A DNA stretch of 64,000 nucleotides from Bacillota bacterium (GTDB taxonomy: Bacteria > Bacillota > UBA994 > UBA5500): the NCBI GenBank assembly GCA_029781045.1, contig JAKOXL010000029.1, forward strand, positions 150,627 through 214,626, in the 5' to 3' direction. Positions 1 to 64,000 of the stretch are shown here, one piece after another (position 1 is the first letter of the stretch; every line of letters begins with the position of its first letter). The notes below the pieces were generated by a model that was not told where the DNA came from, did no database searches, and was given only the letters and a program-made list of their open reading frames with translations. The position numbers and the translations under genes are program-made.

Positions 1-318
1 TGCGTTCCCCAAGCCTAGCAGATTAGCGGCAAAATTCAACACTACATGCCTCATGGCCTCCTGATTGTTCCACAGCGACGGAAACAATGGTCGCAGAAAC
101 GGTGTTAATAAGCGAGCCAAGACTTGTAGCAAACCGGCCTTTTCGGCAACCCTTGCTATCCCCATCCAAAAGCTTAGCACTGCCAGCATAGCTAAGCTCA
201 AGTTGATGGCCTGCTCCCCTCCACTGACAATAGACTTGGCCACCACATCAATGCGACCGTTTACAGCCGCAGCCAGAATACCTCCTAAGATCATCAATAC
301 CCAAACAGAGTTCATCAT
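1..318 (-). CDS. spmA: Spore maturation protein A (nucleoside recognition domain), partial, runs off left edge
   Basis: Manual translation of the minus strand gives MNSVWVLMILGGILAAAVNGRIDVVAKSIVSGGEQAINLSLAMLAVLSFWMGIARVAEKAGLLQVLARLL...NFAANLLGLGNA, SpmA-like. ATGA overlap with the dacB stop. Missing from the ORF track because it has no stop in the window. Confidence 0.85.
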   Translation of the reverse strand, partial: MMNSVWVLMILGGILAAAVNGRIDVVAKSIVSGGEQAINLSLAMLAVLSFWMGIARVAEKAGLLQVLARLLTPFLRPLFPSLWNNQEAMRHVVLNFAANLLGLGNA

Positions 319-1475
319 TGGCTATTCCCCCTCCATAGTAGTTGGGAGAAGTTCTTCCAAAGCCCAGGCAACAGTTCTCGCCACCAATTTGGGGTTACAG
401 TCTGGTCGGAAACCAGTGGTATGCGGGCAACAGTTCTACCCTTTTCGATCACCAGCATGTAGCCAACTCTGTCCCCTCTTCTTAGTGGAGCTACGATTGG
501 CAACTCCAGTTGTACAAGATATTGTAGCTGCACCTGTTCACCCTTCCTGACGGGCCAGAAAAAGCTCTCCTCAGCCAACACGCCCACATTAGGCGGGTTC
601 CCTCTAGCCACCTCCACAGTAGCTATGTACTGGCCTGCTGAGAATAAACACAAAGGCCTGTAGTTGGCAAAGCCATAATCTAGTAGGGAGGCGGTTTCTC
701 CCCAATCATCGGGACTGTTTAGAACCACTGCCACCAGCCGTTGCCCAGAACGGCTGGCAGAGGCTACCAGGCAGTGGCCAGCAGCCCTAGTCCACCCGGT
801 CTTGACCCCGTCAGCCCCTGGATAGATCTCTAGCATGCGGTTCTTGTTATACCAGATACGAGGCGCACCTGTTCTTTCATCGGCAATAGAAATGCGAGTT
901 GTCGAGACGATGGCCCTAAACTGGGGATTACGTAGCGCATAGGCGCTGAGCATGGCGAGGTCATAGGCTGTTGTGTAATGGTTATTATCGGGTAGCCCAT
1001 GGGAGTTGGTGAAGTTCGTGTTCACCATTCCAAGCTCTCGCGCCTTAGCATTCATCAGCTCAGCGAAGGCACTAACACTCCCGGCCAAGTGCTCCGCAAT
1101 AGCAATGGCCGCGTCATTCCCCGAGCGTAGCATCAGACCATACACCAGATGCAGTAGTGACATTTGCTCGCCAGCAACCAGCCAAATGGAAGACGGTTCC
1201 ACTTTGACGGCGTTACTGCTGACGGTAACCAACTCATTCAGTCTGCCTGACTCTATGGCTAATATGGCTGTCATTATCTTGGTAGTACTAGCCATGGGCA
1301 ATTGCACATGCTCGTTCTTGCCATAGAGCAGGCGGCCACTATCCACGTCCATCAAAGCAGCCCCTTTAGCTCCGATCGTCGGTACGGCAGTTTGGTTTGC
1401 TAAGGCGACTGCTGGTACTAACACGTTCGAACACAGGAGTATTAACAGACATAGCACATACTGAGGCCTATGCAA
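315..1475 (-). CDS. dacB: D-alanyl-D-alanine carboxypeptidase, DacB-like (sporulation)
   Basis: SxxK (STTKIM), SGN and KTG motifs; signal peptide; located directly upstream of spmA as in the dacB-spmA-spmB arrangement. Confidence 0.85.
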   Translation of the reverse strand: MHRPQYVLCLLILLCSNVLVPAVALANQTAVPTIGAKGAALMDVDSGRLLYGKNEHVQLPMASTTKIMTAILAIESGRLNELVTVSSNAVKVEPSSIWLVAGEQMSLLHLVYGLMLRSGNDAAIAIAEHLAGSVSAFAELMNAKARELGMVNTNFTNSHGLPDNNHYTTAYDLAMLSAYALRNPQFRAIVSTTRISIADERTGAPRIWYNKNRMLEIYPGADGVKTGWTRAAGHCLVASASRSGQRLVAVVLNSPDDWGETASLLDYGFANYRPLCLFSAGQYIATVEVARGNPPNVGVLAEESFFWPVRKGEQVQLQYLVQLELPIVAPLRRGDRVGYMLVIEKGRTVARIPLVSDQTVTPNWWRELLPGLWKNFSQLLWRGNSQ

Positions 1476-1551
1476 CCAACTCCCTCCTTCCCTTGTCTCT
1501 TCTATGTATATGGACTGGCTAAGGAGCCTAGACCGTACAGCAAAAAGACAA

Positions 1552-1580
1552 AACCCTCTATCCGCCTAAGATAGAGGGTT
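1552..1580 (-). terminator. Rho-independent terminator downstream of ytfJ/gerW
   Basis: AACCCTCTAT-N9-ATAGAGGGTT stem, followed on the minus strand by TTGTCTTTTT. Confidence 0.75.
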
Positions 1581-1607
1581 AAACTTGAAGGAGTGTTTTC
1601 TAAGTCT

Positions 1608-2027
1608 CTATTCCATGAACTGCATGGTCTGTGGTGGTGTCTCTTGACGGCTCTTGCGACCGGCAAGCATCCCTTGAACTTGGCTGACCAGATGAGGCGC
1701 TAAGTCTACGAGGCGATCAACCATGCTATTAGCATCTACTGGTAGCATACGGATGTTACCGTTACCTACCACTAAAAAGCCTACTGGTTGCACCGAAACA
1801 CCTGCGCCAGTGCCACCACCAAATGGGTGACCAGCTCCTTCGCCCGCTTTGGGAGCTACAAACTCGCTGCCACCAGCTGCATAGCCAAAGGAAACACGGG
1901 AAATGGGCATTATAACGCTACCATCTGGTGTCTCCACTGGGTCACCCACGATGGTATTCACGTCAACCATTTCTTTCATGCTCTCCATGACCGTCTTCAT
2001 CAAGCCCTGAATTGGATGGTTGTCCAA
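1608..2027 (-). CDS. ytfJ: GerW/YtfJ family spore protein
   Basis: MDNHPIQGLMKTVMESMKEMVDVNTIVGDPVETPDGSVIMPISRVSFGYAAGG is typical of YtfJ/GerW. Confidence 0.88.
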   Translation of the reverse strand: MDNHPIQGLMKTVMESMKEMVDVNTIVGDPVETPDGSVIMPISRVSFGYAAGGSEFVAPKAGEGAGHPFGGGTGAGVSVQPVGFLVVGNGNIRMLPVDANSMVDRLVDLAPHLVSQVQGMLAGRKSRQETPPQTMQFME

Positions 2028-2033
2028 GGTGTT

Positions 2034-2582
2034 TCACCTCTTTCTTTGTCGAAACACTAGCATAAGCGGTTTCAGCTGTGCAGTTATAAGATGCACGATT
2101 CGCGTACTAACTATGCAGTGAAAAGAGGTGTAAAAGCAGGGTTCAGTAAAAACTGGGGCCAACTCTATATGCTTTGGTTCTCCTTTCCAGCCCTTGTTCT
2201 GCAGAAACGCTACCAACCAACCAATGAGTACCCAGCACAATCCCACAACTATACCTGTTAAGGCGGCATCGGCTGTACCAAATCGGATCTTCCAAGTGAA
2301 ATCTTCTACACGCGCGCTCTTGATTATCGACCATATCACTGGCCGTTGCAATCTACCTGACCGCGATAACCACTTGAAAGGAGACGACCGGCTGTTTCCT
2401 TCCGTTACTTCTCCATCCCCTTTGTTCCTCTCACCGCGATATAGTGGGATACCCCAAGGCCCACGCAGCAAGACTACTAGCTGGTCCTCTTTCCCTTCGC
2501 GCCAATAACTGAATTCAAGGGACACTTTTTGCATTAGGAGCAAAAACAGGGCAAAAAAAAGAATAGTAATCCGAAGCACCAC
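2034..2582 (-). CDS. DUF2953-like membrane protein
   Basis: N-terminal TM helix, basic central part, next to ytfJ as is common in Clostridia/Bacilli. Confidence 0.6.
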   Translation of the reverse strand: MVLRITILFFALFLLLMQKVSLEFSYWREGKEDQLVVLLRGPWGIPLYRGERNKGDGEVTEGNSRSSPFKWLSRSGRLQRPVIWSIIKSARVEDFTWKIRFGTADAALTGIVVGLCWVLIGWLVAFLQNKGWKGEPKHIELAPVFTEPCFYTSFHCIVSTRIVHLITAQLKPLMLVFRQRKR

Positions 2583-2639
2583 TATTATAGCTCCTCCCGG
2601 GATTCCTATTCTATAATTACCCTGTCTTGCAAGAAAATA

Positions 2640-3155
2640 CTAAAGCTGTAACTTACCCACGGCGGGCAGATCGTCCAAGGATTTCAAGCCAAAGTACTCC
2701 AAGAAGGCATCGCTAGTGGCATACAGGATTGGACGACCAATGGTATCCTTACGTCCAGCCTCAATAATCAACCCTCTTTCCAACAATGTAGCCAAAGCTT
2801 TCTCCACCTTTACCCCCCGAATCTCCTCAATCTCCGCCCTAGTTATTGGTTGTCTATAGGCGATAATGGCCAAGGTTTCAATGGTAGGTTTTGAAAGCTT
2901 ATACTGCCGTTTGGGCGCCAAGTTGGCCACCAGTTCAGCCAGTTCCGGCTTGGTGACTAATTGCCACCCTCCGGCTATAAAACGCAGCATGATACCACGT
3001 TCGCCGCTTTTTAAACTTTGGCTGTAGCGCTCCAGGGCTTGTTCACATTCCCACAATGGCATTTCCAAAACCTCTGCCAACTTATGTAGGCTCACCGGTT
3101 CGGCAGCAGCAAAGAGAATGGCTTCCAATAGAGCTTCTGGCTTAAATCGTCGCAT
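2640..3155 (-). CDS. scpB: Segregation and condensation protein B
   Basis: LEAILFAAAEPVS...YKLSKPTIETLAIIAYRQPITRAEIEEIRGV is ScpB-like; adjacent to scpA. Confidence 0.95.
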   Translation of the reverse strand: MRRFKPEALLEAILFAAAEPVSLHKLAEVLEMPLWECEQALERYSQSLKSGERGIMLRFIAGGWQLVTKPELAELVANLAPKRQYKLSKPTIETLAIIAYRQPITRAEIEEIRGVKVEKALATLLERGLIIEAGRKDTIGRPILYATSDAFLEYFGLKSLDDLPAVGKLQL

Positions 3156-3894
3156 TGGTCACCCTCCTGGCCAGCAATACTGGAGCTCCGTGCTTCTCCT
3201 GCCAAACGAGAATCCGTTGTAAGCGGATTAACTCCAGTACAGCTAAGAAAGTGGTTACAATCTCTTCCTTGCTTGCTTGTGCAGATAGCAAGTCTTGAAA
3301 AGACACGGTCTCCTCCGTCTGAGATAACCGATGTTCGATATAGCCCATCTGCTCACTGACCGAGTGGGTTTCGGCCGGTATTCGCATTGTCCCTGTTTGC
3401 TCCAGGTCTTTACAGGCCTCTTGCACCATTATGGCCAGCGTTAGCAAAGTCACACCCTTCAGAGGGTCATCCTGCTCCCCCGGTTTCACCTCTTCCACAT
3501 AACCTCGGGGATACAAAACCGCATTCCGTTCAGCCATCCGCTCCAGTTCTTCCGCCGCCTCTTTAAACCCTTCGTATAGCAACAAGCGGGTAATCAGAGC
3601 CTCCTCTTCATCCACAGGCTCACTATCCTGCTGCTCACTTTCCGGTCTCGGGAGTAGGAGACGCGCCTTTATACGAACAAGAGTAGAAGCCATGACCAAA
3701 AAGTCCCCTGCCTGTTCCACATCGATCCGCTCCAACTGACGTGTATAAGCCATGAATTGCTCACAAATGCTCTGAATGCGGATCTCCCAAACACTGATCT
3801 GGGAACGCCTCACCAACTGTAGTAACAGGTCCAACGGGCCCTCAAAAGACTCTAAAGCAACATTTATCGCCATATTACCATCACATCCTACCAC
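3142..3894 (-). CDS. scpA: Segregation and condensation protein A
   Basis: FEGPLDLLLQLVRRSQISVWEI...DFLVMASTLVRIKARLLLP is ScpA-like. Confidence 0.95.
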   Translation of the reverse strand: MVGCDGNMAINVALESFEGPLDLLLQLVRRSQISVWEIRIQSICEQFMAYTRQLERIDVEQAGDFLVMASTLVRIKARLLLPRPESEQQDSEPVDEEEALITRLLLYEGFKEAAEELERMAERNAVLYPRGYVEEVKPGEQDDPLKGVTLLTLAIMVQEACKDLEQTGTMRIPAETHSVSEQMGYIEHRLSQTEETVSFQDLLSAQASKEEIVTTFLAVLELIRLQRILVWQEKHGAPVLLARRVTNATI

Positions 3895-4520
3895 AGACCC
3901 AAAAGCGCAAATATAACCCTTTGGTACAGAAGCATAACGCTCTCAGCAATACGACCTATCGTCTGATTAACTAACCCAGAGGAAATAGCCAACACTAGGA
4001 TTATGAAACCATATTGACTGATGCTGTCTAGATAACGGTATACCGTGCCCCGGGGCAAAAAAAGAAAGAGTAGTTTAGAACCGTCAAGCGGAGGTATGGG
4101 AAGAAGGTTAAAAGCTGCAAAGTATACGTTATACACGAGTAACCATTGGAACAGTCTTGTTAACGGCGAAGGTCCCACGTTGGTCAGAAGAACGAAGTAA
4201 AACCAAGCAGCCAAAAACCCCAACAACAAGTTCATGGCTGGCCCGGCCAGAGCTACCCACGCCATTCCCCGTTCCCGATCATCAAAGTTGTAGGGGTTGA
4301 TTTCCACCGGTTTCGCCCAGCCAAACCTAAAAAGGAGCAGCATCAAGAATCCGATAGGGTCAAGGTGACTGGCGGGATTTAAAGAAAGTCGACCTCTCAC
4401 TCTAGGTGTAAGGTCCCCCAAGCGGTAGGCCGCCCAGGCGTGGGCATACTCATGTAAAGTCAATGCAATTAAAAGGGCCGGAATTTGCAAGAAAATATCG
4501 GGAGTAAACCTCGTTAACAT
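3888..4520 (-). CDS. Site-2 protease family (M50) membrane protease
   Basis: HEYAHAWAAYRLGD (HExxH) and NLLPIPPLDGSK motifs. Confidence 0.9.
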   Translation of the reverse strand: MLTRFTPDIFLQIPALLIALTLHEYAHAWAAYRLGDLTPRVRGRLSLNPASHLDPIGFLMLLLFRFGWAKPVEINPYNFDDRERGMAWVALAGPAMNLLLGFLAAWFYFVLLTNVGPSPLTRLFQWLLVYNVYFAAFNLLPIPPLDGSKLLFLFLPRGTVYRYLDSISQYGFIILVLAISSGLVNQTIGRIAESVMLLYQRVIFALLGLW

Positions 4521-4522
4521 AA

Positions 4523-7177
4523 CTATCTTCCTTCCTCTAGCGTCAGCAGAAGCTGACGAGCCAACTCCAACTCCTGTTCTTTGTTGACAACTTGGCCGTT
4601 CAAACGCGCCATATGTAGCTCGCGCAGAACCTGGCCGACCTGTGGGCCTGGCCTGAAACCGATTCCTAAGAGGTCATGTCCATCCACTTCCGGGCGAATG
4701 TGGACTAGACGCTCCCAGTACAGGCCCAACTTCTTCTTTACTGCCATTCCGTGTAACACCGCCACTGCCACCTGACACTCAGCCGACTTGTCAGTCAGTA
4801 TTTGAAACACCTCTTCCCCGTCTGTCGCCTCAGCCAACTCGGTGGACAGGCGGCTGCGGCAGTCAGAGAAGGACAGAAGCAGTTCACGTTCTCGTTTAGT
4901 GAGAGCCAGTTGTTTCGGCCATGTTTGCAACTGCTCTTCCTTTGTGCCTGTAGAAAGCAACAGTAGATACACTAACCAGCGACTCAATTTTACATCGGAC
5001 TGCAGTTTTTCGAACCAATCGATGTAGTTCTGAGCCTCATGTAAATGAGCAATCAGCTCATCGGTCAGCTGTAACCCCGGCAGCAGGGCAGACCAGATAC
5101 CTAGCTCATCCATACGCAGAATTATAAATGGCGCCTTGTCCTCAGACAATAATTGCACCAACTCAGTCCTAATTCGCTCCGCGGGAACCTTCTCCAGAAG
5201 CCGATGCTCCAACGCATTCATAAGGAAACCTTTGGTTTCTGGCTCTATCTCAAAACCATAGCGCTGCTCGAAACGGATTGCCCGCAGAATACGGGTCGGG
5301 TCTTCCACAAAACTTAGGTTAAAGAGTACGCGCACAATCCCAGCTTCAAGATCAGCACGCCCACCAAAGAAGTCGTAGAACTCCCCGAAGTGGGTCCCGT
5401 GCAGCGCAATGGCCATGGTGTTGATGGTGAAATCCCGCCGGTATAGGTCTTGCTTGAGAGTAGCCTGTTCCACTTCTGGCATAGCCGCCGGACTGACGTA
5501 AAACTCGGATCGCGCCGTGACCAGATCTATGCGTACACCCTCGGGCTGTTCAATTGTGGCTGTGCCGAATAGGGGATTGGTCTTGACTGCGGCACCAAAA
5601 ACCCTACCTAGCTGCTGAGCGAACTCCAGAGCCGAAGGCTCAACCACAATGTCAATATCGTGGTTGGGCATGTTGAGCATCAGATCCCTCACTACGCCAC
5701 CTACCAGATAGGCCCGTACTTGGTGACGAGCAGCCTCCTGACCAATCAGCAAAAGCAAGCCCTGCAGTCGACGCGGCATACGCTCATTAATGAGCTCGGA
5801 CACCATTTGTCCGCTCTGAAACCCATCCACATATGAGCGTTCATTCATCTGATACCAATAGGGATAACTACGCCCATGCAGGGCCCTCAAGACATCGCTG
5901 CGAGTCACAATCCCCAGAAGTCGACCATCGCAATCGACTACGGGTAGTCGGCCAATGTCTTTGCCGACAAGAAGTCGTTGTATCTCATTCAGCGAAGCGT
6001 CAGGGGAAACGGTCACCACTTGTCGGGACATGAATCCTTTCACTGGAGTATGGGCTAGTCCATGATGGATGGACTTATCTACATCGCGGCGAGTTATTAC
6101 TCCCACTAGCTGGCCGTTGGCAAGTACCGGCAGACCATTATGGCCATAGCGTAACATGGTCTGCCCTACTTCCTCCATGGTTGCCTCGGGATGAGTGGTA
6201 TGTACTGGATGAGTCATAATGTGGGTAGCCTTAATAGGTGGAACAAGTTTACTCTCTAAGTAGGTAACCAATTGATCCCTCAGTTCCAAGAGCGATCGTC
6301 CTTTGATAGTAGCAGCAGCTGCCAATGGATGGCCAGCACCCCCAAAATGGCCGACTATTTCATCCACTGGTAGATGGCTTAGACGGCTACGGCCCGTAAG
6401 GTGCACTCGACCATCCATCTCCACCAAGCAGAACACCAAGTCCGCATCTTCGATAGTCGCTAGGCGTTCGGTTAGCAAGCCAAGGCCATCCAAATAGTGG
6501 TCAATGGAACATAGAGTGATAAGTATGCTGACGCCATGGTGATATAGGTGCTCCGAATTGGCCAGCAACTCCTCTAACAACTGGCGTTGATCCTGGTTTA
6601 GGGGGCTGTACATATATCGATGAATGATCTCTAGTCTGGCACCTGCGGCCAAGAGATATCGCACCGCATCCAAGTCCGCCATCGTGGTGTTAGGCCCCGA
6701 TAGCGAGGCAGTGTCTGCATACACACCAAGAGCCATTATGGTTGCTTCCGTCTCGTTGGGTACAATTCCCCGCATGGCCAACTGGTTTACCAAGAAACTG
6801 GTTATCGCTCCAACCTGAACCTGATGTACTTTGGCGTGGGCAATAGGCTCCGATGGTGAGGGGTAGTGATCGAAAATGGTCACCTGGACATCCGGCCGTT
6901 CTAATAGGGCTTTAAACCGCCCTAGACGACTGGCCTGCTGGGTATCCACAATGATCAGTTCCTTAACCGTACCAAGACTTAGCATTTCTGGAGCTTTGAT
7001 GGGCAAGGCATCTTTGTACAAGGAATATAACTCGCGCACAGGGCGGCTAAGGTGGCCGGGGAAATAAAGGGCTGCTTGGGGGTAAAGCAGAGAAGCAGCC
7101 AACATGGCACCTAAGCCGTCAAAACCTGTATTCACATGGGTTGTAATCACCTGCACAACTAAATCCCCCCCTTTCAC
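4523..7177 (-). CDS. DHH/DHHA1 - CBS - CBS - CCA tRNA nucleotidyltransferase (poly(A) polymerase-like) fusion
   Basis: DHHA1 motif GGAGHPLAAAA; two CBS repeats (THIMTHPVHTTHPEATMEEV..., GFMSRQVVTVSPDASLNEI...); nucleotidyltransferase motif YLVGGVVRDLMLNMPNHDIDIVVE. Confidence 0.88.
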   Translation of the reverse strand: MKGGDLVVQVITTHVNTGFDGLGAMLAASLLYPQAALYFPGHLSRPVRELYSLYKDALPIKAPEMLSLGTVKELIIVDTQQASRLGRFKALLERPDVQVTIFDHYPSPSEPIAHAKVHQVQVGAITSFLVNQLAMRGIVPNETEATIMALGVYADTASLSGPNTTMADLDAVRYLLAAGARLEIIHRYMYSPLNQDQRQLLEELLANSEHLYHHGVSILITLCSIDHYLDGLGLLTERLATIEDADLVFCLVEMDGRVHLTGRSRLSHLPVDEIVGHFGGAGHPLAAAATIKGRSLLELRDQLVTYLESKLVPPIKATHIMTHPVHTTHPEATMEEVGQTMLRYGHNGLPVLANGQLVGVITRRDVDKSIHHGLAHTPVKGFMSRQVVTVSPDASLNEIQRLLVGKDIGRLPVVDCDGRLLGIVTRSDVLRALHGRSYPYWYQMNERSYVDGFQSGQMVSELINERMPRRLQGLLLLIGQEAARHQVRAYLVGGVVRDLMLNMPNHDIDIVVEPSALEFAQQLGRVFGAAVKTNPLFGTATIEQPEGVRIDLVTARSEFYVSPAAMPEVEQATLKQDLYRRDFTINTMAIALHGTHFGEFYDFFGGRADLEAGIVRVLFNLSFVEDPTRILRAIRFEQRYGFEIEPETKGFLMNALEHRLLEKVPAERIRTELVQLLSEDKAPFIILRMDELGIWSALLPGLQLTDELIAHLHEAQNYIDWFEKLQSDVKLSRWLVYLLLLSTGTKEEQLQTWPKQLALTKRERELLLSFSDCRSRLSTELAEATDGEEVFQILTDKSAECQVAVAVLHGMAVKKKLGLYWERLVHIRPEVDGHDLLGIGFRPGPQVGQVLRELHMARLNGQVVNKEQELELARQLLLTLEEGR

Positions 7178-7261
7178 CTACTCTTGATTATACATGTATT
7201 CTCCACCTGTTTCCAGCTGGCAGTGAAATGGAGGATGGATCAGGGGACAAAGGAGGCCCTC

Positions 7262-7615
7262 CTAGTCCTTGGGATTGAAAAGCAGTGCCACCAGAAACCC
7301 AAAAATGATTGCTGCCGTGATTCCTGCGCTGGTTAGATCAAATATGCCAGCCAATACTCCCACCCATCCGTGGGTTTCTAGCTCCCGTAAAGCACCCTGC
7401 ACCAGTTGATGACCGAAGGAGGTTATGGGAACTGTAGCTCCTGCTCCAGCAAACCTGACCAATGGCTCGTACAACCCCAGCCCGGATAGAATGCCTCCAA
7501 GAACCACAAAGAGAGTTAGGACATGGGCGGGGGTAAGGGTTGTCAGGTCAAAGAGAAGTTGTGCTAAAGCACAAATAAGCCCGCCGACAAAGAACGCTGT
7601 TACATAATTACCCAA
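7262..7615 (-). CDS. spoVAE: Stage V sporulation protein AE
   Basis: SpoVAC/AE-type membrane protein with FAGAGATVPITSFG; third gene of spoVAC-AD-AE. Confidence 0.92.
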   Translation of the reverse strand: MGNYVTAFFVGGLICALAQLLFDLTTLTPAHVLTLFVVLGGILSGLGLYEPLVRFAGAGATVPITSFGHQLVQGALRELETHGWVGVLAGIFDLTSAGITAAIIFGFLVALLFNPKD

Positions 7616-8651
7616 GAGCCACTCCTCCCTTCGTTACCTGCTCCAAGACCAGCGCGTGGGCAATGCATGGAATCGATTCTCCTTGCTGAAAAGTTAGAGG
7701 ACTTAACAGAGCGCCGGTGGCAATAACCAAAACTCTCTTTAGTTCGCCCCGCAAGAGCTGGGGGCAAATGCTGGCCAATGTAACCACCGCCGAGCAAGCA
7801 CAACCGCTACCACCGGAAAACACAGGCTGGCGTTCCCGATCATATATTCTGCAACCACAGTCATCATACTTGCCCTGCAAATCAACCCCTGCCGACTCAG
7901 CCAGTTCCAGCATGATCTTTCTTCCCACCTCGGCTAGGTCGCCGGTAAGGATCAAGTCATAGTCATCTACTGTGCGTCCCGTATCCAGAAAGTGGCGCTG
8001 CAGAGTATCCATGGCAGCCGGGGCCATGGCTGATCCCATATCGAACGGATCCTTAATACCTAAGTCCATCACCCGTCCGATGGTGAAGTGAGTGATGGCG
8101 GGGAACTTAGGGTCGTTTGCTTGCGCAACTAGGGCGGCGCCGCTGCCAGTAACCGTGTACTGAGAATACGGTGGCCTTTGCCCGCCGTATTCCGTAGGAT
8201 AGCGATACTGACGCTCGCTGGTGCCATAGTGGCTGGAAACGGCAGCGACGGCACGAGTAGCATATCCGCCATCAACAAGTGTGGCAGCCAGTCCCAAAGA
8301 TTCGGCGAAACTGGAGCACGCACCATAAAGACCCAAAAAGGGAATACCCAAATCACGTGCAGCGAAGTTGCAGGTAATAATCTGGTTTAATAAATCACCT
8401 GCCAACATAAAGTCCACTTCCTGACTTGTAAGGCCTGCCTTACTAATGGCCAGATTGATAGCTTCTTTCATCATGGCACGCTCGCTGGCTTCCCAACTCT
8501 TCTGACCAAGGGTCTGGTCGGGATGAACCACGTCAAAGCAGTCACCAAGGGGACCTTCCCCTTCCAGTGGCCCAACAACGGTTGCAGCCGCTGCTATCCG
8601 CGGTAACGTTTGAAAGGCTAATGTTTGGGCTCCCAACTTGCGCTTGTGCAT
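7608..8651 (-). CDS. spoVAD: Stage V sporulation protein AD
   Basis: Thiolase-like fold: GDLLNQIITCNFAARDLGIPFLGLYGACSSFAESL. Confidence 0.95.
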   Translation of the reverse strand: MHKRKLGAQTLAFQTLPRIAAAATVVGPLEGEGPLGDCFDVVHPDQTLGQKSWEASERAMMKEAINLAISKAGLTSQEVDFMLAGDLLNQIITCNFAARDLGIPFLGLYGACSSFAESLGLAATLVDGGYATRAVAAVSSHYGTSERQYRYPTEYGGQRPPYSQYTVTGSGAALVAQANDPKFPAITHFTIGRVMDLGIKDPFDMGSAMAPAAMDTLQRHFLDTGRTVDDYDLILTGDLAEVGRKIMLELAESAGVDLQGKYDDCGCRIYDRERQPVFSGGSGCACSAVVTLASICPQLLRGELKRVLVIATGALLSPLTFQQGESIPCIAHALVLEQVTKGGVALG

Positions 8652-8661
8652 ACTTAACCTC

Positions 8662-9135
8662 CTAACGCAGCAGTGCCTTTATGATTCCAACCACAAATGC
8701 CGTAACCGCCCCATACACGATGACAGGTCCAGCTAATGAAAACATCCTAGCCCCCACTCCCAGCACCAGCCCTTCTCGCTTAAACTCAAGGGCAGCTGAA
8801 ACCACCGAGTTTGCAAACCCGGTGACCGGTACCGCAGAGCCGGCTCCAGCAAACTGGCCTATAACATCATAGACACCTAGCCCGGTCAATACCGCCGATA
8901 TTAGAATCAAGGTGGCTGCCGTGGGGTTTCCCACGTCCTCTGGGGAGAAACCCAATCGCAGATAGAGCTGGGTAATGGCTTGCCCGAGAACGCAGATCAG
9001 CCCTCCAACCAGGTACGCCACCAAGACATTGCGCACCACCGGCGTCTTCGGCTTCTGGCGCTGAGCAAGATCCTTGTATTCCTGTTCCAAGACTTCCTGA
9101 CGCTTAACGGCCCTTTTCTTAGCGCGTGCGGCCAT
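8662..9135 (-). CDS. spoVAC: Stage V sporulation protein AC
   Basis: LVAYLVGGLICVLGQ...FAGAGSAVPVTGFANSV. Confidence 0.93.
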   Translation of the reverse strand: MAARAKKRAVKRQEVLEQEYKDLAQRQKPKTPVVRNVLVAYLVGGLICVLGQAITQLYLRLGFSPEDVGNPTAATLILISAVLTGLGVYDVIGQFAGAGSAVPVTGFANSVVSAALEFKREGLVLGVGARMFSLAGPVIVYGAVTAFVVGIIKALLR

Positions 9136-9174
9136 TGCAGCACTAACCCTCCTATCCTTCTCCAGCGAAAAATA

Positions 9175-9192
9175 CCCAGGCGATGGCCTGGG
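9175..9192 (-). terminator. Rho-independent terminator downstream of the dodecin gene
   Basis: CCCAGG-N6-CCTGGG then TATTTTT on the minus strand. Confidence 0.6.
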
Positions 9193-9200
9193 CGGCGAAG

Positions 9201-9410
9201 CTAACCTTGTTCAGATACAAAAGCTACTTTTACATTGGCTTTATAATCAACGATTTTCCCATCAACCACGTCACCGGTAAAGTTGTATACTTCTACCCCT
9301 GTAATATTAGGGTATTGACGTGATGCCTGCTCAACTGCTTTCCTTACCGCATCTTCAAAGCTCTCCTTCGACTCTCCAACGAGTTCCATTACCTTGACCA
9401 ATGGGCTCAT
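9201..9410 (-). CDS. Dodecin family protein
   Basis: 69 aa: VKVMELVGESKESFEDAVRKAVEQASRQYPNITGVEVYNFTGDVVDGKIVDYKANVKVAF. Confidence 0.88.
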   Translation of the reverse strand: MSPLVKVMELVGESKESFEDAVRKAVEQASRQYPNITGVEVYNFTGDVVDGKIVDYKANVKVAFVSEQG

Positions 9411-9613
9411 ACCATCACTCTCCTTGATTCAATGTAGTAGTAGGGGTGCACCAACCGCTGAGGGGTCGGGTTAAGTCCGGGCTGCATTACTAGAATACCT
9501 CCCTGTGGAATGCGGTCCACGGAATTGGACCACACAATCCAGATAGCCAACACTGCCAGTAGCAGAAGCAGCGATAGCAATACGGCCCTATGTCGCGCTT
9601 GAGAGAACATCAC
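9407..9613 (-). CDS. Small single-TM membrane protein, unknown
   Basis: 68 aa with one TM helix; ATGA overlap with the dodecin gene. Confidence 0.6.
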   Translation of the reverse strand: MMFSQARHRAVLLSLLLLLAVLAIWIVWSNSVDRIPQGGILVMQPGLNPTPQRLVHPYYYIESRRVMV

Positions 9614-9681
9614 GGTTGGTCACCTCATTTCTGAGTGTTTATCGTTGTTAGTATAAGCATCCCTGCTGGGAATTAAACAGA

Positions 9682-9718
9682 AACCGTGCCGAATGCTCAG
9701 CATTCAATCGGCACGGTT
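9682..9718 (-). terminator. Rho-independent terminator downstream of sigF
   Basis: AACCGTGCCGA / TCGGCACGGTT 11-bp stem followed by TCTGTTTAAT on the minus strand. Confidence 0.75.
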
Positions 9719-9727
9719 ACAGGCACT

Positions 9728-10483
9728 TTATCCGCCTAAAGCAGTTCTTAGTTTCTGCAGAATTCTCTTTTCCAAACGAGAAATCTGGACCTGTGACACA
9801 TTTAAATGTTGGGCCACTTCCGTCTGAGTCTTACCTTGAAAATAGCGCATTTTAATGATCTGTTGTTCGCGCGGTGCCAGCTCCGATATCAATGTCTGTA
9901 AAGTAATATTGTTAGTCCAAGCTTCATCAGGTTGCTGCTCGTCGCTCAGGTGATCGAGTAAATAAATGGGATTACCATCATCTTGATATATCTCACTCTG
10001 TAGTGATGCCGGGGTGCTTGTTGCTTCTAACGCTAATACTAGAGTCTCAGCCGTGACATCTAGGGCTGATGCCAGTTCTTCGATGGTCACCTCCCGTCCC
10101 AAGGAAGAGCTAAGGTTTTCTTGCTCACGACGCGCTCTAGCCGCTAACTCCTTGAGGCTACGACTCACTTTCACTGGACCGTTGTCCCGCAAATAGCGAC
10201 GGATCTCGCCCAGTATGAGTGGAACAGCATAAGTAGAAAACCGAACATCTTGATTCAAATCAAAACGATCAATAGCACGAATCAAACCTAAACAACCCAG
10301 CTGAAACAAATCCTCCATTTCGACCTGTCGGTGGGCGAAGCGGCCTATCATCGAACGAACCAGGCGTAGATTACAGTTCACCAAGTAGTCACGAGCCCAG
10401 GTATCACCAGCCTGGGCACGGGCAATCAACAGCTTGGTCTCCTCGTCCGTCAATAACGGCAATTTTCTCTCCGGTTCCTGCAT
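9728..10483 (-). CDS. sigF: RNA polymerase sporulation sigma factor SigF
   Basis: Sigma-70 regions 2-4; follows spoIIAA-spoIIAB. Confidence 0.95.
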   Translation of the reverse strand: MQEPERKLPLLTDEETKLLIARAQAGDTWARDYLVNCNLRLVRSMIGRFAHRQVEMEDLFQLGCLGLIRAIDRFDLNQDVRFSTYAVPLILGEIRRYLRDNGPVKVSRSLKELAARARREQENLSSSLGREVTIEELASALDVTAETLVLALEATSTPASLQSEIYQDDGNPIYLLDHLSDEQQPDEAWTNNITLQTLISELAPREQQIIKMRYFQGKTQTEVAQHLNVSQVQISRLEKRILQKLRTALGG

Positions 10484-10491
10484 GGCAATAC

Positions 10492-10941
10492 CTATTCCTG
10501 AGCATCAGACTTGGTGTTCAACCACTTCACCATACGGACGGAAGTGCCCCTATTAGGTGTGGAAGTGACCGTCAGTTCGTGCATGAAGCTTTCCATAAAA
10601 GAGAAGCCCATACCTGTACGCTCTTGCTGGGGCTTGGTAGTGAACATAGGCTCCATGGCCTGTTCAACGTCTTCTATGCCAATGCCGTCATCTTCCACAA
10701 TTATCTCAATGCCGCCGCCCTCCAGGATATTCGCTCGGATTCGGACCTCACCAACTTCATGCTCATAGGCATGGATAATGGCATTCGTAACCGCTTCGGA
10801 TACGGCGGTCATGATCTCGTCCAATTCCACCAGAGTCCAATCACCTACTTGTAGCGCAAATGCAGCAACTGCTTGCCGGGCAAAACCCTCATTCTGGGAC
10901 AATGATGGAAAGCTCAGCAGCATAGTGTTTTTGACTTGCAT
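10492..10941 (-). CDS. spoIIAB: Anti-sigma F factor SpoIIAB
   Basis: GHKL kinase: AVSEAVTNAIIHAYE...DDGIGIEDVEQAMEPMFTTKPQQERTGMGFSFMESFM. Confidence 0.95.
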   Translation of the reverse strand: MQVKNTMLLSFPSLSQNEGFARQAVAAFALQVGDWTLVELDEIMTAVSEAVTNAIIHAYEHEVGEVRIRANILEGGGIEIIVEDDGIGIEDVEQAMEPMFTTKPQQERTGMGFSFMESFMHELTVTSTPNRGTSVRMVKWLNTKSDAQE

Positions 10942-10954
10942 TATATCTGCCCCC

Positions 10955-11290
10955 CTACAGTTGCTCTAGCGCCAACTGTTCAGTTGGATAAATGCCCATT
11001 ATGCGAGTCAGCCCCGATAGCTCAAAAACCCTTTTCACCTGTTGGTTAAGGCAACAGGCAGCCATTTGGCCTCCCATCTGACTTAAGCGGCGGTAGCGGC
11101 CAAGGATAACTCCGAGGCCCGAGCTATCCATGAATGTAAGCCCTTGCAAATTTAAGAGGACCGAGCTAGCCACGTCTCGGTCTAGTTCCTTCTCTATGGC
11201 CGTCCGAAGCGAATCGGCCGTGTGATGATCTAGTTCGCCTGTGAGACGCACAATCAGGGTGCGTCCCTTCATCTCCATTTCGATCTGCAA
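10955..11290 (-). CDS. spoIIAA: Anti-anti-sigma F factor SpoIIAA
   Basis: STAS domain with FMDSSGLGVILGRY. Start refined to TTG at 11290 with an upstream G-rich ribosome-binding site; the track start (11404) lies upstream of the promoter and inside a terminator. Confidence 0.9.
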   Translation of the reverse strand: MQIEMEMKGRTLIVRLTGELDHHTADSLRTAIEKELDRDVASSVLLNLQGLTFMDSSGLGVILGRYRRLSQMGGQMAACCLNQQVKRVFELSGLTRIMGIYPTEQLALEQL

Positions 11291-11332
11291 TGCTACCCCC
11301 CCTAACACAGTTTTCAAAACATCGATTCTATT

Positions 11333-11358
11333 ATTCTGAAAAACATCATCGGTCTCCT
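11333..11358 (-). promoter_or_regulatory. Candidate sigma-H promoter of the spoIIA operon
   Basis: Minus strand GAAGGAGAC...TCAGAATAA: AGGA (11358-11355), 18-nt spacer, GAAT (11336-11333). Confidence 0.6.
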
Positions 11359-11372
11359 TCTTCCATGAAAAA

Positions 11373-11394
11373 AAAGCTGCCATTCGGCAGCTTT
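11373..11394 (-). terminator. Rho-independent terminator between dacF and spoIIA
   Basis: AAAGCTGCC-ATTC-GGCAGCTTT followed by TTTTT on the minus strand. Confidence 0.85.
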
Positions 11395-11413
11395 CATGCC
11401 TCAACTCATAGGG

Positions 11414-12631
11414 TTAAACTCCTATCCAAGACCGCAAGAGGCGCCAGAGGTTACCGAAGAAACTCAACTTTTCCACATCCTGCGTAGCTATCAGGTCAAC
11501 CTCCGCCAATACCTGGTTGTCCTTCACCAACTTGAGCACTCCAAGGCGATCACCTTTCACAACTGGTGCAAACACCCTGTCGGATATCTCCACCTTTTGC
11601 TCAACTTCATCTAGAGACTCACCCTTTTTCAGTAGGACAGCCAGAGGTGCGGCCGTAATCAAAGGAATCTGCTGCTGCTCGCCCCGATTGACCACAACGG
11701 TGGTAATCTGCTCACCCTCACCCACCACCACTCGGCCCACATAGTTAGCAAAACCATAGTTTAGTAGCTGAGTCACATCCCTATAACGGAGTTCGTCAGA
11801 AGGCGCACCCAGTACTACAGCAATCAACCGGAAACCATCCCGTTCCGCCGTGGCACTCAAGCAATAACGGGCTGCATCAGTCAGACCCGTCTTCAGACCA
11901 TCGGCCCCTGAATAGCCACGGATAAAACGATGGTTAGTATTGAATAGCTCAACTGGCCCCTTCGCCCGCTGTAGATAGGTTATGCGAGTTGTCAGCCAGT
12001 CTCTCAGTATATGCTGATACTTGAGTACTGCCACCGACATTAGGGCCACATCGAAGGCGGAGGAATAGCCTTCATCTTCTGGTCTGCCAGTAACACTAAT
12101 ACCATCTAAACCACAAGCATTGATAAAATGGGTGTTCTCCATACCTAGTTCTTTAGCTCGCTGGTTCATTGCTGCTACAAAGGCCGATTCGGAACCGGCT
12201 ACGTGTTCCGCTAGTGCTACCGCTGCATCATTTGCCGACTTTATTGCCACTGCCATTAACATCTCTTCTACAGTGAACTGCTCCCCCGGTTCTAAGTATA
12301 TCTGGGCCCCTCCATAGGAACAGGCGTGGGGAGAAGCAACCACCATATCATCTAACTTGATCTGCCCCGACTCCAATGCCTCTAACACTAGCAACATGGT
12401 CATTATCTTAGTTACCGAGGCAATAGGCAGCCTCTGATCTGGATTCTTACTGATCAAAACTTGCCTTGTTCCCATATCCATAAGCACTGCCGCCTTTGAG
12501 TTCAGGTTCTCTTCTATGGCAGTGGCCATTACTGGCAACAGACTCCCTGGGCTTGCCCAGGCCGAGCTAACACTAGTTGTGAGCAATAGGACAACTAAGC
12601 TCAGGGAAATAAGATACCTAACAGGCCGCAC
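11414..12631 (-). CDS. dacF: D-alanyl-D-alanine carboxypeptidase DacF
   Basis: SVTKIM, SAND and KTG motifs; immediately upstream of spoIIA as in Bacillus. Confidence 0.9.
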   Translation of the reverse strand: MRPVRYLISLSLVVLLLTTSVSSAWASPGSLLPVMATAIEENLNSKAAVLMDMGTRQVLISKNPDQRLPIASVTKIMTMLLVLEALESGQIKLDDMVVASPHACSYGGAQIYLEPGEQFTVEEMLMAVAIKSANDAAVALAEHVAGSESAFVAAMNQRAKELGMENTHFINACGLDGISVTGRPEDEGYSSAFDVALMSVAVLKYQHILRDWLTTRITYLQRAKGPVELFNTNHRFIRGYSGADGLKTGLTDAARYCLSATAERDGFRLIAVVLGAPSDELRYRDVTQLLNYGFANYVGRVVVGEGEQITTVVVNRGEQQQIPLITAAPLAVLLKKGESLDEVEQKVEISDRVFAPVVKGDRLGVLKLVKDNQVLAEVDLIATQDVEKLSFFGNLWRLLRSWIGV

Positions 12632-12685
12632 ACCAATTCCCCCTATTACAACATTTGTTATTAGCTTGGCCTGCTAAAGGCAATA

Positions 12686-14002
12686 TCATGCAAGGGGTGG
12701 ACGCAAAACTGCGGCAATCAAAGGCCGTTTCACAGGCGGCTGTGGACCTATCTGCCAGGCTGCTAATACCTCCGGTGCCACCGTCTCCAACAGGTCCATG
12801 TTGGCCCCGTGTAACACGGCTATCGGTTCTCCGACGCGTACCCGGTCTCCTTCCTTTTTAAATAAGACGATGCCCGCGGCGTGGTCGATGGCCCCGTCTT
12901 GTGTAGTACGGCCCGCACCCAGTTTGACTGCACATTGACCAATCATAAGTCCATTCAGTTGCACTACAAAGCCGTCGCTGATCGATTTAAGGAGCAATTG
13001 GTGCCGACTGGCAGGCAACAAGTCGGGGGCGTATAGATAGCGAGGGTCGCCTCCTTGAGCACTTATGAACTGAACGAACTTCTCCCAAGCTGCCCCCTTC
13101 GCTAATATCAGCTCCAGCCTTTCTCTGGCTTCCTCCTGACCACTGCTAAAACCCGAGCTGACCATCAACTCAGCTCCGAGGGCTAAAACCAGCTCTTGTA
13201 CATCTCTTGGGCCGCGCCCTTGCAACACGTCAATGGCTTCTTTCACTTCTAGACTATTACCCACCGCATAACCTAGAGGTTGGTTCATATCGCTCAAAAC
13301 CGCCCTCATTTTGCGCCCACATTGTTCTCCAATTGCAATCATTATCTTGGCCAGCTCCTTAGCCGCCTCCAAAGAAGGCATTAAAGCTCCACGGCCATAC
13401 TTGACGTCCAACACAATATGTTGGGCTCCACCGGCCAGCTTCTTACTCATAACGGAACTGGCTATGAGCGGAAGGCTACCAACAGTGCCTGTTACGTCCC
13501 GTAAAGCATAGACCTTCTTATCGGCCGGTGCCAGAGTGGGCCCAGCGCCGATCATGCTCAGGCCAACAGCCCGCAGGTTTTGTATGAAGCCTTCATAGTC
13601 TAGGTCCGCTGTGAAGCCGGGGATACTCTCCAACTTATCTATAGTCCCACCAGTGTGGCCTAGCCCCCGTCCCGTTAGTTTGGCCACAGTTAAGCCGGCA
13701 GCGGCCAGCAACGGAGCTAACACCAGACTGGTCTTGTCGCCCACCCCACCCGTGCTGTGTTTATCCACAACTGGTGTAGGTAGGAAACTCAGGTCTACTT
13801 GTTGTCCGGATGCCAAAAAGATCTCCGTCAAGGCTACGGTTTCCGCCATCGTCATACCACGCAAATAGACGGCCATTAGCCATGCCGACATCTGGTAATC
13901 GGGGACCTGGCCAGATAAGAACCCGTTGACTAGCCACTGCAACTCCTCTCTAGTAAGCTCCAGTCCATCTCGCTTCTTCGCTATAATGTCAACTGCTAAC
14001 AT
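12686..14002 (-). CDS. pdp: Pyrimidine-nucleoside (thymidine) phosphorylase
   Basis: VDKHSTGGVGDKTSLVLAPLLAAAGLTVAKLTGRGLGHTGGTIDKLESIPGF. Start refined to MLAVDIIAKKRDG. Confidence 0.93.
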   Translation of the reverse strand: MLAVDIIAKKRDGLELTREELQWLVNGFLSGQVPDYQMSAWLMAVYLRGMTMAETVALTEIFLASGQQVDLSFLPTPVVDKHSTGGVGDKTSLVLAPLLAAAGLTVAKLTGRGLGHTGGTIDKLESIPGFTADLDYEGFIQNLRAVGLSMIGAGPTLAPADKKVYALRDVTGTVGSLPLIASSVMSKKLAGGAQHIVLDVKYGRGALMPSLEAAKELAKIMIAIGEQCGRKMRAVLSDMNQPLGYAVGNSLEVKEAIDVLQGRGPRDVQELVLALGAELMVSSGFSSGQEEARERLELILAKGAAWEKFVQFISAQGGDPRYLYAPDLLPASRHQLLLKSISDGFVVQLNGLMIGQCAVKLGAGRTTQDGAIDHAAGIVLFKKEGDRVRVGEPIAVLHGANMDLLETVAPEVLAAWQIGPQPPVKRPLIAAVLRPPLA

Positions 14003-15171
14003 TCCCCAACCCCCTCCAAAATGTTCTTGCCACACGCGAGAGGCGTAATCCCCAACCAACAGGCCGTGGTATGCCCAATCCAGCAGAGACTGTCAGCGTC
14101 TGGCAGTCGACGGCCAACACCAAAGCCAGAGTTGTACAGAAGGGCGGGCACAAACTCCCTAGAATGGTCGCTGCCCGGTGTTGTGGGATCACAACCATGG
14201 TCCGCAGTAATAATCAGCAAGTCGTCGTCTTTGAGGGCTGCCATGAGCCGGGGCAAGGCCTGGTCGAAAGCACTTAGAGCCTGAGCGTAACCAGCCGCAT
14301 TGTTACGATGGCCGTACAGCATATCAAACTCGACCAGATTGGTGAAAACCAGGCTTCCTTTACCCTCCTCGATGGCCTCCACTGTGGCAGCCATGCCTTC
14401 CTGATTGCTGCCTGTTTTCCGCGTAATGGTAACACCACTACCGGCAAAAATATCACTGATCTTACCAATGCCTATTACGGTGCCTCCCTCTTCTTCAATA
14501 CGATTGAGGAGTGTGTACTCGGGGCGAACGGAAAAGTCTCGCCTATTCGCTGTACGCTGATAATTGGGGTACCGGCCAATAAATGGCCGGGCGATTACCC
14601 GCGCCACCCGGTGCTCTGATTGCAGCATGAAGGCATGGACTTCTTGGCAAATACGGTAAAGCTCTTCAGGCGGAACCACCTGTTCATGGGCTGCAATCTG
14701 CAATACACTGTCAGCGGACGTATAAAGAATCAGAGCCCCAGTCGCCTCATGCTCTGGCCCCAACTGGCGAATGATCTCTGTGCCGCTGGCAGTCATATTG
14801 CCAATCACTTTTCTCCCGCTTAACTGTTCCAAGAAACCTACCACACTGGAGGGAAAGCCGTTAGGATAGGTAGGGAAAGGTTCGCGCAGGGGCAACCCCA
14901 TCATCTCCCAGTGTCCAGTCAGAGTGTCTTTGGCAGGTGAGCTGGTAGCCAGCCGTAATACATACGCTATGGGGGAGCCTATCGCCGGCAGTCGGACATG
15001 GCTTAACAGGTTACCTAGGCCCAATCGCTGTAAGTTGGGCAGAGCAACTGGTGCCACATCCAAGACATGTCCCAAAGTATTACTATCTTCATCACCAAAC
15101 AGATGGGCGTCAGGTAGAGCGCCTATACCTAGACTATCTAAGACCATGATTATCACTCGGGCCATATTCAT
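13996..15171 (-). CDS. deoB: Phosphopentomutase
   Basis: VLDSLGIGALPDAHLFGDEDSNTLGH...TADHGCDPTTPGSDHSREFVPALLY. Confidence 0.95.
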   Translation of the reverse strand: MNMARVIIMVLDSLGIGALPDAHLFGDEDSNTLGHVLDVAPVALPNLQRLGLGNLLSHVRLPAIGSPIAYVLRLATSSPAKDTLTGHWEMMGLPLREPFPTYPNGFPSSVVGFLEQLSGRKVIGNMTASGTEIIRQLGPEHEATGALILYTSADSVLQIAAHEQVVPPEELYRICQEVHAFMLQSEHRVARVIARPFIGRYPNYQRTANRRDFSVRPEYTLLNRIEEEGGTVIGIGKISDIFAGSGVTITRKTGSNQEGMAATVEAIEEGKGSLVFTNLVEFDMLYGHRNNAAGYAQALSAFDQALPRLMAALKDDDLLIITADHGCDPTTPGSDHSREFVPALLYNSGFGVGRRLPDADSLCWIGHTTACWLGITPLACGKNILEGVGEC

Positions 15172-15189
15172 CAGCTCCTTCTTAGCGGC

Positions 15190-15219
15190 AAAACCTGTTC
15201 CGACCAGGGAACAGGTTTT
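15190..15219 (-). terminator. Terminator between xerD and deoB
   Basis: Perfect 12-bp stem AAAACCTGTTCC-GACCAG-GGAACAGGTTTT. Confidence 0.7.
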
Positions 15220-15234
15220 CTGAACTTATATTTA

Positions 15235-16128
15235 TCATGCTCGTGGATGGGACTTGCGATAGACCTCTTGTAAGCGGTTACGCGTAATATGAGTATAGAT
15301 CTGCGTTGTGGAAATATCCGCATGGCCCAGCATCTCTTGCACTGAGCGCAGGTCTGCTCCATTTTCCAGCAAGTGCGTAGCAAAAGAATGCCGAAGTGTG
15401 TGAGGAGTGATGTTCACATCAATGTGGGCTTCTTCTGCATAGCGCTTCAGTATCTTCCAGAACCCTTGGCGCGTTAAACGACGACCGTGATGATTGAGGA
15501 ACAAAGCCGTTTCCCCACTGCGCTTTACCATCTCGGGGCGGGCTACCTGCAAGTATAACTCAAGGTACTTGATGGCTACCGATCCAAGGGGCACTATACG
15601 CTCTTTATTCCCCTTCCCCAGACAACGCAAGTAGCCGGCTTCCAGATTGATATCTGTCATGTCAAGGGAAACAAGCTCGCTTACCCTTATTCCTGTGGCG
15701 TAAATAACCTCTAGCATTGCCTTGTCACGGATACCAGAGGCATCTTCTAGGGTAGGCTGATTTAACAAGGCTTCAACCTCGTTCAGGTTCAACACCCGAG
15801 GAAGGCGTTTGTCGACCTTGGGCGACTCCAGGTGCACTGTTGGATCCTTATCTATGATATTTTCAGCCACTAAGAACTGGTAGAAGGATTTTATTGCTGC
15901 CAGATTGCGTGAAATAGTGGAGGACGCTCTACCTAGATTATGTAATTGCTCCAGATAGGCACGCACCGCCTCTTTCTCTGTGTTTTGAAAAGAAGTTAGG
16001 TTGTGCTTCTGTAGAAAGCGGGCGTAGGCTCTCAAATCTCGCCCATAGGCATCCAATGTGTTTTGCGCTAATCCTCGCTCCGCACTCAAGTACGCCAAGT
16101 ATTCTTCAATTTGCTGCTCCATTGACAT
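15235..16128 (-). CDS. xerD: Site-specific tyrosine recombinase XerD
   Basis: R...HxLRHSFATHLLENGADLRSVQEMLGHADISTTQIYTH; located upstream of deoB as in Bacillus. Confidence 0.92.
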   Translation of the reverse strand: MSMEQQIEEYLAYLSAERGLAQNTLDAYGRDLRAYARFLQKHNLTSFQNTEKEAVRAYLEQLHNLGRASSTISRNLAAIKSFYQFLVAENIIDKDPTVHLESPKVDKRLPRVLNLNEVEALLNQPTLEDASGIRDKAMLEVIYATGIRVSELVSLDMTDINLEAGYLRCLGKGNKERIVPLGSVAIKYLELYLQVARPEMVKRSGETALFLNHHGRRLTRQGFWKILKRYAEEAHIDVNITPHTLRHSFATHLLENGADLRSVQEMLGHADISTTQIYTHITRNRLQEVYRKSHPRA

Positions 16129-16230
16129 CCTCCAATAATCCCCGTGCACCCTAGGCACCGTACTCACTCCTTCCACTATTCCACGCGCCACCAGCTAAAT
16201 CCTGCCCAGTTTTCATGGAGAAAAAAACTG

Positions 16231-16257
16231 GGGCCCTCCTTGCTAAGGACAGCCCCC
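16231..16257 (-). terminator. Rho-independent terminator downstream of the 80-aa ORF
   Basis: GGGGC/GCCCC and TCCTT/AAGGA stem followed by a seven-T run on the minus strand. Confidence 0.75.
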
Positions 16258-16271
16258 CAATACAGTCCGCA

Positions 16272-16514
16272 TCAGAAACCAAATCTAAACCACAAGCGTA
16301 GGCTACCAAGCCAACGTTGCCAAAAACTCTGAGCGCCCTCCCCTGACAACTGTGAGGAAGTAACCGTAATAATCTCTTGTGCTGCCCCACCAGTGAGGGA
16401 ACCAGCTATCCGCCATACAAGCACAACTAGCAACAACAAGGCTAAGCATATAGCAACTAGCCTAATTATCCTTCCCCAATTCTTACCCAAAGGGCCAATG
16501 GTGATCACAAACAT
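16272..16514 (-). CDS. Small TM protein, unknown (positional counterpart of yqzK)
   Basis: 80 aa, one TM helix, own terminator, upstream of xerD. Confidence 0.5.
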   Translation of the reverse strand: MFVITIGPLGKNWGRIIRLVAICLALLLLVVLVWRIAGSLTGGAAQEIITVTSSQLSGEGAQSFWQRWLGSLRLWFRFGF

Positions 16515-16615
16515 GGCGCTCGCCTCCTTTCCCCTGCCTGTGGACGAGGGATGTTTATCTATCTATATGCGAGCTCCTCGGTCACCATACCATGCACAAG
16601 CAAACTGCACACAAA

Positions 16616-17650
16616 CTAGCTCCTTTTTTCCGCGTGGCGCTCGAGCGCAAGAACTATCAGTTCGTCAATCAGGCGGGCATAGGTCAAGCCGCTGGCCTCC
16701 CAAAGCTTAGGATAGGCCGAAATACGAGTAAAGCCAGGCATAGTATTAACCTCATTGATGAGAAACTGCCCATCAGCCTTACGCAAGAAGAAGTCAACCC
16801 GTGCCAGGCCGTTACATCCCAATGCTTTGTATGCACTGAGTGCCAACTGTTGAACTTGAGCCACCTGTTTTGGGGTTAAGGGAGCTGGAATAATCAGTTG
16901 TGAATCGCTGACATATTTGGCTTCATAGTCATAAAACTCGGCAGCAGGAACAATCTCTCCCGGCACGGAAACCACCGGCTCCTCATTCCCTAAGACACTG
17001 CATTCAATCTCCCGCCCATCGACAAAGGCTTCAATGACGATTTTGCTATCATAGGTGGCAGCCAACTCTAGCGCCTCTGGCAAACAATCAGGTATGTGCA
17101 CCTTGCTGATACCCACACTGCTACCCATATTGGCCGGTTTCACAAAACAAGGGAAACCCAGCTGCTCTTCCACAGCCCTCAGAACGCCCGCCGGATTCTC
17201 TTGACAATAGTTGCGGCCAAAAACCAGAAAGGGTGTCTGCGGAAAACCAAAATGAGCAAACAGTTGTTTGGCCATAGCCTTATCTAGACACAAGGAAGAC
17301 GCTAGTACCCCAGAACCCACATAAGGAATGTCCAAAATCTCCAGTAATCCTTGGATGGTACCATCTTCCCCGAAAGGACCGTGTAATACGGGGAAAGCTA
17401 CATCAATATCGGCCAAAACTGATACCGGATCTTTCTCCTGTTCAAGCTCGGGTACGCTGTCACCTTGGGCAAGCACCTGAAGGGGGTCCAAGCCAGAAAA
17501 CCACTTGCCCGTTTTGCTAATGGCTATAGGCACCATCTCATACTTATCGCGATCAGCTGCTCGCCATATAGACGCAGCCGATTGAACTGACACCTCATGT
17601 TCAGCGGAACGGCCTCCGAACAACACACCTAATCTTCGACGGGGCACCAC
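16616..17650 (-). CDS. ddl: D-alanine--D-alanine ligase
   Basis: VLFGGRSAEHEVSVQSA...PVLHGPFGEDGTIQG...DYEAKYVSDSQ...EVNTMPGFT; Tyr in the omega loop suggests a D-Ala-D-Ala product. Confidence 0.95.
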   Translation of the reverse strand: MVPRRRLGVLFGGRSAEHEVSVQSAASIWRAADRDKYEMVPIAISKTGKWFSGLDPLQVLAQGDSVPELEQEKDPVSVLADIDVAFPVLHGPFGEDGTIQGLLEILDIPYVGSGVLASSLCLDKAMAKQLFAHFGFPQTPFLVFGRNYCQENPAGVLRAVEEQLGFPCFVKPANMGSSVGISKVHIPDCLPEALELAATYDSKIVIEAFVDGREIECSVLGNEEPVVSVPGEIVPAAEFYDYEAKYVSDSQLIIPAPLTPKQVAQVQQLALSAYKALGCNGLARVDFFLRKADGQFLINEVNTMPGFTRISAYPKLWEASGLTYARLIDELIVLALERHAEKRS

Positions 17651-17653
17651 AAA

Positions 17654-18838
17654 TTACCTCCTCTTCAGGCTATGCGAATCACTAGCTTTCGGGTTGATAA
17701 AGCGTAGGGCTACACCTACGCACCCGGCGATCAACAGGACCTCCCAGTAGGTATACCAACTCCTGGCCACATCATGGGCTACCACTGCATCGACCGTGCC
17801 CATGGGCTGTCCGTCCAGAAAATAGGTTATCTCCCCCACCACTTGGCCTCGGGTTAACGGGGCCTGAAGCTGAGTGTTCAGAGAAAGCTCCCAAGTTACC
17901 TGCAGATCCTGCTCCCCTTTTGCTCTCGTAACTTGTAGGTCTGCACCTGCCACCAACAGGACCTTCTCCTCCCCATACCGCACCGGTAAAGCCGTTACCG
18001 CTTGTTCCTTTCCTATAAAGGCAATACTGCACCAATTAGCAAAGCCATAATCTAGGATTGCCTTGGCATCCTCCCAGAGGGCAGCTCCTTGGGCCTTGAA
18101 CACGGCGACCCCCAGTTTCAAGTTTCCCTTCCGAGCGGCGGCGACTATACAGTTTCCAGCCGCACTGGTATACCCAGTCTTACCTCCTAGTGTACCCTCA
18201 TACTCCGTCAACATTTTGTTACCGTTGACCAGTGCACGTTTTTCGCCGCTGGGGAGACTGATGTAGTAAACCCGTGTAGAAGTTATTTCCCGGATCAAAG
18301 GGTGCTTAAAGGCAGCGGAGAAGATCTTGGCCATGTCCTCCGCCGTTGTGTAATGATCCTCATGTGGAAGACCACTGGGGTTAACGAAGTTGCTATTAAA
18401 TGCTCCCAGTTCTCGTGCTCTTTCATTCATAATAGCAGCAAAATCAGCCACCGAACCGGCCACGTGCTCAGCTAAGGCCACAGCCACATCGTTGGCTGAC
18501 AACACCAGCATGGCATATAGAAGATCCCGGACCGGGTACTGTTCCCCTTCTTTGCAGTAAAGGGCCGTACCTTCCTGGTGTTCTGCGTTACGGCTAATGG
18601 TTACCATGTCGGAAAGATCGGCCAACTCGACCACCAGTAGTGCCGTTAAGACCTTAGTAGTACTGGCGGGATAAACCTTCACGTCCGTATTCTTGCCCGC
18701 CAATATTTCACCCGATTCTAAATCAAATAAAGCGGCTGCTTTTGACGATATAGAGGGCAAAGCGGCCGCTTCACTAGGGTTAGCGATTGTTAACAAAAGC
18801 AAAACTGAAATCATCAAGATGCATAATCCATATCGCAC
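17654..18838 (-). CDS. D-alanyl-D-alanine carboxypeptidase (third copy in window)
   Basis: STTKVL, SAND and KTG motifs. Start refined to GTG 18838 after GAGGAGGCGG. Confidence 0.88.
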   Translation of the reverse strand: MRYGLCILMISVLLLLTIANPSEAAALPSISSKAAALFDLESGEILAGKNTDVKVYPASTTKVLTALLVVELADLSDMVTISRNAEHQEGTALYCKEGEQYPVRDLLYAMLVLSANDVAVALAEHVAGSVADFAAIMNERARELGAFNSNFVNPSGLPHEDHYTTAEDMAKIFSAAFKHPLIREITSTRVYYISLPSGEKRALVNGNKMLTEYEGTLGGKTGYTSAAGNCIVAAARKGNLKLGVAVFKAQGAALWEDAKAILDYGFANWCSIAFIGKEQAVTALPVRYGEEKVLLVAGADLQVTRAKGEQDLQVTWELSLNTQLQAPLTRGQVVGEITYFLDGQPMGTVDAVVAHDVARSWYTYWEVLLIAGCVGVALRFINPKASDSHSLKRR

Positions 18839-18917
18839 GTTGCCGCCTCCTCGCGTTCCATTATAGCAGAGGAGAACATGTCTGCGCACCATTAGTTGCT
18901 TACAATTTAAGCCAAGC

Positions 18918-19535
18918 TTACAGGAGGCGGGCAATCAGTTTTACTAATAGGGGCGAAAACCAGGTTTCGATTACACTGGCAACAAATATAACGATTCCCA
19001 TCAAGATACAATTACCGCTATACTGGGTAAAACGTTGACGGAAAGTGGTGCGCCGAGGACGCAAACTAGGACGTAGGGTTTGGAAAGTAAAGTATATGGA
19101 CATAGCAGAGATTACCAATATGGCAGGTACCAGCAGCAGGTTATGGGGCAGAACTGAACAGGCCGCCAATAAGAAGCCCTTAGCCCCCATTTCGTGCACC
19201 AGAAAACCCACGGAAAACCCCAACACAAACCCTTGCAGAAAAACTAGGATTATCACAAGTGGCAGGCCGAAAACCACTAGACCCATCAACCAAATAAGCC
19301 CTGCCAGCTGCAAGTTGGCCGTTAGAGTTTGCAGAAAGACGGCCGACCCATTAGGCACCACCATACCGCTGGCAAAAAACTGCTGCAGAAAGGCCAACAG
19401 ATCTTGTTTTTGACTAAAGGTGAGCGCTTTCACCGCAATGGCACCAAAGATCACCCCCACTGCAAACAATACCAGCACAAAAAAGTAGCTTACGAAATGC
19501 TCTTCAAGATGCTGCCGTAGTCTTGAATAAAGCAT
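18918..19535 (-). CDS. spoIIM: Stage II sporulation protein M
   Basis: SpoIIM-type multi-TM protein: FVLGFSVGFLVHEMGAKGFLLAACSVLPHNLLLVPAILV. Confidence 0.92.
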   Translation of the reverse strand: MLYSRLRQHLEEHFVSYFFVLVLFAVGVIFGAIAVKALTFSQKQDLLAFLQQFFASGMVVPNGSAVFLQTLTANLQLAGLIWLMGLVVFGLPLVIILVFLQGFVLGFSVGFLVHEMGAKGFLLAACSVLPHNLLLVPAILVISAMSIYFTFQTLRPSLRPRRTTFRQRFTQYSGNCILMGIVIFVASVIETWFSPLLVKLIARLL

Positions 19536-19599
19536 TTTCGGCCCTCCTCCCCTGCTTGTCTATAAACAGCCTATGCTGGTTGTGCAAAATTAGAAGTAT

Positions 19600-19628
19600 G
19601 TTTATTCTGCCGCCTAACCGCATAAGCT
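19600..19628 (+). promoter_or_regulatory. Candidate sigma-E promoter for the 44-aa ORF
   Basis: GTTTATT-N14-CATAAGCT, compared with a remembered sigma-E consensus KMATATT-N14/15-CATACAMT. Confidence 0.4.
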
Positions 19629-19652
19629 GAGAAAAACGGTTGGGAGGGCCCT

Positions 19653-19787
19653 ATGCAACAATTGGTTCTTAAACATGGCTACTGGCTAATGGGTTGTAAA
19701 GGTGAGGTTCTAGAACAACTCCAAAGACTGAGCAGGAGCTATGGCAACATCCCTTTCGTACAACTCCTGAAGCTGTTGCAGACTTAG
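19653..19787 (+). CDS. mciZ: 44-aa protein, candidate MciZ-like FtsZ inhibitor
   Basis: MQQLVLKHGYWLMGCKGEVLEQLQRLSRSYGNIPFVQLLKLLQT; RBS GGGAGGG; pattern GxxL(V/M)GxxxE(I/V)xxxL shared with B. subtilis MciZ (recalled); next to spoIIM. Confidence 0.55.
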   Translation: MQQLVLKHGYWLMGCKGEVLEQLQRLSRSYGNIPFVQLLKLLQT

Positions 19788-19793
19788 TCAAAA

Positions 19794-19830
19794 AACACCC
19801 CAATGGCCAGAAACGGGCCATTGGGGTGTT
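19794..19830 (-). terminator. Terminator downstream of the MFS gene
   Basis: 15-bp perfect stem AACACCCCAATGGCC/GGCCATTGGGGTGTT followed by TTTT on the minus strand; lies between convergent genes. Confidence 0.85.
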
Positions 19831-19833
19831 GCA

Positions 19834-21045
19834 TTACGACTCTTGCACGAAACTCTTACGCTGCTTACTCAGCTGATAATAGAACACAGAGGCAATGGTG
19901 GCTATACCAAAGGCTAGGAATCCTAGCAGAAAAGGCAACTTGGGGTTAATTGTGTATAGCAGACCAGCAGACAAGGCCCCAAAAATGCCCCCCAAGGACT
20001 TAAGGCCATTGAAATATCCCATAACTAAGTTGCTGTCGCTAGTCTTGGCCATGGCGGCTACCAAGCCTTGCGTAAGTGGCACACTAACCGCATAAAACGC
20101 GAAGTAGAGCACATTTGCGGCCACAAACGGTACCAGGGAGTTAAAGAGGATCACGCCTAGAATGGACAAGGAAGCCGACAGGTAAACGTAAATCGAGGTG
20201 AGCTTTATATCCGTTCTGTTCACTAACCAGAGAGCTAGAGTACTGTTTGCTGCCAGACAAACAAAGCCAATTACTGCCTTAATGGCCCCATTATATCCGG
20301 AAGATAAGCCCAATTGGGCCTTCAAATAATAGTTAAAGCTTTGGTCAAAAGCACTATTGCCCAGATTGGAAAAGGAACTGACCACAAAGAGGGTAATCAA
20401 GAGGGGCGTCATAATACCTCTACCAGCGATAAGAGCAGAAATAGGATTGGCCTCTCGAAACAGCTGTTTGAACCGGATATCACTCATCTTGTGGACAGCA
20501 TCATCCTCGCAGATGAAGTAAAAGGCAATGCCACAAATGGAAAGCGTAACTACCTGCGCCACGATGGCCGCATTAACGCTTAGCTCTCCAAGCATTCCAC
20601 CAACAAAATAGCCAAAAGCACTACCAACGGTCTGGATAGTAGCAGCGATGGTGAGATAGTTGCCCCGTAGATGCGGGGGCGAAGTGTTGACCAAATAGGT
20701 TAGGAAAGCAGTGAAGACTCCACCGGTGAAAACGCCGGCGAACAATCTGGCACCTACCATCATACTCTCGCTACTAGCCATGCCAAATAGGGCTTGTCCA
20801 GCCGCATAGCCGAGGCTGCATATTAGAATGACGCGCCTACTGGAAATATAGTTGACAGACTTCCCCCAAAAAGGCGAAAAAAAGAAGTTGGCGGTCATCA
20901 TCGACGCTAAAGCTACGCCAAACATGTAATCACCGAATCCCCGTTGTTGAATGATGGTGGGGGTTACCGGGTGCGCAAAGCTGGCCGCCATGTTGAAAAG
21001 CATGTTCACTCCTAAGAACAGCAGAGCTCTTTTCCTATCGTGCAT
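19834..21045 (-). CDS. MFS transporter
   Basis: About 12 TM segments, MFS fold; start refined to MHDRKRALL after GGAGGATGTACG. Confidence 0.85.
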   Translation of the reverse strand: MHDRKRALLFLGVNMLFNMAASFAHPVTPTIIQQRGFGDYMFGVALASMMTANFFFSPFWGKSVNYISSRRVILICSLGYAAGQALFGMASSESMMVGARLFAGVFTGGVFTAFLTYLVNTSPPHLRGNYLTIAATIQTVGSAFGYFVGGMLGELSVNAAIVAQVVTLSICGIAFYFICEDDAVHKMSDIRFKQLFREANPISALIAGRGIMTPLLITLFVVSSFSNLGNSAFDQSFNYYLKAQLGLSSGYNGAIKAVIGFVCLAANSTLALWLVNRTDIKLTSIYVYLSASLSILGVILFNSLVPFVAANVLYFAFYAVSVPLTQGLVAAMAKTSDSNLVMGYFNGLKSLGGIFGALSAGLLYTINPKLPFLLGFLAFGIATIASVFYYQLSKQRKSFVQES

Positions 21046-21153
21046 CGTACATCCTCCGCCCATCTTGTTGTCTTTGGCAGGCACTATCGTTTAATGAAAT
21101 TTAGTATAGCATACTTATCTGTAATCGAATAGTTAAGATGCTGTATATAAAAA

Positions 21154-21175
21154 GCCCCCTGCAAAAGCAGGGGGC
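21154..21175 (-). terminator. Terminator downstream of the oxidoreductase gamma gene
   Basis: GCCCCCTGC-AAAA-GCAGGGGGC followed by TTTTT on the minus strand. Confidence 0.9.
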
Positions 21176-21193
21176 AGTACGCCCTTAGGATAA

Positions 21194-21730
21194 TTAACCC
21201 ACTAGTTTACGGCCTCTATCTAAAGCCTGTTCATTCAGAGGTAGCAGGTGATGGCGATGAGGTGGAAGAGCATGCCGGAGCGCAGTCAGAATAGACTGCA
21301 TTTCAACCATGGGTTTCTTACCCAGCAGGGCACCTAGCGCCACCATATTAGCAATACGATCATTACCTAGTTCGTTGGCTATCTCGTTTGCGGGGACTGC
21401 TACAACTTCAATGTCCGTGCGTTTTGGTGAACGCGTAATAAGGGAACTGTTATAGACAAGTAACCCGCCTGGCTTGATGCTATCTTCAAACTTGTCCATA
21501 GATGGTAAGTTCATCGCCACAACGATCCCGGGGCGAGTAATGAGCGGACTACCAACAGGTCTATCCGATACCACGACGGTACAGTTGGCGGTACCACCGC
21601 GCATTTCCGGCCCATAGGAAGGTAACCAGGATACATGCTTACCCTCGGTCATGCCAGCATAGGCCAGCAACTGTCCCATCAGCATTACACCTTGACCACC
21701 AAAACCGGCAAGAATCATCTCAAACGTCAT
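21194..21730 (-). CDS. 2-oxoacid:ferredoxin oxidoreductase gamma subunit
   Basis: [53 protein letters not shown]. Confidence 0.92.
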
Positions 21731-22482
21731 TTGTCTTCCCCCTCTGCATCGATATCTTTGAAGACGCCCAAGGGGTAGTATGGCACCATTTCATTCGCTA
21801 CTCGTTGCAATGCCTCTACAGGCGTCATACCCCAGTTGGTTGGACAGGTAGATAGCACCTCAACCAAGCTGAATCCCTTGCCTTCAACTTGATTAGCAAA
21901 GGCTCGCTTGATGGCTTGCTTTGCCCTATTAACTAACTGCGGTGTATGCACAGATACCCGCTCAATATATGCGGGTCCTTCCAAAGTAGCAAGCATCTCA
22001 GAGATCCGGACTGGGTGCCCCTGTACTTTAGCATCACGACCATAGGGGGATGTGGTAGTCTTATGCCCGACCAGAGTCGTCGGGGCCATCTGACCACCGG
22101 TCATGCCGTAAATACCGTTGTTAACGAAGATGACGGTGATATTCTCACCCCGGGCTGCCGCGTGTACGATCTCAGCTGTACCAATAGATGCCAGATCACC
22201 ATCACCTTGGTAACTGAAGACAATAAGATCAGGCCGCACCCGCTTAATACCGGTACATACTGCGGGAGCCCGACCGTGGGCAGCTTCCTGCATGTCACAC
22301 TCAAAATAGTCGTAGGCCAAAACAGCGCAACCGACAGGAGCCACACCGACGGTACGATCCACAATACCCAGCTCATCAATGGCCTCAGCTACAAGACGAT
22401 GGATGATCCCATGAGTGCAACCAGGACAATAGTGGGTAACCACATCGGCTAGAGCCTTAGGACGCTCAAACACTTTAGCCAT
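21727..22482 (-). CDS. 2-oxoacid:ferredoxin oxidoreductase beta subunit (TPP-binding)
   Basis: [17 protein letters not shown]...[46 protein letters not shown]. Start refined to [11 protein letters not shown]. Confidence 0.93.
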
Positions 22483-23548
22483 TATGCTTCCCCTCCAATA
22501 TCTCCCTAAACTTAGCCAGTACACCTTCTGGTGTCGGCACCATACCGCCGGTACGACCATAGAAATAAACCGGCTTCTTGCCGTTGACTGCCAGACGCAC
22601 ATCCTCCACCATTTGTCCCGCACTCATCTCTACACTCAAGAAGGCGTGGGCTCTCTCGGCAGCACGAGCAAAAGGCTCTACTGGGAACGGCCACAGAGTG
22701 ATAGGTCGAATTAGGCCGACACGTAAGCCCTCCCGTCTCGCCTCCTCCATGGCAGAGCGCACAATACGAGCAGTGGTACCGTAAGCGGCCACCACCAGAT
22801 CCGCATCTTCCACATCCACTTCTTCGTAGCGCACCTCGTTGGCAGCAATCTCTGCATACTTGCGTTGCAAGTGTTGGTTATGCTCCTCCAGTTTATCCGG
22901 TTGCAGGTAAAGAGAGTTGATCACATTACGACGACCAGGGTGGTTGCGCAACCCAGTGGTGGCCCACTCCTTCTCGGCTAAACTGCTAACCGTCTGTTCC
23001 CGGAATTCTACCGGTTCCATCATCTGTCCCAACATGCCATCACCAAGGATCATGACTGGGTTACGATACTTATCCGCTAGATCAAAGGCATCCTGCACCG
23101 TATCAACCATCTCTTGAATAGTGGCGGGGGCCAGTACGATCAGGCGGTAGTCGCCATGGCCTCCACCCCTAGTTGCCTGCCAATAGTCACCTTGCGCCGG
23201 TTGAATTCCGCCCAAACCGGGACCACCACGTACCATGTTGACGACTACACAGGGGAGCTCGGCACCAGCAATATAAGAGAGTCCCTCTTGCTTGAGACTA
23301 ATACCAGGGCTGGAGGACGAAGTCATCACTCTGACTCCAGCACCGGCGGCGCCGTAGACCATATTAATGGCAGCTATTTCGCTTTCCGCCTGCACCATAG
23401 CGCCACCAATCTCCGGCAAGCGTCTTGCCATATACTCGGGAAGCTCATTCTGTGGCGTAATGGGGTAACCGAAGAAGTGACGGCAACCGGCCCTAATAGC
23501 CGCTTCACCTATGGCCTCGTTGCCCTTCATCAGGATTCTTTCGCCCAT
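22475..23548 (-). CDS. vorB: 2-oxoacid (3-methyl-2-oxobutanoate type):ferredoxin oxidoreductase alpha subunit, VorB-like
   Basis: [52 protein letters not shown]...[31 protein letters not shown]. Confidence 0.85.
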
Positions 23549-23571
23549 TTGCTAATCCTCCTTTTGAACAT

Positions 23572-23784
23572 CTATCTTTCTACTTCTATTACCACGTCGG
23601 GACACATGCGAGCACAAAACGCACAAGCAATGCATTTGGACTGGTCAGTTACAGTTGCATAATGAAAGCCCCTATTGTTGATGCCTTCGGACATAACAAT
23701 AATCTTACGGGGGCAAACCGAGACGCATAGTTCACATCCCTTGCAACGATCCTCACGGAAAGTCACTTTCGGCATTTCCACCAT
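23572..23784 (-). CDS. 4Fe-4S ferredoxin (delta subunit of the oxidoreductase)
   Basis: Two CxxCxxCxxxCP motifs: CKGCELCVSVCP and CIACAFCARMCP. Confidence 0.93.
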   Translation of the reverse strand: MVEMPKVTFREDRCKGCELCVSVCPRKIIVMSEGINNRGFHYATVTDQSKCIACAFCARMCPDVVIEVER

Positions 23785-23812
23785 ACCTCCTTTACCGCTT
23801 GTAGTAGCAAGT

Positions 23813-24559
23813 CTATTCCCATGGCCGCTTCATGTAGAGACTAAGCGGCAAAATTGGGGCACTCATCACCACCGTCGCCTGCTCCACCAGGTCATATGCA
23901 ACGGCATTAAGAATCAGGGGCACGCCGATAGCCTCCCCTATGGCATGAGCCAGTCGTTCTCCCTTTTGCAGTAGGGATAGGTCAGTATACTGCATCAAGT
24001 TGGTGTTGTTAACCAGCCCAGTAACTCTCAACCGCGAAGTGTTCTCAATGGACCGAATGAGTGTCACAGCCGGTTCCACAGCCTGTGAAAAAGGTCGGCT
24101 CGCATTGACTACGAACCACATGTCGTACTCCTCTGGATGAAGCATTTTGCTATAACGACCTAACACCCGAGCCCCCACATCGTCGCCACCAATATCAAAA
24201 ACCGCATAACTGTCGGGGTTCTGTAAGACTCCCGCCACTTCTGGTGGTAAAGCCGGCAAATCGGCAGTTGCCAAGGCTCCCGCTGGGGCAATAACCCGAA
24301 TGCCTGCTTCCTTCATCAGTTGCTGGCGTTCGCGCGAACGAAAGTAGGGATTAACAATATCCAGATCGGCAATCGCCAGACTGCTGACATGAGGTCGCGA
24401 CTGCAGTGCATAATTAACGGCGACCTCTGTTTTGCCGCTGCCATATCCACCGACAAAAAGGACAATCCGCTTCTCAGTGAAGAGCAATGCTGTCAGACCT
24501 TTCTTTCGGCCGCAATCACGGCCTATATTCGCGAGCCACTTCCTGCCCATTAAGGACAC
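23813..24559 (-). CDS. P-loop NTPase of unknown function
   Basis: VLFVGGYGSGKTEVAVNYAL (Walker A), IADLDIVNPYFRSRE, YAVFDIGGDDVGARVLGRYS. Start uncertain; the track start overlaps buk by 44 nt. Confidence 0.7.
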   Translation of the reverse strand: MSLMGRKWLANIGRDCGRKKGLTALLFTEKRIVLFVGGYGSGKTEVAVNYALQSRPHVSSLAIADLDIVNPYFRSRERQQLMKEAGIRVIAPAGALATADLPALPPEVAGVLQNPDSYAVFDIGGDDVGARVLGRYSKMLHPEEYDMWFVVNASRPFSQAVEPAVTLIRSIENTSRLRVTGLVNNTNLMQYTDLSLLQKGERLAHAIGEAIGVPLILNAVAYDLVEQATVVMSAPILPLSLYMKRPWE

Positions 24560-25589
24560 GTAAGGCTCCTTGGGCTAAAGCCAGCAGCTCATCTTCCCCT
24601 GGATAGACTAGTACTGGCGCAATATATTGCACGCGTTGACGAATCCACTCCACCAAATAGGTCTGATCATAGGCTAAGCCACCGGTTAATACTATGGCGT
24701 CCACAATACCGCGCAGTACAGTGGCAGCGCTACCGATTTCCTTCGCGATCTGGTAACTCATAGCTTCATAGACAAGACGTGCCTGTTCATCGCCCTGCTC
24801 TATACGCCTTACCACTTCACGGGCATCATTAGTTCCCAGATAGGCCATTAGCCCCCCTCGCCCCACTATAAGACGGCGTACTTCAGCCTCAGTGTATTGG
24901 CCAGAAAGACATAGTTTGGCCAAGGCAAGAGCTGGTAGTCCCCCAGAGCGCTCAGGAGAGAAAGGCCCTTCCCCGTCCAGAGCATTATTAACATCAACTA
25001 CTCGCCCACGCAAGTGGGCCCCCACTGAAATGCCACCGCCCAAATGAGCAACCACCAAGTTAGCATCTTCATATTCCTTGCCCAGATCCTGTGCCGCCCG
25101 TCTAGCGATGGCCTTTTGATTGAGGGCATGGAAAATGCTTTTTCGTTGCATCAGCGGTGATCCAGACAGTCGGGCCACCTCATTCAGCTCATCAACCACC
25201 ACTGGATCAACAATAAAGGCTGGAATGCCGCTCTCTTTGGCGATATCATGGGCCAAAAGCCCACCCAAATCGGAGGCATGTTCCCCAAGGCTGATATCCC
25301 GTAGATCAGCAAGCATAGTTTCATTGACTCTATAGGTACCACCTGGGATGGGGCGAATTACACCTCCCCGCCCAACCACTGCTGACAACTCAGCCACCTG
25401 TATTCCAGCGGTTTCCAAAGCCTTCATAACCGCTTCTTTTCGGAACTCAAATTGATCCACAACCCGCTCATACTTGGCTAGTTCCTGCCCCGAGTGGCGC
25501 AGCACCTGTTCCAAGATCAAATGCTCGTCTTCAAAGATAGCGATCTTAGTACTGGTCGAACCCGGGTTAATCACTAGCAACTTATGCAT
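24516..25589 (-). CDS. buk: Butyrate kinase (copy 1)
   Basis: LLVINPGSTSTKIAIFEDE...VAHLGGGISVGAHLRGRVVDVNNALDGEGPFSPERSG. Confidence 0.93.
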   Translation of the reverse strand: MHKLLVINPGSTSTKIAIFEDEHLILEQVLRHSGQELAKYERVVDQFEFRKEAVMKALETAGIQVAELSAVVGRGGVIRPIPGGTYRVNETMLADLRDISLGEHASDLGGLLAHDIAKESGIPAFIVDPVVVDELNEVARLSGSPLMQRKSIFHALNQKAIARRAAQDLGKEYEDANLVVAHLGGGISVGAHLRGRVVDVNNALDGEGPFSPERSGGLPALALAKLCLSGQYTEAEVRRLIVGRGGLMAYLGTNDAREVVRRIEQGDEQARLVYEAMSYQIAKEIGSAATVLRGIVDAIVLTGGLAYDQTYLVEWIRQRVQYIAPVLVYPGEDELLALAQGALRVLNGQEVAREYRP

Positions 25590-25600
25590 AGTCTATCCTC

Positions 25601-26503
25601 CTAATCGGCCACTAAGACAGCAGTAGCAATGGAATGTAGTTTAGCTTCCGGACTATCAGAACGAGACGTAAGGACAATCGGCGCACTAGCACCAGCAATT
25701 ATGCCGGCAACCCTACCTCTTCCCAAATAGGTGAGGGTCTTATAGAGAACGTTGCCTACCTCAATAAATGGTACCAGAAGAATATCTGCCTGTCCGGCCA
25801 CCGGGCTTTGCATTCCCTTGTGTTTCGCTGCTTCCTCGGAAACAGCGCCGTCCAATGCTATAGGGCCATCCACTATGCAGTTCTTGATCTGGCCCCGTTC
25901 AGCCATCTTAGACAGAAGGGCTGCCTCTACTGTTGCTGGCATATCGGGATTGACCTGCTCAAAAGCGGCAATAACTGCCACCTTTGGACATGCGTTGCCT
26001 AACTTACGCGCCACCTCAACAGCGTTCTCTATCATCTGAGCCTTTTGCTTCAGATCAGGAGCAATATTCATACCACCATCGCTCATCAACAAGAGACGAC
26101 CATAGCCCTGTGGCTCCATAATGGCCACATGGCTGAGCACCCTACCAGTACGCAATCCAATTTCCTTATCCAACACAGCCCGCAGGATATCGGCTGTATT
26201 TATCAAGCCCTTCATGAGCATCTGGGCCTGTCCGCTACGAACAAGAGATACGGCTTTGCGGGCAGCTCCAATTAAATCGGGTTCATCTACTAATTCAGCC
26301 TGGCTGAGATCGAAATCCACCTGGGCGGCAGCTTGGCGAATTTTCTCCCCGTCGCCTACCAGTATGGCAGCAGCAAGACGCTGCTCGTAGGCCCCCTTAA
26401 TGGCTGTAAGGACCTCCGGATCTTGAGCTGCAGCTACTGCAATGCGCTTGCTACCACCTCTTGACTTAGCGGCGGCTAGGATTTCATCAAGACTTCTAAG
26501 CAT
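25601..26503 (-). CDS. ptb: Phosphate butyryltransferase
   Basis: MLRSLDEILAAAKSRGGSKRIAVAAAQDPEVL...GLINTADILRAVLDKEIGLRTGRVLSHVAIME. Start refined to 26503. Confidence 0.92.
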   Translation of the reverse strand: MLRSLDEILAAAKSRGGSKRIAVAAAQDPEVLTAIKGAYEQRLAAAILVGDGEKIRQAAAQVDFDLSQAELVDEPDLIGAARKAVSLVRSGQAQMLMKGLINTADILRAVLDKEIGLRTGRVLSHVAIMEPQGYGRLLLMSDGGMNIAPDLKQKAQMIENAVEVARKLGNACPKVAVIAAFEQVNPDMPATVEAALLSKMAERGQIKNCIVDGPIALDGAVSEEAAKHKGMQSPVAGQADILLVPFIEVGNVLYKTLTYLGRGRVAGIIAGASAPIVLTSRSDSPEAKLHSIATAVLVAD

Positions 26504-27590
26504 GACAACAGACCTCCTTGTATGATGCGGCTTGTTCTCGTCCCGAGAGCACCAGCCTGGCCCCTTCTGCCAACGCCAGCATCTCGTCCTCTCCCGGTTC
26601 AACTCTTATTGGGGCGATATAATTGACATACTCCACTATCCTCTTGGTTATGTAGGCAGAATATGCTAATCCACCTGTAAGGATAATGGCGTCCACTTGA
26701 CCACAAAGAACAGTCGCCATAGCTCCAATTTCTTTGGCAATCTGATAAGTCATGGCCTCAAGAACGAGGGCTGCCTTCTCATCCCCTTGCTCTGCCCGCT
26801 CCACAGCCTGTCGGGCATCATTGCTGCCCAAGTATCCAACCAGCCCCGATTGACCGTTAAACATCTTTCTAATCTGTGGTAGCGTATACTTCCCGGAATA
26901 CGCTAGGCTAACCACATCGCCAACTGGTAAAGTGCCGGCCCTTTCTGGTGAGAAGGGACCCGCTTCGTTGGCATTGTTATAGTCAAGGATTCTCCCTCTC
27001 TCAACTGGAGCAATAGAAATGCCACCTCCCAGGTGGGCTACGACAAAATTGGCCTCACTTAACTCCTTGCCCAAACTAGCTGCCACGCGCCGGGCTACAG
27101 CACGAATATTCAAGGCATGGCCTAAAGAGACGCGTGAAATCTGCGGTAAGCCTGAGATGCGGGCCAGTGGGGTAAACTCATCCACAGACACGGGATCTAC
27201 AATGTAGGCTGGTATCCCTCGGGGATCAGCAATACCTCGGGCCAGCAGTCCTCCCAAATTGGATGCATGTTCTCCCTGAACTCCTGCTCGCAGATCAGCC
27301 ACCATGGCCTCATCCACTAGGTAGGTGCCACTAGGGATAGGCTTGAGCAGACCGCCCCGTCCAACTACCGCGGCCAAATCGGGCTCCCCATGCCGTTCAA
27401 GAAAAGCCTCTACAGTTCGCAACCTATAGTCATATTGCTCGCTAATATGGGTGAATTGGGATAAATCTTCGGTGGAGTGCTGAATGTTGGCAAGATGGCA
27501 TAATTCAACCGGCTCGCTATTTCGGAATAAAGCCAATCGCGTTGAAGTGGAACCGGGGTTAATTACCAATATGAATTGGGCTTTTGTCAC
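26496..27590 (-). CDS. buk: Butyrate kinase (copy 2)
   Basis: FILVINPGSTSTRLALFRNSE...VAHLGGGISIAPVERGRILDYNNANEAGPFSPERAG. Likely GTG start at 27590 after GGGGGAGC. Confidence 0.92.
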   Translation of the reverse strand: MTKAQFILVINPGSTSTRLALFRNSEPVELCHLANIQHSTEDLSQFTHISEQYDYRLRTVEAFLERHGEPDLAAVVGRGGLLKPIPSGTYLVDEAMVADLRAGVQGEHASNLGGLLARGIADPRGIPAYIVDPVSVDEFTPLARISGLPQISRVSLGHALNIRAVARRVAASLGKELSEANFVVAHLGGGISIAPVERGRILDYNNANEAGPFSPERAGTLPVGDVVSLAYSGKYTLPQIRKMFNGQSGLVGYLGSNDARQAVERAEQGDEKAALVLEAMTYQIAKEIGAMATVLCGQVDAIILTGGLAYSAYITKRIVEYVNYIAPIRVEPGEDEMLALAEGARLVLSGREQAASYKEVCCHA

Positions 27591-27667
27591 AGATGCTCCC
27601 CCTTTGAAGTTGAAGTTAAGCAAAGCAATAAGCCCCTCTCGGAGCTTGTTCCAGCCTTTTCTCTACT

Positions 27668-28441
27668 CTAAGACGACATCTCTAGCCTCATGCGGTCTGC
27701 CACCATGGCTATAAATTCAGAGTTAGTTGGCTTTCCTCGCCGCGTGTCTACAGTAAAGCCAAACGTACGGTTAATAGCCTCAATGCTACCTCTCCCCCAA
27801 GCTACTTCAATAGCGTGGCGAATAGCACGTTCAACTCGGCTGGGAGTAGTATTGTACTGGGCAGCGATCATGGGATAGAGGATCTTGGTAATGCTATTGA
27901 TCAACTCACTTTCTTCCGTAACCAGACTAATACCGGTGCGTAAGTACACATAACCCCGAATGTTAGCCGGTATGCCCAGCTCATGTAAGAAATTGCTAAT
28001 TCTCGCTTCCAGATTGACTTGTTTCTGCTCGTTGTAAGGAGCGACAACGGCCATCGGTTCGTTGTTGACCAATTGCCTGATGCGGGTAGCTAGTGTTTCT
28101 AGGTTAAAAGGCTTCAGCACATAGTAGCTAGCGCCAAGCTCCATAACCCTTCGGGTCATCTGTTCCAGACCTAGGGCCGTCAACATGATAACCTTCGGCT
28201 TATACCCTTCTTTGCTGGCCAGCTGTTCCAGTACACCGATACCATCTAGGTGCGGCATAATGATGTCTAGAAGCATAATATCGGGTTTAGCTGTATCAAT
28301 CAACTCTAATGCTTCGGCACCGTTATAAGCGATACCGACTACTTTCATGTCGGATTTTTTCGCCAGAAACTCTTCCACCATTTTTGCAAACTCACGATTA
28401 TCGTCGACAATTAGTATCCGAATGTTCTTTTCTTCACCCAC
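27668..28441 (-). CDS. spo0A: Sporulation transcription factor Spo0A
   Basis: Receiver domain ([12 protein letters not shown]) plus Spo0A C-terminal domain ending [19 protein letters not shown]. Confidence 0.97.
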
Positions 28442-28481
28442 TCAAAAATCGCCCCTCTCTAGAAACTCCTGACAGTTTGCT

Positions 28482-28507
28482 ATTCGACATCAAAGGTCCT
28501 GCCTCCT
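28482..28507 (-). promoter_or_regulatory. Candidate sigma-H promoter with overlapping 0A box upstream of spo0A
   Basis: Minus strand AGGA (28507-28504), 18-nt spacer, GAAT (28485-28482); TGTCGAA 0A-box core at 28489-28483. Confidence 0.55.
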
Positions 28508-29890
28508 TCCAATACTTTGATATTTCAGCTTTGCAAAAAGAAGGGCGGGTTCACAACCCGCCGTCTTACGTAAATAGCGCCTGTAAAAGAAGGTGGGCGC
28601 CAGTTGCGCTCGCTTTTCCAGCAAACCCGATTCTCGCACCATCCATTCAGCAAATACCCCGTATCCCGAATCCGGCTTGTTGACGAAAACGTGGGTGATT
28701 GCCCCCACCAGACGGCCGTTCTGCAGAATGGGACTGCCCGACATTCCCTGCACAATGCCCCCCGTCTTTTCCAGCAACCTAGGATCAGTGACCTTAATCA
28801 CTAGGCCTTTTCCGCTAGGCTTATACTGCTTGATTACCCTCACAATCTCAACTTCAAATCTTTCTACCTTCTCGCCCTCGATTACAGTCAGCATTTCAGC
28901 TTTGCCCGGTTTGATTTCATCTATTAGGGCCACCGGCACCAACTCGGCTCCCTGAGTGACATCCTCAATGATCTCGCCAAAAATGCCAATGCCAGTGTTG
29001 CTGGTAAAAACACCAACAACTCGGTCTTCATCCACTACCACGCTACGCTTTTCTCCAGGATAGCCAGTCCGCCCTTGTTCAATCGAAGTTACCCGTGACC
29101 GAACTATCTTCCCGGCTTGCACTTCTAAAGCCTGGTTCGTTTCGGCATCAGCAATGACATGCCCTAGGGCACCAAAGGTCCTGCTTTCTTGGTCGACAAA
29201 AGTCAAAGTTCCAACGCCTGAAGCCTCATCCCGCAAATAGAGGCCAATGCGCCACCCATGGTTTTCCAGACAATAGACAGGCGTTATCTCGCAGTCAAAA
29301 AGCTGTTCTCCCCGCCTAACCCGCAGCTTTACCGGCCTATTTGACCGCCCACACCGCTCTATTTCTTGAGCCACTTGCATTACCGTGGGATTCTCTTTGC
29401 CGTTAACAGCCACAATCAGGTCACCAATAGCTAATCCCGCATCCTTGCTGGGCTGCATAGGCCCCGTATCAGTCTTGATGGTTCCGTGACCAACCACCAT
29501 AGTCGTGGCGCGAATAGTAACACCTATGGAGTGACCTGACGGCGCTACTCGTACGGGCTCCACCACGTTAACCCGCAAGTCTCCTAATGGCAGCCAGCCG
29601 AAGAGGCGGAAACGGAGTTTTACTTCAGCAGGTTCTGGGGAAAACAGGGCACAGCTACCTTTTTGCAAAAGAGTTTGGTCAGGACTTAGGGCTTGATCAT
29701 TGACCGAGAGGCCAGCTTGGTCAGCACTAACACTTATCAAAAAGGGCAGAGGCAATTGCAGTTGAAAAGGCATGCCAGCTGCAATGTTTACTTCCCTTGG
29801 GAACCTTGCCCAGCTGCGAAAAAGCGGCGATGCGCAAAAGGCAAGAAAACAGCAGGCTAGAGCCACCCCGAACCATTGCTTCCTACTCAA
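28490..29890 (-). CDS. spoIVB: SpoIVB peptidase
   Basis: PDZ domain plus S55 peptidase: GALGHVIADAETNQALEV...GMSGSPILQNGRLVGAITHVFVNKPDSGYGVFAEWM. TTG start. Confidence 0.95.
   Translation of the reverse strand: MSRKQWFGVALACCFLAFCASPLFRSWARFPREVNIAAGMPFQLQLPLPFLISVSADQAGLSVNDQALSPDQTLLQKGSCALFSPEPAEVKLRFRLFGWLPLGDLRVNVVEPVRVAPSGHSIGVTIRATTMVVGHGTIKTDTGPMQPSKDAGLAIGDLIVAVNGKENPTVMQVAQEIERCGRSNRPVKLRVRRGEQLFDCEITPVYCLENHGWRIGLYLRDEASGVGTLTFVDQESRTFGALGHVIADAETNQALEVQAGKIVRSRVTSIEQGRTGYPGEKRSVVVDEDRVVGVFTSNTGIGIFGEIIEDVTQGAELVPVALIDEIKPGKAEMLTVIEGEKVERFEVEIVRVIKQYKPSGKGLVIKVTDPRLLEKTGGIVQGMSGSPILQNGRLVGAITHVFVNKPDSGYGVFAEWMVRESGLLEKRAQLAPTFFYRRYLRKTAGCEPALLFAKLKYQSIGRRQDL
28544..28562 (-). terminator. 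Rho-independent terminator inside the 3' end of spoIVB
   Basis: GGCGGGTT-GTG-AACCCGCC followed by CTTCTTTTT on the minus strand, upstream of the spoIVB stop. Confidence 0.7.
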
Positions 29891-29937
29891 TTCATGTGCA
29901 CCTCCCTAGGAAAAGTTAGGCGCATGCTGCCAAAATA

Positions 29938-29958
29938 AAAAGAACCCGGAGTTCTTTT
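29938..29958 (-). terminator. Terminator upstream of spoIVB
   Basis: AAAAGAAC-TCCGG-GTTCTTTT followed by TATTTTG on the minus strand; separate from the recN terminator. Confidence 0.65.
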
Positions 29959-30066
29959 TTAAGGTGTCCGCTGCCGTAAACTCATATACAACGCAGTTTA
30001 CATAACTGCCTTTGAAACATTTAGCTCTATTGTGAAAAAAAATTCATATACCTATTAAAAAAAGGA

Positions 30067-30089
30067 ACCGCCTTGCTTAATTAGGCGGC
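30067..30089 (-). terminator. Terminator downstream of recN
   Basis: CCGCCT/AGGCGG stem followed by CCTTTTTTT on the minus strand. Confidence 0.7.
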
Positions 30090-31760
30090 TTACTTACTTG
30101 CAACTTGCTGCAGCAAATCACGAGCGTGGGCAAGGGCCACTTCACTGGTTTGACCATCCAGCATTCTGGCAATTTCCTCCACCCGCTCTTGCTCGTTTAG
30201 TTTCTTTACTTGCGTAAAAGTAGCTTCACCTCTAACTTCTTTGCTGATCAGCAGATGTTGGTCAGCCATGGCTGCAATGCTGGCCAAATGGGAAACACAA
30301 ATAACCTGTCTCTTGCCTGCCAACTGACGAAGCTTTCCACCCACGGCCAGAGCCAACCGGCCACCTAACCCTGAGTCGATCTCATCAAAGATTAGCGTTT
30401 CGACAGGATCATGTTCGGCCAGCAAAGTCTTTAACGCCAACATCACTCTCGACATCTCACCACCGGAAATAACACGAGTTAACGGCTTCGGATTTTCCCC
30501 AGGATTAGCATTAAACATAAACTCCACTTCGTCTTGCCCTAAGGGATGAGGCTTGGCCGCCAGATCTGTACGGACCTCTGCCGTTAAAACGGCCTTAGGC
30601 AGACCTAAGTCGGCCAGTTGAAGTTGCATTTGTTGCCCTAGAACTGCCGCCGCCTGCTTCCTAGCATCGGTCAACTGCGCTGCTAAAGAACGATAGATAT
30701 GGGCATAGCGAGCCAAATCGGCTTGGAGCTTCTCTGCCAGCTGTGCACTATTCTCGATAAACTCTATTTCCTCAGCCACCTTCTGGCCATAAGCTATAAT
30801 ACCTGCTAGGGAATCGGCATACTTGCGCTTTAAGCGGTTAACTAGTTCTAAGCGACGTTCTACTGCATCTAGGGCAGCATCATCATAAGTCAAATCATCT
30901 TTGTATATCCGTAGACTGCGAGCCACGTCTTCAATGCTATACAAAGCGTCCTGCAATACCTCCGTCCACTGTACAACTGTATTATCAAAACGCTCCACAC
31001 TGTTTAGCTCGGTAATAGCACGGGCCAACTGGTCAGCAACGGCGGACACACCAGGAGAGCCACCATATAACAGCTGGTAGGCGGAGGTAACTGCTTGATG
31101 CAGACGTTCGTAGTTGGCCAAGCGTTGACGAGTAGCCAATAGCTCCTCCTCTTCATCGGGGGCTAAGGCCGCGGCTGCAATCTCCTCCTGCTGGTAACGA
31201 AGCATTTCCAGCCGGCGCTCCCTCTCCCGCTCGTCACCCATAACCTCTTTCAGCTGGCCCTCAGTTTCTCGGTACTTCACAACCAGCTCTCTGATCTGCT
31301 CCAGCAAATCCAGCACCGGAGCTCCGGCAAACCGATCCAAAACCTCCCGATGTTTCGCCACCTGTAGCAAAGATTGGTGCTCGTGTTGACCATGCAGATC
31401 AACCAACAGTCTACCCAGATCACGTAGAAACCCGATGGTCACAAGTTGGCCGTTAATCCGGGCTACTGTGCGTCCATTTTGTTGTATCTCACGGGCAATA
31501 ATCAACTGGCCATCTTCGACCAGATCCGCATACGGGGGCGGCAAATCCTTTACTTCGAAAACGGCCTGTACAGTTGCCTTCTCCGACCCGGCCCGAATCA
31601 TATCGGTGGAGCCGCGATAGCCAAGGATCAACGATAGAGCATCCAAGACAAGAGACTTCCCGGCCCCCGTTTCACCGGACAGTACTACCAACCCAGGAGC
31701 AAAATCCAGATCCAACTGCTCAATCAGTGCTAGGTTCTCTACCACCAACTTCGCTAACAC
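30090..31760 (-). CDS. recN: DNA repair protein RecN
   Basis: MLAKLVVENLALIEQLDLDFAPGLVVLSGETGAGKSLVLDALSLILG...ISGGEMSRVMLALKTLL. Confidence 0.96.
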   Translation of the reverse strand: MLAKLVVENLALIEQLDLDFAPGLVVLSGETGAGKSLVLDALSLILGYRGSTDMIRAGSEKATVQAVFEVKDLPPPYADLVEDGQLIIAREIQQNGRTVARINGQLVTIGFLRDLGRLLVDLHGQHEHQSLLQVAKHREVLDRFAGAPVLDLLEQIRELVVKYRETEGQLKEVMGDERERERRLEMLRYQQEEIAAAALAPDEEEELLATRQRLANYERLHQAVTSAYQLLYGGSPGVSAVADQLARAITELNSVERFDNTVVQWTEVLQDALYSIEDVARSLRIYKDDLTYDDAALDAVERRLELVNRLKRKYADSLAGIIAYGQKVAEEIEFIENSAQLAEKLQADLARYAHIYRSLAAQLTDARKQAAAVLGQQMQLQLADLGLPKAVLTAEVRTDLAAKPHPLGQDEVEFMFNANPGENPKPLTRVISGGEMSRVMLALKTLLAEHDPVETLIFDEIDSGLGGRLALAVGGKLRQLAGKRQVICVSHLASIAAMADQHLLISKEVRGEATFTQVKKLNEQERVEEIARMLDGQTSEVALAHARDLLQQVASK

Positions 31761-32632
31761 TAGAGATCCCCCTCTCGGAAACGGGAAGGAGTGCCCCCCA
31801 GTTTCTTCCGCAACACATCGAAGAAGCCATTGTCAGAAACCTTCACAAAACGCGCCACTTCCTCAGCTCGGCTGACAACTACTTGATCTCCCAGTTCAAT
31901 GGGAAAGGACTCCTGACCATCTATGGTCAAGAAGATATCCTCGTGTTGGGCCTGCACGCGGACATGCACCATACTATTCGGAGAAATGACCATCGGTCGG
32001 GCGTGCAGACTATGGGGACAAATGGGGGTTAGGAGTATTACACCGATATCTGGATCCACAATGGGTCCTCCCGCACTGAGACTGTAGGCGGTCGACCCAG
32101 TAGGAGTAGCCACTATCACACCGTCTGCCGGTAAAGGATCCAGATACTGACCGTCTACCGCTATATGAAGCTCCAACATGCGGCTAAAGGCACCTTTACC
32201 AATAACCACTTCGTTCAGGGCCCGCAGATCTCTGATATAGCCCTCACCGCGCTTCACTCCTACTCGCAGTAGCATGCGTTCCTGAACCTCATAGTCACCC
32301 GATAATATCAGCTCCATGCTGGAAAACATATCCTGCAGCTCAATCTCCGTGAGGAAACCCAGTTTCCCCAAGTTTACCCCTAAAATGGGCAACCCCCAGT
32401 CGGAATAACGACGAACCACATTGAGCAGGGTGCCATCGCCCCCTAACACCACCAGGAGCTGAGCCTTCGACATTTCTGCTTCTTCTACTACCAAATCAAG
32501 TCTCTGAATGCGATTCCCCACTTCCCGCGTGCAGCAGGGCTTAATACCATGGGCCTCCAGCCAATCAACCAACTCACGACAGGCTGTTAGAGCCTGCGGT
32601 TTTTGCAGATGAGGGATCAATCCTATTGCCAT
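31760..32632 (-). CDS. nadK: NAD kinase
   Basis: VLGGDGTLLNVVR...PILGVNLGKLGFLTEI...ATPTGSTAYSLSAGGPIVDP. Confidence 0.96.
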   Translation of the reverse strand: MAIGLIPHLQKPQALTACRELVDWLEAHGIKPCCTREVGNRIQRLDLVVEEAEMSKAQLLVVLGGDGTLLNVVRRYSDWGLPILGVNLGKLGFLTEIELQDMFSSMELILSGDYEVQERMLLRVGVKRGEGYIRDLRALNEVVIGKGAFSRMLELHIAVDGQYLDPLPADGVIVATPTGSTAYSLSAGGPIVDPDIGVILLTPICPHSLHARPMVISPNSMVHVRVQAQHEDIFLTIDGQESFPIELGDQVVVSRAEEVARFVKVSDNGFFDVLRKKLGGTPSRFREGDL

Positions 32633-32681
32633 CCAAATCCCCCCTTCTCCTATAAATTCGCTTTGCACCTAGCTTAACCTG

Positions 32682-33485
32682 CTAGCCCAGTTGTCCATGG
32701 GCTAGTTCCACAGTTTTTTCTATGCTCTCGGTGGTAACACTGTCACCGACTCCCTGCTTGAACCAAGCCAAAAACTCAATATTACCTTCTGGCCCTGTGA
32801 TGGGGGAAAAAGTCAGTCCCAATAAGCCTAACCCAAGGTGGGATGCCTCCTGACAAACCCGTTCAATAACCTGTTTATGAACTGCCCTATCACGCACAAC
32901 GCCTCGCTTGCCTACCTGCTCCCGCCCCGCCTCAAACTGGGGTTTTATGAGTGCTACAACTTCACCGCCTGGCTGCAACAGTTGCACCACTGGCGGCAGA
33001 ATAGTAGCTAAAGATATAAAGGAAACATCAATGGTCAACGCATCGGCTTGCTCAGGGAAGTCGCTCAGCTTTAGGTAACGGGCATTGGTTCGCTCCATTA
33101 CAACAACTCTCGGGTCTAGCCGCAGCTTCCACGCCAATTGGGCATGTCCCACATCTACGGCATAGACCCGTTTGGCACCATGCTGTAATGCGCAATCGGT
33201 AAACCCTCCCGTAGAGGCACCTATATCAATAATTACCTTACCCTGTGGGTTAAATCCCAGCTCTCGGATAGCCCGCTCCAGCTTTAAACCTCCTCGGCTC
33301 GCGTAGGGATGTTCTTGACCTTGCACTTGAACATCGGCGTCTCTGCGGAACCGAGCACCAGGCTTATCAACCCGTTGACCATTGACCGTGACCAAACCGG
33401 CCATAATCGCACCCTGAGCTTTCTGTCGGGTATCAAACAGTCCTAGTTGTACCAAAAGCAAATCCAGTCTCTCTTTCTCGGCCAT
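32682..33485 (-). CDS. tlyA: TlyA family rRNA methyltransferase/hemolysin
   Basis: S4 domain followed by DIGASTGGFTDCALQHGAKRVYAVDVGHAQLAWKLR. Confidence 0.94.
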   Translation of the reverse strand: MAEKERLDLLLVQLGLFDTRQKAQGAIMAGLVTVNGQRVDKPGARFRRDADVQVQGQEHPYASRGGLKLERAIRELGFNPQGKVIIDIGASTGGFTDCALQHGAKRVYAVDVGHAQLAWKLRLDPRVVVMERTNARYLKLSDFPEQADALTIDVSFISLATILPPVVQLLQPGGEVVALIKPQFEAGREQVGKRGVVRDRAVHKQVIERVCQEASHLGLGLLGLTFSPITGPEGNIEFLAWFKQGVGDSVTTESIEKTVELAHGQLG

Positions 33486-33487
33486 TC

Positions 33488-35356
33488 TCAGTCATTCTCC
33501 AGTTTCGCTAAAATCTGCGAGCAAATAGCTTCATCGGTCAGGCCTAAAGATGCCAACAGCTCGGCCCGTGTTCCGTGAGGAATAAACCGATCAGGAATAC
33601 CAATCAACAGGGCATCATGAGGCATTCCAGCAGCGGTGGCCGCCTCTAGAAGAGCCGAACCGCAACCTCCAGCCACTATCCCCTCCTCAATCACCACGGT
33701 CAAGCGGTGATGCCCCATGGCCGCAACAAGGCACGGGTCGAGAGGCTTGAGAAAGCGCATATCGTATACGGTAGGCCGCAGACCAGCAAGTGCCAATCGT
33801 TCTAGTACCTGTTTTGTCACATCCCAGATGGTGCCACAATTTACTAGCAACACTTCTCTGCCCTCCTGCAGGCACTGGGCACGGCCAATCTCCACAGGCT
33901 GCGCAGGTCCTACTGGCATACCATCAGTCACCCCGCGCGGATAGCGAACCGCAACAGGTCCTAGATGCCGACAGGCTGCAGTCAACATGTTCACCAACTC
34001 TTGACTGTTACGCGGCAACATTATAGTCAGATTGGGCATTTGCCGCAGCATGGCCATATCAAAGACTCCCTGATGGGTTTCTCCATCCTCTCCTACCAGA
34101 CCTCCCCTATCAATGGCAAACACCACGGGCAAGTTAGGTAGGCAAACATCGTGAATAACTTGGTCATAGGCCCGCTGGAGGAAGGTGGAGTACACGGCAA
34201 ACACTGGGCGTAAGCCGCCGGCGGCCAAGCCGGCAGACATAGTCACCGCGTGCTGTTCCGCAATCCCCACGTCGAAGAAGCGTTCAGGATATTTTCTATG
34301 GAAAGCGCTAAGACCAGTACCATCGGGCATGGCTGCTGTAATGGCCACGATACGTTTATCCTCTTCCGCAATAGCTAATAGGGTATTACTGAAAACCTCT
34401 GTATAAGTTGGTGCTTTTGACTTAACCAGCAGTTCCCCCGTAGAAGGATTGAAAGCACCTACCCCGTGGAACAGGTCAGGATTTGTAACCGCTGGTCGAT
34501 AACCTTTGCCCTTTACCGTTTGGCAGTGTACCAAGACTGGACCGGGGGTGTGTTTTGCTACCAACAGCATTTCTTCCAGAGCCACTGAGTTATGACCGTC
34601 CACCGGCCCCAAGTAGGTAAAACCAAGCTCTTCAAAGAGCATTCCCGGAACCAGCAAGTACTTAAAACTATCTTTAAGTCGCTCGCTGATTTCCGCAACC
34701 CGACCTCCGACAAGGGGGATTCTTTGCAGTAAGGCCTCTATGTCGGCTTTTGTTCGCAAATAGCTGGGGGCCGTTCGAGCCCGTGCTAGGTAGCGAGACA
34801 GGGCTCCCACGTTTCTAGCTATCGACATTTCATTATCATTAAGCACTACGATAAGATTGCGACCCAGATCGCCCGCATGATTGAGGGCTTCCCATGCCAT
34901 ACCTGCCGTCAATGCCCCATCGCCTATGACGGCAACCACATGATGGTTCTCACCGGCCAAATCACGGGCAATAGTCATACCTACAGCAACGGAAATGGAA
35001 GTACTACTATGACCGGCCACAAAATGGTCATACTCGCTCTCTGTGGGCTTGGGGAAACCAGACAACCCGCCCATTTTCCGTAGGGTGGAGAACTTCTGAT
35101 AACGCCCGGTAATCAGTTTGTGGGCGTAGGTTTGATGCCCTACATCCCAAATAAGGCGATCACGGGAGAAATCAAAGACCCGGTGCAAGGCCAGAGTCAA
35201 CTCTACTACGCCCAAGTTGGATGCCAAATGCCCTCCATTCTTGGCCACCACGCGCACAATCTCCTCGCGCAGTTCCCGCGCCAACTGTCTAACTTGCGCA
35301 ATACTCAATCGCTGCACATCACGGGGCGATTGAATTGTTGGCAAAATAGCTGCCAT
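33488..35356 (-). CDS. dxs: 1-deoxy-D-xylulose-5-phosphate synthase
   Basis: DVGHQTYAHKLITGR...GHSSTSISVAVGMTIARDL...VIGDGALTAGMAWEALNHAG. Confidence 0.97.
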   Translation of the reverse strand: MAAILPTIQSPRDVQRLSIAQVRQLARELREEIVRVVAKNGGHLASNLGVVELTLALHRVFDFSRDRLIWDVGHQTYAHKLITGRYQKFSTLRKMGGLSGFPKPTESEYDHFVAGHSSTSISVAVGMTIARDLAGENHHVVAVIGDGALTAGMAWEALNHAGDLGRNLIVVLNDNEMSIARNVGALSRYLARARTAPSYLRTKADIEALLQRIPLVGGRVAEISERLKDSFKYLLVPGMLFEELGFTYLGPVDGHNSVALEEMLLVAKHTPGPVLVHCQTVKGKGYRPAVTNPDLFHGVGAFNPSTGELLVKSKAPTYTEVFSNTLLAIAEEDKRIVAITAAMPDGTGLSAFHRKYPERFFDVGIAEQHAVTMSAGLAAGGLRPVFAVYSTFLQRAYDQVIHDVCLPNLPVVFAIDRGGLVGEDGETHQGVFDMAMLRQMPNLTIMLPRNSQELVNMLTAACRHLGPVAVRYPRGVTDGMPVGPAQPVEIGRAQCLQEGREVLLVNCGTIWDVTKQVLERLALAGLRPTVYDMRFLKPLDPCLVAAMGHHRLTVVIEEGIVAGGCGSALLEAATAAGMPHDALLIGIPDRFIPHGTRAELLASLGLTDEAICSQILAKLEND

Positions 35357-35383
35357 TTAAAGTCACCCACCTTTCCCGCTGCC

Positions 35384-35836
35384 CTAATGAGTATGCCAAA
35401 TAGCGATCATGGCACCTAGAATGGCACCAACTATTACCTCGAAGGGTGTATGTCCTAGCAGCTCTTTGAGCCGCTCTTCCCGCAAGGGCTTATTAGCTGC
35501 CAGTTCGTTGACAATCTTATTCAGTACCCGCGCCTGTTTGCCAGCGGCGCGACGGACTCCGGCCGCATCGTACATCACGATAAGGGCAAAAACAAGAGTT
35601 ATGCCGGTAAGTGGATTATCCCAGCCCTCCTTCAACCCGACGGCTGTAAACAAAGCCACAACCAAAGCCGAATGGGAACTGGGCATGCCTCCCGCACCGA
35701 CAAAACGGGCCAAACTGAGGCGGCCCTCCTTGTACCAGTAAAGCAGAGTTTTTGCCCCCTGAGCTACTACCCAGGCTAGCAAAGCTGCCTGCAAGACTTC
35801 ATTATCGGCTAACGACCAGACATTCGTGTGGCGCAT
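35384..35836 (-). CDS. Divergent PAP2 family protein (YuiD-like)
   Basis: GGMPSSHSALVVALFTAVGLKEG...MYDAAGVRRAAGKQA...LGHTPFEVIVGAILG. Confidence 0.9.
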   Translation of the reverse strand: MRHTNVWSLADNEVLQAALLAWVVAQGAKTLLYWYKEGRLSLARFVGAGGMPSSHSALVVALFTAVGLKEGWDNPLTGITLVFALIVMYDAAGVRRAAGKQARVLNKIVNELAANKPLREERLKELLGHTPFEVIVGAILGAMIAIWHTH

Positions 35837-35849
35837 AACAACCCCCCTG

Positions 35850-36761
35850 CTAAATGTCCCGTTCCGCCAAGAAACTGGCCAGCGCCCTCAAGGGCTCGGC
35901 TTCTGGGCCAAAAGGCGTCAGGCTGACTTGCGCCTGGCGTATCAGTTCCTGCACCCGGCGTCGGGACTCGCTAATCCCATGGATAGCCGGATAGGTCAAC
36001 TTGCCTCGGGACTCATCTTGGCCGGTCTGCTTTCCTAGCTTCTGGCTGTCACCATAAATATCTAGCAAATCGTCGGTGATCTGAAAGGCCAAGCCGATAG
36101 CATAGGCGTAATCAGTCAATGCAGCTAACTGAGCTGGCTGGGCTCCCGCCAAAATGGCACCCGCGCGCACGCTTGCCACTAGCAACGCCCCGGTCTTATG
36201 CTCATGAATGTAGAGCAGTAGCCGGTTTGGATCCTCATGCTGGTACCGTTCTTTTTCCCATAATATATCGGCAGCCTGACCGCCAACCATTCCTTGTCCG
36301 CCGGCTGCCCTTGCCACCTCAGCTATTACTCGCAGTACCTGTTCTGCTGCAAAGCCGTCCAGTTTCTGTGATAAAATCTCAAAACATAGCGTAAGCAACG
36401 CATCCCCGGCTAAGACGGCCATTCCTTCTCCAAAGACCTTATGGTTGGTGGCCTTGCCTCGCCGCCAATCGTCATCATCCATAGCCGGCAAATCGTCGTG
36501 GATTAGCGAATAGGTATGTAGGCACTCAAGAGCGCACGCCGCTGGTAACAGCTGCTCCTTTGCTACCTCCTGGTTGGCAACCGCTTCAGCCGCCGCCAGT
36601 AGGAGTATGGGGCGTAACCGTTTTCCGCCAGCGAAAAGGCTGTAGGCCATAGAATCCCTCAGCTTCACTGGTCGGGGAGCGAAGTCTTCCAACAAGCGTT
36701 CCAACCAGTCATTGATCAGCTCAGCCTGTTGGGCCATATAGGCCCTAAGATCAAAAACCAA
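35850..36761 (-). CDS. ispA: Polyprenyl (farnesyl/geranyl) diphosphate synthase
   Basis: GGKRLRPILLLAAAEA, first Asp-rich motif DDLPAMDDDDWRRGKATNH, second motif FQITDDLLD. Confidence 0.94.
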   Translation of the reverse strand: MVFDLRAYMAQQAELINDWLERLLEDFAPRPVKLRDSMAYSLFAGGKRLRPILLLAAAEAVANQEVAKEQLLPAACALECLHTYSLIHDDLPAMDDDDWRRGKATNHKVFGEGMAVLAGDALLTLCFEILSQKLDGFAAEQVLRVIAEVARAAGGQGMVGGQAADILWEKERYQHEDPNRLLLYIHEHKTGALLVASVRAGAILAGAQPAQLAALTDYAYAIGLAFQITDDLLDIYGDSQKLGKQTGQDESRGKLTYPAIHGISESRRRVQELIRQAQVSLTPFGPEAEPLRALASFLAERDI

Positions 36762-36763
36762 AT

Positions 36764-37021
36764 CTAATATCCCCCCAAACCAGACAGCGGTTGTCTCTTG
36801 CTCTGCCCTTCCTTGTCAGTCACCAACAGTTCTACTTTCCTCTCGGCCTTCGCCAGCCTTTCCTGGCATTGACGCACCAGATTAATACCTTCAGTGAACA
36901 GCTCTAGCGATTCCTCCAGCGACAGGTTTCCACCTTCAAGTCGCTCCACTACCGTCTGTACCTGCTGCAGGCATTCTTCAAATGTGGCCGGAGGAGTCGC
37001 CATTTCTTTCGGCTGCGGCAT
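36764..37021 (-). CDS. xseB: Exodeoxyribonuclease VII small subunit
   Basis: TFEECLQQVQTVVERLEGGNLSLEESLELFTEGINLVRQCQERLAKAERKVELL. Confidence 0.95.
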   Translation of the reverse strand: MPQPKEMATPPATFEECLQQVQTVVERLEGGNLSLEESLELFTEGINLVRQCQERLAKAERKVELLVTDKEGQSKRQPLSGLGGY

Positions 37022-38228
37022 TCTCTCTACCTCCTACTGAAATAACTTGGCTGTAAATACGACCCTGGTTTACAACTGTTTCCAAGAAGTCGCCAATTGC
37101 AACTTGCTGCGGGAAGCGGACAACCTCGCCGGCTTGATTTAGGGTGATTGTATACCCCCTGGCCAGCACGGCAAGTGGGCTCAACGTCTGAAGACGGGCG
37201 GCATAGGTCTGGATCTGGCTGCTTCCCCATTCCAACTTACTCTTCATGGCCCGCAACAAGCGCTCCTGCAACCCGTCCAGAGTTTGGGCTAGATTCTCCA
37301 GTCTGCGTTCCGGATGCAACCGCATAAGGCGAGCGCTCAAGTCGCTGGTTACTTGAGACTGGCGCAAAAGGCAGTTTTGCATGGTGGTTGCAAGCCTACT
37401 CTGCAAAGCTAAGAGAGTAAGTTCCAACTCGGCCATTACAGGTACTACAGCCTCAGCAGCAGCGCTCGGGGTGGCTGCCCGATAATCGGCTACAAAGTCG
37501 GCAATAGTAAAGTCGGTTTCGTGCCCCACCGCAGAGATCACCGGTTTGGAGCAGTTGAATATGGCTCTTGCCACTTGCTCATCATTGAAGGCCGACAGTT
37601 CCTCAATGGAGCCGCCGCCACGACCCACGATAATCACATCTACATCGGGGATCTGATCAAGTTGCTTAAGGGAGTTAGCAATACTTGCTGGTGCTTCCGC
37701 ACCTTGAACTATAGTAGGGGCAACCAGCACACTAACACAGGGGAAGCGGCGGAAAATGATGCTCAAGAGATCCTGCAGCGCAGCTCCTGTAGGCGATGTG
37801 GCAATACCTATGGTCCGAGGTAACAGAGGCAATGGGCGCTTACGTTCTGGGGCAAAAAGCCCTTCCCTCTCCAGCTTATCCTTTAGTTCCAAAAAGGCTA
37901 TGTATAATTTACCCTCACCGGCAGGGCGCAAACTACTGACATAGAGCTGGTATTGGCCGTCCCGCTCGTACACACTAATGCTTCCCTGCGCTATCACGCT
38001 CATACCGTCTCGAGGCGCGAATTGCAGGCTTAACGCTTTACTTCGAAACATCACACATTTTAGCCGACTATCCTTATCTTTCAAAGTAAAATACATGTGC
38101 CCCGAGCTGTGATGCGTGAAATTGGATATCTCCCCTTCCACCAGCACCTGAGTAAGAATCTCATCACCGTCTAACAAGGCGCGCAAATAGCTGGTGATTT
38201 GACTAACTGAGAATACGCGTTGCATCAA
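36978..38228 (-). CDS. xseA: Exodeoxyribonuclease VII large subunit
   Basis: OB fold plus Exonuc_VII: VLVEGEISNFTHHSSGHMYFTLKD...GRGGGSIEELSAFNDE. Confidence 0.96.
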   Translation of the reverse strand: MMQRVFSVSQITSYLRALLDGDEILTQVLVEGEISNFTHHSSGHMYFTLKDKDSRLKCVMFRSKALSLQFAPRDGMSVIAQGSISVYERDGQYQLYVSSLRPAGEGKLYIAFLELKDKLEREGLFAPERKRPLPLLPRTIGIATSPTGAALQDLLSIIFRRFPCVSVLVAPTIVQGAEAPASIANSLKQLDQIPDVDVIIVGRGGGSIEELSAFNDEQVARAIFNCSKPVISAVGHETDFTIADFVADYRAATPSAAAEAVVPVMAELELTLLALQSRLATTMQNCLLRQSQVTSDLSARLMRLHPERRLENLAQTLDGLQERLLRAMKSKLEWGSSQIQTYAARLQTLSPLAVLARGYTITLNQAGEVVRFPQQVAIGDFLETVVNQGRIYSQVISVGGRENAAAERNGDSSGHI

Positions 38229-39175
38229 CCACCCTCCCTATTTAACAGGTACTGGACACGGGCTAAGTTAGCAATCCCCACGGCGTTATCGGTGCAGAGC
38301 TGGGCAGGCGTAAAGTGAAGCCCCATACGCCCCCCCAGACGGTGCTCCAATCGCCGACGGATCAGTTGGTTGCTCATGACGCCTCCTACCAGTAGAACCT
38401 CATTTAAACCTTCCTTCTCCGTCGCCCACCTCAAGCCCTTTTCTAGAGAGTTGGCCACGACACGTAGGGTAGCAAAGGCGATTTCGTGGGGGTCCTCCCC
38501 TTGCTCGATTAGGCGCAGCGCAGCCGAGCAAGGCCCGGAGAAGCTCAGCCCGGTAGGTGACGCAACTGAGGGCAAGCTTATGCGGCCACTGGCCTGGCTA
38601 GCCAACTGCTCTAAAGCAGGGCCAGCTGGGAACGGCAAACCTAGGGCTACCCCGACACGGTCAATCATCTGACCAGCACTTAGATCAGAGGTCGCCAAGA
38701 GCAGATGGATGGCAAAACCAGCTCTTTCAGAGCAAGGAGTAACACGCAAAATCTCCGTCGTGCCTCCCGATATATGTACAGCTAAGAAAGGTCCCTGAAA
38801 CCGCATGCTCTGCAGTCCGGCAGCAATATGCCCCTCTTGGTGAGAAAACCTGTAAAGAGGGACCTCTCTTGCACTGGCTATTCCGCCAGCCATGGCTAAA
38901 CCTGCCAGAAAGACAGGCATATAGGAGTCGGCCTGTGGTCGGGGTCTAGCGCTCACTGCTACTGCAGAGATTTCCTTGGGCAGTTTGAACTCGTTCCACA
39001 CCTCACTCAGATGACGTACATGATAGAAAACCCCATCACTCTGGCGCAAACCCCGCTCGCCAGCCGCGACAGGCAATAGTCTACGGATATCATGAACCAA
39101 ATTGCCCGCCACATCTACCACTGCCAGTGAAGTAGTATAACAGCTAGTATCTATACCGAGGAAATATTTAGACAT
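38225..39175 (-). CDS. TsaD/Kae1-like ASKHA protein (second-paralogue type)
   Basis: YFLGIDTSCYTTSLAVVD...QEGHIAAGLQSMRFQGPFLAVHISGGTTEILRV...LVGGVMSNQLIRRRLEHRLG; between nusB and xseA. Confidence 0.8.
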   Translation of the reverse strand: MSKYFLGIDTSCYTTSLAVVDVAGNLVHDIRRLLPVAAGERGLRQSDGVFYHVRHLSEVWNEFKLPKEISAVAVSARPRPQADSYMPVFLAGLAMAGGIASAREVPLYRFSHQEGHIAAGLQSMRFQGPFLAVHISGGTTEILRVTPCSERAGFAIHLLLATSDLSAGQMIDRVGVALGLPFPAGPALEQLASQASGRISLPSVASPTGLSFSGPCSAALRLIEQGEDPHEIAFATLRVVANSLEKGLRWATEKEGLNEVLLVGGVMSNQLIRRRLEHRLGGRMGLHFTPAQLCTDNAVGIANLARVQYLLNREGG

Positions 39176-39176
39176 A

Positions 39177-39575
39177 CTATAACTCCCTTGCCACACTACC
39201 TAAGAGCCCATTGATGAAGCGACCAGACTCCTCGGTGCCATAGCGATGGGCTAATTCCACCGCCTCGTTGATAATGACCCCAGCAGGGGTTTCGGTGGAA
39301 CCTAACATTTCCCCTAATGCGAGGCGCAAGATACTGCGGTCTACACGCGGAAGACGGTTCAACTCCCAATCCACACTCTTGGCGCGGATGATAGCATCGC
39401 TCTCCGCCTGTTTACTTACCGCCATCTGCACCAATTGCCGGGCAAAAGGGACGAGGGCCTCTGAGAGCGGTGTTGTCTCCAAGGCAAAAGCAAACGCATC
39501 CTCCTGTGAAATATGGCCAATATCCAGCTGAAAGAGAGTGCGCAAAGCAACTTCTCGTGCTAAGCGGCGGCTCAT
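39177..39575 (-). CDS. nusB: Transcription antitermination factor NusB
   Basis: MSRRLAREVALRTLFQLDIG...ILRLALGEMLGSTETPAGVIINEAVELAHRYGTEESGRFINGLLG. Confidence 0.94.
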   Translation of the reverse strand: MSRRLAREVALRTLFQLDIGHISQEDAFAFALETTPLSEALVPFARQLVQMAVSKQAESDAIIRAKSVDWELNRLPRVDRSILRLALGEMLGSTETPAGVIINEAVELAHRYGTEESGRFINGLLGSVAREL

Positions 39576-39686
39576 GGGCATCATTCCTTTTCCAAGCAAA
39601 CTTAGTTCTCGCATTTCTTATACTAGCATATCCGCAGCCATCAAGTGCATATCGACATCTCAGTTTACCAAATCCTACAAAAAAGA

Positions 39687-39705
39687 AAACCGCGAGACGC
39701 GGTTT
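39687..39705 (-). terminator. Terminator downstream of the asp23 family gene
   Basis: AAACCGC-N5-GCGGTTT followed by TCTTTTTT on the minus strand. Confidence 0.75.
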
Positions 39706-39718
39706 CAACATACTTGAC

Positions 39719-40135
39719 CTACTTGGATTTCCCCGATTCTTCACCTTTAGCATCGGGAAAAAACACGCTCTGTACATGCACATTAGCTTCCACAACTTCC
39801 AGGCCGGTCATATTGGCAATGGCATTCTTAACGTTTTCCTGTACTTTGCGGGCCACTACCGGGATACGAGCCCCATGCTCAACTATGATGAAGAGGTCGA
39901 CGACCACCTGTTTTTCGCCAACTTGTACTTTTACGCCTTTCGCGAGATTCTTCTTACCCAACATTTCGGAGACGCTCCCGGCCAGGCCACCGCCTCCCAT
40001 TCCAGCTACTCCTTCCACCTCGCTGGCGGCCAGACCGGCAATGACAGCCACCACATCATCGGAGATGCGGATAGCGCCAGCTTCGCGCACCAGTTCATGG
40101 GCATTATTCTTATCCATTTGTTGGCCTCCTTCCAT
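39719..40135 (-). CDS. Asp23/Gls24 family envelope stress protein
   Basis: GAIRISDDVVAVIAGLAASEVEGVAGM...VVDLFIIVEHGARIPVVARKVQENVKNAIANMTGLEVVEANVHVQSVFF. Confidence 0.92.
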   Translation of the reverse strand: MEGGQQMDKNNAHELVREAGAIRISDDVVAVIAGLAASEVEGVAGMGGGGLAGSVSEMLGKKNLAKGVKVQVGEKQVVVDLFIIVEHGARIPVVARKVQENVKNAIANMTGLEVVEANVHVQSVFFPDAKGEESGKSK

Positions 40136-40229
40136 TATCCGTAGCTAGTACAAAAGGTGAGGATAGGTCTAGATACACCCCCATTATACTCAAGGAACAC
40201 CAGTATAACAATGTTAAAGGGAAGGAATG

Positions 40230-40778
40230 TCATTTTCTCTCTATCACTCTTACGCTGTTTACATCAAGCTGCAGCGTACTGGCCACCAATTCAATTATCT
40301 GGATGGCTTGGGCTTGGCTTAAGCCGTCACTCTTAACTAACAGATGGGCCACGTCCCCGTTTAACATAAGCAGAGCATCGGAATAGCCTTTGCCTATGAC
40401 CAGCTTTTCCACCGCCAGCTCCTTCTCCATAGTTGTTGTTAGGTCCAACCAGGCCTGTTGAGCCTGTCTCCGGACTTCATCGCTAGTATTACTGTTATTG
40501 ATAATCTCCCGTAACAAATCCAGCTGCATACTACGCTGCTTCTCCCGTTCTAAGCGGTACTCATTGAAGAAATCCTTTTCTGGTGGAGCATAGCCCTCCA
40601 AGGAGTTGTCTGGCATTAACCCCTTGGATGGAGCCCCAGTGGTGGGCGCCAACGGTTCTCCTTCTTCAGCTAAGAGAGGCAGACTCTTATAGTAGGCATT
40701 CATCAAATAGTATCCAGATATGGCCAGCAGCATGAGTAAACTCACACTCAACATGACAGATTTGCCTCGGATAACCAT
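40230..40778 (-). CDS. spoIIIAH: Stage III sporulation protein AH
   Basis: N-terminal TM, FFNEYRLEREKQRSMQLDLLREIINN...; last gene of the operon. Confidence 0.94.
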   Translation of the reverse strand: MVIRGKSVMLSVSLLMLLAISGYYLMNAYYKSLPLLAEEGEPLAPTTGAPSKGLMPDNSLEGYAPPEKDFFNEYRLEREKQRSMQLDLLREIINNSNTSDEVRRQAQQAWLDLTTTMEKELAVEKLVIGKGYSDALLMLNGDVAHLLVKSDGLSQAQAIQIIELVASTLQLDVNSVRVIERK

Positions 40779-40787
40779 CGCTCCACC

Positions 40788-41393
40788 TCATTTCCCTGGC
40801 AGTATTTCTACGGCATGGGCCGGTACATTGCAGATCGCCTGCACTGCCCTCAATAGTTCTAATCGAATGGCCGAATTGTCAGCCCCTTGGGCGACGATGA
40901 CCACCCCCCTGATAGGTGGCAGTTTTTCTTGTAACAACAGCAGTTGATTATTGCTGGTTACCAGATTGCTGGATTGGTTCTCCTCCGTCGTAAGACGAGT
41001 ACCGCCGTTGCCATCCCTTTCTTCTGTGGTTCTTTGCGAAGACTGCATACTAACAGCCGGCACTATTTCGGGACCACTGTCTAGTGAGAGCATCACTCGC
41101 ACTTTGCCTACCCCTTTTATCTCCGCTAACAATTCAGCCAACTGCTGCTCTAACTGCTGCCGATAGGCAGAGACCTGTTGTAAAGAACTTCCTTGGGTTT
41201 GCGTCTTATTGCTATCTACCAACGTGGAAGGCAGCAAGGGCGCTGCTGCCTCTTTTCCCGGCCACAAAAGCTGGAGTGCTAGTAGGGCGACTACCCCCAG
41301 CAGTCCCAGCATCAAGATGCGGTTATTACTCAAACGTTGCCAAATGACCCCCATGTGCTCTCCAATTGCGTGCTGAGATGGCTGACTCGACAT
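40788..41393 (-). CDS. spoIIIAG: Stage III sporulation protein AG
   Basis: TM plus LLAEIKGVGKVRVMLSLDSG...PPIRGVVIVAQGADNSAIRLELLRAVQAICNVPAHAVEIL. Confidence 0.94.
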   Translation of the reverse strand: MSSQPSQHAIGEHMGVIWQRLSNNRILMLGLLGVVALLALQLLWPGKEAAAPLLPSTLVDSNKTQTQGSSLQQVSAYRQQLEQQLAELLAEIKGVGKVRVMLSLDSGPEIVPAVSMQSSQRTTEERDGNGGTRLTTEENQSSNLVTSNNQLLLLQEKLPPIRGVVIVAQGADNSAIRLELLRAVQAICNVPAHAVEILPGK

Positions 41394-41414
41394 CCAAACC
41401 CCCCTCTTTCTATC

Positions 41415-42020
41415 CTATTTCACGATCACCGACACCTGGTCTTCAGTTAGGAGAAAGTATTTGGCTATTGCCTGCTGCACCCGCCGGCCAGTTCTAGTCA
41501 TTGCCTCTATTTGCGTCTCATCCAGTGACCGGCTGGGCTCCAATTCTATTTGGACCTCTTCCACTGGAGCGACTAAACTTTCACGGCAGACTACTTCAAT
41601 TCTAAGAATACGACCAAAGTCGGCGGCCTCCCGATCTTCAACAAAAGCTATGTTGCAATCGATCAGCTCTACGTCACCTACTAACGCTACTATGTCGCTG
41701 ATTTGTGTCTCCAGCATACGGCGATAAGTAGCTAACAGGTTGGCTTCATTTTGTTGCCGGAACAACTCACTGCCTGCCTGAAGTTGAGCCCAAGCAGTCT
41801 GGGCTTGCGCCTGTCCCAGTAGTTCGCCCACGTCCCAGGAGGCCCGGGTTAAGGCCAATAGAGGCTGAAGCATGGTTAGAACCAGAACCAGAGCCACCGC
41901 CAGATGGGCGTAACGACGCATGCTGCCTTGCGGTAGTATCAACTGCAAGAAGGTGGCCATGACTACTATTACCAGTACATTACGGACAAAATCTCTTAGG
42001 GCCGCTAGTGCCATATGCAA
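41415..42020 (-). CDS. spoIIIAF: Stage III sporulation protein AF
   Basis: ALRDFVRNVLVIVVMATFLQLILPQGSMRRYAHLAVALVLVLTMLQPLL. Confidence 0.93.
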   Translation of the reverse strand: MHMALAALRDFVRNVLVIVVMATFLQLILPQGSMRRYAHLAVALVLVLTMLQPLLALTRASWDVGELLGQAQAQTAWAQLQAGSELFRQQNEANLLATYRRMLETQISDIVALVGDVELIDCNIAFVEDREAADFGRILRIEVVCRESLVAPVEEVQIELEPSRSLDETQIEAMTRTGRRVQQAIAKYFLLTEDQVSVIVK

Positions 42021-42025
42021 CCTCC

Positions 42026-43216
42026 CTATCGCAGCATTAGGGCACTATTGCCCGCGCCTACGATTACCGTAATCAGAACGAAGAGCATTACGCCGACCAC
42101 GGCCAAGGCACCAAAAAAGTAGGTAAAGATACCCGAGATTTCGTTGAGAGCATTGGACAAGAGTCCTCCGCCCAAAGGTTGAACAACAGCTGCTACAATG
42201 CGATAGACGGCTAGAAGTGCGATGATGCGTATGGCTGGTAATGCACAGTAAAGGAAAATACCCACAACCCCAATAAAGCTCAGTGTATTGCCAATAAGTG
42301 CGGTACAACCGGCTATGGTCTCGAAACCGTCAGAAAGCATGCCTCCTACTACAGGGAGAAAAGCTTTGACCGCAAACTTCCCGGCGCGAAAAACCGCTCC
42401 ATCTGCCACTGCTCCGACTGTAGCCTGAGCAATATTAAATCCCACAAACAACATGAACAGAACTCCCATTATTCCCGCCCCAACGTCACGCAACAGAAAG
42501 GCCAAGCGCGAGATTTTGATGTTCTGGGAGAGATTGTTGACTAGGATTAAAACACCAGCAAAGAAAATAAGGGGAACCGCTAGGTTCACGATCAAGGTAC
42601 TAATGGCATTCAACACCAGCAACAATAGGGGGTTAAAGAGGGCAGCCGAACTGACGCTTCCGGCCGCCATCACCACGGTTAATAAAAGTGGAAACAAGGC
42701 GTGAACAAAGCTCAGCATTGAATCCAGAGCGCTGCGAGTCGCACTGAGGGCCCGTCCGTAGCTCTGTAAGGCAAAACCCATCACCACTAGAAAGCAAATC
42801 AGATAAGCAATATCAGCCACCTTTCCATCAACCGCTTCATGCAGATGCTGCAGCAATACACATAGCATTGCCAACACCAAAAGCCGTATGAGTAAACTGG
42901 ACTGGGCTGCCAACTCACGGAACAACAGGGCACTTAGACTCTTGGCAGTATGTGCCAGAGAAAAGCCCTCTTGGTTCTTGATGGAGTTAAGCACCCCCCT
43001 TAAAGACAGGTCGGGCAACAGTCCCTCGTATTCCTCTTCCAGTCGACGTAGGTATGCGTCTAGTTGGCTGGTGTCTAGGGCCTGCAATTGCTGCTCTAGG
43101 ATCTCGTCTACGCTGACGCTGCTTGGCTCACTGCAGTTTGCTGCCTTAAGATCAGTAGGGAAAAGCAAGGTAATTGTCAGTACTAATAGCAATAGCTTGC
43201 GAACGATCTCTATCAC
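42026..43216 (-). CDS. spoIIIAE: Stage III sporulation protein AE
   Basis: Multi-TM SpoIIIAE; operon position. Confidence 0.95.
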   Translation of the reverse strand: MIEIVRKLLLLVLTITLLFPTDLKAANCSEPSSVSVDEILEQQLQALDTSQLDAYLRRLEEEYEGLLPDLSLRGVLNSIKNQEGFSLAHTAKSLSALLFRELAAQSSLLIRLLVLAMLCVLLQHLHEAVDGKVADIAYLICFLVVMGFALQSYGRALSATRSALDSMLSFVHALFPLLLTVVMAAGSVSSAALFNPLLLLVLNAISTLIVNLAVPLIFFAGVLILVNNLSQNIKISRLAFLLRDVGAGIMGVLFMLFVGFNIAQATVGAVADGAVFRAGKFAVKAFLPVVGGMLSDGFETIAGCTALIGNTLSFIGVVGIFLYCALPAIRIIALLAVYRIVAAVVQPLGGGLLSNALNEISGIFTYFFGALAVVGVMLFVLITVIVGAGNSALMLR

Positions 43217-43227
43217 CTCCTGATGCC

Positions 43228-43614
43228 CTAGGGTAACAGTTGCAGTACCGAGTCCAAAATCACAAGCACGATTGGTACGGATAAGGCCATGATAATCACC
43301 TTACCAGCCAGTTCAACTTTGGTGGCGATTGCCCCCTCTTGGGCATCACGACAGATTTGGGCACCGAACTCAGCGATATAGGCTACCCCCACAATCTTCA
43401 ACAAAGTGGAAAGGTGCAAGCTCCCCACTTCCGTCTTGCCGGCAATACTTCCCAATGTGTTGACTATCATACCGATCCGTGGAACGGCGGTGGCGAAAAT
43501 CAACACTCCAAGCAGCAGAGAAAGCAACAATGCCAGCTCGGGCCGGGTCTGACGGAGGATAATCAGAAGTACAACCCCTACAACAGCCAGGAACACTATG
43601 GCGACTATATCCAT
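43228..43614 (-). CDS. spoIIIAD: Stage III sporulation protein AD
   Basis: TLLKIVGVAYIAEFGAQICRDAQEGAIATKVELAGKVIIMALSVPI. Confidence 0.95.
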   Translation of the reverse strand: MDIVAIVFLAVVGVVLLIILRQTRPELALLLSLLLGVLIFATAVPRIGMIVNTLGSIAGKTEVGSLHLSTLLKIVGVAYIAEFGAQICRDAQEGAIATKVELAGKVIIMALSVPIVLVILDSVLQLLP

Positions 43615-43628
43615 TACAACCCAATCCT

Positions 43629-43832
43629 TCAGAACTGGAACATAGCTCGTATGCTGGAAAACAGCTCGTTCATCCAGCGGATAACGGTAAACATAACTAC
43701 GATAACTCCCAGCAGAACGAGTAGCTGGGCATACTCTTCTCTTCCCGAGTTTTCCAAGATGCTATGCAGTATGGCAATAACAAAACCAAAAACGGCAACC
43801 TGTAAGATAACTAGATAGTTGATACCGCCCAC
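43629..43832 (-). CDS. spoIIIAC: Stage III sporulation protein AC
   Basis: 67-aa two-TM protein: VAIFGF-like start and SGREEYAQLLVLLGVIVVM; operon position. Confidence 0.93.
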   Translation of the reverse strand: MGGINYLVILQVAVFGFVIAILHSILENSGREEYAQLLVLLGVIVVMFTVIRWMNELFSSIRAMFQF

Positions 43833-43856
43833 ATTCGCTTACCCCCTTAGCTTGAC

Positions 43857-44384
43857 CTACACTAAGACTATGACCAGCAGCAAGCCAGATAGTACGCCCA
43901 AATAGCGCCACATACGTTCATTCTGTTGTCGCTCCGCTTCCGCAGTCATTGCTTCCCTTTCCAGATGCTGCACGGCCAGCAGCAGGTGACGCTCTTGATC
44001 ACGGCTATCGGAAAGGCCTAGAACCGCTCCCAGTTGCCTGACAACCATCAAGTCTCTTGTTCCCAGGGCTGATTGCCTTGCCAAAGCCTCCAACCCCAAC
44101 TCCCAAGCCGCCTGTGCCGTGTTGCCAGGCATCGATAGATGTTGAGCTGCCACCTGAAACATGTCGCTAATCGGAGACCGGTGGGTAGTTGCTAAAGTGG
44201 CAAAGGCCTCTGGCAACGGAGTAACGCCGTAGCTGATCTCCGTGGCCAGTCCCTGTAACGCCGACTGCAGCTGTCGCAGGTGTCGCGGGCGATCCCGGTA
44301 ACGCCGGGAAATCTCAAATCCAATGGTGGTAGTAGCCAGTATGATAAAGCCACTGGCCACTATCTTTATGAGTAACAGCCACAT
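43857..44384 (-). CDS. spoIIIAB: Stage III sporulation protein AB
   Basis: GFEISRRYRDRPRHLRQLQSALQGLATEISYGVTPLPEAF. Confidence 0.94.
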   Translation of the reverse strand: MWLLLIKIVASGFIILATTTIGFEISRRYRDRPRHLRQLQSALQGLATEISYGVTPLPEAFATLATTHRSPISDMFQVAAQHLSMPGNTAQAAWELGLEALARQSALGTRDLMVVRQLGAVLGLSDSRDQERHLLLAVQHLEREAMTAEAERQQNERMWRYLGVLSGLLLVIVLV

Positions 44385-44390
44385 ATGACT

Positions 44391-45341
44391 TTACCTCCCC
44401 ACCTTTTGCCGTTTGGCGTCAAGCACCGCTTCAATGGTTCCCGGTCCTGCCCGAGAACTGAGAAGAATAAAGCGTGTAAAGGATCCTCGGAGCAACAGGT
44501 CTTTTAAGGCAGGCCGTTTCAGCAGTTCGTCCCAAGAACTACCATGGGCTGTAGCCAAAACGGTAACTCCACAATGCAGAGCTTCTTCGATGGCCTCTGC
44601 GTCTTCCCGCCGTCCAATTTCGTCGGTCACCAATACCTCAGGGCTCAATGCCCTCAATGCCATCATCATTCCTTCAGCCTTAGGACAAGCATCCAACACG
44701 TCAGTGCGGGGCCCCACATCTAATTGAGGAACCCCTTGATAGCAAGCGGCCAACTCCGAACGCTCGTCCACCACCGTTATCTTGTAGGCCCGCGGACAGT
44801 TTTGTCCCCAACTCAAGTTGCGCACCAGATCCCGCAATAAGGTGGTCTTGCCGCCTTGAGGGGGGGCGATCAACAGGGTGCTGCAAAGCTCGCCCTCTTC
44901 CGCAAACAGGAGGGGCAGAATTTGCAGGCCACATCCCTTCACTTCACGCGCAACGCGAATGTTAAAGCCACTGATATACTTCAGTGTACGAACGCGCCCG
45001 TTCTCCACCACTGCCCGGCCAGCTAGTCCGATGCGGTGCCCGCCCGCTATGGTAACGTACCCGCATCGTAGTTCGGTTTCCAATGCATAGATAGAACTCT
45101 GACTAATAGTGGCTAGCATATGCCGCACCCCATGCGCCGTAGCAATCATCGTGTGGGTCCATTCCTGCTGTAATCCGGTGGTAGTGAGCACCCTTTCCCC
45201 AAAGGTGCCATAGGCTAAGATAGGTTGTCCCTGCCTAATACGTAATTCCTGCACTTGTTCCAGAATATACGTCGGTGACTGCAACAGAGGAGCCTGCCAC
45301 TCCTCAGGAAACAGGTTCAAAAGTGTTTTCCAAACCTCCAT
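44391..45341 (-). CDS. spoIIIAA: Stage III sporulation protein AA (ATPase)
   Basis: Walker A APPQGGKTTLLRDLVRNLS; VVDERSELAACYQGVPQLDVGPRTDVLDACPKAEGMMMALRALSPEVLVTDEIG. Confidence 0.96.
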   Translation of the reverse strand: MEVWKTLLNLFPEEWQAPLLQSPTYILEQVQELRIRQGQPILAYGTFGERVLTTTGLQQEWTHTMIATAHGVRHMLATISQSSIYALETELRCGYVTIAGGHRIGLAGRAVVENGRVRTLKYISGFNIRVAREVKGCGLQILPLLFAEEGELCSTLLIAPPQGGKTTLLRDLVRNLSWGQNCPRAYKITVVDERSELAACYQGVPQLDVGPRTDVLDACPKAEGMMMALRALSPEVLVTDEIGRREDAEAIEEALHCGVTVLATAHGSSWDELLKRPALKDLLLRGSFTRFILLSSRAGPGTIEAVLDAKRQKVGR

Positions 45342-45364
45342 GGCAACACCCCCACCTTGCTACA

Positions 45365-45393
45365 ATGCTATGGCCTGTCCGAGCTATTTATGC
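45365..45393 (-). promoter_or_regulatory. Candidate sigma-E promoter of the spoIIIA operon
   Basis: Minus strand GCATAAA-N14-CATAGCAT just upstream of spoIIIAA. Confidence 0.6.
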
Positions 45394-45408
45394 CAGCTGC
45401 AAAAAGAA

Positions 45409-45434
45409 AGCTATCTGCACTGTAGCAGATAGCT
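45409..45434 (-). terminator. Terminator downstream of the zinc-ribbon gene
   Basis: AGCTATCTGC-N6-GCAGATAGCT followed by TTCTTTTT on the minus strand. Confidence 0.85.
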
Positions 45435-45474
45435 CTTGCTGGACTACTTGCTAAAACGTCCCTGTTGGCGTATT

Positions 45475-45795
45475 CTAGGTAGGATTGGAAAGCAAAACGG
45501 TTTGGCCACAAGCTGGACAACGAGTGGCCGCATCTGCCACCGCCTCATAGGACACCGACACCCGCGAGCGACAGTGAGGGCAGGCTATATCCATCCTATC
45601 TTTCATGTTAGGTTGGTCCACTGCCAGCTTTTCCACCACGTTTAGCAACTCCCCAATAATGTCTAGGCTGGACATCCAAAGGGTGTCATCATCATCTTCG
45701 CCATTCCTACTGGCATGGGCCTGCTGACGTAATGCCATAGTTCGCTGTTCCAAAGCTCGGAGACGATCTACCACGCTTTTTCTGTCACTCATCAC
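45475..45795 (-). CDS. Zinc-ribbon protein, CD1247-N-like
   Basis: Coiled N-terminus plus CPHCRSRVSVSYEAVADAATRCPACGQTVLL (two CPxC). Confidence 0.65.
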   Translation of the reverse strand: MMSDRKSVVDRLRALEQRTMALRQQAHASRNGEDDDDTLWMSSLDIIGELLNVVEKLAVDQPNMKDRMDIACPHCRSRVSVSYEAVADAATRCPACGQTVLLSNPT

Positions 45796-45881
45796 TAACC
45801 CACTCCTTGCTATAACCTCCTGTGGTTAATGTCCCACCTCGGGAAAAAAACATACGATTACTCGAGTCATCGCTTAAGCTC

Positions 45882-45910
45882 ACGTCTTACTCGTTCAACA
45901 CATAGCATGT
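45882..45910 (+). promoter_or_regulatory. Possible mother-cell (sigma-K/E-like) promoter of the ATP-grasp-like gene
   Basis: AC-N17-CATAGCATGT (remembered sigma-K form AC-N16/17-CATAnnnTA); the CATAGCAT element equals the spoIIIA -10. Confidence 0.3.
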
Positions 45911-45932
45911 AGGGAACCGCAATACGTTTTCT

Positions 45933-47303
45933 GTGAGGGTGATAGATTTGCAGTGCATAGACGCCTGTCGGCGCATCGACGCCGCCCTAGGGCAAGCCCA
46001 GATTATTCGTCCGATGGCTAGGCCCAATCCCGCAGCTCGCTTTGCCTCCTTTCGCATTGGACCAACTCCCTTTTCTGTCAGCCCGAGCCAGGCTCAAGAG
46101 TTACGGGCTATGGGAGAGCACTGGCGCAACTTTTACATAGCCATGGATAGGCTTTACTGGTTGAGTAAAGGCGGAGAAGCCCCGGCTTTTGTGGCCAAGT
46201 ATCTGGACGCGGGCAAACCCAGTTGGCTGTTGGAGCTAGCTCAAGCTGATGCCTATCGGGAACAGATACCGATCATTATTCGCCCAGACCTGCTATTAAC
46301 CGCCTCTGGTTGGAAAGCTACAGAACTGGACTCGGTTCCGGGCAGCATGGGTTTGCTTGCCTTCTTTGAACAGGTATATGCTTCCTGGCCTCTGCTGGGC
46401 GACGGTCAGACGGCGGCTGCCATGGCTAACGCGCTATTAAACCTATTGGACTCCCGAGAACAGTCTGCGATTGTCATATCCGAAGAATGTTCAGGATACA
46501 GGGCCGAAACAGCTTGGCTCTCTCGTCATTGGCAGGAGCAGCACATTCAGATTCCCACCATTTATCCAGAGGACCTGCAGATCAAGAACGGCCAAGTGCG
46601 CTATCAGGGAGAGCGACTACACCTCATCTATCGATTCTTCGAGCTATTCGATATTGAGAACATTCCCGGAGCAAAGGATCTGCTGTATTTGGGAGCACAA
46701 GGGAAGATAAGAATAACCCCTCCACCCAAACCTCATCTGGAGGAGAAAATGTGGTTTGCCTTTTTCCACCATCCACTGCTGCAATCCTATTGGATTCAGC
46801 TTTTGGGAGGTGAAACCTTCAACTACCTAAAAGGAGTGATCCCTCCCACTTGGTTGCTCTGCAGTGACCAGATAGCCTTCGCTGGCGGTCCTTGTGGTTC
46901 CCTGTCTAAGCTTAAACAAACCAGCCGCCGCAGTCGGCCCTTTGTGCTCAAACCCTCCGGCTTTTCCCCCTTGGCATGGGGCGGCCATGGTCTCAGCCGA
47001 GGTAAAGATTACACCACCACTCGCTGGGTTCAAGCTATTGACAATTGTGTTGCCCAGGAGTACCAGTCTCCTTACATAATCCAGGTTTATCAACAATCGT
47101 TGCCCCATCGGGTTGAGTACTATGAATACTCTCAGGAGAGTATCCATTCCTTCGAAGGCAAATTGCGTCTCTGCCCCTATTACTTCTTGCAGGGAGCAAG
47201 AGTAGTTCTTTCCGGCGCCCTTGCCACCCTCGTTCCGCTTAGCAAGCCCATCATTCACGGCATGACTGATGCGGTAATGGTGCCAACGGTTATCGAATCA
47301 TAG
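45933..47303 (+). CDS. Circularly permuted ATP-grasp-like / glutathionylspermidine synthase-like protein
   Basis: ELDSVPGSMGLLAFFEQVY, LHLIYRFFELFDIENIPGAKDLLYLGAQGKIRITPPPKPHLEEKMW, FVLKPSGFSPLAWGGHGLSRG. Start could be GTG 45933/45939 or TTG 45948. Confidence 0.6.
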   Translation: MRVIDLQCIDACRRIDAALGQAQIIRPMARPNPAARFASFRIGPTPFSVSPSQAQELRAMGEHWRNFYIAMDRLYWLSKGGEAPAFVAKYLDAGKPSWLLELAQADAYREQIPIIIRPDLLLTASGWKATELDSVPGSMGLLAFFEQVYASWPLLGDGQTAAAMANALLNLLDSREQSAIVISEECSGYRAETAWLSRHWQEQHIQIPTIYPEDLQIKNGQVRYQGERLHLIYRFFELFDIENIPGAKDLLYLGAQGKIRITPPPKPHLEEKMWFAFFHHPLLQSYWIQLLGGETFNYLKGVIPPTWLLCSDQIAFAGGPCGSLSKLKQTSRRSRPFVLKPSGFSPLAWGGHGLSRGKDYTTTRWVQAIDNCVAQEYQSPYIIQVYQQSLPHRVEYYEYSQESIHSFEGKLRLCPYYFLQGARVVLSGALATLVPLSKPIIHGMTDAVMVPTVIES

Positions 47304-47321
47304 CCCACTAAGAAAAGAACA

Positions 47322-47364
47322 GGCGTGTCGCAAGACGTTTTTGGAAAACGTGTGCGAACACGCC
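47322..47364 (+). terminator. Probable terminator after the ATP-grasp-like gene
   Basis: Nested stem GGCGTGT...ACACGCC with internal ACGTTTT/AAAACGT, followed by ATTCTTTCTCT. Confidence 0.55.
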
Positions 47365-47471
47365 ATTCTTTCTCTATGGGACCAAGCTCTAGGAGCGATG
47401 GACCGTGGCCATGTAAAGCGTCTAGTTGCCGGTCTCCGAAATAAGCCCCCGTGGGCTTTACTTATCGGTTT

Positions 47472-48038
47472 CTATTCTCCCTGCAGGCTAAAACCATGAC
47501 GGCCTAAGAAGCTCCCTAGTTCAAAGTAGTTGCCCCCGGAGTAGGCAACCGGCTGCAACCGTTGCTGATCAATAGCCTGCTTACCATCCAATACTTCCTC
47601 GTCCGCATGCACAGCCACAATGCGGGCAAGAAACAGGGCGTGGGAACCCAGCAAAAGCTCTTGCTCCACCTTGCATTCCAGGTTCAGAGGGCACTCGGCA
47701 ATCAGGGGTGCATATCGCAACTGACTAGCCGGTATGGGCGTAAGGCCGCATTGGTCGAATTTGTCCACATCGCGCCCACTGACCGCACCGCAGTAGTCCA
47801 ACGCTTTCGTCAGATTCTTGGAAGGAATGTTGACCACAAACTCACCTGTATCTGCAATCATCTGGTAGGAATAGCGTAGTGGACGGACCGCAATGGAAAG
47901 CATAGGTGGATCGGAACAGACTGTTCCCGCCCAAGCAATAGTGATAACGTTTTGCCTATCTTCCTCCGTGCCACAGCTGACCATCACCGCCGGTACCGGG
48001 CACAGCAGGGTATGTGGTCTCAGTTGAATCTTGGCCAT
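47472..48038 (-). CDS. Flavin reductase family protein
   Basis: LLCPVPAVMVSCGTEEDRQNVITIAWAGTVCSDPPMLSIAVRPLRYSYQMIADTGEFVVNIPS. Confidence 0.9.
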   Translation of the reverse strand: MAKIQLRPHTLLCPVPAVMVSCGTEEDRQNVITIAWAGTVCSDPPMLSIAVRPLRYSYQMIADTGEFVVNIPSKNLTKALDYCGAVSGRDVDKFDQCGLTPIPASQLRYAPLIAECPLNLECKVEQELLLGSHALFLARIVAVHADEEVLDGKQAIDQQRLQPVAYSGGNYFELGSFLGRHGFSLQGE

Positions 48039-48050
48039 TTCATTACCCCT

Positions 48051-48692
48051 TTACAATAATATCTCTGCCAGCTGGGAAAACCTTTGAATCACATAGTCAG
48101 CTTTCGCTAACTCCTGCGTCTCTCCCAAGCCGTAGGCGCAGCCGATGGTTAATAGGTTATTCTCCTTACCAGCATCAATGTCATGCCAACGGTCTCCTAC
48201 CATTGCCGCCGGCTGGGGAAAGCACGACAACACCTGACTAAGGATTTGACTCTTAGTGAGCCCGGGAAAGTCGCCGGCACAAAAGCGGGCCGCGAAAAGG
48301 TGGCCAATACCTAACGCATCGGGAACTGCCTGCAGATAACCGGGTTCGCAGTTACTCAAAACGCAGAGAGTTACTCCCGCAGCGTGCAGCTTCTCCAACG
48401 TGTCACTAACTCCCGGAAAGGGCTGGGCCCAGCCTTGGCTCAGCAACTCCAATTCGGCCTTAGCCATCAAATGGTTAGCTTTTTGCCGCACTTCACTACT
48501 AGCATCAGGCAGTAGTGTTTGCCAGATCTCCTCTATAGGATAGCCTAACGTCGGGAGTAGCACATCATCATGGGGCACCGGAGAATCCAACTCCTCCAAG
48601 ACGCGGCGGAAAGCTGGCAACGCTACCCTATGGGGAGGCCAGAGGGTGCCGTCCAAGTCAAAGAAGACGGTTCTTATCTGCAAAGTGATCAT
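48051..48692 (-). CDS. HAD family hydrolase
   Basis: VFFDLDGTLWPP...VLSNCEPGY...MVGDRWHDIDAGKEN. Confidence 0.9.
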   Translation of the reverse strand: MITLQIRTVFFDLDGTLWPPHRVALPAFRRVLEELDSPVPHDDVLLPTLGYPIEEIWQTLLPDASSEVRQKANHLMAKAELELLSQGWAQPFPGVSDTLEKLHAAGVTLCVLSNCEPGYLQAVPDALGIGHLFAARFCAGDFPGLTKSQILSQVLSCFPQPAAMVGDRWHDIDAGKENNLLTIGCAYGLGETQELAKADYVIQRFSQLAEILL

Positions 48693-48715
48693 CCTCGGTC
48701 ATTCTTATTTCAAGG

Positions 48716-49795
48716 CTAAACAAAGCGCAGTTCTTCAATAGCATCCAAGTTAAGGCAGACTTGCCGTAGCAGCTGCAAAGCATGCACTGCATCATTCAGG
48801 TCCAGCATCTCCACTGGCGAATGGGAATAGCGTCGCGGCATGGTAACGGCAGCGCTAAGAATACCATCTCGTACCAGATGCATGGCCGAAGCGTCCGTGT
48901 TTCCACCGCTGAAGACGGCCAACTGATAGGGCACTTGGGCCTGCTCCGCCATCTCTACCAGAAACTTCTTGACACTAGGATTGAGTAAGAAGCCCCTTGG
49001 CCCGCCGCCGCTTAGCACTTGAATCACCGGCCCACGGCCAATGTGAATAGGTAGCTCTTTGTTGGTATTAATGTCGGGAGTGTCCCCTGCAGGTACCGTA
49101 TCGAGAGCTATGGCTAGATCGGGATTCACCCTATGGGTTGCCACGGTGGCACCCCTAAGCCCCACTTCCTCCTGCACCGTAATGACCGCATATATTTCCC
49201 CTGCAAAATCAACTCCCTGCAAACTGGCCAACAACTTGACCAGCACAGCGCAACCAATACGGTCGTCGACAGCTTTGCCAAAAACCCGGTCGGGATTGCC
49301 GCCGAGGGAGTCCAGCTCAGCCACATAGACTATTGGATCGCCCACCCGAATCCCTAGTGCGGCCACTTCTTCAGCCGAATCGGCACCCACATCAATATAA
49401 AGATTATCAGATGCCACCACGCGAGTGCGTTCTTCCGGCGTCTGCATGTGACCTGCTTTTACACCAATAATACCTATATGCCCGTTTACCAACACTTTAC
49501 GCCCCAGCAACAAAGGATCCAGAGTCCCGCCTACTTTATGGAAACGAATAAAGCCATTGGCTTCAATGCTCTTAACCATGGCGCCGATCTCGTCTGAATG
49601 GGCAGCTATCATCAGACGTGGGCCCGGACGGGTACCCCGTTTTAGGGCAAAAACATTGCCGAAGCGGTCTACCTCCACTTGATCAGCCAGCGGTTGCAGT
49701 AGCCCAACTAGGTGGCGCACAACTTCCTGTTCTTGCCCCGCCAGACCAGTAATGGCGGTCAACTCAGCCAACATACGCTTTAGTTCTTCCTTCAT
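48716..49795 (-). CDS. M42 family metallopeptidase
   Basis: IAAHSDEIGAMVKSIEANGFIRF...VQEEVGLRGATVATHRVNPDLAIALDTVPAGDTP...FSGGNTDASAMHLVRDGI. Confidence 0.92.
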   Translation of the reverse strand: MKEELKRMLAELTAITGLAGQEQEVVRHLVGLLQPLADQVEVDRFGNVFALKRGTRPGPRLMIAAHSDEIGAMVKSIEANGFIRFHKVGGTLDPLLLGRKVLVNGHIGIIGVKAGHMQTPEERTRVVASDNLYIDVGADSAEEVAALGIRVGDPIVYVAELDSLGGNPDRVFGKAVDDRIGCAVLVKLLASLQGVDFAGEIYAVITVQEEVGLRGATVATHRVNPDLAIALDTVPAGDTPDINTNKELPIHIGRGPVIQVLSGGGPRGFLLNPSVKKFLVEMAEQAQVPYQLAVFSGGNTDASAMHLVRDGILSAAVTMPRRYSHSPVEMLDLNDAVHALQLLRQVCLNLDAIEELRFV

Positions 49796-49878
49796 ATCTT
49801 TCCCTCCATCCATCTAGCCATTATAGTCTTATTCGCTATCCCTGACTGCTTCCCTGCGGTCAGGGAACAAAGAAAACA

Positions 49879-49897
49879 GGCTTGCCGGAGGCAAGCC
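49879..49897 (-). terminator. Terminator downstream of the 217-aa membrane-anchored protein gene
   Basis: GGCTTGCC-TCC-GGCAAGCC followed by TGTTTTCTTTG on the minus strand. Confidence 0.75.
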
Positions 49898-49907
49898 CAA
49901 GTTGCAA

Positions 49908-50561
49908 CTAGGGATTGGTTGCTTCTTGTTCAGTTTCACCGGCCACTTCATAGAGGCCAGCGAAGGAATATCCGGTACGCTCCTCACCCTGTTCTTTGAG
50001 ATAGATAATGCGATCAAGATTGTGATCCTTGTTGAACACCAATGTATATTGTTCCACGCTTTCATTGTCATCGCCCGAGGTTTTCAACACCGTGACCACA
50101 TTAAGGGTATCAATCTTCTGCTGAAAGACAATCATATAGCTCTTATCATGAACTGCTGCCGAAAGCCGGTTCAAAACCTCCGGCATATCAATATAGAAAT
50201 CGGGTAGGTTGTTGGTGGCATAGTCTACCTGCTTCTCTGTCTCCAAGTCGGTGAATGCCCAAACCGTATCCTTCTTTTCCACATCGTATGTGGCCCATTC
50301 GTCATCCCCAGCATAGTACCCAAAGCTAAAAGACTTTATCTCTGGCCAATCGGCCCGTAACCGATCAATGCCCCGATCTGCTATCTTGCGCAACACCCGG
50401 GCTGGGGCACCCGCATAAGTACTAAGGTTAAGATTAGGGAACAGATAGGTCCCGATAAAGATGAGAAAAACAATAATCACAAGTGCAGAAGGTATAATTA
50501 TGTCCCACTGGGGCCCCTTCTTACCTTCGCGGGCAGCCCGCCGCCGTGCTTGTCTGTTCAT
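49908..50561 (-). CDS. Membrane-anchored protein of unknown function
   Basis: Basic N-terminus, one TM helix, extracytoplasmic domain; terminated unit. Confidence 0.6.
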   Translation of the reverse strand: MNRQARRRAAREGKKGPQWDIIIPSALVIIVFLIFIGTYLFPNLNLSTYAGAPARVLRKIADRGIDRLRADWPEIKSFSFGYYAGDDEWATYDVEKKDTVWAFTDLETEKQVDYATNNLPDFYIDMPEVLNRLSAAVHDKSYMIVFQQKIDTLNVVTVLKTSGDDNESVEQYTLVFNKDHNLDRIIYLKEQGEERTGYSFAGLYEVAGETEQEATNP

Positions 50562-50578
50562 AGTTAACAACCTCCCCA

Positions 50579-51103
50579 TTAATGCTCAATGCCGGCTTGA
50601 GCCGGAATACCTTGACGCCAATGATGCTTAATCTCTCTAACTTCGCTAACTAGATCAGCCGCCTCCTGTAGTCGCTGACTTGCCCCACGACCGGTTAGCA
50701 CCAAAGTCACACTTGGCTGCCTAGTTTCCATCAGTTCCAGGACATCCCTTTCGTTTATAAGCCCGTAGTCAATAGCTACGTTAATCTCATCCAAGACAAT
50801 CAAATCGTAATCACCGCGATTGCTGGCCCGACGTGCCCGTTCAAAAGCGTCTCGCGCTAAGCGGATATCGATCTCATCCGGATTGTCGGCGTTCACGAAG
50901 ACATCGCGACCACACTGCAAAACATCGGCCTGAGGCAAGAAGCGACGCAAGGCTTCCACCTCGCCAGTAGGACGCCCTTTCATAAACTGCACTACAAGAA
51001 CCCTCTGATCATGTCCAAGAGCTCTCAGGACTAACCCCATGGCGGCTGTAGTCTTGCCCTTCCCATCCCCCGTATATACCATTACCAAGCCCTTTCTCTG
51101 CAA
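50579..51103 (-). CDS. cobO: Cob(I)yrinic acid a,c-diamide adenosyltransferase
   Basis: VYTGDGKGKTTAAMGLVLRALGHDQRVLVVQFMKG...LIVLDEINVAIDYGLI. Confidence 0.93.
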   Translation of the reverse strand: MQRKGLVMVYTGDGKGKTTAAMGLVLRALGHDQRVLVVQFMKGRPTGEVEALRRFLPQADVLQCGRDVFVNADNPDEIDIRLARDAFERARRASNRGDYDLIVLDEINVAIDYGLINERDVLELMETRQPSVTLVLTGRGASQRLQEAADLVSEVREIKHHWRQGIPAQAGIEH

Positions 51104-51238
51104 GCTGCCACTTCCTTTCTCTACGCTATGCTGCTATGAGAGCTACTCCTTAATATGATACGGCAAAGATGTGGATTTTTCCTACCTGCTATGAAAAAGA
51201 GCATGACAGATAGTACTGTGCCACGCCCTCCCGCGGGA

Positions 51239-52489
51239 CTAGTCGCCCCAGCTGCTAACTTCATGCACTTGTAGGCTACGCACATGCTGGGTGCGCCGCC
51301 AGCTGGTGTTTTTGCAGGTAAGCAATCCCCAAACAAACAAGGGCATGTAGATAATGTTGTAAAGGAAGAGAGCTGGAAATACCACCAACAGTGTTCCACT
51401 TAGTCGGGTATCCTGTTTTAGACACCACCACATGTATATGAACTGCACCACCAGTAACAAAATCACTATCCACCCAGGCATAATCTGCGGGAAAAATGCC
51501 ACTGCATACCCCAGGTTATTTACTATGGTCTGGGCTATTGAACAGAGGGTTAGGTACAGGCTGGCCACGATCTGGGCCGAGTTCAGCAAGTAGATGGCTC
51601 CATCTAGATGTCCCCAGTCCCCCCTCTGGAGGAAGCTCCGCAAGAGGAGAGGAAAATAGCGGAAAAACACTTGCCAATGCCCCCGAGCCCAGCGTAAACG
51701 CTGGATAATGGAGGCTCTGAACTCCAGAGGCTTTTCATCATAAATACGCGTTTCGTGGCTCCAAACAGCCTTTACCCCAACCAAGAGACACTGCATCTGA
51801 AACTCCAGGTCCTCGGTCAGAGTGCGGGCTTTCCACCCAATTTCCTGCAAGAGGCTGGCACCCACACAGAATCCGGTACCACCAATAGACACGGGCAAGC
51901 CTATATTGGTCTTAGCCACCTGCCAGGCGCGGTTCATGTAGTAATAGGCAGCTGCATAGGTTAGAGTTATCCAGTTATCGGTAGGGTTCTTGGTGTCTAG
52001 GTAGCACTGGATAAGACGATCTCCTGCATTCAGATGGTTGTTCATAACTGCAAGGAAGTTGCGTTCAACTAGATTGTCTGCGTCAAAGAAGGCCACACCG
52101 TCGTATTCATTGAGATTCAGCTGACGCAAGGCCCAAGCAATGGCATAGGGCTTGCCCTTGGGCTCGCCAATGCCATAATAGTGTTCCAATACCTTAGCAC
52201 CGTGGGCACGGGCGATAGCCGCCGTATCATCCTGGCAGTTATCCGCTATTACATAGACATCATACAACTCGCGAGGATATTCAAGACTCATTAAGTTGTC
52301 TACTAGCGCTCCGATTACCACTTCCTCATCGTGAGCCGGCACCAGAATGAGAAAACGCTTGTTAGGAGCCACATGTGGTGGGGCTTGTGGTGTGCGTAGA
52401 CCAAAAAAGCTAACGGCTAACCAATAGAGCACAATCGCGGTCATCAACAAAGAAAGCAATGAGTTAAAGCCATAGAATATCTTGAGCAT
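51239..52489 (-). CDS. Family 2 glycosyltransferase, multi-TM
   Basis: LVPAHDEEVVIGALVDNL...FDADNLVE...RTLTEDLEFQMQCLLVG...QRLRWARGHWQV. Confidence 0.92.
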   Translation of the reverse strand: MLKIFYGFNSLLSLLMTAIVLYWLAVSFFGLRTPQAPPHVAPNKRFLILVPAHDEEVVIGALVDNLMSLEYPRELYDVYVIADNCQDDTAAIARAHGAKVLEHYYGIGEPKGKPYAIAWALRQLNLNEYDGVAFFDADNLVERNFLAVMNNHLNAGDRLIQCYLDTKNPTDNWITLTYAAAYYYMNRAWQVAKTNIGLPVSIGGTGFCVGASLLQEIGWKARTLTEDLEFQMQCLLVGVKAVWSHETRIYDEKPLEFRASIIQRLRWARGHWQVFFRYFPLLLRSFLQRGDWGHLDGAIYLLNSAQIVASLYLTLCSIAQTIVNNLGYAVAFFPQIMPGWIVILLLVVQFIYMWWCLKQDTRLSGTLLVVFPALFLYNIIYMPLFVWGLLTCKNTSWRRTQHVRSLQVHEVSSWGD

Positions 52490-52630
52490 ACCTACTCCTT
52501 CCAACTGCGATGGTACGGCCCTTATAGTAGACGTCTATAGCCCCCGTTGGTTCCCTGGGCCAAAAGCGCCTATTGCCTACTCTAGCAGAATCTGCGAGCG
52601 GAAGCCATAAACGACAGGTTACAATAAGTC

Positions 52631-52660
52631 AACCAAGCTTACGCTGTTGTAAGCTTGGTT
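52631..52660 (-). terminator. Long hairpin downstream of the SpoIIE-family phosphatase gene
   Basis: Perfect 12-bp stem AACCAAGCTTAC-N6-GTAAGCTTGGTT; poor T-tract, so termination is likely but not certain. Confidence 0.5.
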
Positions 52661-52671
52661 GCAAAAATGCC

Positions 52672-53847
52672 CTAATAGTACTCCACTATCACTTCTTTCC
52701 CCGTTTGTCGCAACTCCTCGCAGATTTCCTGTACAACTTTCATCTTTATGGCGAGACTTAGGGGCAAGTTGGGATTCTGATGGGCCGGGTTAATAGCTTG
52801 CCCTACCAGAACATGAAGGTGAGTGCAATAGTCCAAAAGCAAACGAGCTAACCTGGAAGCACCGTCGGCTCCACTCAGCTCTCCAATGTCCTGGTAAGAA
52901 GCATCCTTACTCTTAGCTAGACGTATCAACTCCAATGCTCGAGAGAGGGTGAGTACTCCCTCGGTCACCAGATCTACGCCGGGAATGCTGGCCGTCGGAG
53001 GCACGTCGACAGCAGGAAAGTCCAAACTGGTCAGTAGAGGGCGACCACTCACACGACTCACAATCTGTGCTGTTGTGCCCCCACATACCACCTTCTTGCC
53101 TTCTGCCTCCAATAGCTTCTTGGTTACATGTTCATCTAGAGCCGGATCTTTGGGGGGACCAGTGAATAAGGTTACTCGCTGGATGGGCCGAACACGGACC
53201 CCCACTACCGTCGTATCGTCACCCGGCTTGTGCAAGTACAGATTGTCGCAGACATCAGTTAATAATGAAACTACTTTCCGCATATCCTTCTCGTGTTGCA
53301 TCACTTTCTCCAAGTATTGGGCCACATTAGCCCATTGCCAGCCTAGGTTCAACACTCCCCCTACCCCTGCATGCACAACACCATCGGAAAGCAAAAAGAG
53401 AGTGTCTTCTTCCTCCACTGGGAAACGGGCCTCTTTGATACGACGACCGCCCACTTCGCGTACATTCTTGGCAATGGGAACGAGTGTGCCACGTCGCCAG
53501 AGTATGGTTTCAGGACAATCAAACTCTACGAGATAGGCCTCCCGTTGAGCAAAGAAAACCTGTAGGATAAGAAACGTGGAATAGGCTAAGTGCCGCACTT
53601 GACAGACGGGTAGAGTAGCAGCCAAGGTGGCAACCACTTCATCCACAGTCGCTCCCTGCTTTAACATGGAACTAGCAATCTTGGTGGTTAACGTAGCCAA
53701 GATATTGGCTTTAACACCACTCCCTAGTCCATCGGCCAGGACCACGATTACTGAACTGGCAGTTCGGACCACCTCAACACAATCACCACAGAGTTCTTCC
53801 CCGTATTTGCTCAAGCAACGGGAAAAGGTCTCCACATGCAGATTCAT
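52672..53847 (-). CDS. SpoIIE family (PP2C-type) protein phosphatase
   Basis: VIVVLADGLGSGVKANILATLTTKIASSML...LFLLSDGVVHAG...KPGDDTTVVGVRV. Confidence 0.88.
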   Translation of the reverse strand: MNLHVETFSRCLSKYGEELCGDCVEVVRTASSVIVVLADGLGSGVKANILATLTTKIASSMLKQGATVDEVVATLAATLPVCQVRHLAYSTFLILQVFFAQREAYLVEFDCPETILWRRGTLVPIAKNVREVGGRRIKEARFPVEEEDTLFLLSDGVVHAGVGGVLNLGWQWANVAQYLEKVMQHEKDMRKVVSLLTDVCDNLYLHKPGDDTTVVGVRVRPIQRVTLFTGPPKDPALDEHVTKKLLEAEGKKVVCGGTTAQIVSRVSGRPLLTSLDFPAVDVPPTASIPGVDLVTEGVLTLSRALELIRLAKSKDASYQDIGELSGADGASRLARLLLDYCTHLHVLVGQAINPAHQNPNLPLSLAIKMKVVQEICEELRQTGKEVIVEYY

Positions 53848-55553
53848 CTGCCTTCCTCTTCTCCTTGAACCAACTTGATAAGCTTAAGCAGCAGCATCTT
53901 GGAATCGGCAGTTACTTCGCCTAATAGGCCGGCAATCTCTTGGGCCACGCGCATTTGCTTGTTTATCACCTCTTGGGCCTTTTCCAAGGTTTCAGCTCGC
54001 ACTTGCGATAGGGCCCGTTCTTGCAGTTCAAACTTGGTCACATCCGAGATTACTCCCAGAATCAGATCTTGAGACTGAAGTGGATTAATAGTCTGCATGG
54101 TGACAAGCCCCAAATTCGGATAAACCACCCTTTTGCCCATCACCCACTGACCACTGTCCCGTACAAAACGAAAGTCATCATCGGGGATAATCTTGCCTAG
54201 CGGTTTCCCCTTCACCTTGCTTGCTTGGCGGACAAACATGCGCTCCGCTGCTGGGTTGAAATCTTGAATAATTAGGTCCTTATCCACCACGATGATAGCG
54301 TTGGCCGTCGATTGCATAACCAGATTGGCCAGCGATTCGGCCCGGGAACGCATGTATGGTATGCACATATCCAGCTCCGCCATACCATCGAGTACAGCCG
54401 CCGCCTTTTCCCTGCAGGTGGTGTAACCGCAAGCTCCACAGTTGAGTTCGGCCTCAGGAGTCGTCTTGCCGATCTTGCTCAGAACTCGCTCTATATCCTC
54501 CTGCGAGTGCTTTATAACCTTAATCGGATTAGGCCGATAGTCACAGTCGGTGGCTACACTGGGGAAAGCCTTCTTCTCCATCTTTTGTTGTGGCAAAGCT
54601 GCCTGGAATTCCTGCAAACGTTCTTTGCGCTTGAGCAAGCTCTCCTCCCGTGGCATGCCTGGCCCATCCAGGCAACCACCGCTACAGGCATTGCATTCCA
54701 CCAGGGTGGCCGACGACATCCCTTCTAGCCGCAAACCCTCCAGCAGATCTCTAACCTGCTCTAGCCCACTAGCCTCCAATAGCAGTTGACCTTCCGCATT
54801 CAAGTACTTAAGTATACCACCGGCAGCTGGGTATAAGGCGGCCAGATCTTGATCCAATTCGCACCACTCACTGGCCGGCAAAGCTGCCGGGTTGATACCC
54901 TCTTCCTGCAACCAATTCTTAACTTCGCTATACAGTAGTACACCATCAACCAGACCCGCGTTCTGTGGCCGCGCCGCCTCCTCTTTCTTAGCCAAACAAG
55001 GGCCGATGAACACCACCTGGCATCCGGGGTAATAGGATTTCAGTAAGCGGGCATGCACTAACAAAGGTGATGCCACGGGGGCTAGAAGGGGCACCAAGTC
55101 AGGGTAGTAGAGCTCCACAAGCCGCACCACTGCAGGGCAGGCCGTGGTCAATAGGGGATTGGCTAAGATCCTTCCCCGGTCAAGAAGCTGTTGATAGGCC
55201 CGCGAGACGAGGGCCGCGCCAACGGAAGTTTGACTCACATGGGCAAAACCCAACTGCCTAAGTGCAGTTATCATCTGCCCTAGAGTGGCACCGGGCCAAG
55301 CCGCCGCTAACGACGGAGCAATGCTGACATAGACAGGAGCTTTACCCTGCAACATACTCTGGATAGCAAGGCGATCACTAATTATCTCCTTTGCTTGCTG
55401 CGGACAAACCAAAAGGCAGGTGCCACAAGCTATACAGCGTTCGTCATTTACACAAGCTTGGCCATCCTTAATCTGAACGGCTTTGACGGGGCATAGACGC
55501 ACGCACTTGTAACAATTCTTACAGTTAGCCGTTTTGATACGTAGGACTGCCAG
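53844..55553 (-). CDS. Sensory [FeFe]-hydrogenase-like protein (HydS/group C type) with Fe-S domain and PAS domain
   Basis: H-cluster loops TACPAVV, IGPCLAKKEE, ECNACSGGCLDGP; CGACGYTTCREKA Fe-S domain; C-terminal PAS. Start extended to CTG 55553, which restores NCKNCYKCVRLCP. Confidence 0.82.
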   Translation of the reverse strand: MAVLRIKTANCKNCYKCVRLCPVKAVQIKDGQACVNDERCIACGTCLLVCPQQAKEIISDRLAIQSMLQGKAPVYVSIAPSLAAAWPGATLGQMITALRQLGFAHVSQTSVGAALVSRAYQQLLDRGRILANPLLTTACPAVVRLVELYYPDLVPLLAPVASPLLVHARLLKSYYPGCQVVFIGPCLAKKEEAARPQNAGLVDGVLLYSEVKNWLQEEGINPAALPASEWCELDQDLAALYPAAGGILKYLNAEGQLLLEASGLEQVRDLLEGLRLEGMSSATLVECNACSGGCLDGPGMPREESLLKRKERLQEFQAALPQQKMEKKAFPSVATDCDYRPNPIKVIKHSQEDIERVLSKIGKTTPEAELNCGACGYTTCREKAAAVLDGMAELDMCIPYMRSRAESLANLVMQSTANAIIVVDKDLIIQDFNPAAERMFVRQASKVKGKPLGKIIPDDDFRFVRDSGQWVMGKRVVYPNLGLVTMQTINPLQSQDLILGVISDVTKFELQERALSQVRAETLEKAQEVINKQMRVAQEIAGLLGEVTADSKMLLLKLIKLVQGEEEGR

Positions 55554-55803
55554 GAGAGTTCACCTCCGGTAGGACATGTTTCCGCATCAGTTCCCCGACC
55601 TGCTCCGGAAACACGCCTAAGATCTTCTGCTCGCCCACCTGCACCACGACCCCATGCATACACTGCCCCAGACAGAACCCGGCTTGCAGCTCTATCCGAT
55701 CTTGTAGACCGTGGCAGGCAATGGCGGCCTGCAAAGCCCGAATCACGTCATAAGATCCTTTGAGATGACATGAACTACCGATACACACTTTTATCTGCAG
55801 CAT
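55525..55803 (-). CDS. Thioredoxin-like [2Fe-2S] ferredoxin
   Basis: VCIGSSCHLKGSYDVIRALQ...FCLGQCMHGVVVQVG; start refined to MLQIKV. Confidence 0.85.
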   Translation of the reverse strand: MLQIKVCIGSSCHLKGSYDVIRALQAAIACHGLQDRIELQAGFCLGQCMHGVVVQVGEQKILGVFPEQVGELMRKHVLPEVNSPGSPTYQNG

Positions 55804-55881
55804 GGGCGGCCCCCCTTCGGAACAGATAAATGGCAGTAGAGGGTCGGCCTCATGGCCCACCCTCCTGCAACTGCTAAAAGG

Positions 55882-56382
55882 CTACTCGTACCTATTCAAG
55901 ATTTCCGGTATTTTGTCGGGAGTCAAACGGCCATAAACATCCTCATTGACCGTCATAACGGGTGCCAGACCGCAGGCTCCTATACAACGTGATACCTCTA
56001 AGGTGAAACGACCATCACTGGAAGTATCGTTCACCTTAATGTTCAAATGCTTCTCTATTGCACTTACTATCTCGGCAGCTCCCCGTACATAACAGGCGGT
56101 GCCTAAGCAAACGGCGATACGATACTTGCCTCGGGGTTTTAGAGAAAAATAGGAGTAGAAAGTGGTTACACCATAGACTTCAGATAACGGCAGATTAAGA
56201 CCTTGTGCCACAAACTTCTGCACGTCCTCTGGTAAGTAACCGAATATGTCTTGAGCCTTATGCAAGACCATGATAAGGGCTCCTTCCATATCTCGGTACT
56301 CTTCAATTACCTTCGCCAGTTCCTCAAAGCGCGGGTCCTGCCCCTGCTGGCAATTGCAGCCAGTACATTTTCTATCTTCCAT
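55882..56382 (-). CDS. NuoE/HndA-like [2Fe-2S] subunit of NAD(P)-linked hydrogenase
   Basis: LIMVLHKAQDIFGYLPEDVQKFVAQGLNLPLSEVYGVTTFYSYFSLKPRGKYRIAVCLGTACYVRGA. Start refined to MEDRKCTGCN after GGAGGAGGGAACGGCA. Confidence 0.92.
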   Translation of the reverse strand: MEDRKCTGCNCQQGQDPRFEELAKVIEEYRDMEGALIMVLHKAQDIFGYLPEDVQKFVAQGLNLPLSEVYGVTTFYSYFSLKPRGKYRIAVCLGTACYVRGAAEIVSAIEKHLNIKVNDTSSDGRFTLEVSRCIGACGLAPVMTVNEDVYGRLTPDKIPEILNRYE

Positions 56383-56398
56383 TGCCGTTCCCTCCTCC

Positions 56399-58123
56399 TT
56401 AGTATCGCGAACGCGCGTGATAATGGGTGTGCAACAGCTGATGCGCCTTCTCGCCGTTGGGCTCACCTAAGAAGCTGCGGTAGAGCTCTTGCACCGCCGG
56501 GTTCTCGTGGGACTTGCGTACCTTCTTCAGCATATCCTGACGATAAAGGGCAGTGGCTCGCTTCATCCGAATGTCAGGGTCTTTAGAGAGAGGTTGGCCG
56601 CCGCCTCCTATACATCCACCTGGACAACCCATGATTTCGATGAAATGGTACTCGGCTTCACCCGCCTTAATGCGTTCCAACAAGCGGTTAGCTTGGGCTA
56701 AGCCGTTGGCAATAGCTACCCGCACATCTTGACCGGCAATGCGAACTGTGGCTTCACGCACACCGGCAAAGCCCCGTACCTGTTGAAACTCAACTTCCGG
56801 CAGCTCTTGCCCATCCAGCATTTCCGCTACTGTACGCAATGCAGCTTCCATCACTCCACCAGTGATGCCAAAGATGGTACCCGCGCCAGTGGACATGCCC
56901 ATAGGGAGATCGAACTCGCCCTCTGATAGATTAGCAAAATCAATACCAGCTTCGCGGATCATATTTGCCAACTCACGGGTGGTAATAACCGCATCCACGT
57001 CCCGATATCCGCTGGCCTGCATCTCTGCTCGCGCCGCTTCGGTCTTCTTGGCTGTACAAGGCATAATGGAGACAGAGAAAATGTGGGCCGGATTAATGCC
57101 TGCCTTTTGCGCGTAGTAGGTCTTAGCTAAAGCACCAAACATTTGCTGCGGCGATTTACACGTAGAAACATGAGGCAACATATCCGGATAGAAACGTTCG
57201 CAGTAGCTCACCCAACCTGGACTGCAGGAGGTAATGAGCGGCAGATTCTCCCGTTTCTGAAGTCTAGAGATAAACTCATGGCCCTCTTCCATGATGGTGA
57301 GGTCAGCAGCAAACTGGGTATCAAACACCTGATCAAAACCCAATTTGCGTAAGGCCGTAACCAGTTTTCCGGTTACTAAGGAGCCAGCCCTGAGACCAAA
57401 CTCTTCACCTAGAGCAGCACGCACTGCTGGAGCCACTTGCACGACCACATGGGTCTTGCTATCCTGTAGCGCTTCCCAAACTCGCTCCGTATCATCTTTC
57501 TCCCTCAAAGCAGCAACTGGGCACACATTGATACATTGCCCGCAGCCGACACAAGGACCTTCTGCTAGACCGAGGTTGAAGGGAGTGGTCACAATACTAT
57601 CGGAGCCACGATTGGCCATACCAATGGCACTAACGGACTGGGTTTCAGCGCAGACCCGTACACAACGGCCGCAAAGGATACACTTATTGGGGTCGCGCAC
57701 AACCGAATAGCTACTCTCATCCAGAGCTAAGTCCCGCTTTTCGCCACTGAAGCGCACTTTACGGATTCCCAGCTGACGAGATAGATCTTGCAGTTCGCAT
57801 TCGCCATGCCGGCTGCAAACCAAGCAGTCCTGAGGATGATTGGCGATAAGCAGCTCCACAATCGTTCGACGGGCCCTGCGTACCGCTTCTGAATTGGTCT
57901 TGACCACCATGTTATTGGCAACGGGATAAACGCAGGATGCCACTAGATTGCGCATACCCTCAACTTCTACCACACAGATGCGACAAGCACCTTCAAGCCG
58001 CAATTCGGGGTGATAGCATAGTGTAGGGATGTGCACCCCGATCTTCTGGGCCGCCTCCAGGATGGTGGTACCGGCTTCAACTTCTACTGGATTACCGTCA
58101 ATAGTCAGTTTGATTCGTTCCAT
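56399..58123 (-). CDS. hydA: NADH-dependent [FeFe] hydrogenase, catalytic subunit
   Basis: H-cluster motifs TSCSPGW, MPCTAKKTEA, MGCPGGCIGGGGQP plus N-terminal 2Fe-2S and 4Fe-4S domains. Confidence 0.95.
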   Translation of the reverse strand: MERIKLTIDGNPVEVEAGTTILEAAQKIGVHIPTLCYHPELRLEGACRICVVEVEGMRNLVASCVYPVANNMVVKTNSEAVRRARRTIVELLIANHPQDCLVCSRHGECELQDLSRQLGIRKVRFSGEKRDLALDESSYSVVRDPNKCILCGRCVRVCAETQSVSAIGMANRGSDSIVTTPFNLGLAEGPCVGCGQCINVCPVAALREKDDTERVWEALQDSKTHVVVQVAPAVRAALGEEFGLRAGSLVTGKLVTALRKLGFDQVFDTQFAADLTIMEEGHEFISRLQKRENLPLITSCSPGWVSYCERFYPDMLPHVSTCKSPQQMFGALAKTYYAQKAGINPAHIFSVSIMPCTAKKTEAARAEMQASGYRDVDAVITTRELANMIREAGIDFANLSEGEFDLPMGMSTGAGTIFGITGGVMEAALRTVAEMLDGQELPEVEFQQVRGFAGVREATVRIAGQDVRVAIANGLAQANRLLERIKAGEAEYHFIEIMGCPGGCIGGGGQPLSKDPDIRMKRATALYRQDMLKKVRKSHENPAVQELYRSFLGEPNGEKAHQLLHTHYHARSRY

Positions 58124-58142
58124 GTACCTGCACACTCCTTTC

Positions 58143-59933
58143 TTAGCGGCTGATGGCCTTGAACGGACACTTGGCTACACAAGCACCGCACTTGATGCAC
58201 TTATCTTTGTCAATCATGTGGGGCTGGCGCAGCTCCCCGCTGATAGCCTCCACTGGACACACCTTCTTGCAGAGTCCGCAGCCTTTACATTTTTCAGCAA
58301 CTATATGATAGGAGAGCAATGCCTGACAGACCCCAGCTGGGCAGCGTCTATCACGGATGTGGGCTTCATACTCATGGCGGAAGAACCGGAGAGTAGCCAA
58401 TACTGGGTTTGGAGCAGTCTGTCCCAACCCACAGAGGGATGCCTTCGAGATAACCTCCGCCAGTTCTTCTAGCAGCTGAATATCGCCCTCCTCACCTTGG
58501 CCCTTGGTTATGCGCTCAAGGATTTCCAACATGCGCTTAGTGCCTTCCCGGCAAGGAACACATTTGCCACAAGATTCATCTTGAGTGAACTCCAGGAAGA
58601 ATCGGGCTACATCTACCATACATGTGTCTTCATCCATGACGATAAGTCCACCAGACCCCATCATAGAACCAGCTGCAATGAGGGAATCATAGTCCACCGG
58701 CGTGTCTAGTAGTTCAGCTGGTAAGCAACCACCGGAAGGACCGCCCGTCTGACAGGCTTTGAAGGCCTTGCCACCAGGGATGCCTCCACCGATATCGTAG
58801 ACGATTTCCCTCAAAGTAGTCCCCATGGGAACTTCCACAAGCCCCGTATTGTTGATATTGCCGGCCAGTGCGAACACCTTGGTGCCCTTACTTCCCTCCG
58901 TGCCTATGGAGGCAAAATGATCGGGACCATGCAGCAAGATAACGGGAATATTAGCCAGGGTTTCCACATTGTTAATAAGTGTCGGTTTCCCCCAAAGACC
59001 TTTTACCGCCGGATAGGGTGGCCGGGGCCTGGGAGTACCACGATGCCCCTCGATTGATGTCATTAGGGCTGTCTCTTCACCACATACGAATGCGCCAGCC
59101 CCCAGACGAATACCGACATCAAAGGAAAAGTCGGTACCAAAAATGTTCTTCCCCAGCAGGCCTGTTTCCCGCGCCTGCTTGATGGCTATAGATAGCCGTT
59201 CCACAGCAATCGGGTACTCAGCTCTCACATACACGAAGCCCTGGCTAGCCCCAATGGCATAGCCAGCTATAGCCATGGCCTCAATAACACTGTGGGGATC
59301 ACCCTCCAGTATACTACGATCCATAAAGGCGCCTGGGTCACCCTCGTCAGCGTTACACACCACATACTTGATGCTATCTTTGGAAACGCGAGCAAACTCC
59401 CACTTACGGCCCACCGGGAAGCCACCACCACCGCGGCCCCTTAATCCGGAACGCTTCACTTCTTCAATAACCTCTTCTGGTGTCATACGGGTAACGGCAC
59501 GTGCCAAAGCCTGATAGCCATCATGGGCAATGTACTCTTCAATAGATTCGGGGTTGATTTTGCCGCAGTTGCGCAGGGCCACCCGATGCTGCTTCTTATA
59601 GAAGCCAATATCGTTGAACAAGGCCACCGATTCTTCAGTGACCGGTTCTTTGTAAAGCAGCCGTTCCACTACACGCCCTTTCAAGAGATGCTCTTTAACC
59701 AACTCTTCCGCGTCCTCCGGCATTACTTGGCAGTAAAAGGCTCCTTCCGGATAGACCATAACGATGGGGCCCATTTTGCAGAATCCAAAACATCCGCTTT
59801 CCACCACACGCACTTCATTAGCCAGACCATGACGTTCCAGTGCCGCATGTAACTCGGCCTGTACCTTTTTGCAACCGGAGGAGAAACAGCCGGTTCCTCC
59901 ACAGACTAGAACGTGAGAACGTATTATACTCAA
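58143..59933 (-). CDS. NuoF/HydB-like flavoprotein subunit of hydrogenase
   Basis: SGLRGRGGGGFPVGRKWEFA...CNADEGDPGAFMDRSILEGDPHSVIEAMAIAGYAIGA...ESCGKCVPCREG plus C-terminal 2[4Fe-4S]. Confidence 0.95.
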   Translation of the reverse strand: MSIIRSHVLVCGGTGCFSSGCKKVQAELHAALERHGLANEVRVVESGCFGFCKMGPIVMVYPEGAFYCQVMPEDAEELVKEHLLKGRVVERLLYKEPVTEESVALFNDIGFYKKQHRVALRNCGKINPESIEEYIAHDGYQALARAVTRMTPEEVIEEVKRSGLRGRGGGGFPVGRKWEFARVSKDSIKYVVCNADEGDPGAFMDRSILEGDPHSVIEAMAIAGYAIGASQGFVYVRAEYPIAVERLSIAIKQARETGLLGKNIFGTDFSFDVGIRLGAGAFVCGEETALMTSIEGHRGTPRPRPPYPAVKGLWGKPTLINNVETLANIPVILLHGPDHFASIGTEGSKGTKVFALAGNINNTGLVEVPMGTTLREIVYDIGGGIPGGKAFKACQTGGPSGGCLPAELLDTPVDYDSLIAAGSMMGSGGLIVMDEDTCMVDVARFFLEFTQDESCGKCVPCREGTKRMLEILERITKGQGEEGDIQLLEELAEVISKASLCGLGQTAPNPVLATLRFFRHEYEAHIRDRRCPAGVCQALLSYHIVAEKCKGCGLCKKVCPVEAISGELRQPHMIDKDKCIKCGACVAKCPFKAISR

Positions 59934-59963
59934 CTAGCTCACCTCCAATTTGCTTGCACGCAG

Positions 59964-60302
59964 TTATACCCCAGGCAAAGTCCCCACCTTAGCGGCCAGT
60001 GACGCAATGATCTCATGCACACCGTCGGCGCTAACTCTGGTAAAAACTTCCTCTACCCCATCAGCGCTCACAAACTTAACCACTGGCATGTCGGTGGCTG
60101 GCATAGCCAAGTCCTCACCCACAACCACCAGATCTAGCCCCCTGGCGTTGACCTCCTGCATAGCTGTCACCATCACATCCCGTGCTCCAGCTGCTATGCC
60201 AACAGTTCCTACCCCAATAATGAGTCGATTATGAGGCTCACGAATAGAAAGCTGCTTGCGCACGCGATCGCGAATGGCGTTTAATTCTGCTACTGTCAAC
60301 AT
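59964..60302 (-). CDS. HndB-like (thioredoxin-like ferredoxin fold) protein lacking all cysteines
   Basis: RLIIGVGTVGIAAGARDVMVTAMQEVNARGLD aligns with the VHMGTCGIAAGARQIL region of HndB-type proteins; no Cys in 112 aa; first gene of the hydrogenase operon. Confidence 0.75.
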   Translation of the reverse strand: MLTVAELNAIRDRVRKQLSIREPHNRLIIGVGTVGIAAGARDVMVTAMQEVNARGLDLVVVGEDLAMPATDMPVVKFVSADGVEEVFTRVSADGVHEIIASLAAKVGTLPGV

Positions 60303-60356
60303 CTCCTCTCCACCTCCTTACAAGTTTTCTGACTCTTTCCAGTTCACTCGTGTATT

Positions 60357-60374
60357 TTGTGAAAAAATTATCAA
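60357..60374. promoter_or_regulatory. Candidate Rex operator upstream of the hydrogenase operon
   Basis: TTGTGAA-AAAA-TTATCAA, 12 of 14 positions of TTGTGAA-N4-TTCACAA; between rex and the operon. A possible minus-strand promoter (TTGACC-N18-TAAGAT, 60439-60410) precedes it. Confidence 0.6.
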
Positions 60375-60495
60375 GTTTAAGCCAAAAAAAAGACCTCTTT
60401 TGCACCCCCATCTTAACACGGGTAGGAAAAGTAGGTCAATAAGCAAATGCATATAATATACAGTATTACAGATTCATAATTTAGACAAAACAAAA

Positions 60496-60522
60496 CACCT
60501 AGTCTGTCGTGCAAACTAGGTG
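60496..60522 (-). terminator. Terminator downstream of rex
   Basis: CACCTAGT...ACTAGGTG followed by TTTTGTTTTGTC on the minus strand. Confidence 0.75.
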
Positions 60523-60532
60523 CCTAACTCGG

Positions 60533-61171
60533 TCATCGTGTCTTCTCTTGTGCCAGATGATAGGACAAAGCCAACAAACCTACTATTAGGTTCTCCTGCC
60601 GAACTTCCACATCGGGCGGAGCCTGAATGCGTGTAGGTGCAAAGTTCCATATGGCTCGGACTCCCGCCTTAAGCAGCTGGTCCGCCACCTTCTGGGCAGA
60701 AGACGCCGGCACTGTAATTATGCCAACCTTAATACCTAGGGATTTCACAACTTCAGTAATATACTCGGCTGAAAGCACTTGCTGTCCCGCCACTTCTACA
60801 CCAATCTTCTTGGGATCGGAGTCAAAAATGGCGGCCAACATGAAACCATACTCACTGAACCCTTCATAGCGGGCTAAAGCCTGTCCCAGGTGCCCCGCAC
60901 CAACTATGGCAATTTTGTTCGGGCGATTCACGCCCAAGATCTCCGTAATTTGCTGCATCAAATCGGCCACATCATAGCCCACACCACGACGCCCAAACTC
61001 TCCAAAGTAGGCTAGATCCTTACGAATCTGCACAGAGGTAATACCCAGAATACGACCCAATTCTTCCGACGATACCACCTCTACCCCACTTTGGTCCAGC
61101 TGGCTAAGTGAACGTAAGTACAGAGGTAATCTTTCAATCGTAGGACGAGGGATTAATACCAATTTTCCCAT
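60533..61171 (-). CDS. rex: Redox-sensing transcriptional repressor Rex
   Basis: N-terminal winged helix: IPRPTIERLPLYLRSLSQL...SSEELGRILGITSVQIRKDLAYFGEFGRRGVGYDV; Rossmann AIVGAGHLGQALA. Confidence 0.97.
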   Translation of the reverse strand: MGKLVLIPRPTIERLPLYLRSLSQLDQSGVEVVSSEELGRILGITSVQIRKDLAYFGEFGRRGVGYDVADLMQQITEILGVNRPNKIAIVGAGHLGQALARYEGFSEYGFMLAAIFDSDPKKIGVEVAGQQVLSAEYITEVVKSLGIKVGIITVPASSAQKVADQLLKAGVRAIWNFAPTRIQAPPDVEVRQENLIVGLLALSYHLAQEKTR

Positions 61172-61203
61172 GGCGTGCCTCCTCTCATGAACATCATAGT
61201 CAA

Positions 61204-62508
61204 CTATTCAGCGTATGGGTCGATTTCCACTGCTGAAGGATCTTCTGACTTTTGTCCTCTAGGTAAGCGCGCCAAGACTTCAGCAAGTGCAGGACCTGTG
61301 TTAATGCTGCCCGTCTCCTCAAGCTTGGCCAGAGCAGCTTGTGCCTCCACCTCAATCATCTTTGTAAATATCCCGGTGCCACAATACTTCTTATCGCCGG
61401 CACGAATACCATCCATATGCTGGGCCGCATGGTCGGCTAAAGCGTTAGCACCGGCCACCAGATAGTGGGTGTTGATGTTGTTCTTGCCCACCAAACCCCG
61501 CACCACCGATGCGGCACCAGTTCCGCCATGCTGGGCAAAGGGTATGTAACGGCCGCAACTCAGATACAGGGCCCTCTGAACCACCTGCAAACGGTCTCTA
61601 TCCGGTTCATGTTTGACGTCCTTCTTAGCCGCATGCTCCATACCAATCGGATACGCTATGGCATCGGCACCAGTATAGCGAATAAAGCAGCACACCTGCT
61701 TCGCAAAGCGCTCCAATTCAACGCCCGTAAGGCGCTCATAGGACAAAGCTTGCCCGCTTTGGCCAGTAGCACCAAACTCTGCCTCCACCATCATATCCGT
61801 GTTGCCCAATATAAGACGTACGCCTTCCACAATCTCGCGGGTAACTACGAAGTCTAGGATGGGGGGCAGCTTTTCCGTGTCGATCATGCCCCAGGCCGGA
61901 GCTACAGCCTGCACTACCGCCAGAAAATCGCGCCGGAACTTGACATACTCAGGGCCCACTAGATAGTCCACATAGCGTTCAAAAGTGGTGTCGCTGATGG
62001 CCAGCTCTTCCTGACTAAAAGCATCTTGCATATGCTCGATGGCATGCCGTATACGAGCAGCCGCCAACTGGCGTGCTAAGCCAGCGGTCTTCTGGCCACT
62101 GGGCTCCTTAGCTTCGTCATACTTCGGCACTTGGAAATGGTCCAAAGAAACAGCCAGATACTTGGCATTATAGGCTTGTGCATAACTGGCGATTTGGGCA
62201 ACCGCCTCCCGAGCACCGGCTACTACAGCCGCTTCCTTCTGATGCACACCTACCCCAGGCAAGGGACGAATACGTGCCGGATCGTTGCCAATAGTCTCGG
62301 CGGAGTTATAGCTCAGCTGCAGTATCATAGGTGACTGTTCCCCTGCCGCCGCTGCCATGGCAAAGGCTCGGGCTTGCACCTCAACTGGCAAGTTAACGTT
62401 GGATGCTAACACGGTGACCCGTTTCTCCGGCTCTAGCAGATTACCCTCCTGGTCAAAAGGACAAAAGTGCTCAAAAACCGCCCGCAGCTGCCTCCCAGTC
62501 AATAACAT
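61204..62508 (-). CDS. Divergent class II fructose-bisphosphate aldolase-like protein
   Basis: Metal-ligand-like motifs in order: SLDHFQ, VEAEFGATGQSG, AYPIGMEHAAK, IPFAQHGGTGA. Confidence 0.65.
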   Translation of the reverse strand: MLLTGRQLRAVFEHFCPFDQEGNLLEPEKRVTVLASNVNLPVEVQARAFAMAAAAGEQSPMILQLSYNSAETIGNDPARIRPLPGVGVHQKEAAVVAGAREAVAQIASYAQAYNAKYLAVSLDHFQVPKYDEAKEPSGQKTAGLARQLAAARIRHAIEHMQDAFSQEELAISDTTFERYVDYLVGPEYVKFRRDFLAVVQAVAPAWGMIDTEKLPPILDFVVTREIVEGVRLILGNTDMMVEAEFGATGQSGQALSYERLTGVELERFAKQVCCFIRYTGADAIAYPIGMEHAAKKDVKHEPDRDRLQVVQRALYLSCGRYIPFAQHGGTGAASVVRGLVGKNNINTHYLVAGANALADHAAQHMDGIRAGDKKYCGTGIFTKMIEVEAQAALAKLEETGSINTGPALAEVLARLPRGQKSEDPSAVEIDPYAE

Positions 62509-62556
62509 TCCCCAATCCCTCCTACTTCACAGAGTTAACCTTTATCACCACAACAA

Positions 62557-63114
62557 CTATACCCGGTCTAAGTACTCCCCAGTGCGAGTGTCGATGCGAA
62601 TCTTGTCACCGACATTGATGAAGAAGGGTACATTGACCACCAGACCGGTTTCCATAGTAGCCGGCTTACTACCACCAGCTGCCGTATCACCTTTGACACC
62701 GGGAGCGGTGTCGGCTACCGTCAGTTCCACATAGTAGGGCAAATCGATACCGATGATACGCCCTTTGTACATAACGACGGTGATGATGTCGTTCTCTTTG
62801 ATATACTTAATGTCATCTCCGATGGTATCGTGACCGATGTTGATCTGCTCATAGGTCTCCATGTCCATAAAGGTATAGAAATCACCGGCATCGTAAAGGT
62901 ATTGCATTTCCTTCCGTTCCACGTGGGCCCGGTTCACTTTCTCACCAGCGCGGAAAGTGCGTTCCTGTACGGCGCCAGTCTCCACATTTTTCAGCTTGGC
63001 GCGCACAAAGGCGGCTCCTTTACCAGGTTTCACGTGCTGGAACTCAACTACGGAATAAACTGCACCATCAACTTCAATAGTTAAACCAGTACGAAAATCA
63101 TTGGTAGAAATCAA
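62557..63114 (-). CDS. efp: Elongation factor P
   Basis: [60 protein letters not shown]. Confidence 0.97.
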
Positions 63115-63149
63115 AGCAATTACCTCCTCATTTCCAGTCGGGTTGAAAT

Positions 63150-64000
63150 TTAATCAATGATGATTAGATCCTTCGCTATGCTGTTAAAGTTCCGGTGTCC
63201 TGTTGCGGTAACTAGTACCATATCCTCGATGCGTACTCCACCAAATTCGGGGAGGTAAATACCCGGCTCGATAGTAACTACCATTCCGGGTTGTAGTACG
63301 TCTTCCGAGGTCTTTCCGGCTCGGGGCCCCTCGTGCACCTGCAAGCCCACACCATGGCCCAAACTATGACCAAAGAAGTCGCCATATCCGGCAGCCGCAA
63401 TGATATCGCGGGCCACCTGGTCTAGTTCCTTTCCTTGCATGCCAGAACGGACTGCTGCCTGGGCCGACAACTGAGCTTCTAGAACAATGTTGTAGATTTC
63501 TCGCTGTTTCTCACTGGGCTTCCCTAGTACCACAGTACGCGTCATGTCGGAACAATAACCATTGTAAATAGCCCCGAAGTCAAGGGTCAGGAAATCACCC
63601 ACCTCTAGCACTCGTTCGCTGGCTCTTCCGTGGGGTAATGAGGAGCGAGGGCCGGAAGCTGCAATAATCGGAAAAGCCATTCCCTCTGCTCCCATACGCC
63701 GCATGGCGAACTCCAAGTCTAAAGCAATCTCCAACTCGCTTCGCCCCGGCTTGATTTCTGGCAGGACTTGCTCAAAAGCCGCTTCGGCGATCTTGGTGGC
63801 CCGCTGCATGCAGGCTATTTCAGTCTCATCTTTAATGAGCCTCAGCTTCTCAACTATACCACTCAACGGCACCAACTGAATCGCCAGACGTTGCTTAAGC
63901 TGCTCATACTCGGCATAGCTAACATAGTCCTGTTCAAAACCGAGGGTCTTGATTTCATCAGCCTGAACCAAGTCCCGCAAAACATCTTTTCCAGGCTCAC
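63150..64000 (-). CDS. pepP: Xaa-Pro aminopeptidase (M24), N-terminus beyond right edge
   Basis: [24 protein letters not shown]...[25 protein letters not shown]...[23 protein letters not shown]; frame open to the window end. Confidence 0.92.

Follow-up and report, generated by a model that had tools for sequence, protein, structure and literature searches.

A 44-residue gene divergent from spoIIM is a probable, highly diverged mciZ orthologue in an uncultured Bacillota lineage

In the genome of a Bacillota bacterium (GTDB lineage Bacillota; UBA994; UBA5500), a 44-codon gene directly upstream of and divergent from spoIIM very likely encodes a divergent orthologue of MciZ, which would probably cap FtsZ in the mother cell. 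The gene lies in what we call the window, the whole 64,000-nucleotide stretch of contig JAKOXL010000029.1 (positions 150,627 to 214,626; assembly GCA_029781045.1) that was analysed here. A divergent MciZ at this position had been proposed in an original prediction made without database searches, and this interpretation is largely supported: profile searches, synteny in distant Bacillota, conservation of the −10 promoter motif and a structural match together support homology to MciZ at the level of sequence comparison and modelling.

Results

The open reading frame (ORF) runs on the plus strand from an ATG at position 19653 to the end of its stop codon at 19787 and encodes the predicted 44-amino-acid protein exactly (MQQLVLKHGYWLMGCKGEVLEQLQRLSRSYGNIPFVQLLKLLQT). 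The ribosome-binding site GGGAGGG is located as claimed at 19642–19648 (plus strand), 4 nt upstream of the ATG; purine-rich ribosome-binding sites were found in front of most MciZ homologues as well. The orientation described for the neighbouring genes also holds, both being identified by profile matches. The divergent spoIIM (18918–19535, minus strand; TIGR02831, E 1.2e-52; PF01944, 6.1e-30) is separated from the ORF by 117 nt, and the gene on the other side, which codes for an MFS transporter (19834–21084, minus strand; PF07690, 5e-31), is convergent with it. Between the convergent genes, a 15-bp hairpin (19794–19830; z −6.1) with a U-tract on the minus strand only is a predicted intrinsic terminator of the MFS gene. 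A second DNA match of the locus within its own genome was rejected, as it was only a self-match of this hairpin.

The wider surroundings include porG at 21194–21730, just past the MFS gene, and a gene at 9743–10459 (minus strand) which resembles a sporulation sigma factor and is matched by the sigma-E model in two pieces. The latter is possibly sigF of a spoIIA operon, and the window therefore appears as a wider sporulation cluster. Elsewhere in all four genomes of the family, a second, divergent SpoIIM-family protein is encoded (TIGR02831, E 1e-7 to 1e-9; L077 at C40 79124–79684 in the window's own genome G000, and also L076, L078 and L079).

Conservation of the reading frame in related genomes, which the original prediction had singled out as a test, was found in all three other genomes of the family, G001, G002 and G003 (two from the same genus and one from another genus; 64, 55 and 50% identity), and the ORF is divergent from spoIIM each time. 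Over the four family genomes, pN was 0.20–0.34 in frame versus a pS of 0.73–1.08, with synonymous sites near saturation, and the remaining two frames showed no such contrast. As the frame is conserved with a low pN in that frame alone, the ORF is more than a product of chance. Judged from these alignments, it is a real gene whose protein is under strong purifying selection. Invariant residues in the family include W11, G14, K16, E18, L20, L23, Y30-G-N-I33 and the LL-x-LL end. At the locus of G001 (L082, 1415–2019 and 1078–1269), spoIIM is divided between two frames and the mciZ-like ORF is extended C-terminally through a low-complexity tail; these oddities are possibly assembly errors or signs of decay.

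Curated profiles gave no direct match. PF13072, the Pfam MciZ family, matched neither the window protein (cut-off 22.2 bits) nor L006 and had no match above cut-off in the family genomes; likewise, no MciZ-type match to the window protein was found with NCBIfam, and its direct comparison with PDB sequences, Pfam and NCBIfam returned nothing related. Over 21 relatives, the best PF13072 match (16.3 bits) was an ORF of the Bacillota MAG X3_MetaBAT.12 (G004/L083), which belongs to another family of the class. This ORF is directly divergent from spoIIM and preceded by the −10 sequence CATAAGCT, and its product shares with the window family an insertion of two residues before the last helix, although it is only 16% identical to the window protein. 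A direct Pfam match, the second test singled out in the original prediction, was not obtained for the window protein itself, but its syntenic counterpart in the sister family has a low-scoring one, and a broader MciZ HMM does detect the window protein.

This HMM was built from 13 Bacillota sequences that score above the PF13072 cut-off and come from outside the window's class. It ranked the window ORF first among the 1901 stop-to-stop frames of the window (E 0.0024; runner-up 0.84), and none of 5000 shuffles of the protein reached its score. In the same control for L004, five shuffles reached the score with the 13-sequence HMM and none with the larger HMM. A 23-sequence profile, again without members of the window's class and with B. 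subtilis MciZ among its rows, scored the orthologous ORF higher than any other in the complete genomes of G003 (E 0.0045), G002 (0.025) and G001 (0.62, with near ties) and gave no match in the window's own genome. Searched against the PDB, it retrieved 2mrw and 4u39 chain J, both B. subtilis MciZ, at ~1e-15, the B. subtilis sequence being itself a row of the profile. Alignment of the four-member family with the MciZ sets using HHalign yielded probabilities of 93 and 96%. The own-genome match of profile A4 (E 6.9e-13) was discounted as evidence, since A4 includes the window protein and the match is circular. A search with the window protein reached a homologue in G051 (E 0.30) which PF13072 matches too and which is divergent from nudF; weak matches in G012, G047, G010, G008 and others, located in different or long reading frames, were dismissed as chance.

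The B. subtilis MciZ sequence given in the original prediction proved letter-perfect when compared with the published one (PMC5045927). The two proteins are of similar size (40–44 amino acids) and their first 30 residues align without gaps, with only M1, G9, L12, G14, E18, L23 and R28 identical; at 18% identity, the window protein lies below Pfam detection. Some points of the shared motif that had been proposed are weak, only G14 and L23 being near-invariant in the family. The window protein differs further by two additional residues between the helices and by L in place of R20.

An AlphaFold2 model built from 25 aligned homologues, including MciZ sequences, reached a pLDDT of 90.6 and consists of two strands (residues 2–6 and 9–13) and two helices (16–30 and 35–43). 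With its 44 amino acids, the protein thus resembles MciZ both in its size of about 40 residues and in its hairpin-helix-helix arrangement, for which the MciZ-rich alignment was needed. Among 350,542 PDB chains searched with Foldseek, 4u39_J had a TM-score (0.63/0.75; rmsd 1.3 Å over 31 columns) far above all others in the list as well as the top probability (0.33); its E-value of 5.2 is attributed to the shortness of the chain. The model from the four family members alone was poor (pLDDT 65.8) and was rejected as a fold-search query. As its N-terminus is helical, the hairpin counts as support conditional on homology and is no independent proof. In 4U39, a crystal structure of FtsZ with MciZ, the MciZ hairpin completes the C-terminal sheet of FtsZ (PMC4929429), and the N-terminus of free MciZ is disordered (PMC7430163).

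To place the gene in a broader context, we compared 80 named spoIIM loci, accepting MciZ-HMM matches at E ≤ 0.02. Each of the 40 accepted matches is found upstream of spoIIM and reads in the opposite direction. Seventeen weaker matches were spread over both strands and sides; L121 and the other named-locus matches above E 0.02 were discarded. On this positional evidence, the MciZ slot of Bacillota is the stretch immediately preceding spoIIM, and nudF would have been lost from it in the window's lineage. The start of the MciZ-like ORF could be assigned in 36 of the 80 loci (L084–L157), where it comprises ~40–46 codons and is divergent from nudF/spoIIM. Its distance to spoIIM is ~100–250 nt in the window's class, ~680–850 nt with nudF in between, and mostly ~1700–1900 nt where nudF and a PHP-associated protein intervene.

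MciZ-like ORFs are widespread in Clostridia and Negativicutes, and those run against PF13072 were mostly under its cut-off; the Pfam model exceeded it in 14 of 399 Bacillota genomes, several of these matches adjoining nudF and/or spoIIM in divergent orientation. Cultured hosts include Sporomusa, Alkaliphilus, Anaerosolibacter, Thermotalea and Thermohalobacter, and further examples come from Caloramator and many Bacillota MAGs. These ORFs agree with the window gene in strand, side relative to spoIIM and length, and share the core G(K)-x3-(E/D)-(I/L/V)-x3-L and, in most cases, the upstream motif CATANNNT, but they stand beside nudF and lack the two-residue insertion. The B. subtilis gene likewise has a sigma-E-type −10 element and a divergent place in the nudF/spoIIM neighbourhood, whereas the window has no nudF, so that mciZ directly adjoins spoIIM. 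Seven other genomes of the class contain spoIIM with no mciZ detected by the profile, so the gene is dispensable or has diverged there. A gene of the porG type (2-oxoacid:ferredoxin oxidoreductase subunit) adjoins spoIIM in most of these seven, apparently so in L066, L067, L069 and L070.

The core of sigma-E −10 elements in B. subtilis is CATA. Of the sigma-E-like promoter proposed for the ORF, both elements are located where predicted: the −35 candidate GTTTATT at 19600–19606 (plus strand), 14 nt upstream of the −10 candidate CATAAGCT at 19621–19628 (plus strand), with 24 nt between the end of the latter and the ATG. The spacing is compatible with sigma-E promoters. The −10 motif is conserved, but the proposed −35 shows no visible conservation in the family alignment. 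Between −55 and −15, CATANNNT occurs upstream of 27 of the 36 MciZ homologues, and none of the four from the window's class lacks it; shuffled sequences gave 2 such cases on average and 8 at most, and the reverse strand gave 3. On the minus strand, CATAGGCT (19568–19575) is a sigma-E-type −10 candidate for spoIIM, with 0.1 sites of this kind expected on each strand of the intergenic region between the two genes; its core, which reads TATGC on the complement, does not vary among the four family genomes. Genes for FtsZ and for sigma-E, the latter scoring above the curated cut-off, are present in the genome. Of 399 Bacillota genomes, 96 of the 341 with sigma-E had an MciZ-profile match, against 1 of the 58 without it (p 5e-7, with relatedness ignored).

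Discussion

In B. subtilis, MciZ is transcribed in the mother cell by sigma-E RNA polymerase, binds the C-terminal domain of FtsZ, caps filaments at their minus end and blocks a second septum (reviewed in PMC6126333, PMC7430163 and PMC4929429). Carried over to the organism studied here, mother-cell sigma-E RNA polymerase would use the promoter containing CATAAGCT and transcribe the gene away from the adjacent, oppositely oriented spoIIM. The N-terminal hairpin of the peptide, followed by helix 16–30 and the short helix 35–43, could then join the β-sheet of the FtsZ C-terminal domain. By analogy, minus-end capping of FtsZ filaments by the peptide would keep a second septum from forming after polar division. 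What the present data show is a constrained gene that is homologous to MciZ and has a conserved place and a conserved −10-like motif; sigma-E dependence, FtsZ binding and capping we infer from B. subtilis. The contacts with FtsZ must differ in detail, because R20 of the B. subtilis protein is L here and this position is variable across the family.

This substitution, the large divergence, the class-specific insertion between the helices and a tryptophan in the N-terminal strand of the family would also suit an MciZ descendant with another target or mode, for example one that acts on a different divisome protein or binds FtsZ without capping it. We regard such a change of function as improbable, given that the modelled fold, the synteny and the −10 motif are all kept and that G14 and L23 are retained. 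Still less probable is that an unrelated small sigma-E gene came to lie in the spoIIM slot by chance and resembles MciZ through its composition and helix pattern. The absent direct Pfam match, the weak scores and the family-only alignment, which predicts no hairpin, speak for this explanation. It has to be set against the first rank of the frame with the MciZ HMM, the failure of shuffled sequences to reach its score, the bridging G004 homologue in the same slot and the identity of this slot with that of MciZ across Bacillota. That the locus contains no gene but a chance ORF within the spoIIM regulatory region, to which its shortness of 44 amino acids might point, is hardly credible for a frame that all four family genomes conserve, in which alone pN is far below pS, and which has a ribosome-binding site and promoter-like motif of its own.

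Taking the gene as a divergent mciZ, its wider distribution may be a new finding, although this is not certain: we found no report of MciZ outside B. subtilis and other Bacillus in the literature searched, which covered few subscription journals. We lean towards the view that MciZ is an ancestral component of the Bacillota endospore programme, hidden by its size, encoded divergently from nudF/spoIIM in Clostridia, Negativicutes and the deep class of the window, and lost in many lineages. If this is true, the post-septation block of FtsZ would have the same age as sporulation. With an orthologue under constraint in a deep lineage of uncultured Bacillota, and a slot shared with many Clostridia and Negativicutes, one can test whether the mother-cell FtsZ block is ancestral to sporulation, and the diverged proteins supply natural candidates for FtsZ-binding peptides. 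The case also illustrates how a developmental regulator of 40 amino acids slips past size cut-offs and Pfam, and suggests that MciZ-like peptides are widespread, yet easily overlooked, in distant spore-formers.
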